Source of the DNA: Pelagibacterales bacterium SAG-MED47
GTDB lineage: Bacteria > Pseudomonadota > Alphaproteobacteria > Pelagibacterales > Pelagibacteraceae
NCBI GenBank assembly: GCA_014653355.1
Contig: JACWEO010000002.1
Location: 1-64,000 of the forward strand
Direction: 5' to 3'
Length of the DNA: 64,000 nucleotides
Shown here one piece after another: positions 1-64,000 of this stretch. The position numbers were made by a program, and so were the translations under genes. Below the pieces are notes generated by a model. That model was not told where the DNA came from, ran no database searches, and saw only the letters and a list, made by a program, of their open reading frames with translations. Numbering within the stretch: position 1 is the stretch's first letter; every line of letters begins with the position of its first letter.

Positions 1-411
1 ATTGGTAAAATTCAATCACAATCTACTTCAAACCCATCATCTATAAGCCAAGCTGCTGCAGTAGAAGCATTGAATGGAAAACAGGGCTTTATCAAAAAGA
101 GAGCTAATGCGTTTAAAAAAAGAAGAGACTTTGTTGTAAAAAGTTTAAATAGCATCAAAGGAATTAGTTGTCTAAATCCTAATGGTGCATTTTATGTATT
201 TCCTAGTTGCAAAGGTCTTTTAAATAAAAAAACAAAATTAAAAACTGATACAGATTTTGTTAAAATGTTGCTTGAAAAATCAAATGTTGCGGTTGTACAG
301 GGATCTGCATTTGGATTAGAGGGGCACTTTAGAATTTCTTATGCAACATCAATGAAAAATTTAAAAAAAGCAATGTTAAGAATAAAATTTTTTTGTGAAA
401 GCTTAGTATAA
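1..411 (+). CDS. Aminotransferase class I/II (aspartate aminotransferase-like), 3' part; gene starts before the window
   Basis: Frame is open to base 1 and reads IGKIQSQSTSNPSSISQAAAVEAL upstream of the listed ATG at 70; typical AAT C-terminal domain with FRISYATS. Confidence 0.85.
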   Translation: MGKIQSQSTSNPSSISQAAAVEALNGKQGFIKKRANAFKKRRDFVVKSLNSIKGISCLNPNGAFYVFPSCKGLLNKKTKLKTDTDFVKMLLEKSNVAVVQGSAFGLEGHFRISYATSMKNLKKAMLRIKFFCESLV

Positions 412-417
412 ATTATA

Positions 418-1365
418 TTAGTGTTGGTTTAATATTTTTTTTGCAGGATCAGTTTTTTTTATCCAAGATTCTGGGATGGTATTTACACCTTTTAATGCTG
501 CAAAATAAGCCCCAATAAAATTGGCTCTTGAACAGTTACAACCACCAGCCTTAATAGTTTTCAAAATAGCTGTTTTATAATTTTTTGAACTTATAATTGA
601 GTGAATTGAACTGTTAAAAGTTCCTGGATAACTACACGCCATACCTAATTTCTTAACCATATCAGAGTGAGGTTTTGTTTTTAATTTTTTTACTTTTTTA
701 ATATCCTCAACAATAAATTTAAAATACGAATTTTTTTTAAAAACTTTTACAAATTCATTTATAGGGTCTTTGTTACCTTTTAGAGCTAAATCTATTAGAT
801 AAAATTTTGCTAAAGCATATTTGAGGCTTATTTTTGAAATAGTTATTGTGGAGATAATCTTTTTTATACTTTTTGGATTATAGCCATATAAAAAATAAGG
901 AAGAGCTGCACAATAGCCATCGGACTCGTTTACTTTAACACCTCCAGTTAACTTTTTTTTTGTCTTAATATTTTTGATAGCTTCAATGATATTCTGATGG
1001 ATCCAAGGCCCTTTAATTATTCCTCGCCAATCTTTTACTTTCCTATATTTTGCTCTTAGTTTCAAATTTTTCCAATAAATACTTCCTGGACCAAAACTTT
1101 TTAAAATATTTTTTTTAAATCTTTCTTCCACATTTTTGGGATCTTTAAGCAAAGTTTCTAACATTACTTGACCTATTTGATTATAACCTGAGACCTTACC
1201 AGTTTTAATACTGTAAAATGGGCTTTTATTTTTTTTTAAGAAAGAAAAATCTTTTTTTCCTTTTATAAAGATTTGAAGTTTTTTTTGATTATATACCCAA
1301 TGTAAAGGTCTAGCCGCAGCATCCGCCACAGTTGCACCTAAAAACACATGCAAATTATTTTTCAC
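418..1365 (-). CDS. ADP-ribosylglycohydrolase family protein
   Basis: N-terminal GATVADAAARPLHWVY and overall DraG/crystallin-J1-like pattern. Confidence 0.7.
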   Translation of the reverse strand: MKNNLHVFLGATVADAAARPLHWVYNQKKLQIFIKGKKDFSFLKKNKSPFYSIKTGKVSGYNQIGQVMLETLLKDPKNVEERFKKNILKSFGPGSIYWKNLKLRAKYRKVKDWRGIIKGPWIHQNIIEAIKNIKTKKKLTGGVKVNESDGYCAALPYFLYGYNPKSIKKIISTITISKISLKYALAKFYLIDLALKGNKDPINEFVKVFKKNSYFKFIVEDIKKVKKLKTKPHSDMVKKLGMACSYPGTFNSSIHSIISSKNYKTAILKTIKAGGCNCSRANFIGAYFAALKGVNTIPESWIKKTDPAKKILNQH

Positions 1366-1366
1366 T

Positions 1367-2314
1367 TTATTTGTGTGAAAGATGTTTTTCAGCCTCTAAA
1401 GCTGCCATACAGCCCATACCAGCAGCTGTTACTGCTTGTCTGAATATTTTGTCCTTTACATCTCCTGCTGCGTAAACTCCAGGAACATTTGTTTCTGTAG
1501 AATCAGGTTTGGTGATTAAATATCCTTCTTTATCCATTTCTAATTGATCTTTAAATAATGAAGTTGCAGGATCATGCCCAATTGCAATAAATAAACCATC
1601 TACTTTGACCTCTTTAATTTTATTTGTTTTAACATTCTTTATTTTAATACCTTTTACATTTTTAGGTTCATTTTCACCTATTACATCCTCAATTACAGTA
1701 TCCCAAATTATTTCAATTTTTTTATTTTCCATTAATTTTTTTTGAAGCATTTTTTCAGCTCTTAGACTATCACGTCTATGGATGAGCTTTACTTTTGAGG
1801 CAAACTTTGTGAGAAACATTGCTTCTTCCACAGCAGCATTTCCACCACCAACAACCGCAACCTCTTTATCTTTAAAAAAGAAACCATCGCAAGTAGCACA
1901 GGCTGAAACACCAAAACCTCTAAATTTTTGCTCTGATTTTATATTTAACCATCTAGCCTGAGCGCCAGTAGAAATTATTATACTATCTGCAGTATATTTT
2001 TGACCTTGGTCACCAATAGCTTCAAATGGAGTAGATTTTAAATTTATTGAACTTATGTGATCTTCTATCATTTCAGTTCCAACTACTTTAGCTTGTTCTT
2101 TCATTTGATCCATTAACCATGGTCCTTGGATTACTTCAGCAAATCCTGGAAAGTTTTCAACATCGGTAGTGGTTGATAATTGCCCTCCTGGCTCTGAGCC
2201 ATAAACTAGAATTGGATTTAACATTGCTCTAGCAGCATATACAGCTGCAGTATATCCAGCAGGACCAGACCCAATTATTAACACTTTTGTGTGTTTAGTT
2301 GGATTTTGACTCAT
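1367..2314 (-). CDS. trxB: Thioredoxin reductase
   Basis: GSGPAGYTAAVYAARA, CATCDGFF redox motif, GGGNAAVEEA NADPH site, VYAAGDV. Confidence 0.96.
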   Translation of the reverse strand: MSQNPTKHTKVLIIGSGPAGYTAAVYAARAMLNPILVYGSEPGGQLSTTTDVENFPGFAEVIQGPWLMDQMKEQAKVVGTEMIEDHISSINLKSTPFEAIGDQGQKYTADSIIISTGAQARWLNIKSEQKFRGFGVSACATCDGFFFKDKEVAVVGGGNAAVEEAMFLTKFASKVKLIHRRDSLRAEKMLQKKLMENKKIEIIWDTVIEDVIGENEPKNVKGIKIKNVKTNKIKEVKVDGLFIAIGHDPATSLFKDQLEMDKEGYLITKPDSTETNVPGVYAAGDVKDKIFRQAVTAAGMGCMAALEAEKHLSHK

Positions 2315-2335
2315 ATGAAAGCTATATAGTGATTA

Positions 2336-3286
2336 ATGACTAAATTAAAAGGTATATTATTGACTGAGGGAATGCATGGAATGATAAGCCAAGTAGAAGG
2401 GCTTGCTAAAGCCTTGGAATTAGATTTTATACACGAGAAAATTGAACTAAATAATTTTTGGAAATTAATTCCACCAAAACTTACCCCAATTCGAAGTTTT
2501 GTATTTAAGAATAAAATAACTAAAAATTTTGATTTTGTAATATCTTGTGGAAGAAAAAGTGTGATTCCATCAATATTTTTAAAAAAAAAATTTAGGAATA
2601 AATTAGTAAGTATACATATACAGAATCCAAAAGTTTCAGTAAACAATTTTGATTTTGTCATTGTACCAGAACATGACGGACTTAAAGGGGATAATGTTTT
2701 AGAAACAAAAGGAGCTATTCATTATTTAAGAAATAATGAATTAGATGACAATGAAAATTATTTGAAACCTAAAATAAATAAAAAAAAAATTGTTAGTTTC
2801 ATAATTGGGGGGCCAAACAAATATTATAATTATAATGGTAAAATTATTGATGACATTTTTTTTAAAATTACTAGTAATTTTTTAAATAAAGGCTATCAAT
2901 TAATTTTTGTACCTTCAATGAGAACCCCTCAAAATATAATTGAAAAGGCAAAAAATTATTTTGATAAAAATCAAATTATCATACCTAACGTCAATAAAAA
3001 AGCATACCTTTCGTCTCTAAAATTAGCGGATCACATCGTTGTAACGTGTGATTCAACATCAATGATTTCGGAAGCTGCAATAACAGGAAAACCAATCTAT
3101 ATAGCTCAAATGCTACCAATTAAGAATAATTACAGATTTAAAAAATTTTTTGAATTATTCAAATCGTTAAATATTACAAAAGATCTAGAAAATTCAGTTG
3201 AAGATTGGAAATATGAAAAACTTGATGAAACTAATAAAATATCAAGTTATATAAAAGAAAAAATAAAAAATTATGACTTTTCTTAA
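2336..3286 (+). CDS. ELM1-like (mitochondrial fission ELM1 family) protein
   Basis: EGMHGMISQVEGLAKAL, FVISCGRKSV, GGPNKYYNY, VTCDSTSMISEAAITGKPIYI. Confidence 0.75.
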   Translation: MTKLKGILLTEGMHGMISQVEGLAKALELDFIHEKIELNNFWKLIPPKLTPIRSFVFKNKITKNFDFVISCGRKSVIPSIFLKKKFRNKLVSIHIQNPKVSVNNFDFVIVPEHDGLKGDNVLETKGAIHYLRNNELDDNENYLKPKINKKKIVSFIIGGPNKYYNYNGKIIDDIFFKITSNFLNKGYQLIFVPSMRTPQNIIEKAKNYFDKNQIIIPNVNKKAYLSSLKLADHIVVTCDSTSMISEAAITGKPIYIAQMLPIKNNYRFKKFFELFKSLNITKDLENSVEDWKYEKLDETNKISSYIKEKIKNYDFS

Positions 3287-3935
3287 CTCTATTTTAAATC
3301 AATCTAAAAAATATGAAACTCCTTTTGTTCATTGGGAGTACAATAATCCACTAGATCAAAATACTATCGAAGAAGTCATCAATGCGGATATCCCAGATTT
3401 AAGTAAACACAATTTGAATTATGATGGAACGAGAGCAATTGATGATGGATCAGCAGAATTTAGAAAAGGAATTGCATCAGGTGGCAAAGCTATAAAATTT
3501 AGATGTTTTATAACAAAAGATAATGCGCAAAAATTTCCGCATTTAGTGAAATTCGTAAATGAACTTCAATCTAAAGAAACTTATAATGTTATCTCAAAAA
3601 TGATTAACAAAGATCTTTCTAAATCATTTGTAAGAGTTGAAGTTATATGTGATAGAGAAGGGTTTTGGTTAAAACCTCATTGTGATATTGAAGAAAAATT
3701 AATGTCAGGGTTAATTTTTGTTAATAATGTTAATGAGTCAGAAGATTTAGGTACTGATTTCTATAATGATAAACTAGAAAAAGTAAAAACAATTCCCTAT
3801 AAACACAACTATGGTTATTTATTTACCAGTGGTCCAGGTACATGGCATGGGATGGAAAAAAAAAAAATTGTTAAAGAAAGGCGCTGTATTCAAGTTAATT
3901 ACGTTACTTTTCCAACAGATTGGAAGGTTGACTAA
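3273..3935 (+). CDS. 2OG-Fe(II) oxygenase-like protein
   Basis: KPHCDIEEKLMSGLIFVN (HxD-like) plus distal GTWHGM; overlaps the end of the preceding gene. Confidence 0.55.
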   Translation: MTFLNSILNQSKKYETPFVHWEYNNPLDQNTIEEVINADIPDLSKHNLNYDGTRAIDDGSAEFRKGIASGGKAIKFRCFITKDNAQKFPHLVKFVNELQSKETYNVISKMINKDLSKSFVRVEVICDREGFWLKPHCDIEEKLMSGLIFVNNVNESEDLGTDFYNDKLEKVKTIPYKHNYGYLFTSGPGTWHGMEKKKIVKERRCIQVNYVTFPTDWKVD

Positions 3936-3941
3936 AATTTT

Positions 3942-4187
3942 TTATATAAGGCTTGAGTATATACCCATTATAATTAATGTGCAGAAAATGAAACAAATCC
4001 CATATATTGCTTTCAATTGATCTTTGTTGGATGAGTCTGTTATCTTCCAATGACTAATAGAATTCACTTTAGGTTTTTTAGAAATAAAAAAATTTTTGTT
4101 ATCGGGGAAGCTTATAACCTCTGCATTATAAAAATTTTGTTTTTTTCTTATTTCATTTCGTCTGATTTTGTGAATTTCCGAACTCAT
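3942..4187 (-). CDS. Small hypothetical protein with C-terminal transmembrane segment
   Basis: 81 aa ORF between flanking genes; hydrophobic AIYGICFIFCTLIIMGIYSSLI. Confidence 0.5.
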   Translation of the reverse strand: MSSEIHKIRRNEIRKKQNFYNAEVISFPDNKNFFISKKPKVNSISHWKITDSSNKDQLKAIYGICFIFCTLIIMGIYSSLI

Positions 4188-4315
4188 TTAATTTAAAAAA
4201 TTTTAATAATTTTAGTTAATCTACTTATCAATTAAGTTTAAAGAAAATTATTTTTTATATTTATAATTTCCTTCAACTCAAAAGTGTATAAATACTATCA
4301 ACTTGAGATTGAACT

Positions 4316-7300
4316 TCAGCGACTTATGTCTTGCAAAGAGTTTACTGTAAGTTTTTTACTTTTTAGAGATTTAATTCCCTCTATACATGCAAGCGCTGTA
4401 GACATATTTGTACAGTAAGGAATTTTATTTTTAAGCGTTCCCCTTCTAAGAGCAACAGCGTCTTTAAGTCTATGTTCTGAATTTCCACCCCCAGTGTTTA
4501 TGACTAGTGCAATTTTTTTTGAATTCAATATATCAACAATGTGAGGTGACCCTGAACTGACTTTATTAATAATTCTACATTTCATTCCGTGTTTTCTTAT
4601 ATATTCAGCAGTCCCTCTGGTTGCGCTCAAAATAAATTTTAATTTTAAAAGTTCTTTGGCTAAACTGATTCCTTCGTCTTTATGAGAGTCTTTTAATGAA
4701 ATAAATGCCAACCCTTGAGTTGGTAATGAATTTGCTGATGCAATTTGACTTTTTGCAAAAGCCATACCAAAATTTTTATCAAACCCCATAACTTCACCAG
4801 TTGACTTCATTTCAGGACCTAAAATAAGATCGCTTTTAGGGAATTTATTAAAAGGGAATACAGCTTCTTTAACTGCATACATCCCTTTGGATCTATCCTT
4901 TAAATTGAACTTAGAAAGTTTTTGGCCTACCATCACACGTGAAGCAATCTTAGCTAAGGGGATACCTTTCGCCTTTGAAACAAATGGGACTGTTCTACTT
5001 GCCCTTGGGTTGACCTCTATTACATAGATTTCATCTTTTTTTATTGCAAATTGAATATTCATAAAACCTTTTACTTTTAAAGCTAAAGCCAATTTTATAG
5101 TTTGATTTTCAATTTCTTTAATCAAAAATGGTTTAATTGATACTGGTGGTAAACTACATGCAGAGTCCCCAGAATGAATTCCAGCTTCTTCTATATGCTG
5201 CATAATACCTGCGACATACACTTGTTTGCCGTCTGATATAGCATCTACATCTACTTCCATTGCATGATCAATAAATTTATCAATTAAAATTGGATTTTCC
5301 TCAGCAGCCTTAAATGCTTCTTCAATGAAATTTTTAAGTTGATTTTTTTCATGAACAATTTCCATTGCTCTTCCGCCTAATACATAAGAAGGTCTTACCA
5401 TTAAAGGCAATCCAATTTTTTCTGATATATGAATAGCTTCTTTAAATGTTTTAGCTATTGCACTTTCAGCTTGTTTCAATTTTAATTTACTAATTAATCT
5501 TCTAAATCGATCTCTATCCTCAGCTAAATCAATAGAGGTATATTGCGTTCCTAAAATTGGGAGTTTATTATCATGTAAAAATTTGGCAAGTTTAATTGGA
5601 GTTTGTCCTCCAAACTGAGCAATGATTCCTACAAGTTTTCCATTTTCTTTTTCTTTTTTAATTATATTAAATACATATTCTTCATTTAAAGGTTCAAAAT
5701 ATAATCGATTACTCGTATCATAATCTGTTGAAACTGTTTCAGGGTTACAATTAATCATAATTGTTTCAAAACCAGCATCTTTCAAAGAGAAGCTTGCCTG
5801 ACAACAGCAATAATCAAACTCTATACCTTGTCCAATTCTATTAGGGCCTCCCCCTAAAATGATAATTTTTTTTTTTGGAGTAGGTTCTGCTTCACATTCA
5901 GAACTAACTGAGAAATTTCTTTGATAAGTTGAATACATATATGGTGTGAATGATTTAAATTCAGCAGCGCAAGTGTCAACTTTTTTAAAAACAGGTAAAA
6001 TTTTAAGAGCGATTCTCCTTCTTCTGACAAAACCTTCAGAAGACTTAATCAATTCAGACAGTTTTTTGTCAGAAAAACCAATTGATTTTATTTTGTTAAA
6101 CTCAGCAAAATTATTAGGTAATCCGTTATTTTTGATCTCAGATTCACTATCAACTATTTCTTTTATTTGTTCTAGGAACCACGGATCAATCTTTGTTAAT
6201 TTAAAAATTTTTTTTAAATTAATTTTCTTCCTTATTCCCTCAGCAACAAGAAGAAGTTTATTAGGTAAATTTTCTTTAAGTTTTTTTTCAATTTGTTTTT
6301 TATTTAGAACAAATATTCTATCTAATCCTGAAAAACCAGTCTCAAGAGAAATCAATGCTTTTTGGAATGATTCTTTAAAATTTCTACCAATTGCCATTGC
6401 TTCACCAACTGACTTCATTGATGTACCTAACGTAGCTGGAGATGTTGAAAATTTTTCAAAGGTAAATCTTGGAATTTTTGTAACTACATAATCGATACTT
6501 GGTTCGAATGATGCTGGGGTAATCTTAGTAATTTCATTTTTTAATTCATCCAGCGTGTAACCAACAGCCAGTTTTGCAGCAACTTTTGCAATTGGAAACC
6601 CAGTTGCTTTTGATGCGAGTGCAGAGGACCTTGAAACTCTTGGATTCATTTCAATTACAACCATTCGACCATTTTTTGGATTAATTGCAAATTGGACATT
6701 CGAACCTCCAGTTTCTACCCCAATTTTTCTCAAACATGCGATGGAAGCATTTCTCATGATTTGATACTCTTTATCAGTAAGAGTCAGTGCTGGTGCGACT
6801 GTCACAGAGTCTCCCGTGTGAATACCCATTGGATCAATATTCTCGATAGAGCAGATAATGATACAGTTATCTTTTTTATCTCTCACAACTTCCATCTCAA
6901 ATTCTTTCCACCCTTCCAAACATTCTTCCACCAATACTTGATTAACTGGAGACTCATGCAAGCCACTTTTAATTATTTTAAGATAATCTTTTTTATTTTT
7001 AGCAATTCCACCCCCAAGACCCCCAAGTGTAAAGGCAGGTCTAATGATTACTGGAAAACCAATCTTTTTTAAAACTTTATTCGATTGTTTGATATTATTT
7101 ACAATTTCAGATTTAGGCAAATCTAAACCAATATCTATCATATTTTTTCTAAATTTTTTTCTATCCTCTGCATTTGCTATTGCTTTTGAATTTGCTCCTA
7201 TGAGTTCAATATTATATTTTCTTAAAATTCCTTTTTTTTCAGCCTCCATAGCAAGATTAAGTGCCGTCTGACCACCCATTGTTGGAAGTAATGCATCTGG

Positions 7301-7546
7301 TTTTTCTTTTTTTATAATTTTTTCTAAAATTTCTAATGTAATGGGTTCTATGTAAGTTTTATCAGCAACATCTGGATCAGTCATTATTGTTGCAGGATTT
7401 GAGTTGATCAAAATTATTTTATAACCTTCATCTTTTAGAGCTTTACAAGCTTGTGTGCCTGAATAATCAAACTCACAAGCCTGACCTATAATAATTGGTC
7501 CAGCTCCTACAACTAGTATCTTTTTAATATCTTTTCTTTTTGGCAT
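4316..7546 (-). CDS. carB: Carbamoyl-phosphate synthase large subunit
   Basis: 1076 aa, duplicated ATP-grasp halves, [22 protein letters not shown] and [21 protein letters not shown]. Confidence 0.98.
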
Positions 7547-8723
7547 TTTTTTTCATGTTATTAATGAATTCTTGAAATAAATAAACACTATCATGTGGAC
7601 CTGGATTTGACTCTGGATGATACTGGACTGAAAATATAGGTTTGTTTTTAAGTCTGATACCTTCAATAGAATTATCGAAAAGAGATTTATGAGTAATTTC
7701 AATCTTTTTTGGTAAAGTCTCTTCAACCACAACAAAGCCATGATTTTGACTTGTAATTTCAACTTTATCATTAACTAAATTTTTAACAGGATGGTTTGCA
7801 CCTCTATGCCCCATCTTCATTTTTGTAGTCTTCCCGCCTAAAGCTAATGCTAAAATCTGATGCCCTAAACAAATCCCAAATATTGGTAAATTTTTTTTCA
7901 TTAATTCATTAATTATTTTTATAGCATATTTTCCGGTTGCTGCTGGATCACCAGGACCATTGGATAAGAAAATTCCATGAGGTTTTAGATTTAATATTTT
8001 TTCCGCAGAAGTTCTACAAGAAACCACTGTTACTTTACATTTAAAATCAGAAAAATACCTTAAAATATTTTTTTTGATTCCATAATCAATCGCAACTACA
8101 TGAAAAAAATTCTTTTTATTTTTCTTAAATCCCATTTCTTTTTTCCAGGTTTTAATACCTTTCCAGGTATAGTTTTTTGACGTTGTTACATTTTTTGCAA
8201 GATCAAGATTTTTTAAGCCGCTCCACTTAATTGTAGAGTTGGTTAATTTGCTAATATTAAATTTTCCATTTTTTGAATAAGCAATTGTCCCTTTTGGTGC
8301 TCCTTTATCTCTAATTAAATTAGTTAAACTTCTTGTATCCAGCCCAGTAATTCCAACAATTTTATTTTTTTTTAGCCAAATGTCTAAATGCGAAAATGCT
8401 CTATAGTTTGAAGGAGAGGTTATTTCGGAGTTAAAGATAACACCTCTTGTCCAAATTTTGTCAGACTCAATATCTTCTTTATTAGTTCCAACATTTCCAA
8501 TGTGAGGAAAAGTAAAGTTAATGATCTGCCCTGCATAAGAGGGATCGGAAATAATTTCTTGATAACCTGTTAAAGAAGTGTTGAAGCAAACTTCACCGGT
8601 TGCTTCTCCATTGTAACCAATACCAACCCCCTTGAAAACTTTCTTATTTTCAAGAACTAAAATACCTGTTTGAATTTGATTGTTTTTTTTTGAGTTAGCT
8701 TTTTCTTTTGATTTTTTGTTCAA
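7524..8723 (-). CDS. carA: Carbamoyl-phosphate synthase small subunit
   Basis: GATase motif [25 protein letters not shown]; overlaps carB by 23 nt. Confidence 0.97.
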
Positions 8724-8848
8724 TTACAACTCATGAGTTAAAGGTTAATACAATAATTGGTTTATTATCGCAACATAGATGTATTAAAAAATTGTAAAAA
8801 AACAATTTTTCTTTTGAAGAATTTTTTCTTTAAAGTAGATTAAAAATT

Positions 8849-9310
8849 ATGTCTTTAAAAGAAACAATAGAATCAGAATATAAAAATGCCTTAAAATCGA
8901 AAGATAAGATAAAAATATCAACTTATAGGTTAATTTTGTCGTCTATAAAGGACTTAGATATATCTAACAGATCAGGGCCAAATAAAAAAGAGACTGATGA
9001 TCAGGATATCAAGAAGTTGTTAAAAAAGATGGTCAAGCAAAGAACCGAATCAATCGATATATATAAACAAAATAACAGATCAGATCTTTTAGAGGTAGAG
9101 CAAAATGAATATGATATTTTAATGAATTTTTTACCCAAACAACTTAGTGAGGAAGAAACTAAAAAAATATGTTTAGAAATTATTTCAAAATTAAGCGCAA
9201 CTTCAATTAAAGATATAGGCAAGGTAATAGGAGAATTGAAAAAGAATAATGCTGAAGAAATTGATTTTGCAAAAGCGGGGTTACTTTTAAAACAATTATT
9301 AAACAAATAA
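8849..9310 (+). CDS. GatB/YqeY domain protein
   Basis: YqeY pattern: MSLKETIESEYKNALKSKDK, MNFLPKQLSEEE, IGKVIGELK. Confidence 0.88.
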   Translation: MSLKETIESEYKNALKSKDKIKISTYRLILSSIKDLDISNRSGPNKKETDDQDIKKLLKKMVKQRTESIDIYKQNNRSDLLEVEQNEYDILMNFLPKQLSEEETKKICLEIISKLSATSIKDIGKVIGELKKNNAEEIDFAKAGLLLKQLLNK

Positions 9311-11085
9311 TGAAATATCCAAAAGAATATCTAGATGAAATTAAAACAAGATTAAAAGTTTCAACAGTAGTATCAAAATTTGTAAGTTTAAAAAAAAGAG
9401 GCAAAGAATATGTGGGTCTTTCTCCTTTTAAAAATGAAAAAACTCCATCATTTACAGTTAATGATGAAAAAGAATTTTATCATTGCTTTGCAACCTCTGA
9501 ACACGGAAACATATTTGATTTTGTTATGAAAACTCAAAACCTGAGGTTTGGTGAAGCTGTTAAACATCTAGCTAATTTAGCTGGTATGCAACCATATTTG
9601 TTTTCAAAGTTAGACGAAGAGAGAGAAAAAAGGTGGAAAGAATATTCCTTAATATTTACAAAATATACCGATTTTTATCACGAACAACTTATTAAAAATC
9701 AATCTCTTTTAAATGTGAGAGAATATCTAAAAAAAAGATCTTTGAACAAAGATCAAGTTAAGAAATTTAAAATAGGATACATAGAAAAAAATCCAAGTTT
9801 TTTTGAAATTCTTAAAAAAGAATTTAGTGAAGAGTCTTTACAAGAGACTGGATTATTTTATTTTGATGATAAAAAAAAAATTTTTATCGAAAGATTTAAA
9901 GGTCGTTTAATTTTTCCAATTAATAATATTGCAGGGCAACCTATTGCTTTGGGGGGAAGAATTATCGAAAAAAGCGATTATTTTGCAAAATATATTAATT
10001 CTCCAGAAACTTATTTTTTTAAAAAAGGATCAAACTTATACAATTTGGATTTAGCTAGAAAGTTATCCAATAAATTAGAAAGCATTTTTTTAGTTGAAGG
10101 CTATATGGATGTAATTGGTTTAAGTAAAAATGGAATTGATAATGTGGTAGCAAATTTGGGTACTTCATTGACAGATAAACAAATACTTACATTAAATCAG
10201 TTTTTTGAGGATATAATCATATGTTTTGATGGAGATGAAAGTGGTTATAAAGCTGCCTTAAGAGCTGCTGAAAATTCAATTAAAGATTTGAAACCAGAAA
10301 AACAAATCTCATTTTTATTTTTACCCAATGATGAAGATCCAGATAGTTTTGTAAATAAAAATGGTAAAAATTATTTTATAGATTTTTCAAAACACAGAAA
10401 AATTCCAATACATCAGTTTATTTTCACTCATTATAAAAAACAAACTGAGAACAATCCATCTTCAATGGCTATTTTTGAGAAAAAATTAAGATCTATTGCT
10501 AATGCTATTAAAGATAATTTTATAAAAAAATATGTTTTAGAATACTTCTTAGAAAAAATTTCTGAACTAACTCCTCACACAAGTAAAATTAGAGACAATT
10601 TGTATGTAAAAAAAACTAAAACTTTACAGACAACAAAAAAATATTTCAATGAAAGTAAGTCATTAACAGGTGTGGAGCTTAAAGAATTTTCACTTTTATA
10701 TTTAATAATTAATAATCTCAAATTAATGCAGGAAAATATTCACTTAATCGAGAACATTAAATTGTTCACTGAGGTCAATAAACAGATTTTTGAGAAGATA
10801 ATTTTTAAAATTAAATTAGAAAAAAAGACGAAAATTGATGACTTAGAAATAGATAATCAACTAATTGAAAAGATTATAAAATTTGCTCCTATAAAACATA
10901 TTTTAAAAAATAAGTTGGATAGTAAGAATGATGTAATTGAGTTATTAGAGGATATTAATAGGGATCTTATCAATTATGATTTAGAATTCAGAATTAAGGA
11001 ATTAGAATCAAAATTTTCGAAAGACATGAGCGAAGCAACATTTAATGAGCTTAAAGACTTGAAAAAAAAGCAAAATATCAATTAA
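9310..11085 (+). CDS. dnaG: DNA primase
   Basis: GLSPFKNEKTPSFTVNDEKEFYHCF, TOPRIM LVEGYMDVIGL, ICFDGDESGYKAALRA. Confidence 0.97.
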   Translation: MKYPKEYLDEIKTRLKVSTVVSKFVSLKKRGKEYVGLSPFKNEKTPSFTVNDEKEFYHCFATSEHGNIFDFVMKTQNLRFGEAVKHLANLAGMQPYLFSKLDEEREKRWKEYSLIFTKYTDFYHEQLIKNQSLLNVREYLKKRSLNKDQVKKFKIGYIEKNPSFFEILKKEFSEESLQETGLFYFDDKKKIFIERFKGRLIFPINNIAGQPIALGGRIIEKSDYFAKYINSPETYFFKKGSNLYNLDLARKLSNKLESIFLVEGYMDVIGLSKNGIDNVVANLGTSLTDKQILTLNQFFEDIIICFDGDESGYKAALRAAENSIKDLKPEKQISFLFLPNDEDPDSFVNKNGKNYFIDFSKHRKIPIHQFIFTHYKKQTENNPSSMAIFEKKLRSIANAIKDNFIKKYVLEYFLEKISELTPHTSKIRDNLYVKKTKTLQTTKKYFNESKSLTGVELKEFSLLYLIINNLKLMQENIHLIENIKLFTEVNKQIFEKIIFKIKLEKKTKIDDLEIDNQLIEKIIKFAPIKHILKNKLDSKNDVIELLEDINRDLINYDLEFRIKELESKFSKDMSEATFNELKDLKKKQNIN

Positions 11086-11152
11086 AACTATCAAATTAAT
11101 AATGGATTTTTACAAATTAAATATTATATAAGACTCTTCAAATTTAATTGCT

Positions 11153-12985
11153 GTGGAAAGAATTATAACAAAATCGTTTGCAAGGTTAATGGGTAGAGGT
11201 ACCCATAGAGGTTTTATTACCTATGAAGAGTTGAATAAGTCTTTAGGTAAAAGAAATCTTTCAGACGAAAATTTAGCTCAAGCTTTTATTCATATACTAG
11301 ATGAAAAGGTTACACTCGTTGAAAAAAAATCTGATTTCAAAGTTTTAAGAAAAAAAGACAATTCATCTAAAGAAGATGGGAAAACTATTGAAAAAAGTGA
11401 TGATCCCATAAGAATGTACTTAAGAGAAATGGGAGGTGTAGAACTTCTTTCAAGAGAAGGTGAAATTGCAATCGCTAAACGAATTGAGGCAGGTAAAGAT
11501 GTAATGTTAATTGCATTGTCACAAAGTCCAATTACAGCTCAACAATTTTTTGATTGGAATTTACAATTACAAAAAGATGAGATTTTAGTTAGGGAAATTA
11601 TTGATATTGATACAAATTATATGGAAGATGAGTCAACAGGTTTAAGTGCTAAACAAAAAAATTCAAGTGAAAATGACAAAGAAAAAGATGAAAATTTAAA
11701 TGATGACAGTGATGAGGAATTCAATCCTACGCTTGCAGCAATGGAGACGGAAATTAAACCTAAAGTTTTAAAAACAATTAGTAATTTAACTAAAGGGTAT
11801 ACTAAATTAATTAAATACCAAAAAGAAAAGCTAGAATGTGTCTTAAATTCTCAAATTTTTTCTGCTTCAAAAGAAAAAAGCTACGAAAAACTTGTAAACG
11901 AAATTTTAGAAAATATTAAATCTCTACAGTTATCACCATCAGTATTAGAGGAATTAGTTCAAAAACACTATATTGAGAATAAAAAAATTATTTCATTAGA
12001 AGGCAATCTTTTAAGACTAGCTATGGATCATAAAATACCAAGAGCAGAATTTATAAAATTTTATATTGGAAATGAAATCAATCCTAATCTTAAAAAATTT
12101 TTAGATACAAGTATAGTATGGAAACAATTTTTTTCAAAAAATAAGGAACAATTTAAAAATATTAGAGAAAGATTAGTTGAAATAAGTCACAAAATTGGAA
12201 TGTCAGTGACTGACTTTAAAAAACTAGTGAGCAGAATTCAAAAAGGAGAAAAAGAGTCCAGAATTGCAAAAAAAGAAATGGTTGAAGCTAATTTGAGATT
12301 AGTTATTTCTATTGCGAAAAAATATACTAATAGAGGACTTCAATTTTTAGATTTAATTCAAGAAGGTAATATAGGATTAATGAAAGCTGTAGATAAATTT
12401 GAATATAGAAGAGGATATAAATTTTCAACATATGCAACTTGGTGGATAAGGCAAGCAATTACTAGATCTATAGCTGATCAAGCAAGAACAATAAGAATTC
12501 CTGTTCATATGATTGAAACAATAAATAAAATTGTTAGAACTCAAAGATTAATTTTGAGCGAGTTTGGAAGAGAGGCTACACCTGAAGAATTATCGCAAAA
12601 ACTTCGAATGCCTTTAGATAAAGTAAGAAAAGTATTAAAAATATCAAAGGAACCAGTCTCGTTAGAGAAACCAGTTGGCGATGAAGAAGATAGTAGTTTA
12701 GGAGACTTTATTGAAGACACAAAAGCATTGGCTCCACTTGAACAAGCAATCAAATCTAACCTTGGAGAGGCTACTACTAAAATATTATCAACTTTAACAC
12801 CTAGAGAAGAGAGAGTTTTAAGAATGAGATTTGGTGTTGGAATGAATACTGATCATACATTAGAAGAAGTAGGTTTACAATTTTCTGTGACAAGGGAAAG
12901 AATAAGACAAATAGAAGCTAAAGCTTTAAGAAAATTAAAACATCCGAGCAGATCAAAACAACTTAAAAGTTTTTTAGAGAGTTAA
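11153..12985 (+). CDS. rpoD: RNA polymerase primary sigma factor (sigma-70 family), GTG start
   Basis: [80 protein letters not shown] near C-terminus. Confidence 0.98.
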
Positions 12986-13009
12986 AGATTAATTATAATT
13001 TGAAAACTT

Positions 13010-13084
13010 GGGCCGTTAGCTCAATAGTAGAGTACTGCATTGACATTGCAGGGGTAGTTGGAGCGTAACCAACACGGCCCACCA
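13010..13084 (+). tRNA. tRNA-Val (anticodon GAC), CCA encoded, atypical D- and T-loops
   Basis: Acceptor GGGCCGT/ACGGCCC, D-stem GCTC/GAGT, anticodon stem CTGCA/TGCAG with loop TTGACAT, T-stem GTTGG/CCAAC, loop AGCGTAA, A73 + CCA. Confidence 0.9.
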
Positions 13085-13142
13085 CATTTTTATCTTTGAT
13101 TGATAAGAAGATTAAAATAATATAGTAGTAATTATATTTTAA

Positions 13143-13219
13143 GGGCCTGTAGCTCAGTTGGTTAGAGCAGTACACTCATAATGTATTGGTCCCAGGTTCG
13201 AGTCCTGGCGGGCCCACCA
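13143..13219 (+). tRNA. tRNA with anticodon CAT, most likely tRNA-Ile2 (lysidine type) rather than elongator Met
   Basis: Acceptor GGGCCTG/CGGGCCC, anticodon loop CTCATAA, T-loop TTCGAGT, CCA encoded; C4-G69 and C5-G68 match known TilS determinants. Confidence 0.92.
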
Positions 13220-13232
13220 TGTCAAAATCTGA

Positions 13233-13823
13233 TTAACTTTTAATGAATTTTTCGAGAGTTAAAAAAAGGAAGTCTATATTCCCATTATTAGAATTTAATA
13301 TTGAGGAAAATTCCTCTTTTTGTGTCCTTGCTAAGCTTAAACCTTCTATAATCAAATCTCTAATAAGTGGTTCATCTTTTTTTTTGGTGTAAATTCTCCA
13401 ATCGATTTTAACTTCAGGCCTTTCATTGGTTCCTTTTAGCAAAGAATTAACAATGGTATAATTCTCATTCAAAACTTTTTTCCCATATACATCAATTTCT
13501 GGATTAGTATATTCAGCTAGTCTACTTGAGAAACTTTTTAAAAAGTACTCTTTAAATAACTTAGAATATTTTTGTTTTTGTTCTTTATCTAAATTTTTTC
13601 TTGTTGGTCCAAGTGTATACAAACCAATTCCATTTATATCGACTGTTTCTAATGCAATTTTTTTTAATTTTGTTATTTTATTTTCTTTAGAGATTTCTTC
13701 AGATAAAATTTTCGAAGCTCTATTTACAGTAGATTGTACAAATATTTCAGGTTCAATTGAATAAAGACTATTTATACTTACAAAGTAAATTAGAAAAATA
13801 AATAAATACTTCTTTATTCTCAT
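13233..13823 (-). CDS. mlaC: MlaC/Ttg2D family phospholipid-transport substrate-binding protein
   Basis: Signal peptide and Ttg2 pattern; directly downstream of mlaA. Confidence 0.8.
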   Translation of the reverse strand: MRIKKYLFIFLIYFVSINSLYSIEPEIFVQSTVNRASKILSEEISKENKITKLKKIALETVDINGIGLYTLGPTRKNLDKEQKQKYSKLFKEYFLKSFSSRLAEYTNPEIDVYGKKVLNENYTIVNSLLKGTNERPEVKIDWRIYTKKKDEPLIRDLIIEGLSLARTQKEEFSSILNSNNGNIDFLFLTLEKFIKS

Positions 13824-13839
13824 AAGTTTTGATTAGAAA

Positions 13840-14628
13840 TTAATTACTTTCTACTTCTTCCCAATCACTATCGTTTTGAGTATCTGTAATTTTCTTTGTA
13901 TTTGCAATTTTTTGTTGTCTATCTTGTAAGTAAAGGCTTTTTACTGAAGCATAAAAGTCTAATGAATTTTCTTGAAGATTTTCAATTGAGTCATAATTTT
14001 TTGCTCTAAAGTCTACCCCTCCAGTTACTTTTGAACTGTAATAATCTATATCAGTAAAGTAATGAGTATCGTTTTTCACAGTAACATTATACCAAGCATC
14101 ACCTCCTATAAAATTTGTAACTGACGCAACTGTATCTCTAGCTGTGCTTGGACCTAAAATTGGTAAGACCACGTAACATCCTGGTCCTACACCAGCTTTA
14201 GCTAATGACTGACCGTAATCCTCTTTTTCATAATCTGGCATTCCAATATGCTGGGCAACATCGACTATACCTAGAATACCAACAGTTGTGTTAACCGCAA
14301 ATCTACCAATGTTTATTCCTGCTGATTTAAAATCACCTTGAAGCAAATTATTAGGTATGGTTACTAAATTTGATAAATTATCTAATGAGTTACTTACACC
14401 ACTTTTGACTGGTGAAGGAAATTTTTTGTAAACACTTGCTACAGGTTTAAAAATAATTCCATCTAAAGCTTGATTAAAAGCAAATGTAGCTCTATTTAAT
14501 TTTTCAAAACAATCTTTAACTTCTGCTGGATTATTCTTTTTCAATAAAAGATCACCATCAGAAGATGCATTTACATTTAGAGTTAGCGCAAGGGTTGTAA
14601 TTATAATTATTACAATTTTTTTAATCAT
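13840..14628 (-). CDS. mlaA: MlaA/VacJ family lipoprotein
   Basis: CFEKLNRATFAFNQALDGIIFKPVASVYKK, GRFAVNTTVGILGIVDVAQHIGMPDYEKEDYGQSLAKAGVGPGCYVVLPILGPSTARD. Confidence 0.95.
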   Translation of the reverse strand: MIKKIVIIIITTLALTLNVNASSDGDLLLKKNNPAEVKDCFEKLNRATFAFNQALDGIIFKPVASVYKKFPSPVKSGVSNSLDNLSNLVTIPNNLLQGDFKSAGINIGRFAVNTTVGILGIVDVAQHIGMPDYEKEDYGQSLAKAGVGPGCYVVLPILGPSTARDTVASVTNFIGGDAWYNVTVKNDTHYFTDIDYYSSKVTGGVDFRAKNYDSIENLQENSLDFYASVKSLYLQDRQQKIANTKKITDTQNDSDWEEVESN

Positions 14629-14680
14629 AGTAGCTCTTATATTATATAAAAATTTAAAGTAAATTAACTATTTATTTAAA

Positions 14681-15421
14681 ATGAGCTTAAAAAAGGGCCT
14701 AAATTTGACCAATTATTACTCGATTAATTTCGACATACCAAAACGAAATAAAAAATTAATCAAATTCATTATCATTCATTATACTGGTATGAAAGATGAG
14801 GTTAAAGCAATCAAAAGGTTACGTGATTATAAATCAAAAGTGAGTGCTCATTATTTTATTAAAAATAGTGGTGAGATAATAAATTTAGTACCTGATTTAT
14901 ATCAAGCTTGGCATGCAGGAAAATCAAATTGGAAAAAAGTCACATCTATAAATAAATATTCAATTGGGATTGAAATAAATAATCCAGGCCATTCTTATGG
15001 GTATAAAAAATTTTCTTATAAGCAGATTAGCTCACTAATGAAACTTTTAAGATATTTAATAAAAAAATATAATATAAAAAAACAAAATATTTTAGGTCAT
15101 TCAGATATATCTCCAGATCGTAAAAAGGATCCTGGGGAAAAATTTCCATGGAAAATACTGGGAAAGAAAAAGCTGTGTATTTGGCATAATTTAAACCAAA
15201 AAAAAATAAAAAAATATAGAAATTTTAAATTAGAAAATTATGAAAAAAAAATATTCTTTAATAATTTATATAAAATTGGATATTGTAAAATATCTACAAT
15301 TAATCATTTAAATAGTGAAACAATTTTAGTAAAGGCTTTTCAAAGAAAATTTAGACAAGATCTGATAAATGGTAAAATTGATCAAGAATGCCTTTTAATA
15401 AGTAAAAATCTTATAAAATAG
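14681..15421 (+). CDS. N-acetylmuramoyl-L-alanine amidase (AmpD-like)
   Basis: IIIHYTGMK, VSAHYFIKNSGEIINLVPD, AWHAGKSNW, GHSDISPDRKKDPGEKFPW. Confidence 0.93.
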   Translation: MSLKKGLNLTNYYSINFDIPKRNKKLIKFIIIHYTGMKDEVKAIKRLRDYKSKVSAHYFIKNSGEIINLVPDLYQAWHAGKSNWKKVTSINKYSIGIEINNPGHSYGYKKFSYKQISSLMKLLRYLIKKYNIKKQNILGHSDISPDRKKDPGEKFPWKILGKKKLCIWHNLNQKKIKKYRNFKLENYEKKIFFNNLYKIGYCKISTINHLNSETILVKAFQRKFRQDLINGKIDQECLLISKNLIK

Positions 15422-15465
15422 GTATAATAAGCCTTGAAATTTATTTTTTAAATTATAAATTGTTA

Positions 15466-15823
15466 CTGCCAGATGAACGACTTATCGCTTTAATATTTTT
15501 AAAGAGGAAAGTCCGGACTCTACAAGGATACAGTGCCAGTTAACACCTGGCAGGGGCAACCCTAGGGATAGTGCCACAGAAAATAAACCGCCATAACATG
15601 GCAAGGGTGAAAAGGTGTGGTAAGAGCACACCGGTTCTATTGGTAACAATGAACGCTGGAAAACCCCACTGGGAGCAAGACTAAGTAGAGATGACATTGT
15701 GTTAAAACTAAAAGCCATCCTTGGCTAGTCATCAGGGTTAGTTGCTTGAGCTTAAAAGTGATTTTAAGCCTAGACAAATGATAAGTTTAAATGACAGAAC
15801 CCGGCTTATAGTTCATCTGGCAA
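15466..15823 (+). ncRNA. rnpB: RNase P RNA, bacterial class A
   Basis: GAGGAAAGTCCGGACTC core, GGTAAGAGCACACCGG, GACAGAACCCGGCTTA; terminal helix GCCAGATGAAC/GTTCATCTGGC. Confidence 0.95.
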
Positions 15824-15909
15824 ATCTCCTTGATTTGTAGGATTTAGATGTTCATGTTTTGATTCACTTTAGGCTGAATATATTCCAATAAAACCTTAAA
15901 TTGAAAGTA

Positions 15910-15938
15910 TTGACACTATCATAAAAAACCCATAATAT
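15910..15938 (+). promoter_or_regulatory. Sigma70-like promoter for mraZ/dcw cluster
   Basis: TTGACA (15910-15915), 17-nt spacer, TAATAT (15933-15938). Confidence 0.65.
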
Positions 15939-15960
15939 CCCATATATTCCCAAATATGGG
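15929..15960. promoter_or_regulatory. Putative MraZ operator: CCCA repeats with 10-bp period
   Basis: CCCA at 15929, 15939, 15949 and TGGG at 15957-15960, immediately upstream of mraZ; MraZ is known to bind TGGG-containing repeats at about 10-bp spacing. Confidence 0.75.
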
Positions 15961-15979
15961 TTAATAAAAATTATGAATT

Positions 15980-16435
15980 ATGTTTTTATCGACTTTCGAA
16001 AACAAATTGGACAAGAAAGGAAGGGTATCAGTGCCTGCAAGTTTTAGGTCTTATTTATCTAATCTTGGTTACAATGGAGTTGTATGTTATCCATCTTTTA
16101 ATAATCAATCAATAGAGGCATGGCCACAAGATAGATTAGAAAAAATTTCAAATGCAATAGATTCCTTGAGTCCCTTCGAAGAGAAAAGAGATTTTTTTGC
16201 AACATCAATATTATCTGAAAGTGAAAATTTTCAATTTGATAGTGAAGGAAGAATCTCACTTACTCAAAAATTACTAAAACATACAAAAATTAAAAATAAA
16301 ATTTTATTTGTTGGCCAGGGCAAAACTTTCCAAATATGGGAACCAACAATTTTTGAAAAATTTAGGGTTAACGCGAGGAAAAAAGCAAATATGAATCGTG
16401 CAAGTCTTAAGTGGGAGCTTCAATTAAATAAATAA
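15980..16435 (+). CDS. mraZ: Transcriptional regulator MraZ
   Basis: MFLSTFENKLDKKGRVSVPASFR; second AbrB-like repeat FDSEGRISLTQKLL; followed by the dcw cluster. Confidence 0.95.
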   Translation: MFLSTFENKLDKKGRVSVPASFRSYLSNLGYNGVVCYPSFNNQSIEAWPQDRLEKISNAIDSLSPFEEKRDFFATSILSESENFQFDSEGRISLTQKLLKHTKIKNKILFVGQGKTFQIWEPTIFEKFRVNARKKANMNRASLKWELQLNK

Positions 16436-16450
16436 AAAGGGGATGATAAG

Positions 16451-17911
16451 ATGACAATTAACTTTAAAACACCAGAAATAAAAGAGTTACAACCAAGACT
16501 TTTAGTAATGGGTATTGGGGGAGCAGGTGGAAATGCTATTAATGAAATGATCGATAATGGAATGCAAGGTGTTGAGTTTATAGCTGTTAATACTGATGCG
16601 CAGGATTTGAAACATAGTAAAGCAAAATCAAAAATTCAAATTGGTTTGAATTTGACCAAAGGTTTAGGAGCAGGAGCTAAGCTTGATATTGGTCAGGCTG
16701 CAGCGGATGAGTCTTTAAATGATATTGTAAATATATTGCAGGGTGCAAACATGGTTTTTATTGCAGCAGGAATGGGTGGTGGAACTGGAACTGGAGCAGC
16801 TCATGTAATTGCTAGAGCCGCAAAAGAATTGAATATTTTAACTGTTGGAGTTGTTACACTTCCTTTTCTATACGAAGGGCCATCTAGAATGAGAAGAGCT
16901 CAAATTGGTCTTGAAGAATTAAGAAAACATGTTGATACAATCATAGTAATTCCAAATCAAAATTTGTTTAAAATTGCAAACGAACAAACTACATTTGAAG
17001 AGTCTTTTAATCTTTCAAATAATGTTTTAATGCATGGAGTTCAAAGTGTAACAGATCTAATGGTTAGACCGGGAATAATCAACTTGGATTTTGCTGATGT
17101 AGAAACTGTTATGGCTTCAATGGGTAAAGCTATGATGGGTACTGGAGAAGCAGAAGGTGATGGCAGAGCGATGCAAGCAACTGAAATGGCAATTAGCAAC
17201 CCACTAATAGATGACTACACATTAAAGGGAGCAAAGGGATTATTAGTAAATATTACAGGTGGTAAAGACTTAAAATTATTTGAGGTTGATGAAGTGGTAA
17301 ATAAAATAAGATCAGAAGTGGAAGCTGATGCAGAAGTTATTATAGGTGCTATTACAGACTCATCACTTGAGGGAAAAATAAGAGTATCAATTGTTGCTAC
17401 CTCTTTAGACAATCAACAACCAGAATCTAAATCAGTTGTTAACATGGTACATAGAATACAAAATCGAAATACTGGGTATTCTGATTTTTCATCAAATACA
17501 ACATCTGCTTCTTTTGCATTTTCAAACAATATTTCCAACCCTGTGTCTCATGGGGCAAATGCTTTAAAACTTGAAAATGAGATCGTTTCTGAAAATTTTA
17601 ATGAAAGTGTTGATGAAGCAAATAACCAGTATCATGAAGAATTATTAAAAAACCAAGAAGCAAAAAATGTTGTCGAAAATACATCTCATGAAAATGAAAT
17701 GTCTTTTTCAGAAGAAGCAATCACTTCATCTGAGCAAGATCAAGAAATTTCAAATGATTTAAAAGAATTTGGTGTTGATACTAACGAACCAGATTTATTT
17801 AGTTCTGAAACCCAAGAACCTAGTTCAGAAGATTTATTAGGGTCATCAAATCATGAAAGTGAAGATGATGATCTTGAAATACCAGCATTTTTAAGAAGAC
17901 AAAAAAATTAA
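16451..17911 (+). CDS. ftsZ: Cell division protein FtsZ
   Basis: GIGGAGGNAINEM, GGGTGTGAA tubulin signature, C-terminal IPAFLRRQ peptide. Confidence 0.98.
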   Translation: MTINFKTPEIKELQPRLLVMGIGGAGGNAINEMIDNGMQGVEFIAVNTDAQDLKHSKAKSKIQIGLNLTKGLGAGAKLDIGQAAADESLNDIVNILQGANMVFIAAGMGGGTGTGAAHVIARAAKELNILTVGVVTLPFLYEGPSRMRRAQIGLEELRKHVDTIIVIPNQNLFKIANEQTTFEESFNLSNNVLMHGVQSVTDLMVRPGIINLDFADVETVMASMGKAMMGTGEAEGDGRAMQATEMAISNPLIDDYTLKGAKGLLVNITGGKDLKLFEVDEVVNKIRSEVEADAEVIIGAITDSSLEGKIRVSIVATSLDNQQPESKSVVNMVHRIQNRNTGYSDFSSNTTSASFAFSNNISNPVSHGANALKLENEIVSENFNESVDEANNQYHEELLKNQEAKNVVENTSHENEMSFSEEAITSSEQDQEISNDLKEFGVDTNEPDLFSSETQEPSSEDLLGSSNHESEDDDLEIPAFLRRQKN

Positions 17912-17929
17912 TGGTCTTCAAAAAAATAA

Positions 17930-18940
17930 ATGGAAGCCACCATGGTACTGGATATTACAAAACACTATCCAGTACTGCTAAATGAAATAATTAGCATTAT
18001 TACCCCTCAGCATGGTGGCACATTTATTGATTGTACTTTTGGACAAGGTGGTTACACAAAAAAAATACTAAGTTATAAAAATACCAAAGTAATAGCTTTA
18101 GATAGAGACCTTGAAAGTAAAAAAAAAGCTGATGAAATTTCAAAAAAATTTGAGGATAGATTTATATTTAAAAATAAAAAATTTAGTCTATTAGACAGCC
18201 TTAAAGTTAAGAATGAAAATATAAGAGCTGTAGTTTTTGATTTAGGATATTCTTATACTCAAATAAAGGACTATAAAAAAGGTTTATCGTTTAATTCAGC
18301 GGGTGATCTTAATATGCAAATGGGGATAAATGATTTTTCGGCAAATGATGTAATAAATAAATTAGATGCTTTTGAACTTGAAAAAATTTTTAAATTCTTT
18401 GGTGATGAACGAGAGGCAAAAAAAATTGCAATCAAAATAGTCAAAGAAAGAAAAATTAAAAAAATTAATACCGAGGTTTTAGTTAAAATAATAGAAAATA
18501 CTAAAAGAAAAAAAAGTTTTAAAACTCATAGTGCCACAAAAGTTTTTCAAGCACTAAGAATTTTTGTTAACAAAGAGATTAGTGAACTAATTCAAGGCCT
18601 CATAGCAGCTACAAAAGTATTAAAAAAAGATGGTACTTTAGCTGTTGTCACTTTTCATTCTTTAGAAGACAAAATAGTTAAATATTTTTTTAAGAGCTTA
18701 TCAGAATATAAAAGTATATCTCGATATTCTCCTAAATTAGATCAACCAGAAACTATATTCAATGTGATTAAAAAAAAACCTATAATTCCATCATCTAAGG
18801 AACTAAAAGAAAATATATCATCAAGATCTGCAAAACTTAGATATGGAATTAAGAAAGAAAATTTTTTTAATTTTGAGACAGATATTTATAAAAAATTTGA
18901 AAATTTAATTACGATTGAGAATTTTGGAAATAAATTATGA
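17930..18940 (+). CDS. rsmH: 16S rRNA m4C1402 methyltransferase RsmH
   Basis: [60 protein letters not shown]. Confidence 0.96.
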
Positions 18941-19242
18941 AAAAATTTTTTGTTATTTTTTTAATTTTATTTCTGATTTTATTTACAGCTTTGGTTAAAA
19001 ATTCAACTAAACGAATTGATGATATGATTTTCGTTTTAGGAGAAAATGTAAGGGATTTAAAAAAAGATTTTGAAATTATAAAATTAGAGCATGACTATCT
19101 TAGTTCAACAGAAAAGTTACTTGAGTTCCGAAATTTATATTTTGATGATGAACTTGTCAAAAAGGATATCAAGGAAATTAAAATAATAAATAAAAGTTCT
19201 AATGGATTATCAATAGAAAAATTAAAGTTTATTAATGAGTAA
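18937..19242 (+). CDS. ftsL: FtsL-like division protein
   Basis: Small protein with N-terminal TM and coiled-coil-like region, positioned between rsmH and ftsI. Confidence 0.65.
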
Positions 19243-20929
19243 TGATAATAAAGAATCTAGAATCTTTTTAGAGGATCAGCTAAATGATTTTTTTTACAAA
19301 AAAAGTCGATCAAATCTAAATATAACATTCAACAGAATTGCATCTATTTTTTTTATTTTTTTTGTTATATTTTTGATTTATTCAATTCACTTAATTCATC
19401 TAGGATCCAAAAATTCAAATAAAAAAATTTCAAATACTACTGATCTTTCAATAGATAATCTTTATAGGGCTGACATTGTAGATAGAAATAATAAATATTT
19501 AGTAAAAACAGTAAGTTCTATAGATATTGGAATTAGTACAAAAAAAGTAATTGATAAAAAAAAATTAATATTAAACCTAAAATTTATTTTTCCAAATAAA
19601 GATTACAAAGAAATCGAAAGTAAATTAAATAATAAAAATTTTTTTTATTTTGAAAAAAAAATTTCTGATGAAAAATATGACAAAATAATGCAATTAGGAG
19701 ATAAATCTATTCAGCCAGAGGAAAAGTTAATTAGAATATATCCAGAAAAAAATCTATTTAGCCATATCATCGGTCAGATTGATAATGATAATAATGGAAT
19801 ATCTGGCTTGGAGAAATCTTTAGATAAAGAATTAAAAAAAATACAAGAACCAGTTGTACTAACTGTTGATAAAGATATTCAATATTTAATAAGAGATGAA
19901 TTACTGAAATTTAATAAAATTTTTAGAACTAGAGGGAGTGCAGCAATTTTAATAGATGTGAATAATGGAGAAATTTTATCATTAGTTTCATTACCTGACT
20001 TTGATCCCAACAGAAGAAAAAAAATTACTGATCTTAATTTTATTAATAGAGCAACAAAAGGAGTTTATGAATTTGGTTCAGTTTTTAAAACTTTTACTTT
20101 AGCGGCTGCTTTTGATGAGAAGATTATTGAACCACAAACAGAATTTATTGATTTACCAAAATCTTTAAATTGTGCAGGATTTTTAATAAAAGAATATGAC
20201 GACAAATTACCTACAAATTTAACAGCTGAACAAATTTTAATTCGTTCTGGAAACATAGGTTCTGTTAGAATAGGTCAAAAAGTAGGAGAGGAAAAATTAA
20301 GATTATTTTTATCTAAAATAGGAGTTTTAAATGAAATTAACTTTGATATTGAGGAAGTGGGCAAACCGATTAAATTTAATTGGGGTAAATGTCCACTAGC
20401 AACGGCATCATTTGGCCATGGTATAACTACAACTTTACTTCAACTATCCAAAGCATATTCCATTATAGTTAACGGAGGGTATGAGATAGAACCTCGATTA
20501 ATAAAAAATAATAAAGAAAAAAGAAAACAAAAAATATTAAATAAAGATGTTTCAAAGAAGATTTTACCTATTCTTAGAAAAATTGTTACAACTAAAGAAG
20601 GAACGGCTTCACTAGCAAACGTAAGTGGTTATGAGATTGGTGGAAAGACTGGAACTGCTCAAAAAAGTGTAGCTGGTGTTTATTCAAAAAAAAAAATAAA
20701 TTCTTTTGTATCTGTATTTCCAATATCTCAACCAAAATATGTTTTAGCAATAATGCTGGATGAGCCAAAAATTAGTAAGGATTATGTGTATCATTACAGA
20801 GATGGTTCAAATATCAAGTATAAGGGAACTCCATATAATACTGCCGGGTGGACTACAGTAGAGGTTTCAGGTCAAATTATAGAAAAAATTGGGCCTATTT
20901 TAGCCACAAAATACAGTGAAGTTAATTAA
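19235..20929 (+). CDS. ftsI: Peptidoglycan transpeptidase FtsI/PBP3
   Basis: N-terminal TM, EFGSVFKTFTLAAAFD (SxxK), SGN-type motif in IRSGNIGSVRIG, GKTGTAQK (KTG). Confidence 0.96.
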   Translation: MSNDNKESRIFLEDQLNDFFYKKSRSNLNITFNRIASIFFIFFVIFLIYSIHLIHLGSKNSNKKISNTTDLSIDNLYRADIVDRNNKYLVKTVSSIDIGISTKKVIDKKKLILNLKFIFPNKDYKEIESKLNNKNFFYFEKKISDEKYDKIMQLGDKSIQPEEKLIRIYPEKNLFSHIIGQIDNDNNGISGLEKSLDKELKKIQEPVVLTVDKDIQYLIRDELLKFNKIFRTRGSAAILIDVNNGEILSLVSLPDFDPNRRKKITDLNFINRATKGVYEFGSVFKTFTLAAAFDEKIIEPQTEFIDLPKSLNCAGFLIKEYDDKLPTNLTAEQILIRSGNIGSVRIGQKVGEEKLRLFLSKIGVLNEINFDIEEVGKPIKFNWGKCPLATASFGHGITTTLLQLSKAYSIIVNGGYEIEPRLIKNNKEKRKQKILNKDVSKKILPILRKIVTTKEGTASLANVSGYEIGGKTGTAQKSVAGVYSKKKINSFVSVFPISQPKYVLAIMLDEPKISKDYVYHYRDGSNIKYKGTPYNTAGWTTVEVSGQIIEKIGPILATKYSEVN

Positions 20930-20932
20930 GAA

Positions 20933-23785
20933 ATGCTTCTCAAAGATTATATTCCTAAAATAAATAAAAAATATAGTAGAATTTTTTTTTCAGGCATTGC
21001 TTCCGATAGTTCAAAATTAAAAAAAAATAATATTTTTTTTGCGATAAAAGGAGATAAGTTTGATGGAAATGATTATATAAACTCAGCAATCAAAAAAGGT
21101 TCTAAAATAATCATTTCTGAAAAAAAAATTAAAAAAAAAACGGAAAATATAATTTTTATATACTCTTCTAATGTAAGAAAATTATTAGCAGAAACTTCAT
21201 ATAAAATTTTAGAAAAAAGACCAAAAAAAATTGTTGCTGTTACCGGAACTAATGGAAAGTCATCAATAGCAGATTTCTATTACCAAATATTAAGTTTGAA
21301 TTTAAAAAAAGTTGCATCAATTGGAACTATAGGTATTAGATATAAAGGTAGAAAACGACCTTTAAATAATACTACTTTAGACCCAATTAAATTATCTTAT
21401 ATACTAAATGTTCTAAGAAAAAAAAAAATTGAATATGTTATCTTGGAAGCGTCGAGTCATGGTTTGAGACAAAATAGGCTTGATGGGTTGTTGTTTAACA
21501 TAGGGATATTTACAAATTTATCTCATGATCACTTAGATTATCATAAAAATATGAAAAATTATCTTAATTCAAAATTATATTTATTTAATAACTTAATCCA
21601 AAAAAAAGGAAGTATAATCAGTGATGCTCAAATTCCTCAAATTAAAAAAATAAGAGATATTTCAAAAAAAAAAAAAATTAATCTAAGTCTAATATTTGAT
21701 AAAAGTAACGGTATTGAACTGATTGCACATAAATTCTTAGGTGAGAAACAAATTTTAGAAATTAGATTTAATAAAAAAAAATATATCATTGAATTAAATC
21801 TGATAGGAAAAATACAAGTAAATAATATTTTAATGGCAATATTAGCTGCTAATAAAAGTGGGATTAAATTTAAAAAGATAATTGAAGTTATCAATAAATT
21901 AAAACCTGTCGAGGGAAGGCTCGAAAAAATAGGAAAAATAAGAAATAATAGTAGAGTTATTTTAGACTACGCTCATACGCCTGAAGCGTTAAAATTAGCT
22001 TTATTAAATTTAAAAGAACAATTTCCATCAAACAGCTTAAGTGTATTGTTTGGATGTGGTGGAGATAGAGATTTTAAAAAAAGACCTATTATGGGAAGAG
22101 TAGCAGAAAAATATGCAGATAGAATTTATTTAACAGACGACAATCCTAGAAATGAAATATCATCCAAAATTAGATCAGAAATTAAAAAAGGGATTAAAAA
22201 TTTTAAATTTAAGGAATTTTCTGATAGAAAAAAAGCAATTAACGAGGCTGTTAGAGATCTCAATACTGGAGATATATTGCTAGTGGCAGGCAAAGGTCAT
22301 GAAAAAATTCAAGATTATGGAAAGAGAAAATTATTTTTTTCTGATAAAGATGTTATATTAAGGTCAATAAAATTAAAAAACAGTTCTTTATCAAAAGATA
22401 TCAAACTAAACATAATTAAGGAGGAGTCTAAGTCATCTATATCTAAGAACCTCAGTATTAAGAATATTTCTATTAATTCAAAAAGTATAAATAAAAATGA
22501 TATTTTTTTTGCTATCAAGGGAAAAAGGGTTGACGGAAACAAATTTGTTTCAGAAGCTTTTAAAAATAAATCGAGCTTAGCAATCGTTAACCAAATTAAT
22601 AAAAACTATCCATTAACTAAACAAATTAAAGTTCAAAATACTCTTCATTTTTTATCAAAGTGCTCATCAATATTCAGAGAAAACACTCAAGCAAAAATAA
22701 TTTCAATTACAGGAAGTTGTGGCAAAACAACTCTGAAAGATATGATTAGTTTTACATTAAATAAAATATCAAAAATAAGTTATTCACCCAAATCTTTTAA
22801 TAATCAGTATGGTGTACCATTAAGCTTGATAAACTTAAAACAAAACGATGAGTTTGGAGTTTTTGAAGTAGGTATGGATAAAAAGGGTGAGATAGATAAA
22901 TTAACAAAAATAATCAAACCTGATTTGGGGATTATAACAAATATTAGTTATGCTCATTCAAAAAATTTCAGAAATATAGATCAGATAGCTGAAGCTAAAG
23001 CTGAAATTATAAAAAATATTAAAAAAAATGGAATTATTGTTCTTAACATGGATGACAAGTTTTATAATTTTCATAAAAATTTTGCACTTAAAAGAAAATT
23101 AAAAGTAATTTCTTTTGGAATTAAGAATAAATCTTCAACTGTATATTTAGAGAAAATTAAAAAAATTAATAATTATTACAAACTATTTATAAATATAGAT
23201 GGTTTACTAATTTCTTTTTATTATTTCAATAATAACTTAAGCCATATGTATAATATATTAGCCACTCTAGCTTCAATATTTGTATTCAAAGATATAAAAA
23301 AATTAAAGAAAAATAATTTTCTTAACTTTAAAATTCCTAATGGCAGAGGTAATATTTTAAAAGTAAAGATAAAAGATAAAAAATTTTTTTTAGTAGATGA
23401 AACTTATAATTCAAATCCTCTTTCACTTAAAACAGCTATTGAAAATTTTGATAAGATACAATTAAAAAATTCTAAAAAGTATTTGATTTTAGGTGATATG
23501 CTCGAACTAGGTAAAAATTCTCTCAAACAACATAAATTAATTAGTAAGATTATTAATAGAACTAAAATTAATCACGTGTATGTAATTGGAAAATATATTA
23601 AAGAGACTTTTAAAGGGTTAAAAATAAATAAAAAGGCAAAAATTTTGAATAATAAGTCTAGTATACTTGATTTGATTTATACAAATTTAAATAATAACGA
23701 TTATTTGATGATTAAAGGATCTAATTCTACTGGTCTTCATAAAATAATAACTAATTTAAAAAAAAGAAATACTTATGTTATTTGA
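20933..23785 (+). CDS. murE-murF: MurE-MurF fusion
   Basis: Single 950 aa ORF; MurE P-loop AVTGTNGKSS and DDNPRNE then second N-domain SINSKSINKNDIFFAIKG and P-loop SITGSCGKTTLKDM with MurF-like NSNPLSLKTAIENF. Confidence 0.93.
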   Translation: MLLKDYIPKINKKYSRIFFSGIASDSSKLKKNNIFFAIKGDKFDGNDYINSAIKKGSKIIISEKKIKKKTENIIFIYSSNVRKLLAETSYKILEKRPKKIVAVTGTNGKSSIADFYYQILSLNLKKVASIGTIGIRYKGRKRPLNNTTLDPIKLSYILNVLRKKKIEYVILEASSHGLRQNRLDGLLFNIGIFTNLSHDHLDYHKNMKNYLNSKLYLFNNLIQKKGSIISDAQIPQIKKIRDISKKKKINLSLIFDKSNGIELIAHKFLGEKQILEIRFNKKKYIIELNLIGKIQVNNILMAILAANKSGIKFKKIIEVINKLKPVEGRLEKIGKIRNNSRVILDYAHTPEALKLALLNLKEQFPSNSLSVLFGCGGDRDFKKRPIMGRVAEKYADRIYLTDDNPRNEISSKIRSEIKKGIKNFKFKEFSDRKKAINEAVRDLNTGDILLVAGKGHEKIQDYGKRKLFFSDKDVILRSIKLKNSSLSKDIKLNIIKEESKSSISKNLSIKNISINSKSINKNDIFFAIKGKRVDGNKFVSEAFKNKSSLAIVNQINKNYPLTKQIKVQNTLHFLSKCSSIFRENTQAKIISITGSCGKTTLKDMISFTLNKISKISYSPKSFNNQYGVPLSLINLKQNDEFGVFEVGMDKKGEIDKLTKIIKPDLGIITNISYAHSKNFRNIDQIAEAKAEIIKNIKKNGIIVLNMDDKFYNFHKNFALKRKLKVISFGIKNKSSTVYLEKIKKINNYYKLFINIDGLLISFYYFNNNLSHMYNILATLASIFVFKDIKKLKKNNFLNFKIPNGRGNILKVKIKDKKFFLVDETYNSNPLSLKTAIENFDKIQLKNSKKYLILGDMLELGKNSLKQHKLISKIINRTKINHVYVIGKYIKETFKGLKINKKAKILNNKSSILDLIYTNLNNNDYLMIKGSNSTGLHKIITNLKKRNTYVI

Positions 23786-24860
23786 ATTATTACTTAATTA
23801 TGTTGAGACTTTTACATTTTTAAATGTTTTTAAATATATTACTTTTAGGACTGGTTTATCTTTTTTTACCTCATTGTTTATTACGCTCATAATTGGAGGA
23901 CCTTTTATAAGATTATTTTCTAATAGAAAAATCTTTAATCCAATTAGAGAAGATGGACCAACCGGTCATATTGTTAAAAAAATTGGTACACCGACTATGG
24001 GTGGAGTAATTATTTTGATAGGTCTAATACTTTCGGTATTACTTTGGGCTGATTTGACAAATATTTATATTTTATTTTGTTTATATATAGTTTTTTCATT
24101 TGGAATTTTGGGAGCTTACGACGACTACAAAAAAATAAGAAATAGAAATTCTATAGGTATCTCCTCTAGGTTTAAAATAATTATGCAAATATTAGTTGCT
24201 CTTTTTGGATTAATAGCTTTGACATATTTTGTTGAGTACGAAGAATTCAAAAATTTATATTTTCCCTTTTTAAAAAATTTAATAATTAATTTAGGTTGGT
24301 TTTTTATTCCTTTTTCAATTTTTGTGATTGTTGGCTCATCGAATGCAGTCAATTTAACCGACGGACTAGATGGTTTAGCTACAGTTCCTGTAATTTTGGT
24401 AGCAGCTTGTTTTGCCTTTATTAGTTATGTAACAGGAAATATTGTTTTTTCTGAGTATCTTCAAATTTTATATATTGAAGGAACTGGAGAAATATCAATC
24501 TTTTGTGGAGCGATTATAGGGTCATGTTTGGGATTTTTATGGTTTAACGCACCCCCAGCAAAAATATTTATGGGGGACACTGGGTCTTTATCATTAGGGG
24601 GTTCTTTGGGAGCTGTAGCAATTATTACTAAGCATGAAATAGTCTTAGCTATAGCTGGAGGTCTTTTCGTTCTTGAAGCTTTATCTGTAATGGTTCAGGT
24701 AATTTCATTTAAATTAACAGGCAAAAGAGTATTTAGAATGGCTCCAATACACCACCATTTTGAGAAGAAAGGTTGGCCAGAGTCCACTGTGGTTATTAGA
24801 TTTTGGATAATTTCCATAATTTTAACCATGATTGCATTAGCTACATTAAAATTAAGATAG
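23775..24860 (+). CDS. mraY: Phospho-MurNAc-pentapeptide transferase
   Basis: GTPTMGGVIIL, SNAVNLTDGLDGLA, FMGDTGSLSLGG, HHHFEKKGWPE. Confidence 0.98.
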   Translation: MLFELLLNYVETFTFLNVFKYITFRTGLSFFTSLFITLIIGGPFIRLFSNRKIFNPIREDGPTGHIVKKIGTPTMGGVIILIGLILSVLLWADLTNIYILFCLYIVFSFGILGAYDDYKKIRNRNSIGISSRFKIIMQILVALFGLIALTYFVEYEEFKNLYFPFLKNLIINLGWFFIPFSIFVIVGSSNAVNLTDGLDGLATVPVILVAACFAFISYVTGNIVFSEYLQILYIEGTGEISIFCGAIIGSCLGFLWFNAPPAKIFMGDTGSLSLGGSLGAVAIITKHEIVLAIAGGLFVLEALSVMVQVISFKLTGKRVFRMAPIHHHFEKKGWPESTVVIRFWIISIILTMIALATLKLR

Positions 24861-24869
24861 GGCATAAGC

Positions 24870-26159
24870 TTGAATATTTTTATAAATAAAAAAATATTAA
24901 TTTATGGGTTAGGAAAAAGTGGCCTTTCAACATTTAAATTTTTAAAGAATAAAAATCATATTTTCTTATACGATGATTTTAATTCAAGATCTCAAAATTA
25001 TAAAATTAAAAAAAATATAATTAATCTTAAAGATATTTTTAGATTAAAATTTGATCAAATAATTTTAAGCCCTGGGATAGATATTAATAAATGTAAATTA
25101 TCTAAATTTTTAAAAAAAAACAAAAATAAGATTTATTCTGATTTAGATGTATTTCATGCATTTTATAAAAATGATTGTATTACAGTTACAGGCACAAATG
25201 GTAAATCAACAACTTGTGATCTCTTATATAAGGTTTTATTAAATCAAAAATTTAATGTTAAATTAGTTGGAAACATCGGCTTTCCTGTTTTATCAATCAA
25301 AAATGTGAAAAAAAAAACAATTTTCATTATTGAAGCTTCTTCTTATCAATTAGAATATAGCAAGATATTTAAATCAAAATATTCAGCTATATTGAATTTA
25401 TCACCAGATCACATTGAAAGACATCAAAGCTTGAATAAATATGTGAATGCTAAATTCAAGTTGTTAAAAAATCAATCAAAAGGCAATCTAGCATTTGTAA
25501 AAAAACACGACAACCTGATCAATAGAAAACTAAGATCAAATAAATTTGAATGCAAAATAATTGAAGTAAATACAAAAAAAAATATTAATTGGTTAAAAAA
25601 TATAAAAAATGATTATTTTTTAACTGAAACAAATAAAGAAAATTTACAGTTTGTTTTTGAAATTTCAAAAAGGTTTGAAATAAAAAAAAGTTCATTTATT
25701 CAAACTATTAAAAGTTACAAAGGATTAAAATATCGTCAACAAATTGTCTTAAAAAAAAAAGATTTAACAATTATTAACGATTCAAAATCTACCAGCTTCT
25801 CTTCATCTATTGGTCTATTAAAAGCAAATCCAAATATTTATTGGTTATTAGGAGGCATTTATAAAAAGGGAGATAATTTAAATTTATCAAAGAAATATTT
25901 TAGTAAAATAAGAGCGTTTGTATATGGAAAAGATAAAAGATTTTTTAATAAAAAACTTAAAGGAAAAATAGAATATAAAAATTTTGATTATTTAAAAGAT
26001 GCTTTAAAAGAAATTTTTACAAATATTAAAAAAGAAAAATTTCCCAATAATACTATATTATTTAGTCCAAGTGCAGCGTCATTTGATAGTTTTAAAAATT
26101 TTGAAGAAAGAGGACTATATTTTAACAAGCTTATAAAAAAATATTTAAATGGAAGATAA
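24870..26159 (+). CDS. murD: UDP-MurNAc-L-alanine--D-glutamate ligase, TTG start
   Basis: GLGKSGLSTF, TVTGTNGKSTTCDL, LNLSPDHIERH, dcw position. Confidence 0.95.
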   Translation: MNIFINKKILIYGLGKSGLSTFKFLKNKNHIFLYDDFNSRSQNYKIKKNIINLKDIFRLKFDQIILSPGIDINKCKLSKFLKKNKNKIYSDLDVFHAFYKNDCITVTGTNGKSTTCDLLYKVLLNQKFNVKLVGNIGFPVLSIKNVKKKTIFIIEASSYQLEYSKIFKSKYSAILNLSPDHIERHQSLNKYVNAKFKLLKNQSKGNLAFVKKHDNLINRKLRSNKFECKIIEVNTKKNINWLKNIKNDYFLTETNKENLQFVFEISKRFEIKKSSFIQTIKSYKGLKYRQQIVLKKKDLTIINDSKSTSFSSSIGLLKANPNIYWLLGGIYKKGDNLNLSKKYFSKIRAFVYGKDKRFFNKKLKGKIEYKNFDYLKDALKEIFTNIKKEKFPNNTILFSPSAASFDSFKNFEERGLYFNKLIKKYLNGR

Positions 26160-27273
26160 TAAATCTCTATATAACTTATATTATGAATGGTGGAAAAACA
26201 TTGATAAATTTATTTTTTCATTGATCATTTTGTTGTTTGTAATTGGATTATTTTTTTCATTAGTATCTACATCACTATTAGTTTCGGATAAGTTAGATAC
26301 AAATGATTATGCTTTTTTTTTCAAACATTTATCATTCGTCTTACTTGGTATAATGATAATTTTTGTTTTGTCATCAATTGATCAAGAAAAATTATTCAAA
26401 ATTTCCCCAATAATTTTTTTGTTTTCATTAACTTTTTTGTTTTTAGTCCCCATCATAGGTGTTGAAATAAATAGCGCTCAAAGATGGATTGACCTGTATT
26501 TAATCCCTAGATTTCAACCAATAGAATTGGTTAAACCATTTTTAATAGTTCTTATAAGCATTATTTTAAGCAGTGAAAAGTATACTAACATTTATTTAAA
26601 GTACTTATTTTCTTTTTTAATAACTTTAATTATAGCCTTATTGTTAGCGGCTCAACCAGATATAGGACAAACACTATTAGTTTTTTTTAGTTGGTCTGTT
26701 TTGATTTTTATATCAGGAATAAATATTATTTTTCTAATAACTTCTTTTTTAATTTTTTTAATTACACTTTATTTTTCAATAAATTTTATTACGAAGTTTG
26801 CGTATATAAAAAATAGATTATTATCATTTTTCAATACAGAAACTGGAACTCATAATGCTCAATCGGAAAAGGCAATCGACTCAATTACAAGTGGTGGATA
26901 TTTTGGTAAAGGGTTGGGAGAAGGGACTCTAAAAAATAGAGTGCCTGAAGCGCACACAGACTATATTATATCCGTTATTTCAGAGGAGTTTGGAGTTATT
27001 GCCATAATTTTAATCTTATTATTATTTTTAACATTTATTTATTCAGTTTTTAAAAAAGTTTATTTAGAAAATGTTGAAAGGAACAAACTAGTTTTAGTAG
27101 GATGTATAAGTCTTATTTTAGTACAAGCAATGATACACATAGGTGTTAATATAAGATTATTTCCAACTACTGGGATGACACTTCCCTTTATCAGTTATGG
27201 AGGGTCCTCAATAATAAGTATTTCAATTTTATCAGGCATAATTTTAAACTTAACTAAAAGAAAAATTGTTTAA
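26149..27273 (+). CDS. ftsW: FtsW/RodA family glycosyltransferase, FtsW
   Basis: Polytopic SEDS protein; RFQPIELVKPF, AQPDIGQT, PEAHTDYIISVISEEFG, PTTGMTLPFISYGGSS. Confidence 0.96.
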   Translation: MEDNKSLYNLYYEWWKNIDKFIFSLIILLFVIGLFFSLVSTSLLVSDKLDTNDYAFFFKHLSFVLLGIMIIFVLSSIDQEKLFKISPIIFLFSLTFLFLVPIIGVEINSAQRWIDLYLIPRFQPIELVKPFLIVLISIILSSEKYTNIYLKYLFSFLITLIIALLLAAQPDIGQTLLVFFSWSVLIFISGINIIFLITSFLIFLITLYFSINFITKFAYIKNRLLSFFNTETGTHNAQSEKAIDSITSGGYFGKGLGEGTLKNRVPEAHTDYIISVISEEFGVIAIILILLLFLTFIYSVFKKVYLENVERNKLVLVGCISLILVQAMIHIGVNIRLFPTTGMTLPFISYGGSSIISISILSGIILNLTKRKIV

Positions 27274-28339
27274 AATGAAAAAAAATTATTTGATTACAAC
27301 AGGTGGTTCTGGTGGTCATGTAATACCAGCAACAATTCTTTTTGAGCATTTATCAAAAAAAAATAATTTAATTCTTTCAACAGATAAAAGAGGTTTGAAA
27401 TATCTTGATAAAGATATCTACGAAGTTGAAATTGTAGATACCCCTAAATTAGGGAATATTATACTATTACCTTATAATTTGATTAAAATTCTATTTTTAA
27501 TATTTAAATCTTTTTTTTTATTAAAAAAAAAAAAAATTGAGAAAATTTTTTCTACAGGGGGGTATATGTCTATACCAATAATTTTGGCAGCCAAGATTTT
27601 AAATTTAGAGATTTACCTGGTAGAGCCCAATCAAGTTTTAGGGCGTGCTAATAAATTTTTTCTAAACTATTGCACAAAAATTCTTTGTTATTCTGAACAA
27701 ATAAAAAATTTTCCTGAAATATTTAAAGATAAGATAATGGTTATTAATCCTCTAGTTAGGGAAAAAATATATAAATTAAATTTTACACAAAATTTAAAAA
27801 GTAAATTTAATTTAATGATTATAGGAGGAAGTCAAGGAGCAAATATTTTTGATGGAAATCTTAAAAATATAATTGTTAGGGTTTCAAAAAAGTTTCCAGT
27901 CAACATTTTTCATCAAACTAATGAAAGAAATATTTCAAATTTAAATGATTTTTATAACAAGAATAATGTTGATAATAGAATTTTTACTTTTGATAAGAAT
28001 TTTACAAATATGATGAAAGATACTGATCTTTGTATAACTAGAGCTGGGGCTTCTACTTTAGCAGAGTTGTCACTTCTAAATATTCCTTTCATTGCAGTTC
28101 CATTGCCAACCTCAAAAGATAATCATCAATTTGAAAATGCAAATTTTTATAAGAATAATGATTGTTGTTGGTTATTAGAGCAAAAAAATTTTGAGATGAA
28201 AATTGAGGATATTTTAAAAGATATTCTTAATGATAAAAGCCAATTTTTAAAAAAAAAGAACAATTTAAAAAAATTAAATTACCAAAATACATGGATTAAT
28301 GTTAATCAAAAAATACTTAAGATTGTAAATGAAAATTGA
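27266..28339 (+). CDS. murG: UDP-GlcNAc--MurNAc-pentapeptide GlcNAc transferase
   Basis: TTGGSGGHVIPA, FSTGGYMSIPIILAAK, GGSQGA, ITRAGASTLAEL. Confidence 0.97.
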   Translation: MFKMKKNYLITTGGSGGHVIPATILFEHLSKKNNLILSTDKRGLKYLDKDIYEVEIVDTPKLGNIILLPYNLIKILFLIFKSFFLLKKKKIEKIFSTGGYMSIPIILAAKILNLEIYLVEPNQVLGRANKFFLNYCTKILCYSEQIKNFPEIFKDKIMVINPLVREKIYKLNFTQNLKSKFNLMIIGGSQGANIFDGNLKNIIVRVSKKFPVNIFHQTNERNISNLNDFYNKNNVDNRIFTFDKNFTNMMKDTDLCITRAGASTLAELSLLNIPFIAVPLPTSKDNHQFENANFYKNNDCCWLLEQKNFEMKIEDILKDILNDKSQFLKKKNNLKKLNYQNTWINVNQKILKIVNEN

Positions 28340-29723
28340 ATTAGCAAAAACTGAAGTTGTTCACTTTGTAGGTATTGGAGGAATAGGAATGAGTGGACTT
28401 TCTTTAATAATGAAAGGTAAAGGCTTTAAAGTTCAAGGAAGTGATTTAAACTTTAATAAGAATATTGAAAGACTTAAAAAAGAGAGAATAAAAATTTTTA
28501 TAGGACAAAAAAAACAGAATTTAAAAAAAGCTACAATTATTGTAATCTCCTCAGCTATAAAGAAAAATAATCCAGAAATAGTTGAGGCAAAAAGAAAAAA
28601 TTTACCAATTATTACAAGAGGCAGGATGTTAGCTCACATTGTATCTTTAATGAAGAATATAGTTGTAGTTGGTTCTCACGGCAAAACTACTACCACTTCA
28701 CTAATTGCTTCAATTTTTCAGAAAACAAAATTAGATCCAACAATCATTAATGGTGGTGTAATTAATTCATTTAGAAATACTGCTAAACTTGGTAAAAGTG
28801 ACTGGTCAATATTAGAAGCTGATGAGTCTGATGGTAGTTTTGTTCATATACCTACAACTTATTCAATCATAACTAATATAGATAAAGAACACATGGATTT
28901 TTATAAATCTTTAGATGGTTTAAAAAATTATTTTATAGAATTTATCAAAAAAGTTCCATCATTTGGAAAATCATTTATTTGTATAGATGATAAAATAAAT
29001 AATGAAATTGTTAAGAACTTTAAAACAAAAAATTTTTACACTTATGGAGTAAATAGAAAATCTAATTTTTTAATTAAAAATTTAAATCAAAATATTAGAT
29101 TTTCCGAATTTGATTTATATGTAAATGTCCCAAATAAAAAAAAGCTTATCATAAAAAAAATTAAAATTCCGTTACTTGGTATTCACAATGTGAGAAATTC
29201 TGTAGCAGCAGCAGCAGTTGCTTTAACAGTAGGAATATCAATTTCTGATATTAAAAAAGGTCTATTAAATTTTAAAGGAGTTCAAAGAAGATTTAACAAA
29301 ATTTTTACATATAATAATATAGATTTTTATGATGACTATGCTCATCATCCCACAGAAATAAAAGTTGTATTAGATGGTGTGAATAAAGTTTATAAAGATT
29401 ATGATAAAGTATGCATATTTCAACCCCATAGAATATCTAGATTAAAAAATCTAAGAAAAGAATTTTCTTTTGCTTTTAAAGATGCAAACTTAGTTATTTT
29501 ATGCCCAATATATTCCGCAGGTGAAAAAATAAGTTTAGGATTTAATTATCTAAATTTTGCAAAAGAAATTATCAAAAACTCAAAAGTGAGATTATTTTTG
29601 GTTAAAGATAATAATCAATTAGCAAAATTTCTTAAAAAAAATATGTATGGAAAAAAAATTGTAATAGGTATGGGTGCTGGATCTATTTCTAATTGGATGA
29701 AAATACTTCCTAAACTAATGTGA
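28329..29723 (+). CDS. murC: UDP-MurNAc--L-alanine ligase
   Basis: VHFVGIGGIGMSGLS, VGSHGKTTTTSLIA, EADESDGSF, FYDDYAHHPTEI. Confidence 0.97.
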   Translation: MKIELAKTEVVHFVGIGGIGMSGLSLIMKGKGFKVQGSDLNFNKNIERLKKERIKIFIGQKKQNLKKATIIVISSAIKKNNPEIVEAKRKNLPIITRGRMLAHIVSLMKNIVVVGSHGKTTTTSLIASIFQKTKLDPTIINGGVINSFRNTAKLGKSDWSILEADESDGSFVHIPTTYSIITNIDKEHMDFYKSLDGLKNYFIEFIKKVPSFGKSFICIDDKINNEIVKNFKTKNFYTYGVNRKSNFLIKNLNQNIRFSEFDLYVNVPNKKKLIIKKIKIPLLGIHNVRNSVAAAAVALTVGISISDIKKGLLNFKGVQRRFNKIFTYNNIDFYDDYAHHPTEIKVVLDGVNKVYKDYDKVCIFQPHRISRLKNLRKEFSFAFKDANLVILCPIYSAGEKISLGFNYLNFAKEIIKNSKVRLFLVKDNNQLAKFLKKNMYGKKIVIGMGAGSISNWMKILPKLM

Positions 29724-30631
29724 TGCAAATTGATCAATTAAAAAAATTATTAAGTGAATTTGGTTCAAATGTAAGATTTGAGCAAGATCTCAAAAAGAAA
29801 AATTGGTTTAATATTGGAGGAAGTTCTAAAGTCTTTTACATAGCAAACGATTTAAAAAAATTAATTCTTTTTTTAAAAAAGTTAGATAACAAAGAAAAAC
29901 TATTTATTCTTGGTGCTGGTTCTAATACTTTGATTAGTGATAATCTCTTTGATGGAGTGGTAATAAAATTTAGTAAAAACTTTAATAATATCTCACTGCT
30001 TCGAGAGAATGTCATTATTGCTGGTAGTGCAGTTTTAGATAAAGATTTATCAGAATTTGCTTTTAAAAATAATTTAAGTGGATTTGAATTTTTGTCTGGT
30101 ATTCCAGGTACAATAGGTGGTGGTATAAAAATGAATGCAGGTTGTTTTGGGAAAGAATTCAAGGATATATTGATATCAGTACAAGCAATAGATAACCATG
30201 GAAAAGTAATTACAATTCCTGCAAAGGACATAAAATTTGAGTATAGAAAAAATAGCTTACCAAATGATTTAATTTTTTTAAGTGCATCTTTTAAAGGCAC
30301 AAAAGGGATCTCAAAGAATATCGAAAATGAAATGAATAGGCTTAAATTGGAAAAAACAAAAACCCAGCCAACAAGAGTTAAAACAATTGGAAGTACTTTT
30401 AAAAATCCAAAATCTCAAACAAGAAAAAAAGTATGGGAATTAATAAAACAGTCAGTTCCACTAGATATAAAGTTTGGAGATGCGTCTATTTCAAATAAAC
30501 ATTGTAATTTTTTTATAAATGAGGGAAATGCATCTTTTGAGGATATGTCGAAGTTAATTGACTTTGTTGCTAAAAATGTTTTGGAAAAGACTGGAATTAG
30601 TTTAGAAAAAGAAATTAAAATTTTAAAATAA
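29720..30631 (+). CDS. murB: UDP-N-acetylenolpyruvoylglucosamine reductase, GTG start
   Basis: NWFNIGGSS, LGAGSNTLISD, GIPGTIGGGIKMNAGCFG, TQPTRVKTIGSTFKNP. Confidence 0.96.
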   Translation: MMQIDQLKKLLSEFGSNVRFEQDLKKKNWFNIGGSSKVFYIANDLKKLILFLKKLDNKEKLFILGAGSNTLISDNLFDGVVIKFSKNFNNISLLRENVIIAGSAVLDKDLSEFAFKNNLSGFEFLSGIPGTIGGGIKMNAGCFGKEFKDILISVQAIDNHGKVITIPAKDIKFEYRKNSLPNDLIFLSASFKGTKGISKNIENEMNRLKLEKTKTQPTRVKTIGSTFKNPKSQTRKKVWELIKQSVPLDIKFGDASISNKHCNFFINEGNASFEDMSKLIDFVAKNVLEKTGISLEKEIKILK

Positions 30632-30632
30632 T

Positions 30633-31547
30633 TTGAATAAAAAAATATTAATTATTTCGGGTGGAATATCGAAAGAAAGGTTAATTAGCCTTGAAACAGG
30701 AAGACAAGTAGCAAAAGAACTTAATAGAAATGGATATGATATTAAAATATCTGAACCAGATTTCAGATTGCTTGATGTTATTAAAACTTTTAAGCCCAAA
30801 ATTATCTTTAATGCTTTACATGGTCAGTTTGGTGAAGATGGGTACATTCAGACTATTTTAGAGACTACAGGAGTACCATATACACATTCAGGTGTAATTT
30901 CCTCTGCTATTGCTATGAATAAAGAAATTTCAAAAAAAATTTTTATAAAAAACAGAATTTTAACTCCTAAATATATTACTTACTCTTTTGATAAATCTAA
31001 GCAAATTTTAATAAATTTAATTGAAAAAAAATTGAAATTTCCAGTTGTTATTAAGCCTATAAATGAGGGGTCAAGTGTTAATGTATTCATTTGTACTAAA
31101 TTTAATCTCATGAGAAAATTGGAATTATTAAAGAATTATAATAAAATAATTATTGAAGAGTTTATTTCTGGCCGAGAAATTCAAGCTGCAATTATAGGAT
31201 CAAAAAAACTTGGTGCCATTGAATTAAAACCAAAAAGAAAATTTTATGATTATCAGGCAAAATATAATTCTAGTGCAAAGACACAGCATATTATTCCGGT
31301 GGATTTATCAAAAAAAAATTACAAAAAATTAATGGATTTAAGTTTGAAAGCTCATAAATTAATTGGATGCAAAGGTGTTACACGATCTGATTTCAAATAC
31401 CATAAAGGAAAATTTTATCTTCTAGAAATTAATACCCAACCTGGGATGACAAGTCTCTCTCTAGTGCCTGAAATAGCTGCTTTTAAAGGTATTAATTTCA
31501 TTAAACTGATTGAATTAATTTTGAAAGATGCCTTTAGCAAAAAATAA
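30633..31547 (+). CDS. ddl: D-alanine--D-alanine ligase, TTG start
   Basis: GGISKERLISLETG, NALHGQFGEDGYIQ, VIKPINEGSSV, LLEINTQPGMT. Confidence 0.96.
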   Translation: MNKKILIISGGISKERLISLETGRQVAKELNRNGYDIKISEPDFRLLDVIKTFKPKIIFNALHGQFGEDGYIQTILETTGVPYTHSGVISSAIAMNKEISKKIFIKNRILTPKYITYSFDKSKQILINLIEKKLKFPVVIKPINEGSSVNVFICTKFNLMRKLELLKNYNKIIIEEFISGREIQAAIIGSKKLGAIELKPKRKFYDYQAKYNSSAKTQHIIPVDLSKKNYKKLMDLSLKAHKLIGCKGVTRSDFKYHKGKFYLLEINTQPGMTSLSLVPEIAAFKGINFIKLIELILKDAFSKK

Positions 31548-32199
31548 AAAAATTTTAGCATATTTTTTTTTACTCTTATTGTTTGGAACGATAAATAATA
31601 AAAATATTCAAATATTTGAAATCTTCAAAATCAAGAAAATAGAAGTAGTAGGCCTAACTGAAAAAGAGAATGCGGAAATATCAAAAAGTTTTGAGGTATT
31701 AAAAGTTTATAACTTATTTTTTTTAAACAGAATTCACCTTGATGAATTAATGGAAAAGTATAATCATATTGAACAATATTATATTTTTAAAGAATATCCT
31801 TCATCTTTGAATGTAAAACTTAAAAGGACTAAATTTTTAGCTTATATGAGCAAAGATAACAAAAATTTTTATGTTGGAAATAATAGAAAACTTATAATTG
31901 CAAAAGCTGAGGTAAAAAATTTACCTGTCATCTATGGGGATTTAAAAATAAATGAATTTTTCAGATTAAAAAAAATTATCGATAAATCTAACTTTAAATT
32001 TTACGAAATAAAAAATTTATTTTTGTTTCCTTCTGGTCGATGGGATATAGAGACAAATTCAGGGATATTGATTAAATTACCAAAATTAGAAATCGTAAAA
32101 TCATTAAACTTATACAAAGATTTATTAAAAAAGAAAAAATTAGAAAATATGAGGATAATAGATTTTAGACAATTTAATCAGGTAATTATAAATGGATAA
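31528..32199 (+). CDS. ftsQ: FtsQ-like division protein
   Basis: N-terminal TM, POTRA-like IKKIEVVGL, dcw position after ddl; overlaps ddl by 20 nt. Confidence 0.8.
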   Translation: MPLAKNKKILAYFFLLLLFGTINNKNIQIFEIFKIKKIEVVGLTEKENAEISKSFEVLKVYNLFFLNRIHLDELMEKYNHIEQYYIFKEYPSSLNVKLKRTKFLAYMSKDNKNFYVGNNRKLIIAKAEVKNLPVIYGDLKINEFFRLKKIIDKSNFKFYEIKNLFLFPSGRWDIETNSGILIKLPKLEIVKSLNLYKDLLKKKKLENMRIIDFRQFNQVIING

Positions 32200-32893
32200 T
32201 ATATCTATTTTTAAAACCTATCTTTATATTAGTAAGAGAAAATTTATTTTATGTGTTGTTCAAATTAATGACCTTAAAGTAATTTATAAAAAAGAATTTT
32301 CTTTTCAAAGTGAATCAAATGAATTGGAATTCAATAAATTACAGGAATTTCTTGATGATAATGTTCTTAAATTAGAAAAAACTTTAAAACATTTTATTGA
32401 GAATATTATTATTGTTCTTGATACCAGTGATTTTTTTTCTATTTATCTATCAGTTAAAAATAATAATAGAGGAAATGTTCTTAAATTAGAAAATTTATCT
32501 TATTCATTAAAAGATGCAAGATATCAATGTGAGAAAACCATAGAGAATAATAAATTGATTCATATGATTATTGAAAACTATCAAATAGATGATGAAAATT
32601 ACAATTTTTTACCTGAGAAATTAAATTGTAATAATTTTTCTTTAGATATTAAATTTACATGTCTTCCACTTGCTCTGATTAAAAGTTTTGAGAGTTCTTT
32701 AGAAAAATATCAAATTTCTATAAATCAAATTATTTGTGCTGATTACGTTAAAAAATTTTTCAAGGATAACACTGATTTATTTGAAAAAGTAAGACAAATA
32801 ACTGAGGGTTGTAATCCAAATGAGGTGAAATTTTATAATAAAAACTTAAAGAATCATGGTTTTTTTGAAAAATTTTTCAATTTTTTTAGATAA
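32192..32893 (+). CDS. ftsA: Truncated/divergent FtsA-like protein (233 aa)
   Basis: Position between ftsQ and lpxC; pattern comparable to FtsA 1A-1C region (LSYSLKDARYQ...HMIIENYQIDDENY...LPLALIKSFESSLEKYQISINQII); C-terminal amphipathic FFEKFFNFFR. Confidence 0.55.
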   Translation: MDNISIFKTYLYISKRKFILCVVQINDLKVIYKKEFSFQSESNELEFNKLQEFLDDNVLKLEKTLKHFIENIIIVLDTSDFFSIYLSVKNNNRGNVLKLENLSYSLKDARYQCEKTIENNKLIHMIIENYQIDDENYNFLPEKLNCNNFSLDIKFTCLPLALIKSFESSLEKYQISINQIICADYVKKFFKDNTDLFEKVRQITEGCNPNEVKFYNKNLKNHGFFEKFFNFFR

Positions 32894-32957
32894 ATCTGTA
32901 TTTTCTAGTAACAATTGTTGTTTTTGATTTTATTAATAAGAACATTAGAAGTTTATA

Positions 32958-33878
32958 GTGTCTGCGCTAAATCAAAAAACTGTAAGAAATACCATAAATT
33001 TTAATGGAGTTGGTCTTCATAGTGGTGAGTCTGTGAATTTAAATATCAAACCAGCTGAACCAAATTCTGGAATAGTTTTTAGAAGAATAGATTTAAGAAA
33101 TAACAATTTAGTATATCCTAGTTTTGAAAATGTCAGCAATACCTCTTTGAATACGACAATCACAAATGAGTATGGCGCAAAGGTTTCTACAATAGAACAT
33201 TTAATGGGTGCATTATTTGGCTTAGGAGTAGATAATGCTGTTATTGAAATAGATAACATCGAAGTTCCTATTTTAGATGGATCTGCAAAAGTATTCATAG
33301 AAAAAATCCTTTCAACTGGATTTGATATTAGTTCTTCGCCAATTAAGATAATTAAAATAAATAAAAAAATTGAATTTAAAGATGGTGAAAGAATGATTTC
33401 TATTGAACCATCAAAATTAAGTTTAGATATTGATTTTGAATTAAAATATGAAAATCCAGTTATAGGTAACCAAAGAAATAAGATAAATTTATATGAAGAT
33501 AATCTTGATGATATATTCAATTCAAGAACTTTTTGTCTATTTGAAGATATTGAAATAATAAAAAAAAAAGGTTTAGCTAAAGGTGGAAGCTTAGATAATG
33601 CTATAGTAGTTAAAGATAATAAAATTTTAAACGAAAACGGCCTTAGAAATAATAAAGAGTTTGTAAACCATAAAATCTTAGACTGCATTGGGGATCTTTA
33701 TACATCAGGATATAGAATGCTTGCTAAAGTTAAGTGTTCTCAAGGAGGACACTATCTTTCCAACGAATTATTAAGAAAACTGTTTAATAATAATGAAAAT
33801 TTTTCAATTTTAGAGATAAAAGAAAAGAATTTGCCACACACATACATCAAAAAAAATCTATTTAAATCAATAGCATAA
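32958..33878 (+). CDS. lpxC: UDP-3-O-acyl-GlcNAc deacetylase, GTG start
   Basis: QKTVRNTINFNGVGLHSGE, STIEHLMGALFGLGVDNAVIEID, EVPILDGSA, VNHKILDCIGDLYTSG. Confidence 0.97.
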   Translation: MSALNQKTVRNTINFNGVGLHSGESVNLNIKPAEPNSGIVFRRIDLRNNNLVYPSFENVSNTSLNTTITNEYGAKVSTIEHLMGALFGLGVDNAVIEIDNIEVPILDGSAKVFIEKILSTGFDISSSPIKIIKINKKIEFKDGERMISIEPSKLSLDIDFELKYENPVIGNQRNKINLYEDNLDDIFNSRTFCLFEDIEIIKKKGLAKGGSLDNAIVVKDNKILNENGLRNNKEFVNHKILDCIGDLYTSGYRMLAKVKCSQGGHYLSNELLRKLFNNNENFSILEIKEKNLPHTYIKKNLFKSIA

Positions 33879-33906
33879 AATTTTTTTTAAACTAATAATA
33901 GAGATT

Positions 33907-34740
33907 ATGAAACATTTTTTCACTATTATATTTTTAATATTCATTTTAAGTAGTTGTGGAGATAAACAAGAAAAAAAAATCGTTCTTGACAGTACTGATT
34001 TAGAAGAGCAAATGATCGAAGCTTATAATGAAGGATTAAAAGCTCTAGAAGAAGGAGATGTTTTATTCGCAGCAAAAAATTTTAATATAGTTGAAAATAT
34101 ATATCCCCAATCTATTTGGGCACCAAGATCTGTTTTAATGGCGGCTTACTCATATTATTCTCAAGATTATTATGGTGATGCAATTTTTGAATTAAATAGA
34201 TTTTTAAGAAATTATCCTTCAAATGAGAATTATCCTTATGCTTACTTTTTACTTGCAACCTGTTATTATGAAACAATCAAAGATGAAAAAAAAGATCTAT
34301 CTTCTTTATTAAGTTCTAAGGAATATTTTCAAATAGTTTTAAATGAGTACCCAAATACAGACTTTTCTTTAGATGCAAAATTTAAACTTGCTTTAATTAA
34401 TAGTGTTCTTGCTTCTAAAGAACTTTATGTTGGAAAATATTACTTATCTAGAAAAAAATGGATCCCAGCAATGAATAGATTCAAAAGCATAATTAATGAT
34501 TATGAAGATACCGAATATGTTGAAGAAGCATTACATAGATTAGTAGAAATTAATTATTATTTAGGTCTAGAAAATGAGGCAAAAAAATACGCTATTTTAT
34601 TGGGCTACAATTATCAAAGTAGTCAATGGTATAAAGAATCATATAAAGTTTTTAATAAAAAATATGAGGATCCAATAATCAAAATTAAAAAAGATAAACA
34701 AAACTTTATTTTGAAAAAATTTAAAAATCTTTTTAAGTAG
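33907..34740 (+). CDS. bamD: Outer-membrane assembly lipoprotein BamD
   Basis: Lipobox LSSCG, TPR-like YNEGLKALEEGDVLFAAKNF, after lpxC. Confidence 0.93.
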   Translation: MKHFFTIIFLIFILSSCGDKQEKKIVLDSTDLEEQMIEAYNEGLKALEEGDVLFAAKNFNIVENIYPQSIWAPRSVLMAAYSYYSQDYYGDAIFELNRFLRNYPSNENYPYAYFLLATCYYETIKDEKKDLSSLLSSKEYFQIVLNEYPNTDFSLDAKFKLALINSVLASKELYVGKYYLSRKKWIPAMNRFKSIINDYEDTEYVEEALHRLVEINYYLGLENEAKKYAILLGYNYQSSQWYKESYKVFNKKYEDPIIKIKKDKQNFILKKFKNLFK

Positions 34741-36771
34741 ATGGAGCTAGAAAAAATAAAAAAAAAGTATAAGAAAAAGATTAAAGAAATTTTAACTTAT
34801 AATGAGAATTATTATGATAAAAATGATCCACTAATCTCAGATAAAAAATATGATATTTTAAAAAAAGAGATTTTCGAGCTTGAAAAGAAATATGACTTTC
34901 TCACAGATGAAAATTCACCTTCAAAAATAGTTGGTTTTAGACCTTCCAAAAATTTTAGAAAAATCAAACATAAAGTTCCCATGCTTTCATTATCAAACGC
35001 TTTTGATGAAAATGACTTAATAAATTTTGAAAAAAGGATAAGTAATTTCTTAGATAAAAGTAACAATTTTAAGATTGAGTATAGTGCGGAACCTAAAATA
35101 GATGGAATCTCAGCATCTCTAATTTATAGGGGTGGAAAATTCGAAACTGGTTTATCCAGAGGGGATGGGAAAGAAGGTGAAGATATTACTGAGAATTTAA
35201 AAACAATAAAAGATATACCAGAAAAAATTTTAGGAACAAATTTCCCACAAGAAATTGATATTAGAGGAGAAGTATTTATTCAAAATTCTGATTTCAAAAA
35301 AATTTCTGATAAGTTTGCTAATCCCAGAAATGCAGCTTCTGGTTCATTACGTCAAAAAAATCCTAATGAAACAAAAAAAATTCCGCTTAAATTTATAGCC
35401 TATACGTTTGGACATGAGAAAAATATGAAGATTAAAACACAAGGTGAATATCTTAAAAATTTAAGTAAATGGGGTTTTAAAATAAACCCTTTAAATAAGA
35501 TTATTGTAGGTGTTAAAAATTTGTTAGAAAATTATAAAAATATAGAGCAGAAAAGAGACAGCTTAGACTTTGATATAGATGGCATTGTTTACAAAGTTAA
35601 TAATTTCGATCTACAAAAAAGATTAGGCAATGTTGCTAATGCACCTCGATGGGCTATAGCACATAAATTCTCAGCGAACAGCGGTATATCACAAATCTTA
35701 AATATAGAAATTCAAATAGGGAGAACCGGCGCCCTGACACCTGTAGCTAAAATAAAACCTATTAATATTGGTGGTGTTTTAGTTTCAAACGCCACTTTGC
35801 ACAATGAAGAAGAAATAATTCGTAAAGATATAAGAATTGGAGATTCTGTTGTAGTTGAAAGAGCAGGAGATGTTATTCCTCATGTAGTTTCTGTTAATAT
35901 AGATAAAAGAAAGTCTGATTTAAAAAAATTTACCTTTCCTACAAAATGTCCTTCATGTGGATCTGATACAATAAAAGAATTCAATTTAATAACAAAAAAA
36001 GAAGATGCGGTAAGAAGATGTTCCAGTGAAGGTTACGAGTGTGAAAAAATCTCAATTGAAAAAATTAAACACTTTGTTTCAAAAGATGCTTTCAATATAG
36101 AAGGATTTGGAAAAAAAATAGTAGAAAATTTTAGGAACTTAAATTTAATTAAATTACCTCAAGACATTTTCACACTAGATTATGATAAAATTGAAAAAAT
36201 GGATGGATGGGGGTCTCAGTCTGTTTCAAATTTAAAATATTCTATTGAATTGCGTAAAAATATATCATTAGAAAGGTTTATTTATGCTCTTGGGATAAGA
36301 CACATAGGTCTTGAAAATGCAAAACTTATATCCAAACACCTTAAAAATAAAAAAAAATTCTTAGAATTATCAAAAGTTGATAATTTAGATGAATTATTAA
36401 ATATTGATGGGATTGGGGAAACTCAAATTAAATCGATTAAGAATTTTTTTAACAATAGTACTAATCTCAAAGTCTTAAATAACCTTCAAAAAATTTTGTC
36501 AATAAAGGATGCTGTTGAATTCAAAAAAAATGGACTGCTTAAAGATAAAACATTTATGCTTACTGGAAAGCTCGAAGGAATAAGTAGAGCTGAAGCAAAG
36601 TCTTTAATCGAACAAAATTCTGGATCGATCATTAGCAATATTTCCAAAAAACTAGATTATTTAATTGTTGGAAAAAAACCTACTAAAAGGAAAGTTAACA
36701 CTGCTAAAGAACTTCAAATTAAAATATTAAGTCAAGTTGATTGGTTTAAAATGTTAAATAAAAGAAGCTAG
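34741..36771 (+). CDS. ligA: NAD-dependent DNA ligase
   Basis: EPKIDGISASLIYRGG, RGEVFI, zinc finger CPSCG...CSSEGYEC, HhH and BRCT domains. Confidence 0.97.
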   Translation: MELEKIKKKYKKKIKEILTYNENYYDKNDPLISDKKYDILKKEIFELEKKYDFLTDENSPSKIVGFRPSKNFRKIKHKVPMLSLSNAFDENDLINFEKRISNFLDKSNNFKIEYSAEPKIDGISASLIYRGGKFETGLSRGDGKEGEDITENLKTIKDIPEKILGTNFPQEIDIRGEVFIQNSDFKKISDKFANPRNAASGSLRQKNPNETKKIPLKFIAYTFGHEKNMKIKTQGEYLKNLSKWGFKINPLNKIIVGVKNLLENYKNIEQKRDSLDFDIDGIVYKVNNFDLQKRLGNVANAPRWAIAHKFSANSGISQILNIEIQIGRTGALTPVAKIKPINIGGVLVSNATLHNEEEIIRKDIRIGDSVVVERAGDVIPHVVSVNIDKRKSDLKKFTFPTKCPSCGSDTIKEFNLITKKEDAVRRCSSEGYECEKISIEKIKHFVSKDAFNIEGFGKKIVENFRNLNLIKLPQDIFTLDYDKIEKMDGWGSQSVSNLKYSIELRKNISLERFIYALGIRHIGLENAKLISKHLKNKKKFLELSKVDNLDELLNIDGIGETQIKSIKNFFNNSTNLKVLNNLQKILSIKDAVEFKKNGLLKDKTFMLTGKLEGISRAEAKSLIEQNSGSIISNISKKLDYLIVGKKPTKRKVNTAKELQIKILSQVDWFKMLNKRS

Positions 36772-38451
36772 CCATTTTCTCTCATTTTTACTTAAAAAAC
36801 TTGATAGTTTTGAGTAAACTTCAAGGTGATATTTAAATAAATAATCTTTCTCTTTTTTTTGTAATTTTTTAAAATTTATCAATTCCTTATCTATTGGAGC
36901 AAATGTAAGGTTTTCAAAAAATAATCTATTATTAGATTTTTTAATATAAATAAGATTTTCAATCCTTATTCCAAATAACCCTTTTTTATAAAATCCAGGC
37001 TCATTACTAAGCACCATCCCTTCTCTAAATCTTATTTGATTATATTTTGATATTGATTGAGGACCTTCATGCACGTTTAAAAAGAAACCTACCCCATGAC
37101 CAGTTCCATGCTGATAATCTAGTCCGCTCCTAAGAAGATGTTTTCTTGCCAATTTATCCAACAATTTCCCATTGGAATATTTTTTAAGATTAGCTGTAAC
37201 AACTGCAATATGACCTTTCAAAACTTTTGTAAAAATATCTTTTACGTAATTTTTTGGTTTAGTAAAACAAATTGTTCTAGTAACGTCAGTGGTTCCGTAT
37301 TTATATTGACCCCCTGAATCACATAAAAAAATATCATCTTTTTTTATTTCCTTAGATTTCAATTTATTAGCTTTATAGTGGACTATGGCTCCATTTTTAC
37401 CAGACCCCGCAATCGTATTAAAACTTGGAAATAAATAACTCTTATTTTTTTTTCTAAAATTTTCTAATTTTGTCTGAGCTTGAAATTCATTAATTCTTTT
37501 CTTATTTATTTTTTTCATCCAATACAAAAATTTTGTCAAAGCTATTCCATCTAATATATGGCTATTTATCATATTCTTAATTTCAAATTTATTCTTCAAT
37601 GACTTCATTGAATAAATTGGATCTTGTTTATGAGAAATTGAGAATCTTTTTTTAAGGATATTTTCATAAAATAGTGAACAACTTTTACTATCAACTATAA
37701 TTCTACCTTTATTTAATTTATTTAAAAATAAACTGAAATTCTTAGGATTAATAAGGTTTGTTTTTTTTATTTTCTTTTCTTTTATTAAATTTTTTGCTTT
37801 ATTTCTTTCAGTAATTAAAAATATTTCATTTTTACTACTTATCAATAATCTACAATTTGGTATTGGGCTATTAGGATTATCATATCCTCTGATGTTTAAA
37901 AGCCAAGCAACATTTTCAGGAGCAGAGACAAACAAGTAATTTGATTTAAGTTTTTTAATTAAATTTATAATCTTTTTAATTTTAATCAAATATCCCTCAC
38001 CAACAATATCTTTATCTAAAGAAAAAAAAGGCCTAGATTGTAATTGATAGTTGTTATGAATTGAATCAATGAGATTTAATTTAATATCTTTAATTTTATT
38101 AAATTTTGAAAAAAACCTTTTAATTTGCTCAGATGTAAAAAGATTTGGATCTAAACCAATCACTAGGTTTTTGAATAAACTACAGTTAATTATTTTATCT
38201 AAGCTAATTATTTTAAATTGTTTACCAGACTCCAATTGCGCCTGAATTGTATATCTTCCATCTACAAACAAATAATTTTTTTTTTTAAGAATTATAGCAA
38301 TACCTGCAGAACCAGAAAAATTTGAAATAGTTTTAAGTCTATCTTTTTGAGAGTACTCTGAAAAGAACTCATCATTTTTTGGAATAACATAACCATCTAT
38401 CCCAAATTTAATAAAAATACTTCTTAATCGCCTTATTTTTTCACTTATCAT
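36754..38451 (-). CDS. Xaa-Pro aminopeptidase (M24B)
   Basis: LCDSGGQYKYGTTDVTRTI, HGTGHGVGFFLNVHEGPQ, MVLSNEPGFY. Confidence 0.95.
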   Translation of the reverse strand: MISEKIRRLRSIFIKFGIDGYVIPKNDEFFSEYSQKDRLKTISNFSGSAGIAIILKKKNYLFVDGRYTIQAQLESGKQFKIISLDKIINCSLFKNLVIGLDPNLFTSEQIKRFFSKFNKIKDIKLNLIDSIHNNYQLQSRPFFSLDKDIVGEGYLIKIKKIINLIKKLKSNYLFVSAPENVAWLLNIRGYDNPNSPIPNCRLLISSKNEIFLITERNKAKNLIKEKKIKKTNLINPKNFSLFLNKLNKGRIIVDSKSCSLFYENILKKRFSISHKQDPIYSMKSLKNKFEIKNMINSHILDGIALTKFLYWMKKINKKRINEFQAQTKLENFRKKNKSYLFPSFNTIAGSGKNGAIVHYKANKLKSKEIKKDDIFLCDSGGQYKYGTTDVTRTICFTKPKNYVKDIFTKVLKGHIAVVTANLKKYSNGKLLDKLARKHLLRSGLDYQHGTGHGVGFFLNVHEGPQSISKYNQIRFREGMVLSNEPGFYKKGLFGIRIENLIYIKKSNNRLFFENLTFAPIDKELINFKKLQKKEKDYLFKYHLEVYSKLSSFLSKNERKWLASFI

Positions 38452-40481
38452 TTAATTCTTTTTTGATATCTTATCCATCCGGGGCTTTTAAAATTATCAT
38501 TATCATCTAAGTCTTGATTAAAATCAAAATCTTCCTCATTATTATTTGTCTCATCAAAAAAAGAATTCTTTTCTAAGCAATCTTCAGGTAGTTCGTCGAT
38601 AAATCTTGATGCCATACTATCAATCCAATCACCTTGATAAAATCTATTCATAGAAAAAGAAATAATAGCTTTTTCCTTAGCTCTAGTAATTCCAACATAG
38701 GCTAATCTTCTTTCCTCCTCCAAACCATTTTGGCCCTTTTCTTCAATAGATTTTTGGTGTGGAAAAAGTCCTTCTTCCCAACCAGGCAGAAATACAGCTT
38801 CAAACTCTAATCCTTTTGATGCATGCATTGTCATCATATTCACTTTTTGACCATCCCAATCCTGATCAATTGAGGTTGCTAATGCAACATGTTCTAAAAA
38901 ACTTTCTAAATTATCAAATTCTTTCATAGCACTTAATAACTCTTTTATATTTTCTAATCTGTTTTCATTTTCAAGATCTTTTTTATTTTTAAGCATTGCT
39001 GAATAACCAGACTCATCTAAAATTGTCTGGAGTAACTTTACATGATTAATTTTTTTATTATTCAATTCATTTCGCCATTTTTTAAGAAGGTCTAAAAAAA
39101 TTGTTAGACCTATTTTAGCTTTTGGTCTAATTAAATTTACTTCTATCATTTTTCTTGATGCATTCTCTAAACTCAAAAAGTTTTTTTTTGAATATTCGTG
39201 CACTGATTTTAGAGTACTATTACCGATCGAACGTTTGGGGTTATTAACAATTCTTTCAAAAGCTAAATCATCTTTCTCTTGATAAATTAATCTTAAGTAA
39301 CTAACACAATCTTTAATTTCTGATCTTTCATAGAATTTAGTACCTCCTAGTATTCTATAGGGAATTCCAATTTTTAAAAATCTTTCTTCAAATTCTCTTG
39401 TTTGAAATATAGCCCTAACGAGAATAGCAATATTATTTAAAGAGTATTTTTTTTTAATTTTTTCTATTTCATCTGAAATTCCAATAGCTTCATCTTTGCC
39501 ATTTTTAAAACAATTTAATTTTATTAAATCGCCATCTTCCATTGATGTTTTTAGAGTTTTTCCTACCCTATTTTGATTATGAGAAATTAATTTTGATGCC
39601 ACAGAAAGAATATTCTGCGTAGATCTGTAGTTTTCTTCTAATCTTATTATTTTAGTATTTTCAAATTCTTTATCAAAATCTAAAAAATTTTTAATTTCTG
39701 CACCTCTCCAGCTATAAATAGATTGGTCGTCATCCCCTACACAGCAAATATTTTTATTTTTTTCAGTTAATAAATTAAGCCATTTATTTTGTATGTAATT
39801 AGTGTCTTGGTATTCATCAACTAGAACATATTTGAAATTTTTAGAATAAATTTCCCTTATATCCGGATTGCTTTCCAAAACTTTTACCGCATGTAAAATC
39901 AAGTCTCCAAAATCACACGTATTAAGGTCTATTAACTTTTGCTGATATATTTTATAAACTGGTAAAATATTTTTCTCATAAATATCTTTTTGATTGATAT
40001 TTACTTCATCAGGATAAAAACCTTTATTTTTCCATCGATCAATAACTGCAAGAATATATCTCGGAACTAATTGTTTAACATCAATATTTTCTGCTTTACA
40101 AATATTTTTAATCAATCTTATTTGATCATCAGTATCTATAATTGTAAAGTTTGAATTTAGTCTTACTGCTGTTGCATGTTTTCTTAAAAGTTTTGCACAA
40201 ATTGAATGAAAGGTTCCTAGCCAAGACAAACCAACTGCTCCAGAGCCAATAATTTTACTCACTCTGTTTTGCATTTCCTTAGCAGCCTTATTTGTAAATG
40301 TAACAGCTAAAATTTGATTAGGAAAAGCTTTCTTTTCTTTAATAATATTAGCAATCCTAGTTGTAAGGACCTTTGTTTTTCCAGATCCCGCTCCAGCGAC
40401 TATTAATAAAGGCCCATCAAGATGCAATACAGCTTCTTTTTGAGCATTATTTAAATTTTTTAAAAATTCAGAGTTTACCAT
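38448..40481 (-). CDS. uvrD: UvrD/Rep-family superfamily 1 DNA helicase
   Basis: VAGAGSGKTKVLTTRI, VDEYQDTNYIQ, GDDDQSIYSWRGAE, MTMHASKGLEFEAVF. Confidence 0.95.
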   Translation of the reverse strand: MVNSEFLKNLNNAQKEAVLHLDGPLLIVAGAGSGKTKVLTTRIANIIKEKKAFPNQILAVTFTNKAAKEMQNRVSKIIGSGAVGLSWLGTFHSICAKLLRKHATAVRLNSNFTIIDTDDQIRLIKNICKAENIDVKQLVPRYILAVIDRWKNKGFYPDEVNINQKDIYEKNILPVYKIYQQKLIDLNTCDFGDLILHAVKVLESNPDIREIYSKNFKYVLVDEYQDTNYIQNKWLNLLTEKNKNICCVGDDDQSIYSWRGAEIKNFLDFDKEFENTKIIRLEENYRSTQNILSVASKLISHNQNRVGKTLKTSMEDGDLIKLNCFKNGKDEAIGISDEIEKIKKKYSLNNIAILVRAIFQTREFEERFLKIGIPYRILGGTKFYERSEIKDCVSYLRLIYQEKDDLAFERIVNNPKRSIGNSTLKSVHEYSKKNFLSLENASRKMIEVNLIRPKAKIGLTIFLDLLKKWRNELNNKKINHVKLLQTILDESGYSAMLKNKKDLENENRLENIKELLSAMKEFDNLESFLEHVALATSIDQDWDGQKVNMMTMHASKGLEFEAVFLPGWEEGLFPHQKSIEEKGQNGLEEERRLAYVGITRAKEKAIISFSMNRFYQGDWIDSMASRFIDELPEDCLEKNSFFDETNNNEEDFDFNQDLDDNDNFKSPGWIRYQKRIK

Positions 40482-40514
40482 TTTAAATATTTAATTATAA
40501 GTTGTTGAGGTTTT

Positions 40515-42005
40515 ATGCCAAAACAAAATTTATTTACAAAAAAACTTAAAAAACAATTTTTATCAATAAATGATTCAATAGAAAGCTATTTTAATAAAAT
40601 AAGGTATTTAAAATCTAATTATAAAAAGTTTGAATTAATTAAGAATTATAAAGCCTTTTTAATAATTGGTATTATTTTTATTCTAATTATATCTTACTTT
40701 TTATTACCGATTTTTTATAACAAAAATTTAATTAAGGCCCAAATAGAGAATCAAATTTCTAAAAAGTATAATATAGATATTAAAATTAACAATAAGTTAA
40801 GTTATGGCTTGTTCCCTAAACCTCATTTTATTACAAATAACTCCACTATCTTTAGAAAAAATAATGATATAGCACAAATTAAAAAATTTAAAATATTTAT
40901 ATCTATCAATAATTTTTTTAAAATAAACAATTTAGAAGTAAAAGATTTATTATTAAAAAAAACAGAATTTTCAATTAATAAAGATGATTTAATATTTTTT
41001 GTGAATCTTTTAAATACAGAACCAAATGAGAATAAAATAGTTATTAAAGATAGTAGATTATTTTTTAAAGGTAATAATCAAGAACTTCTATTTATTAATA
41101 AAATTAAAAAACATCAATTTTATTATAACTCTAAAAATTTATTTAATGGACTTTTATCCTATAACGAAATTTTTAATACACCCTTTAAGTTAGTTATTGA
41201 AAATGATAAATTCAATAAAAAAATATATTCCAAATTTAGGTCAAAAAAAATTAGATTATCAATTGAGAATATAATAAAATATGATGATAAAATTAAAGAT
41301 GGATCAATTAATATAACATTGATTAATAAGGTAATTTCGTTTGATTATCAGATAAGCAATAATTCATTAATTTTTAAATCAGATGATATCAAAAATAATT
41401 TCCAAGGTCAGATGGATTTTAAACCATTTTATTTATACGCGAATTTTAATTATGATGGATTAAGCCCCAAAAAGGTATTTAGTTACGACTCTATAATTTT
41501 TGATTTAATAAAATCAGAAATTTTTAGTAATTCCAATTTAAATATTAATCTTAACTTAAATGTTAAAGATATTGTAAATATAGATGAATTAAAAAATTTG
41601 AAATTAAAGATTGCTATCGAAGAGGGAAATATTGATCTTTCAGACTCAAGTATCAATTGGAAAAATGATTTGAAAATTTATCTAAAGGATGGCCTAATAA
41701 GTTATAATAATGAAAGTATTAATTTAGTAGGAAAAGTTAATCTACAAATTAAAGATTTAGATAATTTTTATAGATCTTTTCAGATTAAAAAAGATTTGAG
41801 AAAAAAAATAACTGAAATTCAATTTGATATTAATTATAATTTTACAAGTAAGGATGTTAGTTTTTATAATGTCAGAATTGATAATAAATTAGATACTAAT
41901 TTAGAAAATTTTATAAATAAATTTAATTCTCAAAAAGATAGAGGGTTTAATAAGATCACTTTCAAAAATTTTATTAGAAAATTTTTTAAAGCTTATTCAG
42001 GATAA
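40515..42005 (+). CDS. AsmA-like protein
   Basis: Single N-terminal TM followed by AsmA-type IENQISKKYNIDIKINNKLSYGLFPKPHF and beta-rich body. Confidence 0.65.
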   Translation: MPKQNLFTKKLKKQFLSINDSIESYFNKIRYLKSNYKKFELIKNYKAFLIIGIIFILIISYFLLPIFYNKNLIKAQIENQISKKYNIDIKINNKLSYGLFPKPHFITNNSTIFRKNNDIAQIKKFKIFISINNFFKINNLEVKDLLLKKTEFSINKDDLIFFVNLLNTEPNENKIVIKDSRLFFKGNNQELLFINKIKKHQFYYNSKNLFNGLLSYNEIFNTPFKLVIENDKFNKKIYSKFRSKKIRLSIENIIKYDDKIKDGSINITLINKVISFDYQISNNSLIFKSDDIKNNFQGQMDFKPFYLYANFNYDGLSPKKVFSYDSIIFDLIKSEIFSNSNLNINLNLNVKDIVNIDELKNLKLKIAIEEGNIDLSDSSINWKNDLKIYLKDGLISYNNESINLVGKVNLQIKDLDNFYRSFQIKKDLRKKITEIQFDINYNFTSKDVSFYNVRIDNKLDTNLENFINKFNSQKDRGFNKITFKNFIRKFFKAYSG

Positions 42006-43381
42006 GTCATTTTTTTTGGATTAATAATTTTGTTGTACTCTTTTTCACTTATTAATTTTGTTTTCAAAGTTTCTTCTTTTAATGTTGTTCCATTTTTTAA
42101 AGCTTTTTTTGCTATTTTAGCAGAATTATCATAACCAATGTGAGGAGCTAATGCAGTAACTAGCATTAAAGAGTTATCAAGATATTCCTTAATTCTAAGT
42201 TTATCAGCTTTAATTCCTCTTATACAATAAAGTGCAAAGTTTTTTGTACTGTCAGCAAGAAGATCTATTGATTGTAAAATGTTATGCGCGATAAGAGGTT
42301 TAAATACATTTAATTCAAAATGACCATGAGAACCAGCCATTGTAATTCCATTGTGATTTCCAATAACTTTAACACAAACCATAGTTACTGCTTCTGACTG
42401 CGTTGGATTTATTTTTCCAGGCATAATTGAGGAACCTGGTTCGTTTGCCGGTAAAACAAGTTCACCATAACCTGCCCTAGGACCAGAACCTAAAAATCTT
42501 ATATCATTTGCAATTTTCATTAAACAAACTGCAGTAGTATTTAAGGTGCCTGAAAAACTTACAATTTGGTCATGGGCCGCTAAAGCTGCAAATTTATTTT
42601 TTGTTGGTTTGAAATGGATTTTTGTAATTTTTTTTATTTCGTTGATTATTTTTTTATCAAAACCTTTTTTAGTATTAATTCCTGTACCTACAGCTGTGCC
42701 TCCTTGAGCAAGAAAATAAACTTCATTTAAAGAATTTTTAATTCTACTAATGCAATCATCTAATTGAGATTGATATCCAGAGAATTCTTGGCCTAAAGAC
42801 AATGGGGTTGCATCTTGAAGGTGAGTTCTACCAACTTTAATAATATTTTTAAATTTTGTAACTTTTTTTTTCAGTTCTTGGTTTAATAACTCTAAAGAGG
42901 GAATCAATTTATTTTTTGTTTCTATTGCTATAGCTATATGCATTGCTGTGGGAAATACATCGTTAGTTGACTGTGATTTGTTCACATGGTCGTTAGGATG
43001 CACTGGTTTTTTTGTACCTTTTTTTCCACCTAAAATTTCGATTGCTCTGTTGGAAATAACTTCATTAACATTCATATTTGTTTGTGTACCCGAACCAGTT
43101 TGCCAAACTTTAAGAGGAAAATGCTTATTCAATTTTCCGGAAATAACTTCGTTAGATGCTTTTATAATTGCTCTAGAAATTTTTGAAGAAATTTGTCCTT
43201 CTTTACTATGCACTATTGCAGCCGCCTTTTTTATAATTGCTATTGATTTAATCAGAATTGGCCTTACTAAAAATTCACCGATATCAAAATATTTTTTAGA
43301 ACGCTGTGTGGATGCACCCCAATATTTGTCACTTGGGACATTTATAGAGCCAATAGTGTCAAATTCTTTTCTTAATTTCAT
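41993..43381 (-). CDS. fumC: Fumarate hydratase class II
   Basis: KYWGASTQRS, QTGSGTQTNMNVNEV, SSIMPGKINPTQSEA signature. Confidence 0.97.
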   Translation of the reverse strand: MKLRKEFDTIGSINVPSDKYWGASTQRSKKYFDIGEFLVRPILIKSIAIIKKAAAIVHSKEGQISSKISRAIIKASNEVISGKLNKHFPLKVWQTGSGTQTNMNVNEVISNRAIEILGGKKGTKKPVHPNDHVNKSQSTNDVFPTAMHIAIAIETKNKLIPSLELLNQELKKKVTKFKNIIKVGRTHLQDATPLSLGQEFSGYQSQLDDCISRIKNSLNEVYFLAQGGTAVGTGINTKKGFDKKIINEIKKITKIHFKPTKNKFAALAAHDQIVSFSGTLNTTAVCLMKIANDIRFLGSGPRAGYGELVLPANEPGSSIMPGKINPTQSEAVTMVCVKVIGNHNGITMAGSHGHFELNVFKPLIAHNILQSIDLLADSTKNFALYCIRGIKADKLRIKEYLDNSLMLVTALAPHIGYDNSAKIAKKALKNGTTLKEETLKTKLISEKEYNKIINPKKMTYPE

Positions 43382-43448
43382 TGATTAATTAGTAATTAAT
43401 AAATTATTATAAATATACATTAAATTTATAAAAACTTACAGGAGCAAT

Positions 43449-43820
43449 ATGTCAAATTTTAGTAAGGTTGGAATTTTTATGAAAACTTTTGGTCAAGAGG
43501 TCAAGAATAAACCCTCATTTAGCTCTGATAAAATCAACAAACTAAGAATAGATTTAATTCAAGAGGAGGTAAATGAATTAATAGAAGCAATGAAAAATAA
43601 AGATCTTTTAGAAGTTGCAGATGCGCTAACTGATATTCTTTATGTTACATATGGATCGGGGCATGCATTAGGAATTGATTTAGATAAGTGTTTTAATGAA
43701 GTTCAAAATTCAAACATGAGTAAGTTAGATAAAGATGGAAAACCAATATACAATGACTCTGGAAAGGTTATGAAGGGGCCTAATTATTTCAAACCAAATC
43801 TTTCTAAATTCATAAATTAA
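43449..43820 (+). CDS. MazG/PRA-PH-like all-alpha NTP pyrophosphohydrolase
   Basis: RIDLIQEEVNELIEAMKNKDLLEVADALTDILYVTYG (ExxE...ExxxD). Confidence 0.8.
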   Translation: MSNFSKVGIFMKTFGQEVKNKPSFSSDKINKLRIDLIQEEVNELIEAMKNKDLLEVADALTDILYVTYGSGHALGIDLDKCFNEVQNSNMSKLDKDGKPIYNDSGKVMKGPNYFKPNLSKFIN

Positions 43821-43823
43821 ATT

Positions 43824-44711
43824 TTAGATTTTAAGCCAAGGTGGTATTAAAACTTTAAGGGTTCCATTTTCACTTTTGAAAGTTTGTTCTATATTAAAAT
43901 TGTCATTTAAATATTTTATCAATGCGAATGGGTACTTTCCATTAATTAAAACTTTTCCTATTTCTATACCATTGAAGTAAATCTTTTCATTATCTAAGAT
44001 CTTTCCATCAATAATTTTTATTGGGAATAATCTTTTTGAAAGTTTATTTTTTAGTTTTATTCTGGCTGTATTTTCTTGACCAACATAACAGCCTTTTTTA
44101 AAATCTATACCATTTAGTTCTTCATAATTGCATTCAATACCAAATAATTTATTCTGAAGTTTATTCAGATCTTTTGGAACAATTCCAAGCTTATGACTTT
44201 TAATGTAATAACTTTCAATTTTGTCGTCTTTTAGATTTAATTTTTTTAGAGACAAATAAAGTTTTTCTAAATTAATTATTAATCTCGCACCTAGTTCCTT
44301 ATTTCTTGGATCTAAAAAAACTGGATCTTCTCTATATTTGAAAGTAAAACCTAAGATGTCTTTTGATCCTTTAATCGATAAATATTTTTTATAGTCGAAG
44401 CTAGCCACAACAAACTCATTACTCAAATTTAAAATTTCTACCCTTGATCTCATTTTATAAAGATTTAATTGTCTAAATATTTCATCCGATTGTGTTTTTT
44501 CACAGTCAATAAAGAAACCTGATTTGTGTTTTATTATTAAAAACTCATAAAGAAATTTACCTTGAGGAGTTAAAAGAGAGGCAAAACAACTTGAATTATC
44601 TGTAACTTTATTAATATCGTTACTAATAAGATTCTGTAAAAAATTTTTTGAATCAATTCCACTTATGTAAATTATGGATCTATCTTTTAGTATAAAAACA
44701 CTATTATTCAT
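43824..44711 (-). CDS. YgfZ/GcvT folate-binding family protein
   Basis: KGCYVGQENTARIK motif; FLQNLISNDI N-terminus. Confidence 0.92.
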   Translation of the reverse strand: MNNSVFILKDRSIIYISGIDSKNFLQNLISNDINKVTDNSSCFASLLTPQGKFLYEFLIIKHKSGFFIDCEKTQSDEIFRQLNLYKMRSRVEILNLSNEFVVASFDYKKYLSIKGSKDILGFTFKYREDPVFLDPRNKELGARLIINLEKLYLSLKKLNLKDDKIESYYIKSHKLGIVPKDLNKLQNKLFGIECNYEELNGIDFKKGCYVGQENTARIKLKNKLSKRLFPIKIIDGKILDNEKIYFNGIEIGKVLINGKYPFALIKYLNDNFNIEQTFKSENGTLKVLIPPWLKI

Positions 44712-44754
44712 ATTTGCATCAAGCCAAATTTTAATATAATTACTTTTTTAATAA

Positions 44755-46062
44755 ATGTTAGACCTTATAATTAAAAACGGTAAGTGTTATATTGACAATG
44801 AACTTAAAGATGTTGATGTTTCTGTCAAAGATGGAAAAATTCAAAAGATAGGTCAAATTACTGACAAGGCTCAAAATATTGTAGATGCAAAAGGTTTAAC
44901 AGTTTTACCTGGTTGCATTGATACTCAGACACATTTTAGAGAACCAGGGTCTATTGATACAGAAGATCTTCATTCAGGTAGTAGAGCAGCGATCGTTGGA
45001 GGCATAACCGCAGTATTTGAGATGCCTAACACCAATCCCCCAACATCAAATAAAAAAGAATTTCAAAGAAAATTAGGTCTCGCCAGAAATAGAATGTATT
45101 GTAATTATGCTTTTTATTTTGGTGCTACTGCAGATAACGCTAGTGAGTTAGCAGATTTAAAAAATTTAGAGGGTTGTTGTGGAATTAAACTTTTTGCTGG
45201 TTCTTCAACAGGAAACCTTTTAGTTGCAGAAGAAAAAGATATTGAAACAGTATTTCAAAATAGCTCTAAGGTTGTAGCTGTTCATTCTGAAGATGAAGCA
45301 ATTTTAAACATTAACAAAAAATTAATTAAAAAAGGTGATGTCCACTCTCACCCAATTTGGAGAAGTGAAGAATGTGCTATTTCTTCAACGAGAAGGATAG
45401 TCCGTATTGCTGAGCGTTATAATAAAAAAGCTCATGTCCTTCACATAACAACAAAGCAAGAGATTGATTTCTTATCCCAACATAAGGGAAATATTACTTT
45501 TGAGATTACACCACAACATTTAACAATTTATGCGCCTGATTGTTATGATAAACTTGGTACATACGCTCAAATGAATCCTCCTATCAGAGACAAATCTCAT
45601 TACGATAGATTATGGTATGCAGTTAAAAATAATTTTAATGATACTATAGGATCAGATCATGCACCTCACTTAAAAATAAATAAAAATAAAGAATATCCAA
45701 ATTCACCATCAGGTATGCCCGGTGTCCAAACTTTAATGCCAGTTATGTTAAATCATATTAACGATGGAAAATTATCTCTTAGTCAACTAATAAATTTTGT
45801 ATGTGTAAATCCTGTTAAAATTTTTGGAATAAAGAATAAGGGATTTATTAAAGAAGGATTTGATGCAGATTTTACAATAGTAGATATGAATAAAAAGATT
45901 GTTATTAAAAATGAAAATATAGAGAGTAAGTGTGGATGGTCTCCTTTTAACGGAGTTGAACTTAAAGGTACACCTGTCTTGACTATTATTGCAGGAAAAA
46001 TAAAAATGAAGGATGGTAAAATTTTAGGAGAACCAGATGGAACTCCCTTAAAATTTAATTAA
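44755..46062 (+). CDS. pyrC: Dihydroorotase (class I)
   Basis: LPGCIDTQTHFREPG, EMPNTNPPT, GSDHAPH, C-terminal SKCGWSPFNG. Confidence 0.94.
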   Translation: MLDLIIKNGKCYIDNELKDVDVSVKDGKIQKIGQITDKAQNIVDAKGLTVLPGCIDTQTHFREPGSIDTEDLHSGSRAAIVGGITAVFEMPNTNPPTSNKKEFQRKLGLARNRMYCNYAFYFGATADNASELADLKNLEGCCGIKLFAGSSTGNLLVAEEKDIETVFQNSSKVVAVHSEDEAILNINKKLIKKGDVHSHPIWRSEECAISSTRRIVRIAERYNKKAHVLHITTKQEIDFLSQHKGNITFEITPQHLTIYAPDCYDKLGTYAQMNPPIRDKSHYDRLWYAVKNNFNDTIGSDHAPHLKINKNKEYPNSPSGMPGVQTLMPVMLNHINDGKLSLSQLINFVCVNPVKIFGIKNKGFIKEGFDADFTIVDMNKKIVIKNENIESKCGWSPFNGVELKGTPVLTIIAGKIKMKDGKILGEPDGTPLKFN

Positions 46063-46387
46063 GTTTTACTGTAAAGCTATTAACAAGTATGACACCAATT
46101 ACTATTAGAAATAAACCTAAAATTGCTTGCCAAGCTAAAGTTTGTTTAAAAAATATATAGCCTAATATAGCTATGGTAAATATTCCAAGTCCACTCCAAG
46201 TAGCATAAACAATTGCAATAGGAAGTTTGTTAACTACGAAGGTTAGTAAATAAAAAGCACTCAAATAAAAAATTGCTAATAAAGTTGTTGGAATTAATTT
46301 TGTAAAGTTTTGTGATACAGGAAGAAGCATTGTGCCTGCTACCTCACAAAAAATTGCGCCTATCAAAAATAAATAAGTTTTAACCAC
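46055..46387 (-). CDS. Small multidrug resistance (SMR) family transporter
   Basis: Four predicted TMs; IGAIFCEVAGTMLL, AIVYATWSGLGI, AIIGLFLIVIGV-like end. Confidence 0.9.
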   Translation of the reverse strand: MVKTYLFLIGAIFCEVAGTMLLPVSQNFTKLIPTTLLAIFYLSAFYLLTFVVNKLPIAIVYATWSGLGIFTIAILGYIFFKQTLAWQAILGLFLIVIGVILVNSFTVKLN

Positions 46388-48281
46388 CTTTTAAAATATT
46401 GTTTTTGATAAGATCCTCTTTAATTTCAATTAAAATAGCTGGATCATCTATTGTTGGAGGCATTTTATATTCATCATTATCGGCAATTTTTCTTATGGTA
46501 CCTCTCAATATTTTACCTGATCTTGTTTTTGGAAGTCTTTTAATAACTATAGCAACTTTAAATGCAGCGACTGGACCAATTTTATCTCTTACCATTTTAA
46601 TACATTCTTTAGAAATAGTTTCGTTATCTTTATCTACACCTACCTTTAAAACTATAAGGCCAATAGGCAATTGTCCTTTCAACTTATCAGCTATCCCAAG
46701 AACAGCACATTCCGCAACTGATTGATGTTCGGATAAGACTTCTTCTATTGCTCCTGTAGACAACCTATGACCAGCTACATTTATAATATCATCAGTTCGT
46801 GACATAATCCAAATATACCCATCTTCATCAATATGGCCTGCATCATAAGTTTGATAATAACCCTCATAGTTTGACATATAGTTTTCTTTATATCTTTTAT
46901 CTGCATTCCAAAGAGTTGGAAAAGTTCCTGGTGGTAATGGAAGTTTAACTACTATATCTCCCATTTCGTTTGGTTTAGCGAGAGTTTGATCAGATTTGAT
47001 TACTTTAACATCATAACCAGGAACTGCTTTACAAGCTGAACCATATTTGGTTTTCATCATTTCAATACCTGTGCAATTAGAACTGATTGCCCAGCTAGTT
47101 TCAGTTTGCCACCAGTGATCAATTACTGGAACATTTAATAAATTTTCAGCCCACTTAATTGTATCCGGATCAGCTCTTTCACCAGCGAGAAAAAGACTTT
47201 CAAATTTAGATAGATCATATTTAGAAAAAAATTTTCCTTCAGGATCTTCTTTTTTAATTGCTCTAAATGCAGTGGGTGCAGTAAACAATGATTTAACTTT
47301 ATAGTCAGAAATGATTTTCCAGAAAGCACCAGCATCTGGAGTACCAACTGGTTTACCTTCAAATAGAACTGTAGTGCATCCTTTAAATAAAGGAGCATAA
47401 ACGATATATGAATGTCCAACTATCCAACCAATATCACTAGCAGACCACCAAATATCTCCTGCATCTATGTTATATATATTTTTCATAGTCCATTTTAATG
47501 CAACTACATGACCACCGATATCTCTTACTATCCCTTTAGGTGTACCTGTTGTTCCAGAAGTATATAGAATATAGGCAAATTCATTTGAATTCATTTCAAC
47601 ACAATCAACTTCATTTGCTTTTGAAACTACTTCTTCCCAACTTACCTCTTTAGGAGTATTTAATTTTACTTCATGACCTGATCTTTGAAATAAAATCATT
47701 TTATCAATTTTGTGATTAGCAAGTTTAATTGCTTCATCTACTAGTGGTTTATATTCTACGGTTTTTCCAGGCTCAAAACCACATGATGCTGTGACCAATA
47801 CTTTTGCTTTACTATCATCAATTCTACTTGCTAGTTCATTAGAAGCAAATCCTCCAAATACTACTGAGTGAATTGCACCTATTCTTGCACATGCGAGCAT
47901 TGCAACAACTGCTTCTGGTATCATAGGCATATAAATAATTACTCTATCTCCCTTGTTAACACCTTGATCTTGAAGGGCTCCAGCAAATCTTGAAACTTTT
48001 GAACGCAACTCCTCATAAGTGAATTTATTTTTGGTACCAGTTATTGGACTATCGTATATTAGCGCAGTTCTTTTTCCATTACCCTGGTCGATGTGAATAT
48101 CTAGTGCGTTATAACAAGTGTTTGTTACACCATCTTCGTACCACTTATAAAAAGGATGATTTGATTTATTGAGAATTTTAGTTGGTTTCTTGAACCAAAA
48201 AATATCATTTGATGCATCACTCCAAAATTTTTCAGGATTATTAATTGATTGTTCGTAGATTTTGTTAAATTTAGCTGACAT
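46380..48281 (-). CDS. prpE: Propionyl-CoA synthetase / acyl-CoA synthetase
   Basis: YILYTSGTTGTPKGIVRD AMP-binding motif, WWSASDIGWIVGHSY, TRSGKILRGTIR; FGGFASNELASRIDD typical of PrpE. Confidence 0.9.
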   Translation of the reverse strand: MSAKFNKIYEQSINNPEKFWSDASNDIFWFKKPTKILNKSNHPFYKWYEDGVTNTCYNALDIHIDQGNGKRTALIYDSPITGTKNKFTYEELRSKVSRFAGALQDQGVNKGDRVIIYMPMIPEAVVAMLACARIGAIHSVVFGGFASNELASRIDDSKAKVLVTASCGFEPGKTVEYKPLVDEAIKLANHKIDKMILFQRSGHEVKLNTPKEVSWEEVVSKANEVDCVEMNSNEFAYILYTSGTTGTPKGIVRDIGGHVVALKWTMKNIYNIDAGDIWWSASDIGWIVGHSYIVYAPLFKGCTTVLFEGKPVGTPDAGAFWKIISDYKVKSLFTAPTAFRAIKKEDPEGKFFSKYDLSKFESLFLAGERADPDTIKWAENLLNVPVIDHWWQTETSWAISSNCTGIEMMKTKYGSACKAVPGYDVKVIKSDQTLAKPNEMGDIVVKLPLPPGTFPTLWNADKRYKENYMSNYEGYYQTYDAGHIDEDGYIWIMSRTDDIINVAGHRLSTGAIEEVLSEHQSVAECAVLGIADKLKGQLPIGLIVLKVGVDKDNETISKECIKMVRDKIGPVAAFKVAIVIKRLPKTRSGKILRGTIRKIADNDEYKMPPTIDDPAILIEIKEDLIKNNILKGG

Positions 48282-48427
48282 TTAAAATTTGATTCGTTAT
48301 TGCCCTTTTTTAGATTTTTAACTTCAAAATTGTATTTAATTTTAAAAAGTAAGTAAAATCAATGCTTATTAATGATAATTTTGTCTTCTATAAACTCCTC
48401 TAATTTGGTATTTATCGCTCAACTTTG

Positions 48428-48463
48428 GCTTAGGGAAACCTAAGCTTAGTTTATATAAACTAA
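48428..48463 (+). promoter_or_regulatory. Structured 5' leader of proteorhodopsin: GAAA-tetraloop hairpin plus abutting 18-bp palindrome
   Basis: GCTTAGG-GAAA-CCTAAGC (48428-48445) followed by TTAGTTTATATAAACTAA (48446-48463). Confidence 0.6.
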
Positions 48464-48496
48464 ACAAGTAAAAACTAACTAAAGAGGGAGTTTTTT

Positions 48497-49270
48497 ATGA
48501 AAAAACTTAAATTGTTTGCTCTTACAGTTGTAGCCCTATTAGGTGTTACGACAGTAGCAAACGCTGCGACCACTATGTTAGCTCAAGATGATTTCGTTGG
48601 AATTTCTTTTTGGATAATTTCAATGGGTATGTTGGCTGCAACTGCTTTTTTCTTTATGGAAAGAAGTTCTGTAAATCCAGCATGGAAAACATCTGTGACT
48701 GTAGCTGGTCTAGTAACTGGTATTGCTTTTATCCATTACATGTACATGAGAGATGTATGGGTATCAACTGGCGATTCACCAACAGTATATAGATATATTG
48801 ATTGGTTAATTACTGTGCCATTACAGATGATAGAATTCTACTTAATTCTAGTAGCTGTAAGAAAAGCAAACTCTGGAATTTTCTGGAGATTGTTAATTGG
48901 TTCATTAGTAATGTTAATCGGTGGATATTTAGGAGAAGCTGGATACATCAACGCTACACTTGGTTTTGTAATCGGTATGGCAGGTTGGGTATACATTCTT
49001 TATGAAATATTCTCAGGTGAAGCTGGAAAAGCTGCTTCAAAAAGTGGAAACAAAGCTCTTGTTACTGCTTTTGGTGCGATGAGAATGATCGTTACAGTAG
49101 GTTGGGCAATTTACCCACTAGGTTATGTATTTGGTTACCTAACAGGTGGTGTAGACGCTAACTCACTAAACGTCGTTTACAATTTAGCTGACTTCATTAA
49201 CAAAATTGCATTCGGTCTAGTAATTTGGGCTGCTGCAGTAAGTTCTGGAGCTGGTGCAAGAAGCAGATAA
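48497..49270 (+). CDS. Proteorhodopsin, blue-tuned (Gln at tuning site)
   Basis: Signal peptide, seven TMs, RYIDWLITVPLQMIEFYLIL (D97/T101/Q105/E108 equivalents), retinal Lys in ADFINKIAFG; RBS GAGGGAG. Confidence 0.98.
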   Translation: MKKLKLFALTVVALLGVTTVANAATTMLAQDDFVGISFWIISMGMLAATAFFFMERSSVNPAWKTSVTVAGLVTGIAFIHYMYMRDVWVSTGDSPTVYRYIDWLITVPLQMIEFYLILVAVRKANSGIFWRLLIGSLVMLIGGYLGEAGYINATLGFVIGMAGWVYILYEIFSGEAGKAASKSGNKALVTAFGAMRMIVTVGWAIYPLGYVFGYLTGGVDANSLNVVYNLADFINKIAFGLVIWAAAVSSGAGARSR

Positions 49271-49288
49271 TTACTGTTTAAATTAAAT

Positions 49289-49331
49289 TTATAGGGCGAG
49301 TATGTTTTTGCATACTTGCCCTATTTTTTTT
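49289..49331 (+). terminator. Strong intrinsic terminator after proteorhodopsin
   Basis: ATAGGGCGAGTATG/CATACTTGCCCTAT stem with T-rich loop, followed by a run of about 9 T. Confidence 0.92.
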
Positions 49332-49349
49332 TAGGGCTATATACATCTC

Positions 49350-49670
49350 ATGCCAAAAATAACTTACATCACCCACGATAAGCAAAGTCAAACCGTTGAA
49401 GTACAAAATGGCTTAACTGTAATGGAAGGAGCTATCCAAAATGATATTCCAGGAATTGATGCTGATTGTGGAGGAGGAATGGCTTGCGCGACTTGCCATG
49501 TTTATGTCACAGAAGATTGGTTTGATAAGCTACCTAAAAAAGAAGACGGTGAAGAAGATATGTTAGATATGGCATTTGAACCAAAAAAAAATAGCAGACT
49601 TAGTTGTCAACTTATAGTCTCAGATGAAATGGATGGTTTGGTGGTAAATATACCATCAAAGCAAACTTAA
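49350..49670 (+). CDS. 2Fe-2S ferredoxin (adrenodoxin-type)
   Basis: [17 protein letters not shown] plus downstream SRLSCQLIV cysteine. Confidence 0.95.
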
Positions 49671-50687
49671 ATGATTAAAACAGACGCGTTAATTATTGGA
49701 GCAGGACCAACTGGTTTGTTTACAGCACATCAATTAAAATTAATTGGTTTAGATTGTGAAGTAGTAGATAATCTAGATAAAATTGGTGGGCAGTGTATAG
49801 AGCTGTATCCTGATAAGCCAATTTACGATATCCCTGCTGTACCAGAGTGTACTGGTGAAGAATTAACAAATAATTTAATCAATCAATTAAAACCTTTTGA
49901 TATTAAATTTCATTTGGGTGAAAGAGTTGATGAAGTTAAAAAAGATAATGATAATTGGATTGTTAAAACAAATAACGGTAAGTCTTTTTCTACGCCAAAT
50001 GTTATAATCGCTGGTGGAGTAGGCTCTTTTGAACCGAGAAAATTTTCGCCCAAAGAATGTGAAAAATTTGAAAATAAATCTTTGTTTTATTCAGTTCAAA
50101 ATAAAAAAGTATTCGAAGGAAAAACAGTTACAATCTTTGGTGGGGGAGATAGTGCTTTAGATTGGGCAGTAGAATTAACAAAAATTTCAAAAGTTAATCT
50201 TGTTCATAGAAGAGATGAATTTAGAGGTGCACAAGCAACATTAAATAAAGTTAAAGAATTAACTAGTGCTGGAAAAATTAATTTATCAACAAAATATCAG
50301 CTAGCAAGTGTAAATGGATCAAACAAAATAGAGAGTATTGATATCAAAAGTGATGATGGAGAGACTAAAAACTTAAAAACTGATTATGTCTTAGGTTTTT
50401 TTGGTTTAGTTATGCAGCTAGGACCAATTGCTAATTGGGGTTTAAATATTAATAAAAAAACTATAGCGGTCGATACCGAAAAATTTGAAACAAATCAAAA
50501 AGGTATTTATGCAGTAGGAGATATTTGTACTTATCCAGGAAAATTAAGACTTATCTTATCAGGTTTTCATGAAGGAGCTTTAGCTGCTAGAGCATGCTTT
50601 AAGTTAGCAAGACCAAATGAAAAATACAGATTTGAATTTACCACCACTTCTTCAAATTTATTAAAAAGACTTGGTAAAAAAGATTGA
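49671..50687 (+). CDS. Ferredoxin--NADP reductase, thioredoxin-reductase-like type
   Basis: IIGAGPTGLFTAHQL, GGQCIELYPDKPIYDIPA, GGGDSALDWAVEL; lacks the CxxC of TrxB. Confidence 0.93.
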   Translation: MIKTDALIIGAGPTGLFTAHQLKLIGLDCEVVDNLDKIGGQCIELYPDKPIYDIPAVPECTGEELTNNLINQLKPFDIKFHLGERVDEVKKDNDNWIVKTNNGKSFSTPNVIIAGGVGSFEPRKFSPKECEKFENKSLFYSVQNKKVFEGKTVTIFGGGDSALDWAVELTKISKVNLVHRRDEFRGAQATLNKVKELTSAGKINLSTKYQLASVNGSNKIESIDIKSDDGETKNLKTDYVLGFFGLVMQLGPIANWGLNINKKTIAVDTEKFETNQKGIYAVGDICTYPGKLRLILSGFHEGALAARACFKLARPNEKYRFEFTTTSSNLLKRLGKKD

Positions 50688-51310
50688 TAGAACTTTTTTC
50701 AGCAAATACTCCTAATGGAAAAAAGATAAGTATTATGCTCGAAGAAATTGGCTATGAATATAAAACTACTAAGATAGATCTTGATGAGGGTGAACAATTT
50801 AAACCTGAATTTAAAAAGATTAGCCCATTAAGTAAAATCCCAGTAATAATTGATCATAGTAAAAATAAAACAATTTTTGAGTCTGGTGCAATATTAATGT
50901 ACTTGGCGGAGGAAAGTGGAAAATTTTATGACCAAAAAAATAGATTAGAGATAAATCAGTGGTTGATGGCTCAGATGGGTTATGTTGGACCAATGTTAGG
51001 TCAACATCACCAATTTCATCATTACAACCCTGGAAAAAGTAAATTTGGAGAAGAGAGATATTTCAAAATTGCAGAAAGAATTTATACTGAACTTGACCAG
51101 AGGCTTTCAAACTCAAAATTTTTATCAGGTGATAATTATACAATAGCAGACATTGGAACCTTCCCATGGATTGCTAGGCATGAATGGCATGATATAGGGC
51201 TTTCTAATTATAAAAATTTGACAAGATGGTACAATGATATTGCAAAAAGAGAAGCTGTCATAAAAGGTTTTTCTTTTATGAATAAAGATGAAGTTATACC
51301 AAAACCTTAA
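50684..51310 (+). CDS. Glutathione S-transferase family protein, TTG start
   Basis: SPLSKIPVIID, FESGAILMYLAEESG, YTIADIGTFPWI. Confidence 0.9.
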   Translation: MIELFSANTPNGKKISIMLEEIGYEYKTTKIDLDEGEQFKPEFKKISPLSKIPVIIDHSKNKTIFESGAILMYLAEESGKFYDQKNRLEINQWLMAQMGYVGPMLGQHHQFHHYNPGKSKFGEERYFKIAERIYTELDQRLSNSKFLSGDNYTIADIGTFPWIARHEWHDIGLSNYKNLTRWYNDIAKREAVIKGFSFMNKDEVIPKP

Positions 51311-51411
51311 TTTACTGAGTTTAACAATCTAAATAAAGAAGCAAATATCCCATGTCCAGACAATTCAATTAATAAAACTACAATAACTATAAATACTAAT
51401 TTTTTATTCAT
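51307..51411 (-). CDS. 34 aa putative membrane microprotein (absent from supplied ORF track)
   Basis: Reading gives MNKKLVFIVIVVLLIELSGHGIFASLFRLLNSVN*; ATGA overlap with upstream 42 aa ORF. Confidence 0.45.
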   Translation of the reverse strand: MNKKLVFIVIVVLLIELSGHGIFASLFRLLNSVN

Positions 51412-51536
51412 CTAGTAAATACAAATAATAATAAAAGGATCCAAAAAAAACCATAATAAAAGTAAATATATTTTTTTGTAAAATTGTAAGTGATTGGATT
51501 ATGAACTTGCTTATTTTTTTTCTTTTTTTTAGTCAT
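51408..51536 (-). CDS. 42 aa putative membrane microprotein
   Basis: MTKKKKKNKQVHNPITYNFTKKYIYFYYGFFWILLLLFVFTR*; start overlaps the end of the dksA-like gene (GATGACTAA), preferable to the longer 62 aa ORF. Confidence 0.5.
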   Translation of the reverse strand: MTKKKKKNKQVHNPITYNFTKKYIYFYYGFFWILLLLFVFTR

Positions 51537-52062
51537 CGGCGTGAACCTTTTCATTTTTTTCGTGTTTTTCTTGTGCAGCAATTGTATATTTTGCAATAGG
51601 TCTTGCCATTAGCCTTTTTAACCCAATTGGCTCAGCAGTATCTAAACAATAACCATAGGTATCGTCCTTGAGTCTTATTAAAGCTTTATCAATTTCAGAA
51701 ATTAACTTGATCTGTCTGTTGATTGCTTTCATTTCTACATTTTTGTCAGTATATGAACTGGCTTGGTCAACAATATCTGCAGAAATACTATTATCATCCA
51801 TACTTCCATTATAGAGAGCTTCATTATTTGCTCTGACTAATTCTTTTTTCCAATCTTGTAACTTTATTCTGAAAAATACTTTATGTTTTTCACACATATA
51901 TTTTTCAGTATCTTTAGGTATATAGGTTTTAGAAATTTTAATAGGACCTTTAGCTACTATTTTTGGCTTTAAAGCCACTTTTGCTTTTGCTTTTGTTTTA
52001 ATTATAGGTTTGCTTTTAACTTTAGAAACTTTTTTTTTAGCTTTGCTGGTTTTAGGCATATT
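51529..52062 (-). CDS. dksA: DksA/TraR-family protein with Lys-rich N-terminal extension
   Basis: IDKALIRLKDDTYGYCLDTAEPIGLKRLMARPIAKYTIAAQEKHEK; start at internal Met (MPKTSKAKKK) preferred over the longer ORF starting at 52113. Confidence 0.85.
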   Translation of the reverse strand, partial: NMPKTSKAKKKVSKVKSKPIIKTKAKAKVALKPKIVAKGPIKISKTYIPKDTEKYMCEKHKVFFRIKLQDWKKELVRANNEALYNGSMDDNSISADIVDQASSYTDKNVEMKAINRQIKLISEIDKALIRLKDDTYGYCLDTAEPIGLKRLMARPIAKYTIAAQEKHEKNEKVHADD

Positions 52063-52138
52063 TTCAAATTGAATTCGAGGGAGTATATTCAGCAAAATAG
52101 GGGTGTCAAGCAACCTTAATTATTGTAAATATTTGTTA

Positions 52139-53458
52139 ATGAATGTTTACAGAAATATTAATAATATTTTTTTTATTTTTGCATTATCTCATTTGATAGT
52201 TTGGACATTAGTTCCATCTATAACAAATAATAATTTACCTCTAGATACTATAGAAGCTTTAGCCTGGGGAAGTAATTTAGATTGGGGATTTAGCAAACAT
52301 CCACCGATGAGTGCTTTTTTCCCTGAAGTTTTTTATAAAATATTTGGTGCTCAAGATTGGGCATATTATCTTTTAAGCCAATTATTTGTTTTAATCGCTT
52401 TTTATTATGTATTCAAATTTGCAAATGAAATTTTAGGCAATATTAGTTTAGCCTTAATTTCAATATTATTACTTACATCAATATATTTTTACAATTTTAC
52501 CACTCCTGAATTTAATGTGAATGTCTGCCAATTACCTTTTTGGTCTATGGTAGTTTATTATTCTTGGAGAATATATGACTCTAAAGAAATAAAATTATCA
52601 GATTGCTTGTTGGTTGGAATATTTGCAGCAATTGGTTTTTTATCAAAATACTTATTTATTTATCTTTTAATATCGGTGGATTTATTGTTTATATATTTAA
52701 TTTTTTTCAAAAAGACCAAAAAGTTTGACTTTAAGTATTTAATTACCCTTGAAGTTTTTTTAGTTTTACTGGTACCTCATTTTATTTGGCTTTATGATAA
52801 TGAATTCATAACTATTTTTTATGGACTTAAAAGAACAGGTTTAGAAGAGTCTGTAATTTTTGATCATATTAAATACCCATTAATTTTCTTAGCTAAACAA
52901 ATTGGAATATTAATTCCTTTTTTCTTTTTAGTTTTTCTTTTAACAAAAAAATTTAAGTTTAAGTTTAATTTTAAAGACAAAAAACTTCTATTTTTATTTT
53001 TTATAAATCTAGCACCTATAGCTTTAATGTTTGCAACCTCGATGGTTATGGGATCAAAAATAAGAACAATGTGGATGACTCCATTTTATTTATTTTTTGG
53101 AGTATTTTTTGTCTACCTACTAAGATCTCAAATAAATTTAAAAAAAATTAATTCTTTCTTGGTGGGATTTTTATTTTTATTTTTTCTATCACCAATTATT
53201 TATTCATATATATCAATTTCTCAACCCGATAAACGAACAGACTATCCTGGAAAAGAAATAGCAATAAAGACTCAAATTACTTGGGATCAAAATTTTAATC
53301 AAGAAATTCAATTTGTAACAGGAGATGAATGGAAAGCTGGAAATCTTTCGTACCACCTTAAATCAAGACCAAAGTGGGAAGGGTATACAAATGATGATAT
53401 ACTAAATAATTCATCTAAATTTATTTGTATAGATGATGTATGTTTGGGAAGATATTAA
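52139..53458 (+). CDS. GT39/ArnT-like membrane glycosyltransferase
   Basis: Polytopic; early luminal DTIEALAWGSNLDWGFSKHPPMSAFFPEVFYKIFG; ORF track begins at 52103. Confidence 0.8.
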   Translation: MNVYRNINNIFFIFALSHLIVWTLVPSITNNNLPLDTIEALAWGSNLDWGFSKHPPMSAFFPEVFYKIFGAQDWAYYLLSQLFVLIAFYYVFKFANEILGNISLALISILLLTSIYFYNFTTPEFNVNVCQLPFWSMVVYYSWRIYDSKEIKLSDCLLVGIFAAIGFLSKYLFIYLLISVDLLFIYLIFFKKTKKFDFKYLITLEVFLVLLVPHFIWLYDNEFITIFYGLKRTGLEESVIFDHIKYPLIFLAKQIGILIPFFFLVFLLTKKFKFKFNFKDKKLLFLFFINLAPIALMFATSMVMGSKIRTMWMTPFYLFFGVFFVYLLRSQINLKKINSFLVGFLFLFFLSPIIYSYISISQPDKRTDYPGKEIAIKTQITWDQNFNQEIQFVTGDEWKAGNLSYHLKSRPKWEGYTNDDILNNSSKFICIDDVCLGRY

Positions 53459-53475
53459 TACTTAAGAATTAATTT

Positions 53476-54345
53476 ATGAAATTTAAAATTTTAATTCCTG
53501 TTTATAATGATTGGCAATCAGTTCTTAAACTTCTTGATAGTATTAACTTAAGTATAGAAAGTTTAGACCATGAAATATCAGTCGTTATCGTTAATGATGC
53601 ATCCAACCATGATCGCCCTTTAGAAGAAAAAGATTTAGAAAATATTTATTCAGTTAAAATTTTAAATATGAAAATAAACCAAGGTCATGCAAGATGTATT
53701 GCTACAGGACTAAAATATATTTATGAAAAAGAAGATTTTGATTATGTAATCCCTATGGATGGTGATGGAGAAGATAGACCTGAAGAAATCAAAAACTTCA
53801 TTAAACTTTCTGAACAAAAAAGTGAAAAATCAATCGTAGGAGAGAGAGTGAAGCGTTCAGAAGGGATATTTTTTCAATTATGTTACAAATTTCATAAGTT
53901 TTTAACTTTAGCATTTACAGGGCAATCCATTAAATTTGGAAACTATAGTTGTCTATCAAAATCAACAATTGAGAAAATGTTAAAGGAAAAGGCTACTTGG
54001 AGTAGTTTTTCAGGTTCATTAAGAAAAGTGGAAAAAGATTTAGTATCTTCACCTTCTGTTAGAGGTACTAGGTATTTTGGACCCTCACAAATGAGTTTTT
54101 TTAATTTATTAAAACACTCACTTTCAATTATCAGTGTTTATAGAAAAACAGTCTTAATTCGATCTGCTTTATTTATTGTTTTTTACATTTTGCTAATCAA
54201 AAGTAATGCCTCAGTTATTACCTCTTTGCCTTTAGTTTTATTGCTTATTATGATTTATTCAATTTCTAGTTTAGCCTTAAGAGAAAATATTGAAGAATTT
54301 AACAATTGTTTAACAAACATTCACGATATTGATAATATAAAATAA
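53476..54345 (+). CDS. Family 2 glycosyltransferase with C-terminal TMs
   Basis: ILIPVYNDWQSVLKLLDSI, VVIVNDASN, VIPMDGDGEDRPEEI. Confidence 0.88.
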   Translation: MKFKILIPVYNDWQSVLKLLDSINLSIESLDHEISVVIVNDASNHDRPLEEKDLENIYSVKILNMKINQGHARCIATGLKYIYEKEDFDYVIPMDGDGEDRPEEIKNFIKLSEQKSEKSIVGERVKRSEGIFFQLCYKFHKFLTLAFTGQSIKFGNYSCLSKSTIEKMLKEKATWSSFSGSLRKVEKDLVSSPSVRGTRYFGPSQMSFFNLLKHSLSIISVYRKTVLIRSALFIVFYILLIKSNASVITSLPLVLLLIMIYSISSLALRENIEEFNNCLTNIHDIDNIK

Positions 54346-54363
54346 TTTTATGTATCTTATTAA

Positions 54364-55554
54364 ATGAAAAAAATTTTATTTTTCATTTTTTTATCAATTT
54401 TTATTTCAAATACTTCATATAGTGATTTTAAAGAAATAAAAAAAAAGGCAACAATCACTAAGCCAGAAATTATTTTTCCAATTCCACAAAATCTAGATAG
54501 ATGCATTACTAGTATGTATGTAAATCAAACAACCAATCCTGTTTTGCCATTAGCAAAAGTTGAGGCTCCATCAGGATATGGCCTGGATAATAGATTCATA
54601 TCTGCTCTAGATAGTTTTGAAAATTTTAAACGTCCTTGTGGTGGAGGAAATATTGAAGCTTGTGAGAATGTAAAAAGAGTAATTTTAGATTGGGCAAAAA
54701 CTGATGCTGCAAAAAGAATAGGACCTTCTAACCATGAAGGCAGACATTGGAATGATACTTTAACAGTTAATCTTTGGGTAGCATCACCAATGATCGCAGG
54801 ATATTCATTTGTTAAGCAAGTGATCAATGTCCCTGAAGATGAGGATAAGATAATTAAAGATTGGTTCCAAAAGATAGTAAAGAAAAATAAACATCTTATG
54901 TATGACATGAAATACAAAGAAGGAACTCAAGCAAATGGTGTTCCAAAGAGAGCACATAATCATGCATTATCATCTGCAATAAGCCATATGCAGCTAGGTG
55001 TTTTGTTAAATGATGACAAGCTTTTTAGAAAAGCCTTTTTAAACTATGAGGCAGCAATTAGATATCAAAGAAAAGATGGTAGTTTACCTATTGAAACAAG
55101 AAGAGGAGGAAGGGCAATGTTTTACCAAGGTAGAGCTATGAACGCATTGTCAGTAATAGCAATTATTGCTGAAAACCAAGGCTATAACATTTGGGAATAT
55201 GATTATAAGGGAAAAAATTTTCATAACATCGTTAAGTTTTTTATAGATTTCACAGAGACTAATAAAATTGTATTTAAATATGCAAAAGAGATGAAATCAC
55301 CAGGACCAGCAAAGAACTATAAAGTTCAAGATTTAGATATTAGATCAAGTAGTAATTGGGGATGGCTCTATGCTTATGTAACTCGATTTCCAGATCATGA
55401 GAATGTTCAAAGATTAAAACAATGGTCTGCTAATCAAAGCACCCTTAATAATTATCAAAGAAAAATACTTTTTAACTTTGAAAATATTTTAAAAAGAAAT
55501 TTCGGCACTTCATCATGGACAGTTGTAGAACCAAACTGTCATTTTACTAAGTAG
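54364..55554 (+). CDS. Secreted alginate-lyase-like (alpha/alpha toroid) protein
   Basis: Signal peptide; HNHALSSAISHMQLGVLLND...RKDGSLPIETRRGGRAMFYQGRAMNAL pattern resembling alginate lyase family. Confidence 0.55.
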   Translation: MKKILFFIFLSIFISNTSYSDFKEIKKKATITKPEIIFPIPQNLDRCITSMYVNQTTNPVLPLAKVEAPSGYGLDNRFISALDSFENFKRPCGGGNIEACENVKRVILDWAKTDAAKRIGPSNHEGRHWNDTLTVNLWVASPMIAGYSFVKQVINVPEDEDKIIKDWFQKIVKKNKHLMYDMKYKEGTQANGVPKRAHNHALSSAISHMQLGVLLNDDKLFRKAFLNYEAAIRYQRKDGSLPIETRRGGRAMFYQGRAMNALSVIAIIAENQGYNIWEYDYKGKNFHNIVKFFIDFTETNKIVFKYAKEMKSPGPAKNYKVQDLDIRSSSNWGWLYAYVTRFPDHENVQRLKQWSANQSTLNNYQRKILFNFENILKRNFGTSSWTVVEPNCHFTK

Positions 55555-56827
55555 CTCTTATCGTTGGTAGACAATAAAAATCAGCCGTATCTATTTTAGA
55601 GGAATATTGCCTTCTCATATTCCATTTTTTTTGAACCCCTGCACTAGCAAGACTTAAAGTTGATCTTCCATATCTATAATTGGTATTATCAATTGATCTC
55701 ATTAAACTATCTATCTTTTCATCTTTTTCAGATGAAAACAAATTTTTTCTACCATCATCATTACGTAATCCTGTAAGCATGACACCTGCTTTTTGATATT
55801 GATAACCATTTTTAAAAATCTTTTCTAAAATGTTTACTGCAGTCTTAACAGTCTCAATACTATTATTTGTTGCTATTGGAAAATCAATTGTTTTTGCATT
55901 TGAATAATAACCAAAGTTTCTTTGAAAAGGACTCGTTCTAACAAATACAGTTATAGCTTTTGCAACTAAAGATTCTGATCTAATTTTCTCAGATGCATTT
56001 AAACAATAATTTGCAACTGCTTCTTTTAATTCTTGAAATTTTTCAATTCTTTTTCCAAAAGATCTTGAGACAACACAACTTTTTCTTTTTGTTTGGGTTG
56101 TCTCTAAATTGATACATGGGACACCTCTTAATTCCATTGCAGTTCTTGAACCCAAAACATTAGAGGATTTTTTGATCCATGTATTGGATTTATTTTTAAG
56201 TTGCTTAGCATTATAGATTCCATTTTTTTGATAAAATTTTGTAAGCTGTCTACCAACACCCCACACATCATTAATTTCAATTTTTTCAAGAATAGGATCT
56301 AAATTTTCTATACCAATCAAACTAGTAACACCTGATTGTTTTTTCTTTGCAATATGATTTGCAATTTTACTCAAAGTTTTTGTTTTAGCAATACCGATAC
56401 TAGTAGGGATACCAGTCCATTGTAAAATAGTTTCTCTGATTTCTTTTCCAACCTTCTCCACTTCACTGTCAGGAAAGCTCGATAAGTCTAAAAACGCTTC
56501 ATCAATTGAATAAATTTCTATTTCTGAATTAAATCTTTTAAGTGTTCTCATTACTCTTCTAGATAAATCTCCATATAAAGAATAATTTGATGAAAAGACC
56601 TCAACTTTATTTTTAATAATAATGTCTTTAGCTTTAAAATAAGGTTCACCCATTTTAATTCCTAAAGCTTTTGCTTCATTTGATCTTGATATAATACAAC
56701 CATCATTATTTGACAAAACAACAACAGGCTTTCTTCTTATCTTAGGATTAAATAATCTTTCACAAGAAACATAAAAAGAATTACAATCAACTAAAGCTAA
56801 TTTTCTAGTATGTTGAATGGATGACAT
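55547..56827 (-). CDS. umuC: Y-family DNA polymerase V subunit UmuC
   Basis: ALVDCNSFYVSCERLFNPKI, VVLSNNDGCIISRSNEAKALGIKMGEPYF, SIDEAFLDLS; overlaps umuD. Confidence 0.96.
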   Translation of the reverse strand: MSSIQHTRKLALVDCNSFYVSCERLFNPKIRRKPVVVLSNNDGCIISRSNEAKALGIKMGEPYFKAKDIIIKNKVEVFSSNYSLYGDLSRRVMRTLKRFNSEIEIYSIDEAFLDLSSFPDSEVEKVGKEIRETILQWTGIPTSIGIAKTKTLSKIANHIAKKKQSGVTSLIGIENLDPILEKIEINDVWGVGRQLTKFYQKNGIYNAKQLKNKSNTWIKKSSNVLGSRTAMELRGVPCINLETTQTKRKSCVVSRSFGKRIEKFQELKEAVANYCLNASEKIRSESLVAKAITVFVRTSPFQRNFGYYSNAKTIDFPIATNNSIETVKTAVNILEKIFKNGYQYQKAGVMLTGLRNDDGRKNLFSSEKDEKIDSLMRSIDNTNYRYGRSTLSLASAGVQKKWNMRRQYSSKIDTADFYCLPTIRAT

Positions 56828-57206
56828 AAGTCACAACTCCCCAAATAAATATATCTTGTTCCTCATTAATTAAAATTCTATTAGAAAACTCTTTAGAACC
56901 TGATGTTAAAAATTTTTTATCTCTTTCTTGAACTAAAGTTTTAACTACAAGTTCATCATGAACATTTGCAATAACTGTTGAAAAATTTTTTGGTTTTAAG
57001 CTTTTATCAACAACTAATAAGTCTCCATCATTAATCCCAACATCGACCATAGATTTCCCCTGCACTCTTATAATAAAAGTGGCTGGAACATTTTTGATCA
57101 AATGCATGTTTAGATCGATATCTTCTTCGATATAATCAGTGGCAGGTGATGGGAAACCAGCACCAGCTTTATGCAAATAGTAAGGGATAGTTAGTTTCAT
57201 GTTCAT
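56805..57206 (-). CDS. umuD: UmuD, self-cleaving LexA-like SOS protein
   Basis: AGFPSPATDYIEEDIDLN cleavage region, VQGKSMVDVGI (Ser), DELVVKTL (Lys); alternative start at 57200. Confidence 0.95.
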   Translation of the reverse strand: MNMKLTIPYYLHKAGAGFPSPATDYIEEDIDLNMHLIKNVPATFIIRVQGKSMVDVGINDGDLLVVDKSLKPKNFSTVIANVHDELVVKTLVQERDKKFLTSGSKEFSNRILINEEQDIFIWGVVTYVIHSTY

Positions 57207-57215
57207 GTTTTGTTC
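57201..57215 (+). promoter_or_regulatory. Putative alphaproteobacterial LexA box at umuDC
   Basis: GTTC-ATGTTTT-GTTC, exact GTTC-N7-GTTC, at the umuD start. Confidence 0.75.
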
Positions 57216-57271
57216 TAATTTATAGCCTATTTATGTAATGCACGCAAGAGGTTGTATTTTGAGTCTATAAA

Positions 57272-57293
57272 TGAATCAAAAGTGAATCAAAAG
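57272..57293. repeat. Two tandem copies of an 11-bp unit TGAATCAAAAG
   Basis: TGAATCAAAAG at 57272-57282 and 57283-57293, followed by degenerate GTGAACATCAAAA. Confidence 0.8.
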
Positions 57294-57363
57294 GTGAACA
57301 TCAAAACTACATTTTGTATGCTTGTGGATAACTTCAACTAGAGATAGTTTAATTAAATACTAA

Positions 57364-57912
57364 ATGAAAAAAATTTTAGTAATTTTAATTTCAATATTAA
57401 CTTTAAGTTCTCAAGCTATGGCATACGAGGAAGCTAATTATAAATTAGTAAAAGAAAATAAAGAATATGAAATCAGAAAATACTCTGATCGATTAGTTAT
57501 TGAAACAAATTCTATAGAGGGTAATGGTTTTAGAAAACTATTTAATTATATTTCTGGGAACAATGAGGAAAATAAAGAAATTAAGATGACGGTCCCTGTT
57601 ACTCAAGAGATTAAAAATGAAAATATGACAATGCAATTTTATCTCCCTTTAAAATTTAATGAAGATAATGCACCAAAACCTTCTAATTCAGATATAAAAA
57701 TTTTAACTATAGAGGGTGGATATTATGCTGTAATTAAATATTCAGGTAGATCTTCAGATAAAAACTTTTTAAAAAATAAAAACATATTAAAAAAACAGCT
57801 TGAACAAGATAATATTACAATTAAAAGTCCTCCAATAAGAGCATCTTATAATTCACCATTTACTTTACCAATGTTAAAAAGAAATGAAGTAATGTATAGG
57901 ATAAATTTATAA
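57364..57912 (+). CDS. SOUL heme-binding family protein
   Basis: Signal peptide; YEIRKYSDRLVIET, FRKLFNYISGNN, IKMTVPV. Confidence 0.93.
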   Translation: MKKILVILISILTLSSQAMAYEEANYKLVKENKEYEIRKYSDRLVIETNSIEGNGFRKLFNYISGNNEENKEIKMTVPVTQEIKNENMTMQFYLPLKFNEDNAPKPSNSDIKILTIEGGYYAVIKYSGRSSDKNFLKNKNILKKQLEQDNITIKSPPIRASYNSPFTLPMLKRNEVMYRINL

Positions 57913-57913
57913 A

Positions 57914-58276
57914 ATGAAAAAACTTGTATGTCATTGTGGAGCCGTAGAAGCAGAAATTAATTTAGACGTAGATTTAGCTAAAGTTATAAAATGCAATTGT
58001 TCTATTTGTAAAAGGAAAGGAGCAATTATGTCGATGGTAAAAAATGAAGATTTTAAAATTGTAAAAGGAGAAGAAAAATTAAAACTTTATCAATTTCATT
58101 CTAAAGTTGCAAAACATTATTTTTGTTCAGACTGTGGAATTTATACTCATCATAATCCAAGAATTAATCCAGCAATGACAGGATTTAATGTGGGATGTGT
58201 TGATGAAATAAATACTTTCGATTTAAAAGAAGTTCCAGTTAATGACGGTCAAAATCATCCACTAGATAAAAAATAA
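57914..58276 (+). CDS. GFA/CENP-V family zinc protein
   Basis: CHCGAVEAEI, CNCSICKRKGAI, YFCSDCGIYTHHNP. Confidence 0.93.
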   Translation: MKKLVCHCGAVEAEINLDVDLAKVIKCNCSICKRKGAIMSMVKNEDFKIVKGEEKLKLYQFHSKVAKHYFCSDCGIYTHHNPRINPAMTGFNVGCVDEINTFDLKEVPVNDGQNHPLDKK

Positions 58277-58281
58277 TTTTC

Positions 58282-59211
58282 ATGCAACAATTTAGTTTAT
58301 GTTTTAGTAAGGTAAAAAAAGATTGTTTAAAGTTTATTAAATCTCAAGAAACCAAAGCAGATAAATTTAAGAATAAAGAAAAAATGATTAAATTTTTTTT
58401 AATCCCATTGTGTTTTTGGATTAGCAAAAAGGCATATCAGAAAAGACCATATTTTGTGGGTTTAGCTGGTGGTCAGGGGACTGGTAAAACTACAATTAGT
58501 TCTTTGATTAGAATTATTTTAACTAAATACTTTAAACTTAACGTTTTTAGAATTTCAATTGATGATTTTTATAAAACAAGAAAAGAACGAATAATTTTAT
58601 CAAAAAAAGTACATCCCATGCTTTTAACAAGAGGTGTGCCTGGAACTCATGATATTAATATGATGTTGAATTTTTTTAAAAAATCAAAAAATAAAAAATT
58701 TAAAAGATTTAAACTGCCAACCTTTAATAAAGCTATTGACGACAGATTTAATAAAAAAAAATGGTATGATTTAAATAATAGGCCTGATGTAATAATTTTT
58801 GAAGGTTGGTGTGTTGGTGCAAAATCAGAAAAAAATAATTCTTTAAGGAAAACAATAAATCCAATGGAAAAAATAAAAGATCAAAAGCAAATCTGGAGAA
58901 AATATGTTAACCAACAATTGAAATCAAAATATAAAAACTTATATTCGCAATTAAATTGTTTGATTTATTTAAAAGCAAAAAACTTTAGTCTTTTGCAAAA
59001 ATGGAGGCTTAAACAAGAACGTAAGCTTTGGCTTAAAAGTAAAAAAAACTCAAAATTAAAAATTATGAGTAGAGGAGATGTAATTAAATTTATGCAGACA
59101 TATCAACGAATAACTCAAAATATGTTTAGATATATGCCCAAGTATGCTTCAGTTATTTTTAATTTAAATAATAATCACCAAATTGCCTCTGTTATATACA
59201 AAAGAAAATGA
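58282..59211 (+). CDS. P-loop kinase, D-glycerate 3-kinase-like
   Basis: GLAGGQGTGKTTISSLI, ISIDDFYKTRKER, LLTRGVPGTHDI, IIFEGWCVGA. Confidence 0.8.
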   Translation: MQQFSLCFSKVKKDCLKFIKSQETKADKFKNKEKMIKFFLIPLCFWISKKAYQKRPYFVGLAGGQGTGKTTISSLIRIILTKYFKLNVFRISIDDFYKTRKERIILSKKVHPMLLTRGVPGTHDINMMLNFFKKSKNKKFKRFKLPTFNKAIDDRFNKKKWYDLNNRPDVIIFEGWCVGAKSEKNNSLRKTINPMEKIKDQKQIWRKYVNQQLKSKYKNLYSQLNCLIYLKAKNFSLLQKWRLKQERKLWLKSKKNSKLKIMSRGDVIKFMQTYQRITQNMFRYMPKYASVIFNLNNNHQIASVIYKRK

Positions 59212-60503
59212 AAAAAATTATAATTCCAATTTTAGGTGTGTTCTTTTTATTTTCAAATTCTTTTGCTGAAACTTTTTCAATCGCTCTTAAGAAAGCATAC
59301 AATAATAATCCAGAACTTAATGCTGAAAGAGAAAGTTTAAATATTTCTCAGCAAGAATTAAATATTTCAAAAAGTTCTTACCTTCCAACTGTTACGATAA
59401 GTGGTAGTAAAAGTGAGGAAGAAACTGATAAATTGACAAATCGAGATGGATCTAATGCTTCAGTTACAAATGTAGATCCAAAAGTAAAATCAATTACAGT
59501 TGAACAAACATTGATAGATTTCGGAAGAGGTGCAGAATTAGCAAAAAGCAAAATAGGAATAGATTTAGCAAAAGCAAAACTCTTGAAGAAAGAACAAGAA
59601 ATTTTATATAAATCTATTCAAGCTTACACAGGTTTAATTTCAGCAAATGAGAAACTAAGGATTAATAGATCAAATTTTAATTTATTAGATCGTCAAGTTG
59701 AAACAGATAGAATTAGACTTGAAAGAGGAAATATATCTTTTTCAGATTTAGCACAATCAGAATCTTCTTTAGCTGGAGCGCAAGCTAAATTAATACAAGC
59801 TGAAAATGATTTTTTAACAAGTAAGCTTAATTATGAAAATGTTATAGGAGAGTTAAATGATCCTCAGACACTAAATAAGTCTTCTATCATAGAAGTTTCA
59901 TTACCTAATGAATTAATTTCAGCTATGAAAATATCAAAAAAAAATAATCCAGATTTAATAATAGCCCAGTTAGAATATGAACAATCAAAAAAAGATACTA
60001 CCAGCGCCAAATCTGATTTAGCACCATCCGCAACCTTATCTTTTGATAGATCGGAAACTGAAGATCTAAGTTCAACCTATGATGAAAGAGATAAAGATAC
60101 TTTTAAAGCTACAGTAACATGGCCATTTTTTTCAGGTGGAAAAAATATTGCATCTTTAAGAAAAAATCAAAGTCTTGAATTACAAAAAAATTTGTTACTT
60201 GAGAATATGACCACAAAGAACCAAACAGATGTTGCTAGTGCTTGGTCAAACTATCAATCAAACAAGAGTTTATTAAATTCTGTTCGAGCACAAGTTAATG
60301 CTGCAGAAATTGCTAATGAAGGGATAGTAGCTGAATATAACAGTGGTTCAGATAGGACTACTTTAGAAGTTATTCAATCAAATTCTATATTGCTTAATGC
60401 TCAAATTTCATTAGTTGATTCTGAGAGAGGCTACATTTTATCTCAATTCAATCTACTTAAATCTGTTGGATTATTGAATAGTGATTACTTAAAAATCAAG
60501 TAA
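59208..60503 (+). CDS. tolC: TolC-family outer membrane efflux protein
   Basis: Signal peptide; repeated coiled-coil OEP pattern LKKAYNNNPELNAERESL...ISKKNNPDLIIAQLEYEQSKKD. Confidence 0.93.
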   Translation: MKKIIIPILGVFFLFSNSFAETFSIALKKAYNNNPELNAERESLNISQQELNISKSSYLPTVTISGSKSEEETDKLTNRDGSNASVTNVDPKVKSITVEQTLIDFGRGAELAKSKIGIDLAKAKLLKKEQEILYKSIQAYTGLISANEKLRINRSNFNLLDRQVETDRIRLERGNISFSDLAQSESSLAGAQAKLIQAENDFLTSKLNYENVIGELNDPQTLNKSSIIEVSLPNELISAMKISKKNNPDLIIAQLEYEQSKKDTTSAKSDLAPSATLSFDRSETEDLSSTYDERDKDTFKATVTWPFFSGGKNIASLRKNQSLELQKNLLLENMTTKNQTDVASAWSNYQSNKSLLNSVRAQVNAAEIANEGIVAEYNSGSDRTTLEVIQSNSILLNAQISLVDSERGYILSQFNLLKSVGLLNSDYLKIK

Positions 60504-60544
60504 TTCAAGCTTTTTGAGCTAAATTAATTAAATCTTGCAAATGA

Positions 60545-60559
60545 GAACAAAAGTAGTAC
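60545..60559 (+). promoter_or_regulatory. Possible degenerate LexA box upstream of recA
   Basis: GAAC-AAAAGTA-GTAC, 7/8 match to GAAC-N7-GAAC, between TTGCAA and CATAAT promoter-like elements. Confidence 0.45.
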
Positions 60560-60610
60560 ATAATAGATTTATGATTCGAGTATTAATAATAAATAAAAAA
60601 AAGGCTTTAA

Positions 60611-61759
60611 ATGACAAAAAATAATTTAAAGGTAGTTAAATCTACTAAAGATCAAGAAATGGATATTAAAGAAAAGAACAAAGCATTAGATGCTGCGATC
60701 AGCCAGATAACTGACAATTTTGGAAAAGGTTCAGTTATGAAGCTAGGTGAAAAAAGAGCTATGGATATTGAGTCAATATCTACAGGATCGCTAAGTTTGG
60801 ATTTGGCTTTAGGAATTGGTGGATTACCTAAAGGAAGGATTGTAGAAGTTTATGGACCAGAGTCTTCTGGAAAAACAACATTAGCATTACAAGTAGTTGC
60901 CGAAGCTCAAAAAGCTGGAGGCATTTGTGCGTTTGTTGATGCAGAACATGCTTTAGATCCAGTTTATGCAAAAAAATTAGGTGTGAACACTGAAGAGCTT
61001 TTAATCTCACAACCAGATGCTGGGGAGCAGGCTTTAGAAATAGCTGATACACTAGTAAAATCAGGATCTATTTCAGTAATCGTAATTGACTCTGTTGCAG
61101 CGTTAACTCCAAGAGCTGAAATTGAAGGTGAGATGGGTGATCATCATGTTGGTCTTCAATCAAGATTAATGAGTCAAGCTTTAAGAAAGTTAACTGGTTC
61201 AATTTCTAACACAAACACAATGATGATTTTCATTAACCAAATTAGAATGAAAATTGGAGTTATGTTTGGAAGTCCTGAAACAACATCAGGTGGAAATGCA
61301 CTTAAATTTTATTCATCAGTAAGAATGGACATTAGAAGAATTGGTGCCATCAAAGATAAAGATGAAATTATCGGTAACTCTACAAGAGTGAAAGTAGTTA
61401 AAAATAAAGTTGCTCCACCATTTAAAGTTGTTGAATTTGATTTAATGTATGGAAAAGGAATTAGTAAAATGGGTGAGTTGGTAGACCTTGGTGCTAAAGC
61501 TGACATCATTGAAAAATCAGGAGCATGGTATGCTTACAAAGGAGAGAAAATTGGACAAGGAAGAGAAAATGCCAAAGTCTATTTAGCTCAAAATCCACAA
61601 GTTGCTGCAGAAATTGAAATGGCAATTAGGGAAAAAGCTGGTGTGATTTCTAAAAAGATTGAAGGAAATCCATTAAGTCCTGAAAAAATTGAAAAAGAGA
61701 AGAAAGTAGCTGAAAAAGAAGAAGCTGAAAAAGAAGCTACTCCTCCTAAAAAGAATTAG
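60611..61759 (+). CDS. recA: Recombinase RecA
   Basis: [33 protein letters not shown]. Confidence 0.99.
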
Positions 61760-61782
61760 AATTAAAGGTCATCTTTAAATTA

Positions 61783-61809
61783 TAAAGGCGCTTGTTTTAA
61801 GCGCCTTTA
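61783..61809 (+). terminator. Perfect inverted repeat after recA, probable terminator hairpin (no T-tract)
   Basis: AAAGGCGCTT-GTTTT-AAGCGCCTTT followed by ACCCCC. Confidence 0.6.
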
Positions 61810-61859
61810 CCCCCTCATCGTTATCTAGACATAGAATAAAAAAGCTGTATTTTAAAAAT

Positions 61860-64000
61860 ATGGCTCAGAAATCATTAAATCAGATAAGAGAAACTTTCTT
61901 AAAATATTTTGAGAAAAACGATCATAAGATTGTTGAGTCTAGCAATTTAGTTCCAAATAATGATCCAACATTGATGTTTGCTAATTCTGGAATGGTTCAA
62001 TTTAAAAATGTATTTACAGGTTTAGAGAAAAGAGACTATCAAAGAGCAACTACCTCGCAAAAATGTGTAAGAGCGGGTGGTAAACATAATGATTTAGAAA
62101 ATGTTGGGTATACACCGAGACATCATACATTTTTTGAAATGTTAGGAAATTTTTCTTTTGGTGATTATTTTAAAGAAAAAGCAATTCATTATGCGTGGGA
62201 TTTAATTACAAAAGACTTTGGAATAGATAAAAATAAACTTTATGTAACAGTTTTTCATGAAGATGATGAAGCATTCAATTTATGGAAGAAAATAGCGGGT
62301 TTAAGTGATGATAGAATAATAAGAATTTCTACATCAGACAATTTTTGGTCAATGGGAGAAATGGGTCCTTGTGGACCATGTTCAGAAATTTTCTATGATC
62401 ATGGAGATCATTTAAAAGGAGGTTTGCCGGGCACCAAAAATGAGGATGGAGATCGATTTATCGAGATTTGGAATTTAGTTTTTATGCAATATGAGCAAGT
62501 AACAAAAGATAAAAGAATAGATCTTCCAAAACCATCTGTTGATACTGGTATGGGTTTAGAGAGAATTGCAGCACTATTACAGGGAACACATGATAATTAT
62601 CAAACTGATCATTTTAAAAAATTGATTAGTTCTATATCAGATGTAACAAAGGTTGATCAGGTAGACAATAATATTTCAAGTTTTAGAGTTATAGCTGACC
62701 ACTTAAGAGCAAGCTCATTTCTTTTAGCAGAGGGCGTGTTACCATCAAACGAAGGACGTGGGTATGTACTTAGAAGAATAATGAGAAGAGGAATGAGACA
62801 TTCTCATTTATTAGGATCTAAAGAACCAATTTTTTATAAAATATTTGACTCACTTAAAAAAGAAATGTCGGGCAGCTATCCTGAACTAAAAAGATCTGAA
62901 TCTTTAATCAAAGAAACTCTAAAAATGGAAGAAGAAAAATTTTTGGTCTTACTTGATAGAGGAATAAAAATTTTGAATGAAGAAATTTCTAAAATAGATA
63001 AAGTTTTATCAGGTGAAGTAGCATTTAAATTATATGATACTTTTGGTTTTCCTTTAGACCTAACTGAAGATATTTTGAAAAATAAATCTTTAAAAGTTGA
63101 TCACAATAAATTTGATGATCTGATGAAAAAAAGTAAAGAGTTAGCAAAAAAAAACTGGAAAGGTTCTGGTGATAGCTCTGAAGAAGCTATTTGGTTTTCA
63201 ATAAAGGATAAAACAGGACCTACAGAATTTTTAGGCTACAAGTCCAATCAATCTGAGGGAGTAATATTAAATCTTTTAAAAGATAATAAAGAATTAAAAA
63301 AATTATCAACTAATGAAAAAGGTATTATTATAACAAATCAAACACCATTTTACGGAGAGTCAGGTGGTCAGCTCGGAGACCAAGGTACAATAGTTTCTGG
63401 AAACTCTGTATTTGAAGTTGAAGATACTCAAAAAAACTTGGAGATTTATTTGTGCATTATGGATCAGTAAAAAGCGGTGAAGTAAAAATTAAAGATGTAG
63501 TAGAAATGAAAATTGATGTTGAAAGAAGAGACAATCTTAAAGCTTACCATTCAGCAACACATTTACTTCATGAATCTCTTAGAAGAACTTTAGGAAAACA
63601 TGTTATGCAAAAGGGTTCATTAGTTGCACCTGATAGACTTAGATTTGATTTTAGTCATATGAAACCCATTACTAGTGAAGAGTTACAAAAAATTGACAAA
63701 CTTGTTAATGAATATGTTCAAGCAAATACCGAGGTTACAACCAGAATTATGACCCCAAAAGCTGCAATTGATAAGGGTGCCTTAGCATTCTTTGGGGAAA
63801 AATATGGAGAAGAAGTAAGGGTAGTTTCAATGGGTAAAGAAAAAGAAACTTATTTTTCAACAGAATTGTGTGGTGGAACACACGTTCAAAATACTGGAAA
63901 TATTGGTAAATTTAGAACAATTAGTCAGGCTTCTATTGCTGCAGGTGTCAGAAGAGTTGAAGCATTAAGAGATAAGCAGTTAGAAGATTATATTAAAAAC
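61860..64000 (+). CDS. alaS: Alanyl-tRNA synthetase, 5' part, with apparent -1 nt frameshift near 63430-63436; runs off the window
   Basis: Frame 1 to 63470 encodes AlaRS N-terminal/editing start; after an A7 run the homology continues in another frame ([17 protein letters not shown]...[18 protein letters not shown]...[15 protein letters not shown]). Confidence 0.93.

Follow-up and report, generated by a model that had tools for sequence, protein, structure and literature searches.

The tRNA-Val(GAC) gene of Pelagibacterales bacterium SAG-MED47 probably encodes a working elongator tRNA for GUU and GUC codons in which the D/T elbow has been re-keyed by compensating exchanges, with the L-shape and the G19–C56 contact retained. 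A18/G55 would have taken the place of G18/U55 and A54/U58 that of U54/A58, with 16/59 (U/A or A/U) joining as a further matched pair. The contacts G18–Ψ55 and T54–A58 are among the most constant in biology and SAR11 are among the most abundant bacteria in the ocean; the re-keyed elbow would be a near-invariant tRNA joint rebuilt through compensating mutations in an abundant natural lineage.

The tRNA-Val(GAC) gene and its genomic setting

Within the window, by which we mean the whole 64,000-nucleotide stretch analysed, ARAGORN called tRNA-Val(gac) at positions 13010–13084 of the plus strand (75 nt). The call was supported by Rfam (RF00005, 53.6 bits; cut-off 29) and by the predicted fold, a perfect cloverleaf (−28.6 kcal/mol, z −3.3). 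The acceptor (GGGCCGT/ACGGCCC), D (GCTC/GAGT), anticodon (CTGCA/TGCAG) and T (GTTGG/CCAAC) stems are intact, with TA before the D arm and a single A after it. The anticodon GAC (13042–13044) lies in the loop TTGACAT, the variable loop GGGTA (13052–13056) includes A48, and the gene carries the discriminator A73 and an encoded CCA, all features of a functional tRNA. The D-loop AATAGTA (13023–13029) has seven bases, numbered A14 A15 T16 A18 G19 T20 A21 with position 17 absent, and the T-loop AGCGTAA (13062–13068) reads A54 G55 C56 G57 T58 A59 A60. The canonical elbow bases, G18 with U55 and U54 with A58, are absent, and A18/G55 and A54/T58 are found instead. A preliminary description had reported these loops beside intact stems, A73 and CCA, which ARAGORN, Rfam, the fold and direct reading all bore out; its numbering of A18/G55, A54/T58 and G19/C56 was likewise correct by direct reading. 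The gene displays neither the broken stems nor the lost constraint of a tRNA pseudogene. It also differs from the eukaryotic type that combines A54/A58 with R15/A48, having A54/T58 although A15/A48 is present.

The gene begins 24 bases after the end of rpoD (11153–12985, plus strand; identified by ORF and synteny), which serves as the locus marker in the genus, and is followed by a canonical tRNA-Met(CAT) gene (13143–13219, plus strand; ARAGORN, Rfam and synteny), its conserved locus partner. The window also contains a class A RNase P RNA gene about 2.4 kb away (15469–15824, plus strand, 289 bits) and a SAR11_0636 sRNA (57250–57339, plus strand, RF01827, 112 bits). The source genome (1.13 Mb, 43 contigs) yielded 27 tRNAs over the Rfam cut-off, comprising a single Val(GAC) gene and a normal Val(TAC) gene. 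The preliminary description had asked whether another GAC-anticodon tRNA-Val exists; none was found among these 27, and since the genome is 90.75 % complete, single-copy status is not absolute. The other tRNAs were largely conventional, with 24 of the 26 carrying a D-loop GG and a TTC T-loop; the two departures were tRNA-Phe and tRNA-Thr(GGT), described below. Of the 948 Val codons in the window, 545 (57 %) are GUU or GUC, so tRNA-Val(GAC) should be heavily used.

Conservation and covariation of tRNA-Val(GAC)

The identical 75-mer was present in 79 of 100 sampled same-genus genomes, drawn from 297 family genomes. Judged by covariance-model score, with not all of the genes read base by base, approximately 181 of 206 same-genus genomes carried the altered form. 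The other 25 comprised nine with canonical loops, one intermediate, one truncated gene and 14 in which no Val(GAC) was detected, the last being mostly incomplete assemblies. The rpoD genes adjoining the identical 75-mer at 62 loci had a median nucleotide identity of 81 % and a minimum of 75 %, and the immediate flanks of the tRNA looked unrelated. As the 75-mer is unchanged while rpoD has diverged to this extent, the comparison indicates that the tRNA is under strong purifying selection. The sequence is thus fixed in most of the genus, and this conservation rules out sequencing error or a strain mutation as the origin of the loops. Canonical loops in other strains, which the preliminary description had named as a possible refutation, do occur at the same locus but are a minority, so that the altered form is neither an error nor specific to one strain.

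At the levels of genus, family, order and class, the collected Val(GAC) genes gave 72 distinct sequences, which were counted in place of loci because the locus tallies include some loci more than once. Positions 18/55 were A/G in 25 and G/T in 47, positions 54/58 were A/T in 24 and T/A in 48, and no mixed state was observed at either pair, although related sequences share ancestry and these counts are therefore not independent events. Positions 19/56 were G/C in all 72. Among the altered genes, 16/59 was T/A in 15 and A/T in nine, again with no mixed state; their D-loop was otherwise invariant except for rare changes at positions 20 and 21, and T-loop positions 54, 55, 58 and 60 were invariant in the 24 distinct altered sequences. 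The only sequence of the 72 to separate the two modules was the intermediate L119 (genome G350), whose loops ATTAGTA/TGCAATC combine A18/G55 with T54/A58. Stem pairing in a 36-sequence alignment was 99.6–100 % and included many double changes; 54/58 was AU or UA throughout (36/36). Positions 18/58 and 18/55 covaried almost equally, so the Val sequences on their own do not single out the exact partner of A18. The strict pairwise switching and the stepwise intermediate uphold the earlier suggestion that the changes are coordinated rather than random decay, and the proposed check of covariation at 18/55 and 54/58 gave the same answer. The A–A combination at 15–48, which had been included among the concerted changes, is indeed present but falls outside them, since near relatives with canonical loops (L116–L118) share A15/A48; coupling of A15/A48 to the loop switch was rejected over the distinct sequences.

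Altered and canonical alleles share the one rpoD/tRNA-Met locus in the genus, and no examined genome had both. Labelling the rpoD tree by allele required approximately seven changes, at least four of them forced by well-supported branches. In a poorly resolved tree built from the stems only, the two classes did not each form a single group. Genus g4 has another shared locus, at which altered T16/A59, altered A16/T59 and canonical alleles are all found. Allelic recombination or repeated conversion, or the two together, would account for this pattern; as recombination apparently shifts alleles about, the number of independent switches is uncertain. No altered tRNA-Val from outside the order was present among the matches read from 290 genomes of the class (rows L288 and L301, which ARAGORN did not call as Val(GAC), were left out). 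A pattern search for the loop module outside the genus found no match in 387 class genomes, a sample without the sister family in which a reversed control pattern also returned none. When the whole collection was searched, every record among the matches listed belonged to Pelagibacteraceae or Pelagibacterales. A phage origin was considered and appears unlikely, as neither tRNA had a match in the phage collection.

Other arrangements were seen around the gene. Partial 3′ copies of tRNA-Val, away from or replacing the intact gene (L083, G051:C1:397210–397265; L068, G183), resemble attachment-site remnants, and inserts of approximately 1 kb separate tRNA-Val from tRNA-Met in some genomes (L331, L148). 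Genome G158 (L060/L315) carries a decayed altered tRNA-Val with mismatched stems and the T-loop AGTGTAA (T56), adjoining a divergent rpoD; this copy was left out of the counts as decayed.

The exchanges in other tRNAs and the T-loop modification enzymes

The same modules were identified in other tRNA species. The sole tRNA-Phe seen in the source genome (L015, G000:C1:89311–89382) has the loops AGGAGTA/TGCGAAT, combining A18/G55 with T54/A58, and tRNA-Phe(GAA) in genera g2 and g4 shows the same combination as AGTAGTA/TGCGATT; in total, A18/G55 was found in tRNA-Phe(GAA) of genera g1, g2 and g4 (L345–L352, L355, L360). It is carried there independently of tRNA-Val. The tRNA-Thr(GGT) gene of the source genome (L026/L365, contig C1:85056–85130, minus strand) has the T-loop GTCAGTA and was missed by ARAGORN; a standard finder thus misses some SAR11 tRNA genes. 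Its relatives carry G54/G58 or A54/T58, the latter represented by G177, where the T-loop ATCATTA places A54/T58 beside G18/T55. In G110, G153 and G281 (L408, L410 and L409, respectively) the tRNA-Thr(GGT) loops are TAATGTTA/TTAGATT, with U19/A56 replacing the near-universal G19/C56. Seven genomes of the sister family f2 (L353, L354, L399–L402, L416) have tRNA-Thr(GGT) loops of exactly AATAGTA/AGCGTAA. That both exchanges occur singly or jointly in different tRNAs is our strongest argument for compensating exchange and against decay. With the 18/55 and 54/58 modules also occurring singly, which elbow contacts are required, and by whom, becomes directly testable.

The preliminary description held that T54 and Ψ55 modification would be impossible on this tRNA. 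Its bases indeed cannot accept them, but this is not special to tRNA-Val(GAC). TruB is the near-universal Ψ55 synthase. It was not detected (TIGR00431) in 13 of 13 same-genus genomes, one of them complete, and was present in eight of eight sister-family genomes; across 218 genomes of the order, PF01509 (TruB) matches were confined to f2 and genera g5, g9 and g12. Searches of the genus likewise detected no TrmA (PF05958), and TrmFO had no match over the cut-off there; the sub-cut-off matches covered model positions 277–387 in proteins of approximately 626 residues and are probably MnmG. The analysis has brought to light a genus apparently without TruB, TrmA and TrmFO, in which, with all three undetected, no tRNA should carry Ψ55 or T54 made by known enzymes. 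The absence of these enzymes may have relaxed the demand for U54 and U55, lifting one constraint without triggering the change.

Competing explanations and known systems

It is improbable that the change was driven by the loss of TruB, with U55 freed to vary once the Ψ55 enzyme was gone and A18/G55 following. The distribution of TruB, TrmA and TrmFO given above fits such a sequence of events, but altered tRNA-Val occurs in TruB-bearing g12 genomes (G023, G040), the sister family has altered tRNA-Thr although it bears TruB, and many g4 genomes without TruB have kept a canonical tRNA-Val. Genus g12 and the sister family both contradict TruB loss as the sole cause: the altered loops do not require it, nor does it suffice to produce them, and it thus was not their trigger. 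We give far less credence to a decaying, dispensable isoacceptor, whereby Val-UAC serves the whole four-codon box and the loops of Val(GAC), less constrained, drift as in mitochondria and endosymbionts. The most altered tRNAs are G34 isoacceptors of four-codon boxes (Val, Thr), and Val(GAC) is apparently missing from some genomes, yet no change has accumulated in 75 bases over approximately 20 % rpoD divergence, the loop changes are paired, the stems are fully maintained and the same A18/G55 is found in the essential tRNA-Phe. Least credible of all is a tRNA reserved for a non-ribosomal role in the manner of staphylococcal cell-wall tRNA-Gly, which lacks GG and TΨC and is present in extra copies that serve outside translation. 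Altered D- and T-loops are a hallmark of that class, but the single Val(GAC) found in the 90.75 % complete genome leaves no second copy to serve translation, other strains have canonical alleles at its locus, and G19/C56 is retained. We know of no Val-tRNA-dependent side pathway in SAR11.

The main structural alternative is a different topology, in which a short antiparallel D/T helix (U16–A59, A18–U58 and G19–C56, with 57 bulged) replaces the 18–55 and 54–58 contacts, much as in the double-helix elbows reported for suppressor tRNAs selected in the laboratory. Several features would suit it: the Watson–Crick covariation of 16/59 is confined to the altered form, 18/58 is A/T in all altered genes, and the variant maintains the complementarity of 5′-TAG-3′ with 5′-C(G)TA-3′ in the form AAG/C(G)TT. 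Against this, A18/G55 stands beside canonical T54/A58 in tRNA-Phe and L119, where A18–U58 is impossible and the helix is not needed, A54/T58 stands beside G18 in the tRNA-Thr of G177, and a 16–59 pair is also possible in the canonical topology, being known as Y16–59 in tRNA-Cys (PMC7566577). Since A18/G55 and A54/T58 are each found without the other, the helix is disfavoured and we regard it as unlikely. It is similarly doubtful that AATAGTA/AGCGTAA (and AAAAGTA/AGCGTTA) would form a self-contained elbow of another kind, with a pairing topology of its own, possibly the short D/T helix. Such an elbow would have arisen in the SAR11 order and spread there from one tRNA species or lineage to another, as a module exchangeable with the canonical elbow and in no need of T-loop modifications.

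In the favoured reading, a re-keyed elbow of otherwise ordinary shape, A18 would intercalate and contact G55, A54–U58 would form a flipped pair of reverse-Hoogsteen type and the 16–59 pair would stack over 15–48; the tRNA would be charged with valine and decode. Because the exposed G19–C56 pair is kept while the internal contacts are exchanged, the external recognition face appears preserved and the internal lock changed. The L1 stalk and RNase P also recognize the tRNA elbow (PMC4810234). In no genome examined is the altered form found alongside the canonical form, and the two interchange at one locus, which argues that it does the ordinary job. Two points count against its necessity: canonical alleles exist in the genus, so the altered form is not absolutely required, and a Val-UAC able to read all four GUN codons would make Val-GAC formally dispensable.

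No account of SAR11 tRNA T-loops or of a missing TruB was found in the open-access literature, although subscription papers may mention them; a paper on SAR11 tRNA signatures mentions neither tRNA-Val nor the T-loop and removed unusual secondary structures from its set (PMC3937112). The SAR11 gene shares its cloverleaf, anticodon, A73, CCA and G19–C56 with canonical bacterial tRNA-Val(GAC), including the canonical-loop alleles at the same locus, and differs in A18/G55, A54/U58, the paired 16/59 and A60. The nearest natural parallel is eukaryotic tRNA-Ala, which like the initiator tRNA combines R15/A48 with A54/A58; such A54/A58-type pairs were stated to be absent from bacteria, and no 18/55 change was reported (PMC7566577). 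Both are natural, conserved departures at 54/58 with a purine A48, but the eukaryotic pair is A/A, whereas in SAR11 it is a flipped A/U and 18/55 is altered too. The staphylococcal tRNA-Gly is likewise a bacterial tRNA with non-consensus D- and T-loops, but has extra copies, whereas the SAR11 gene is the only Val(GAC) found. The Steinberg group reportedly selected suppressor tRNAs in the laboratory with re-paired D- and T-loops and double-helix elbows; these also work with non-consensus loop sets but are artificial, whereas the SAR11 loops are natural, fixed and widespread. Metazoan mitochondrial tRNAs, which have no elbow structure (PMC4810234), have similarly lost the consensus D- and T-loop bases, whereas in SAR11 these bases are exchanged pairwise and G19/C56 is kept.
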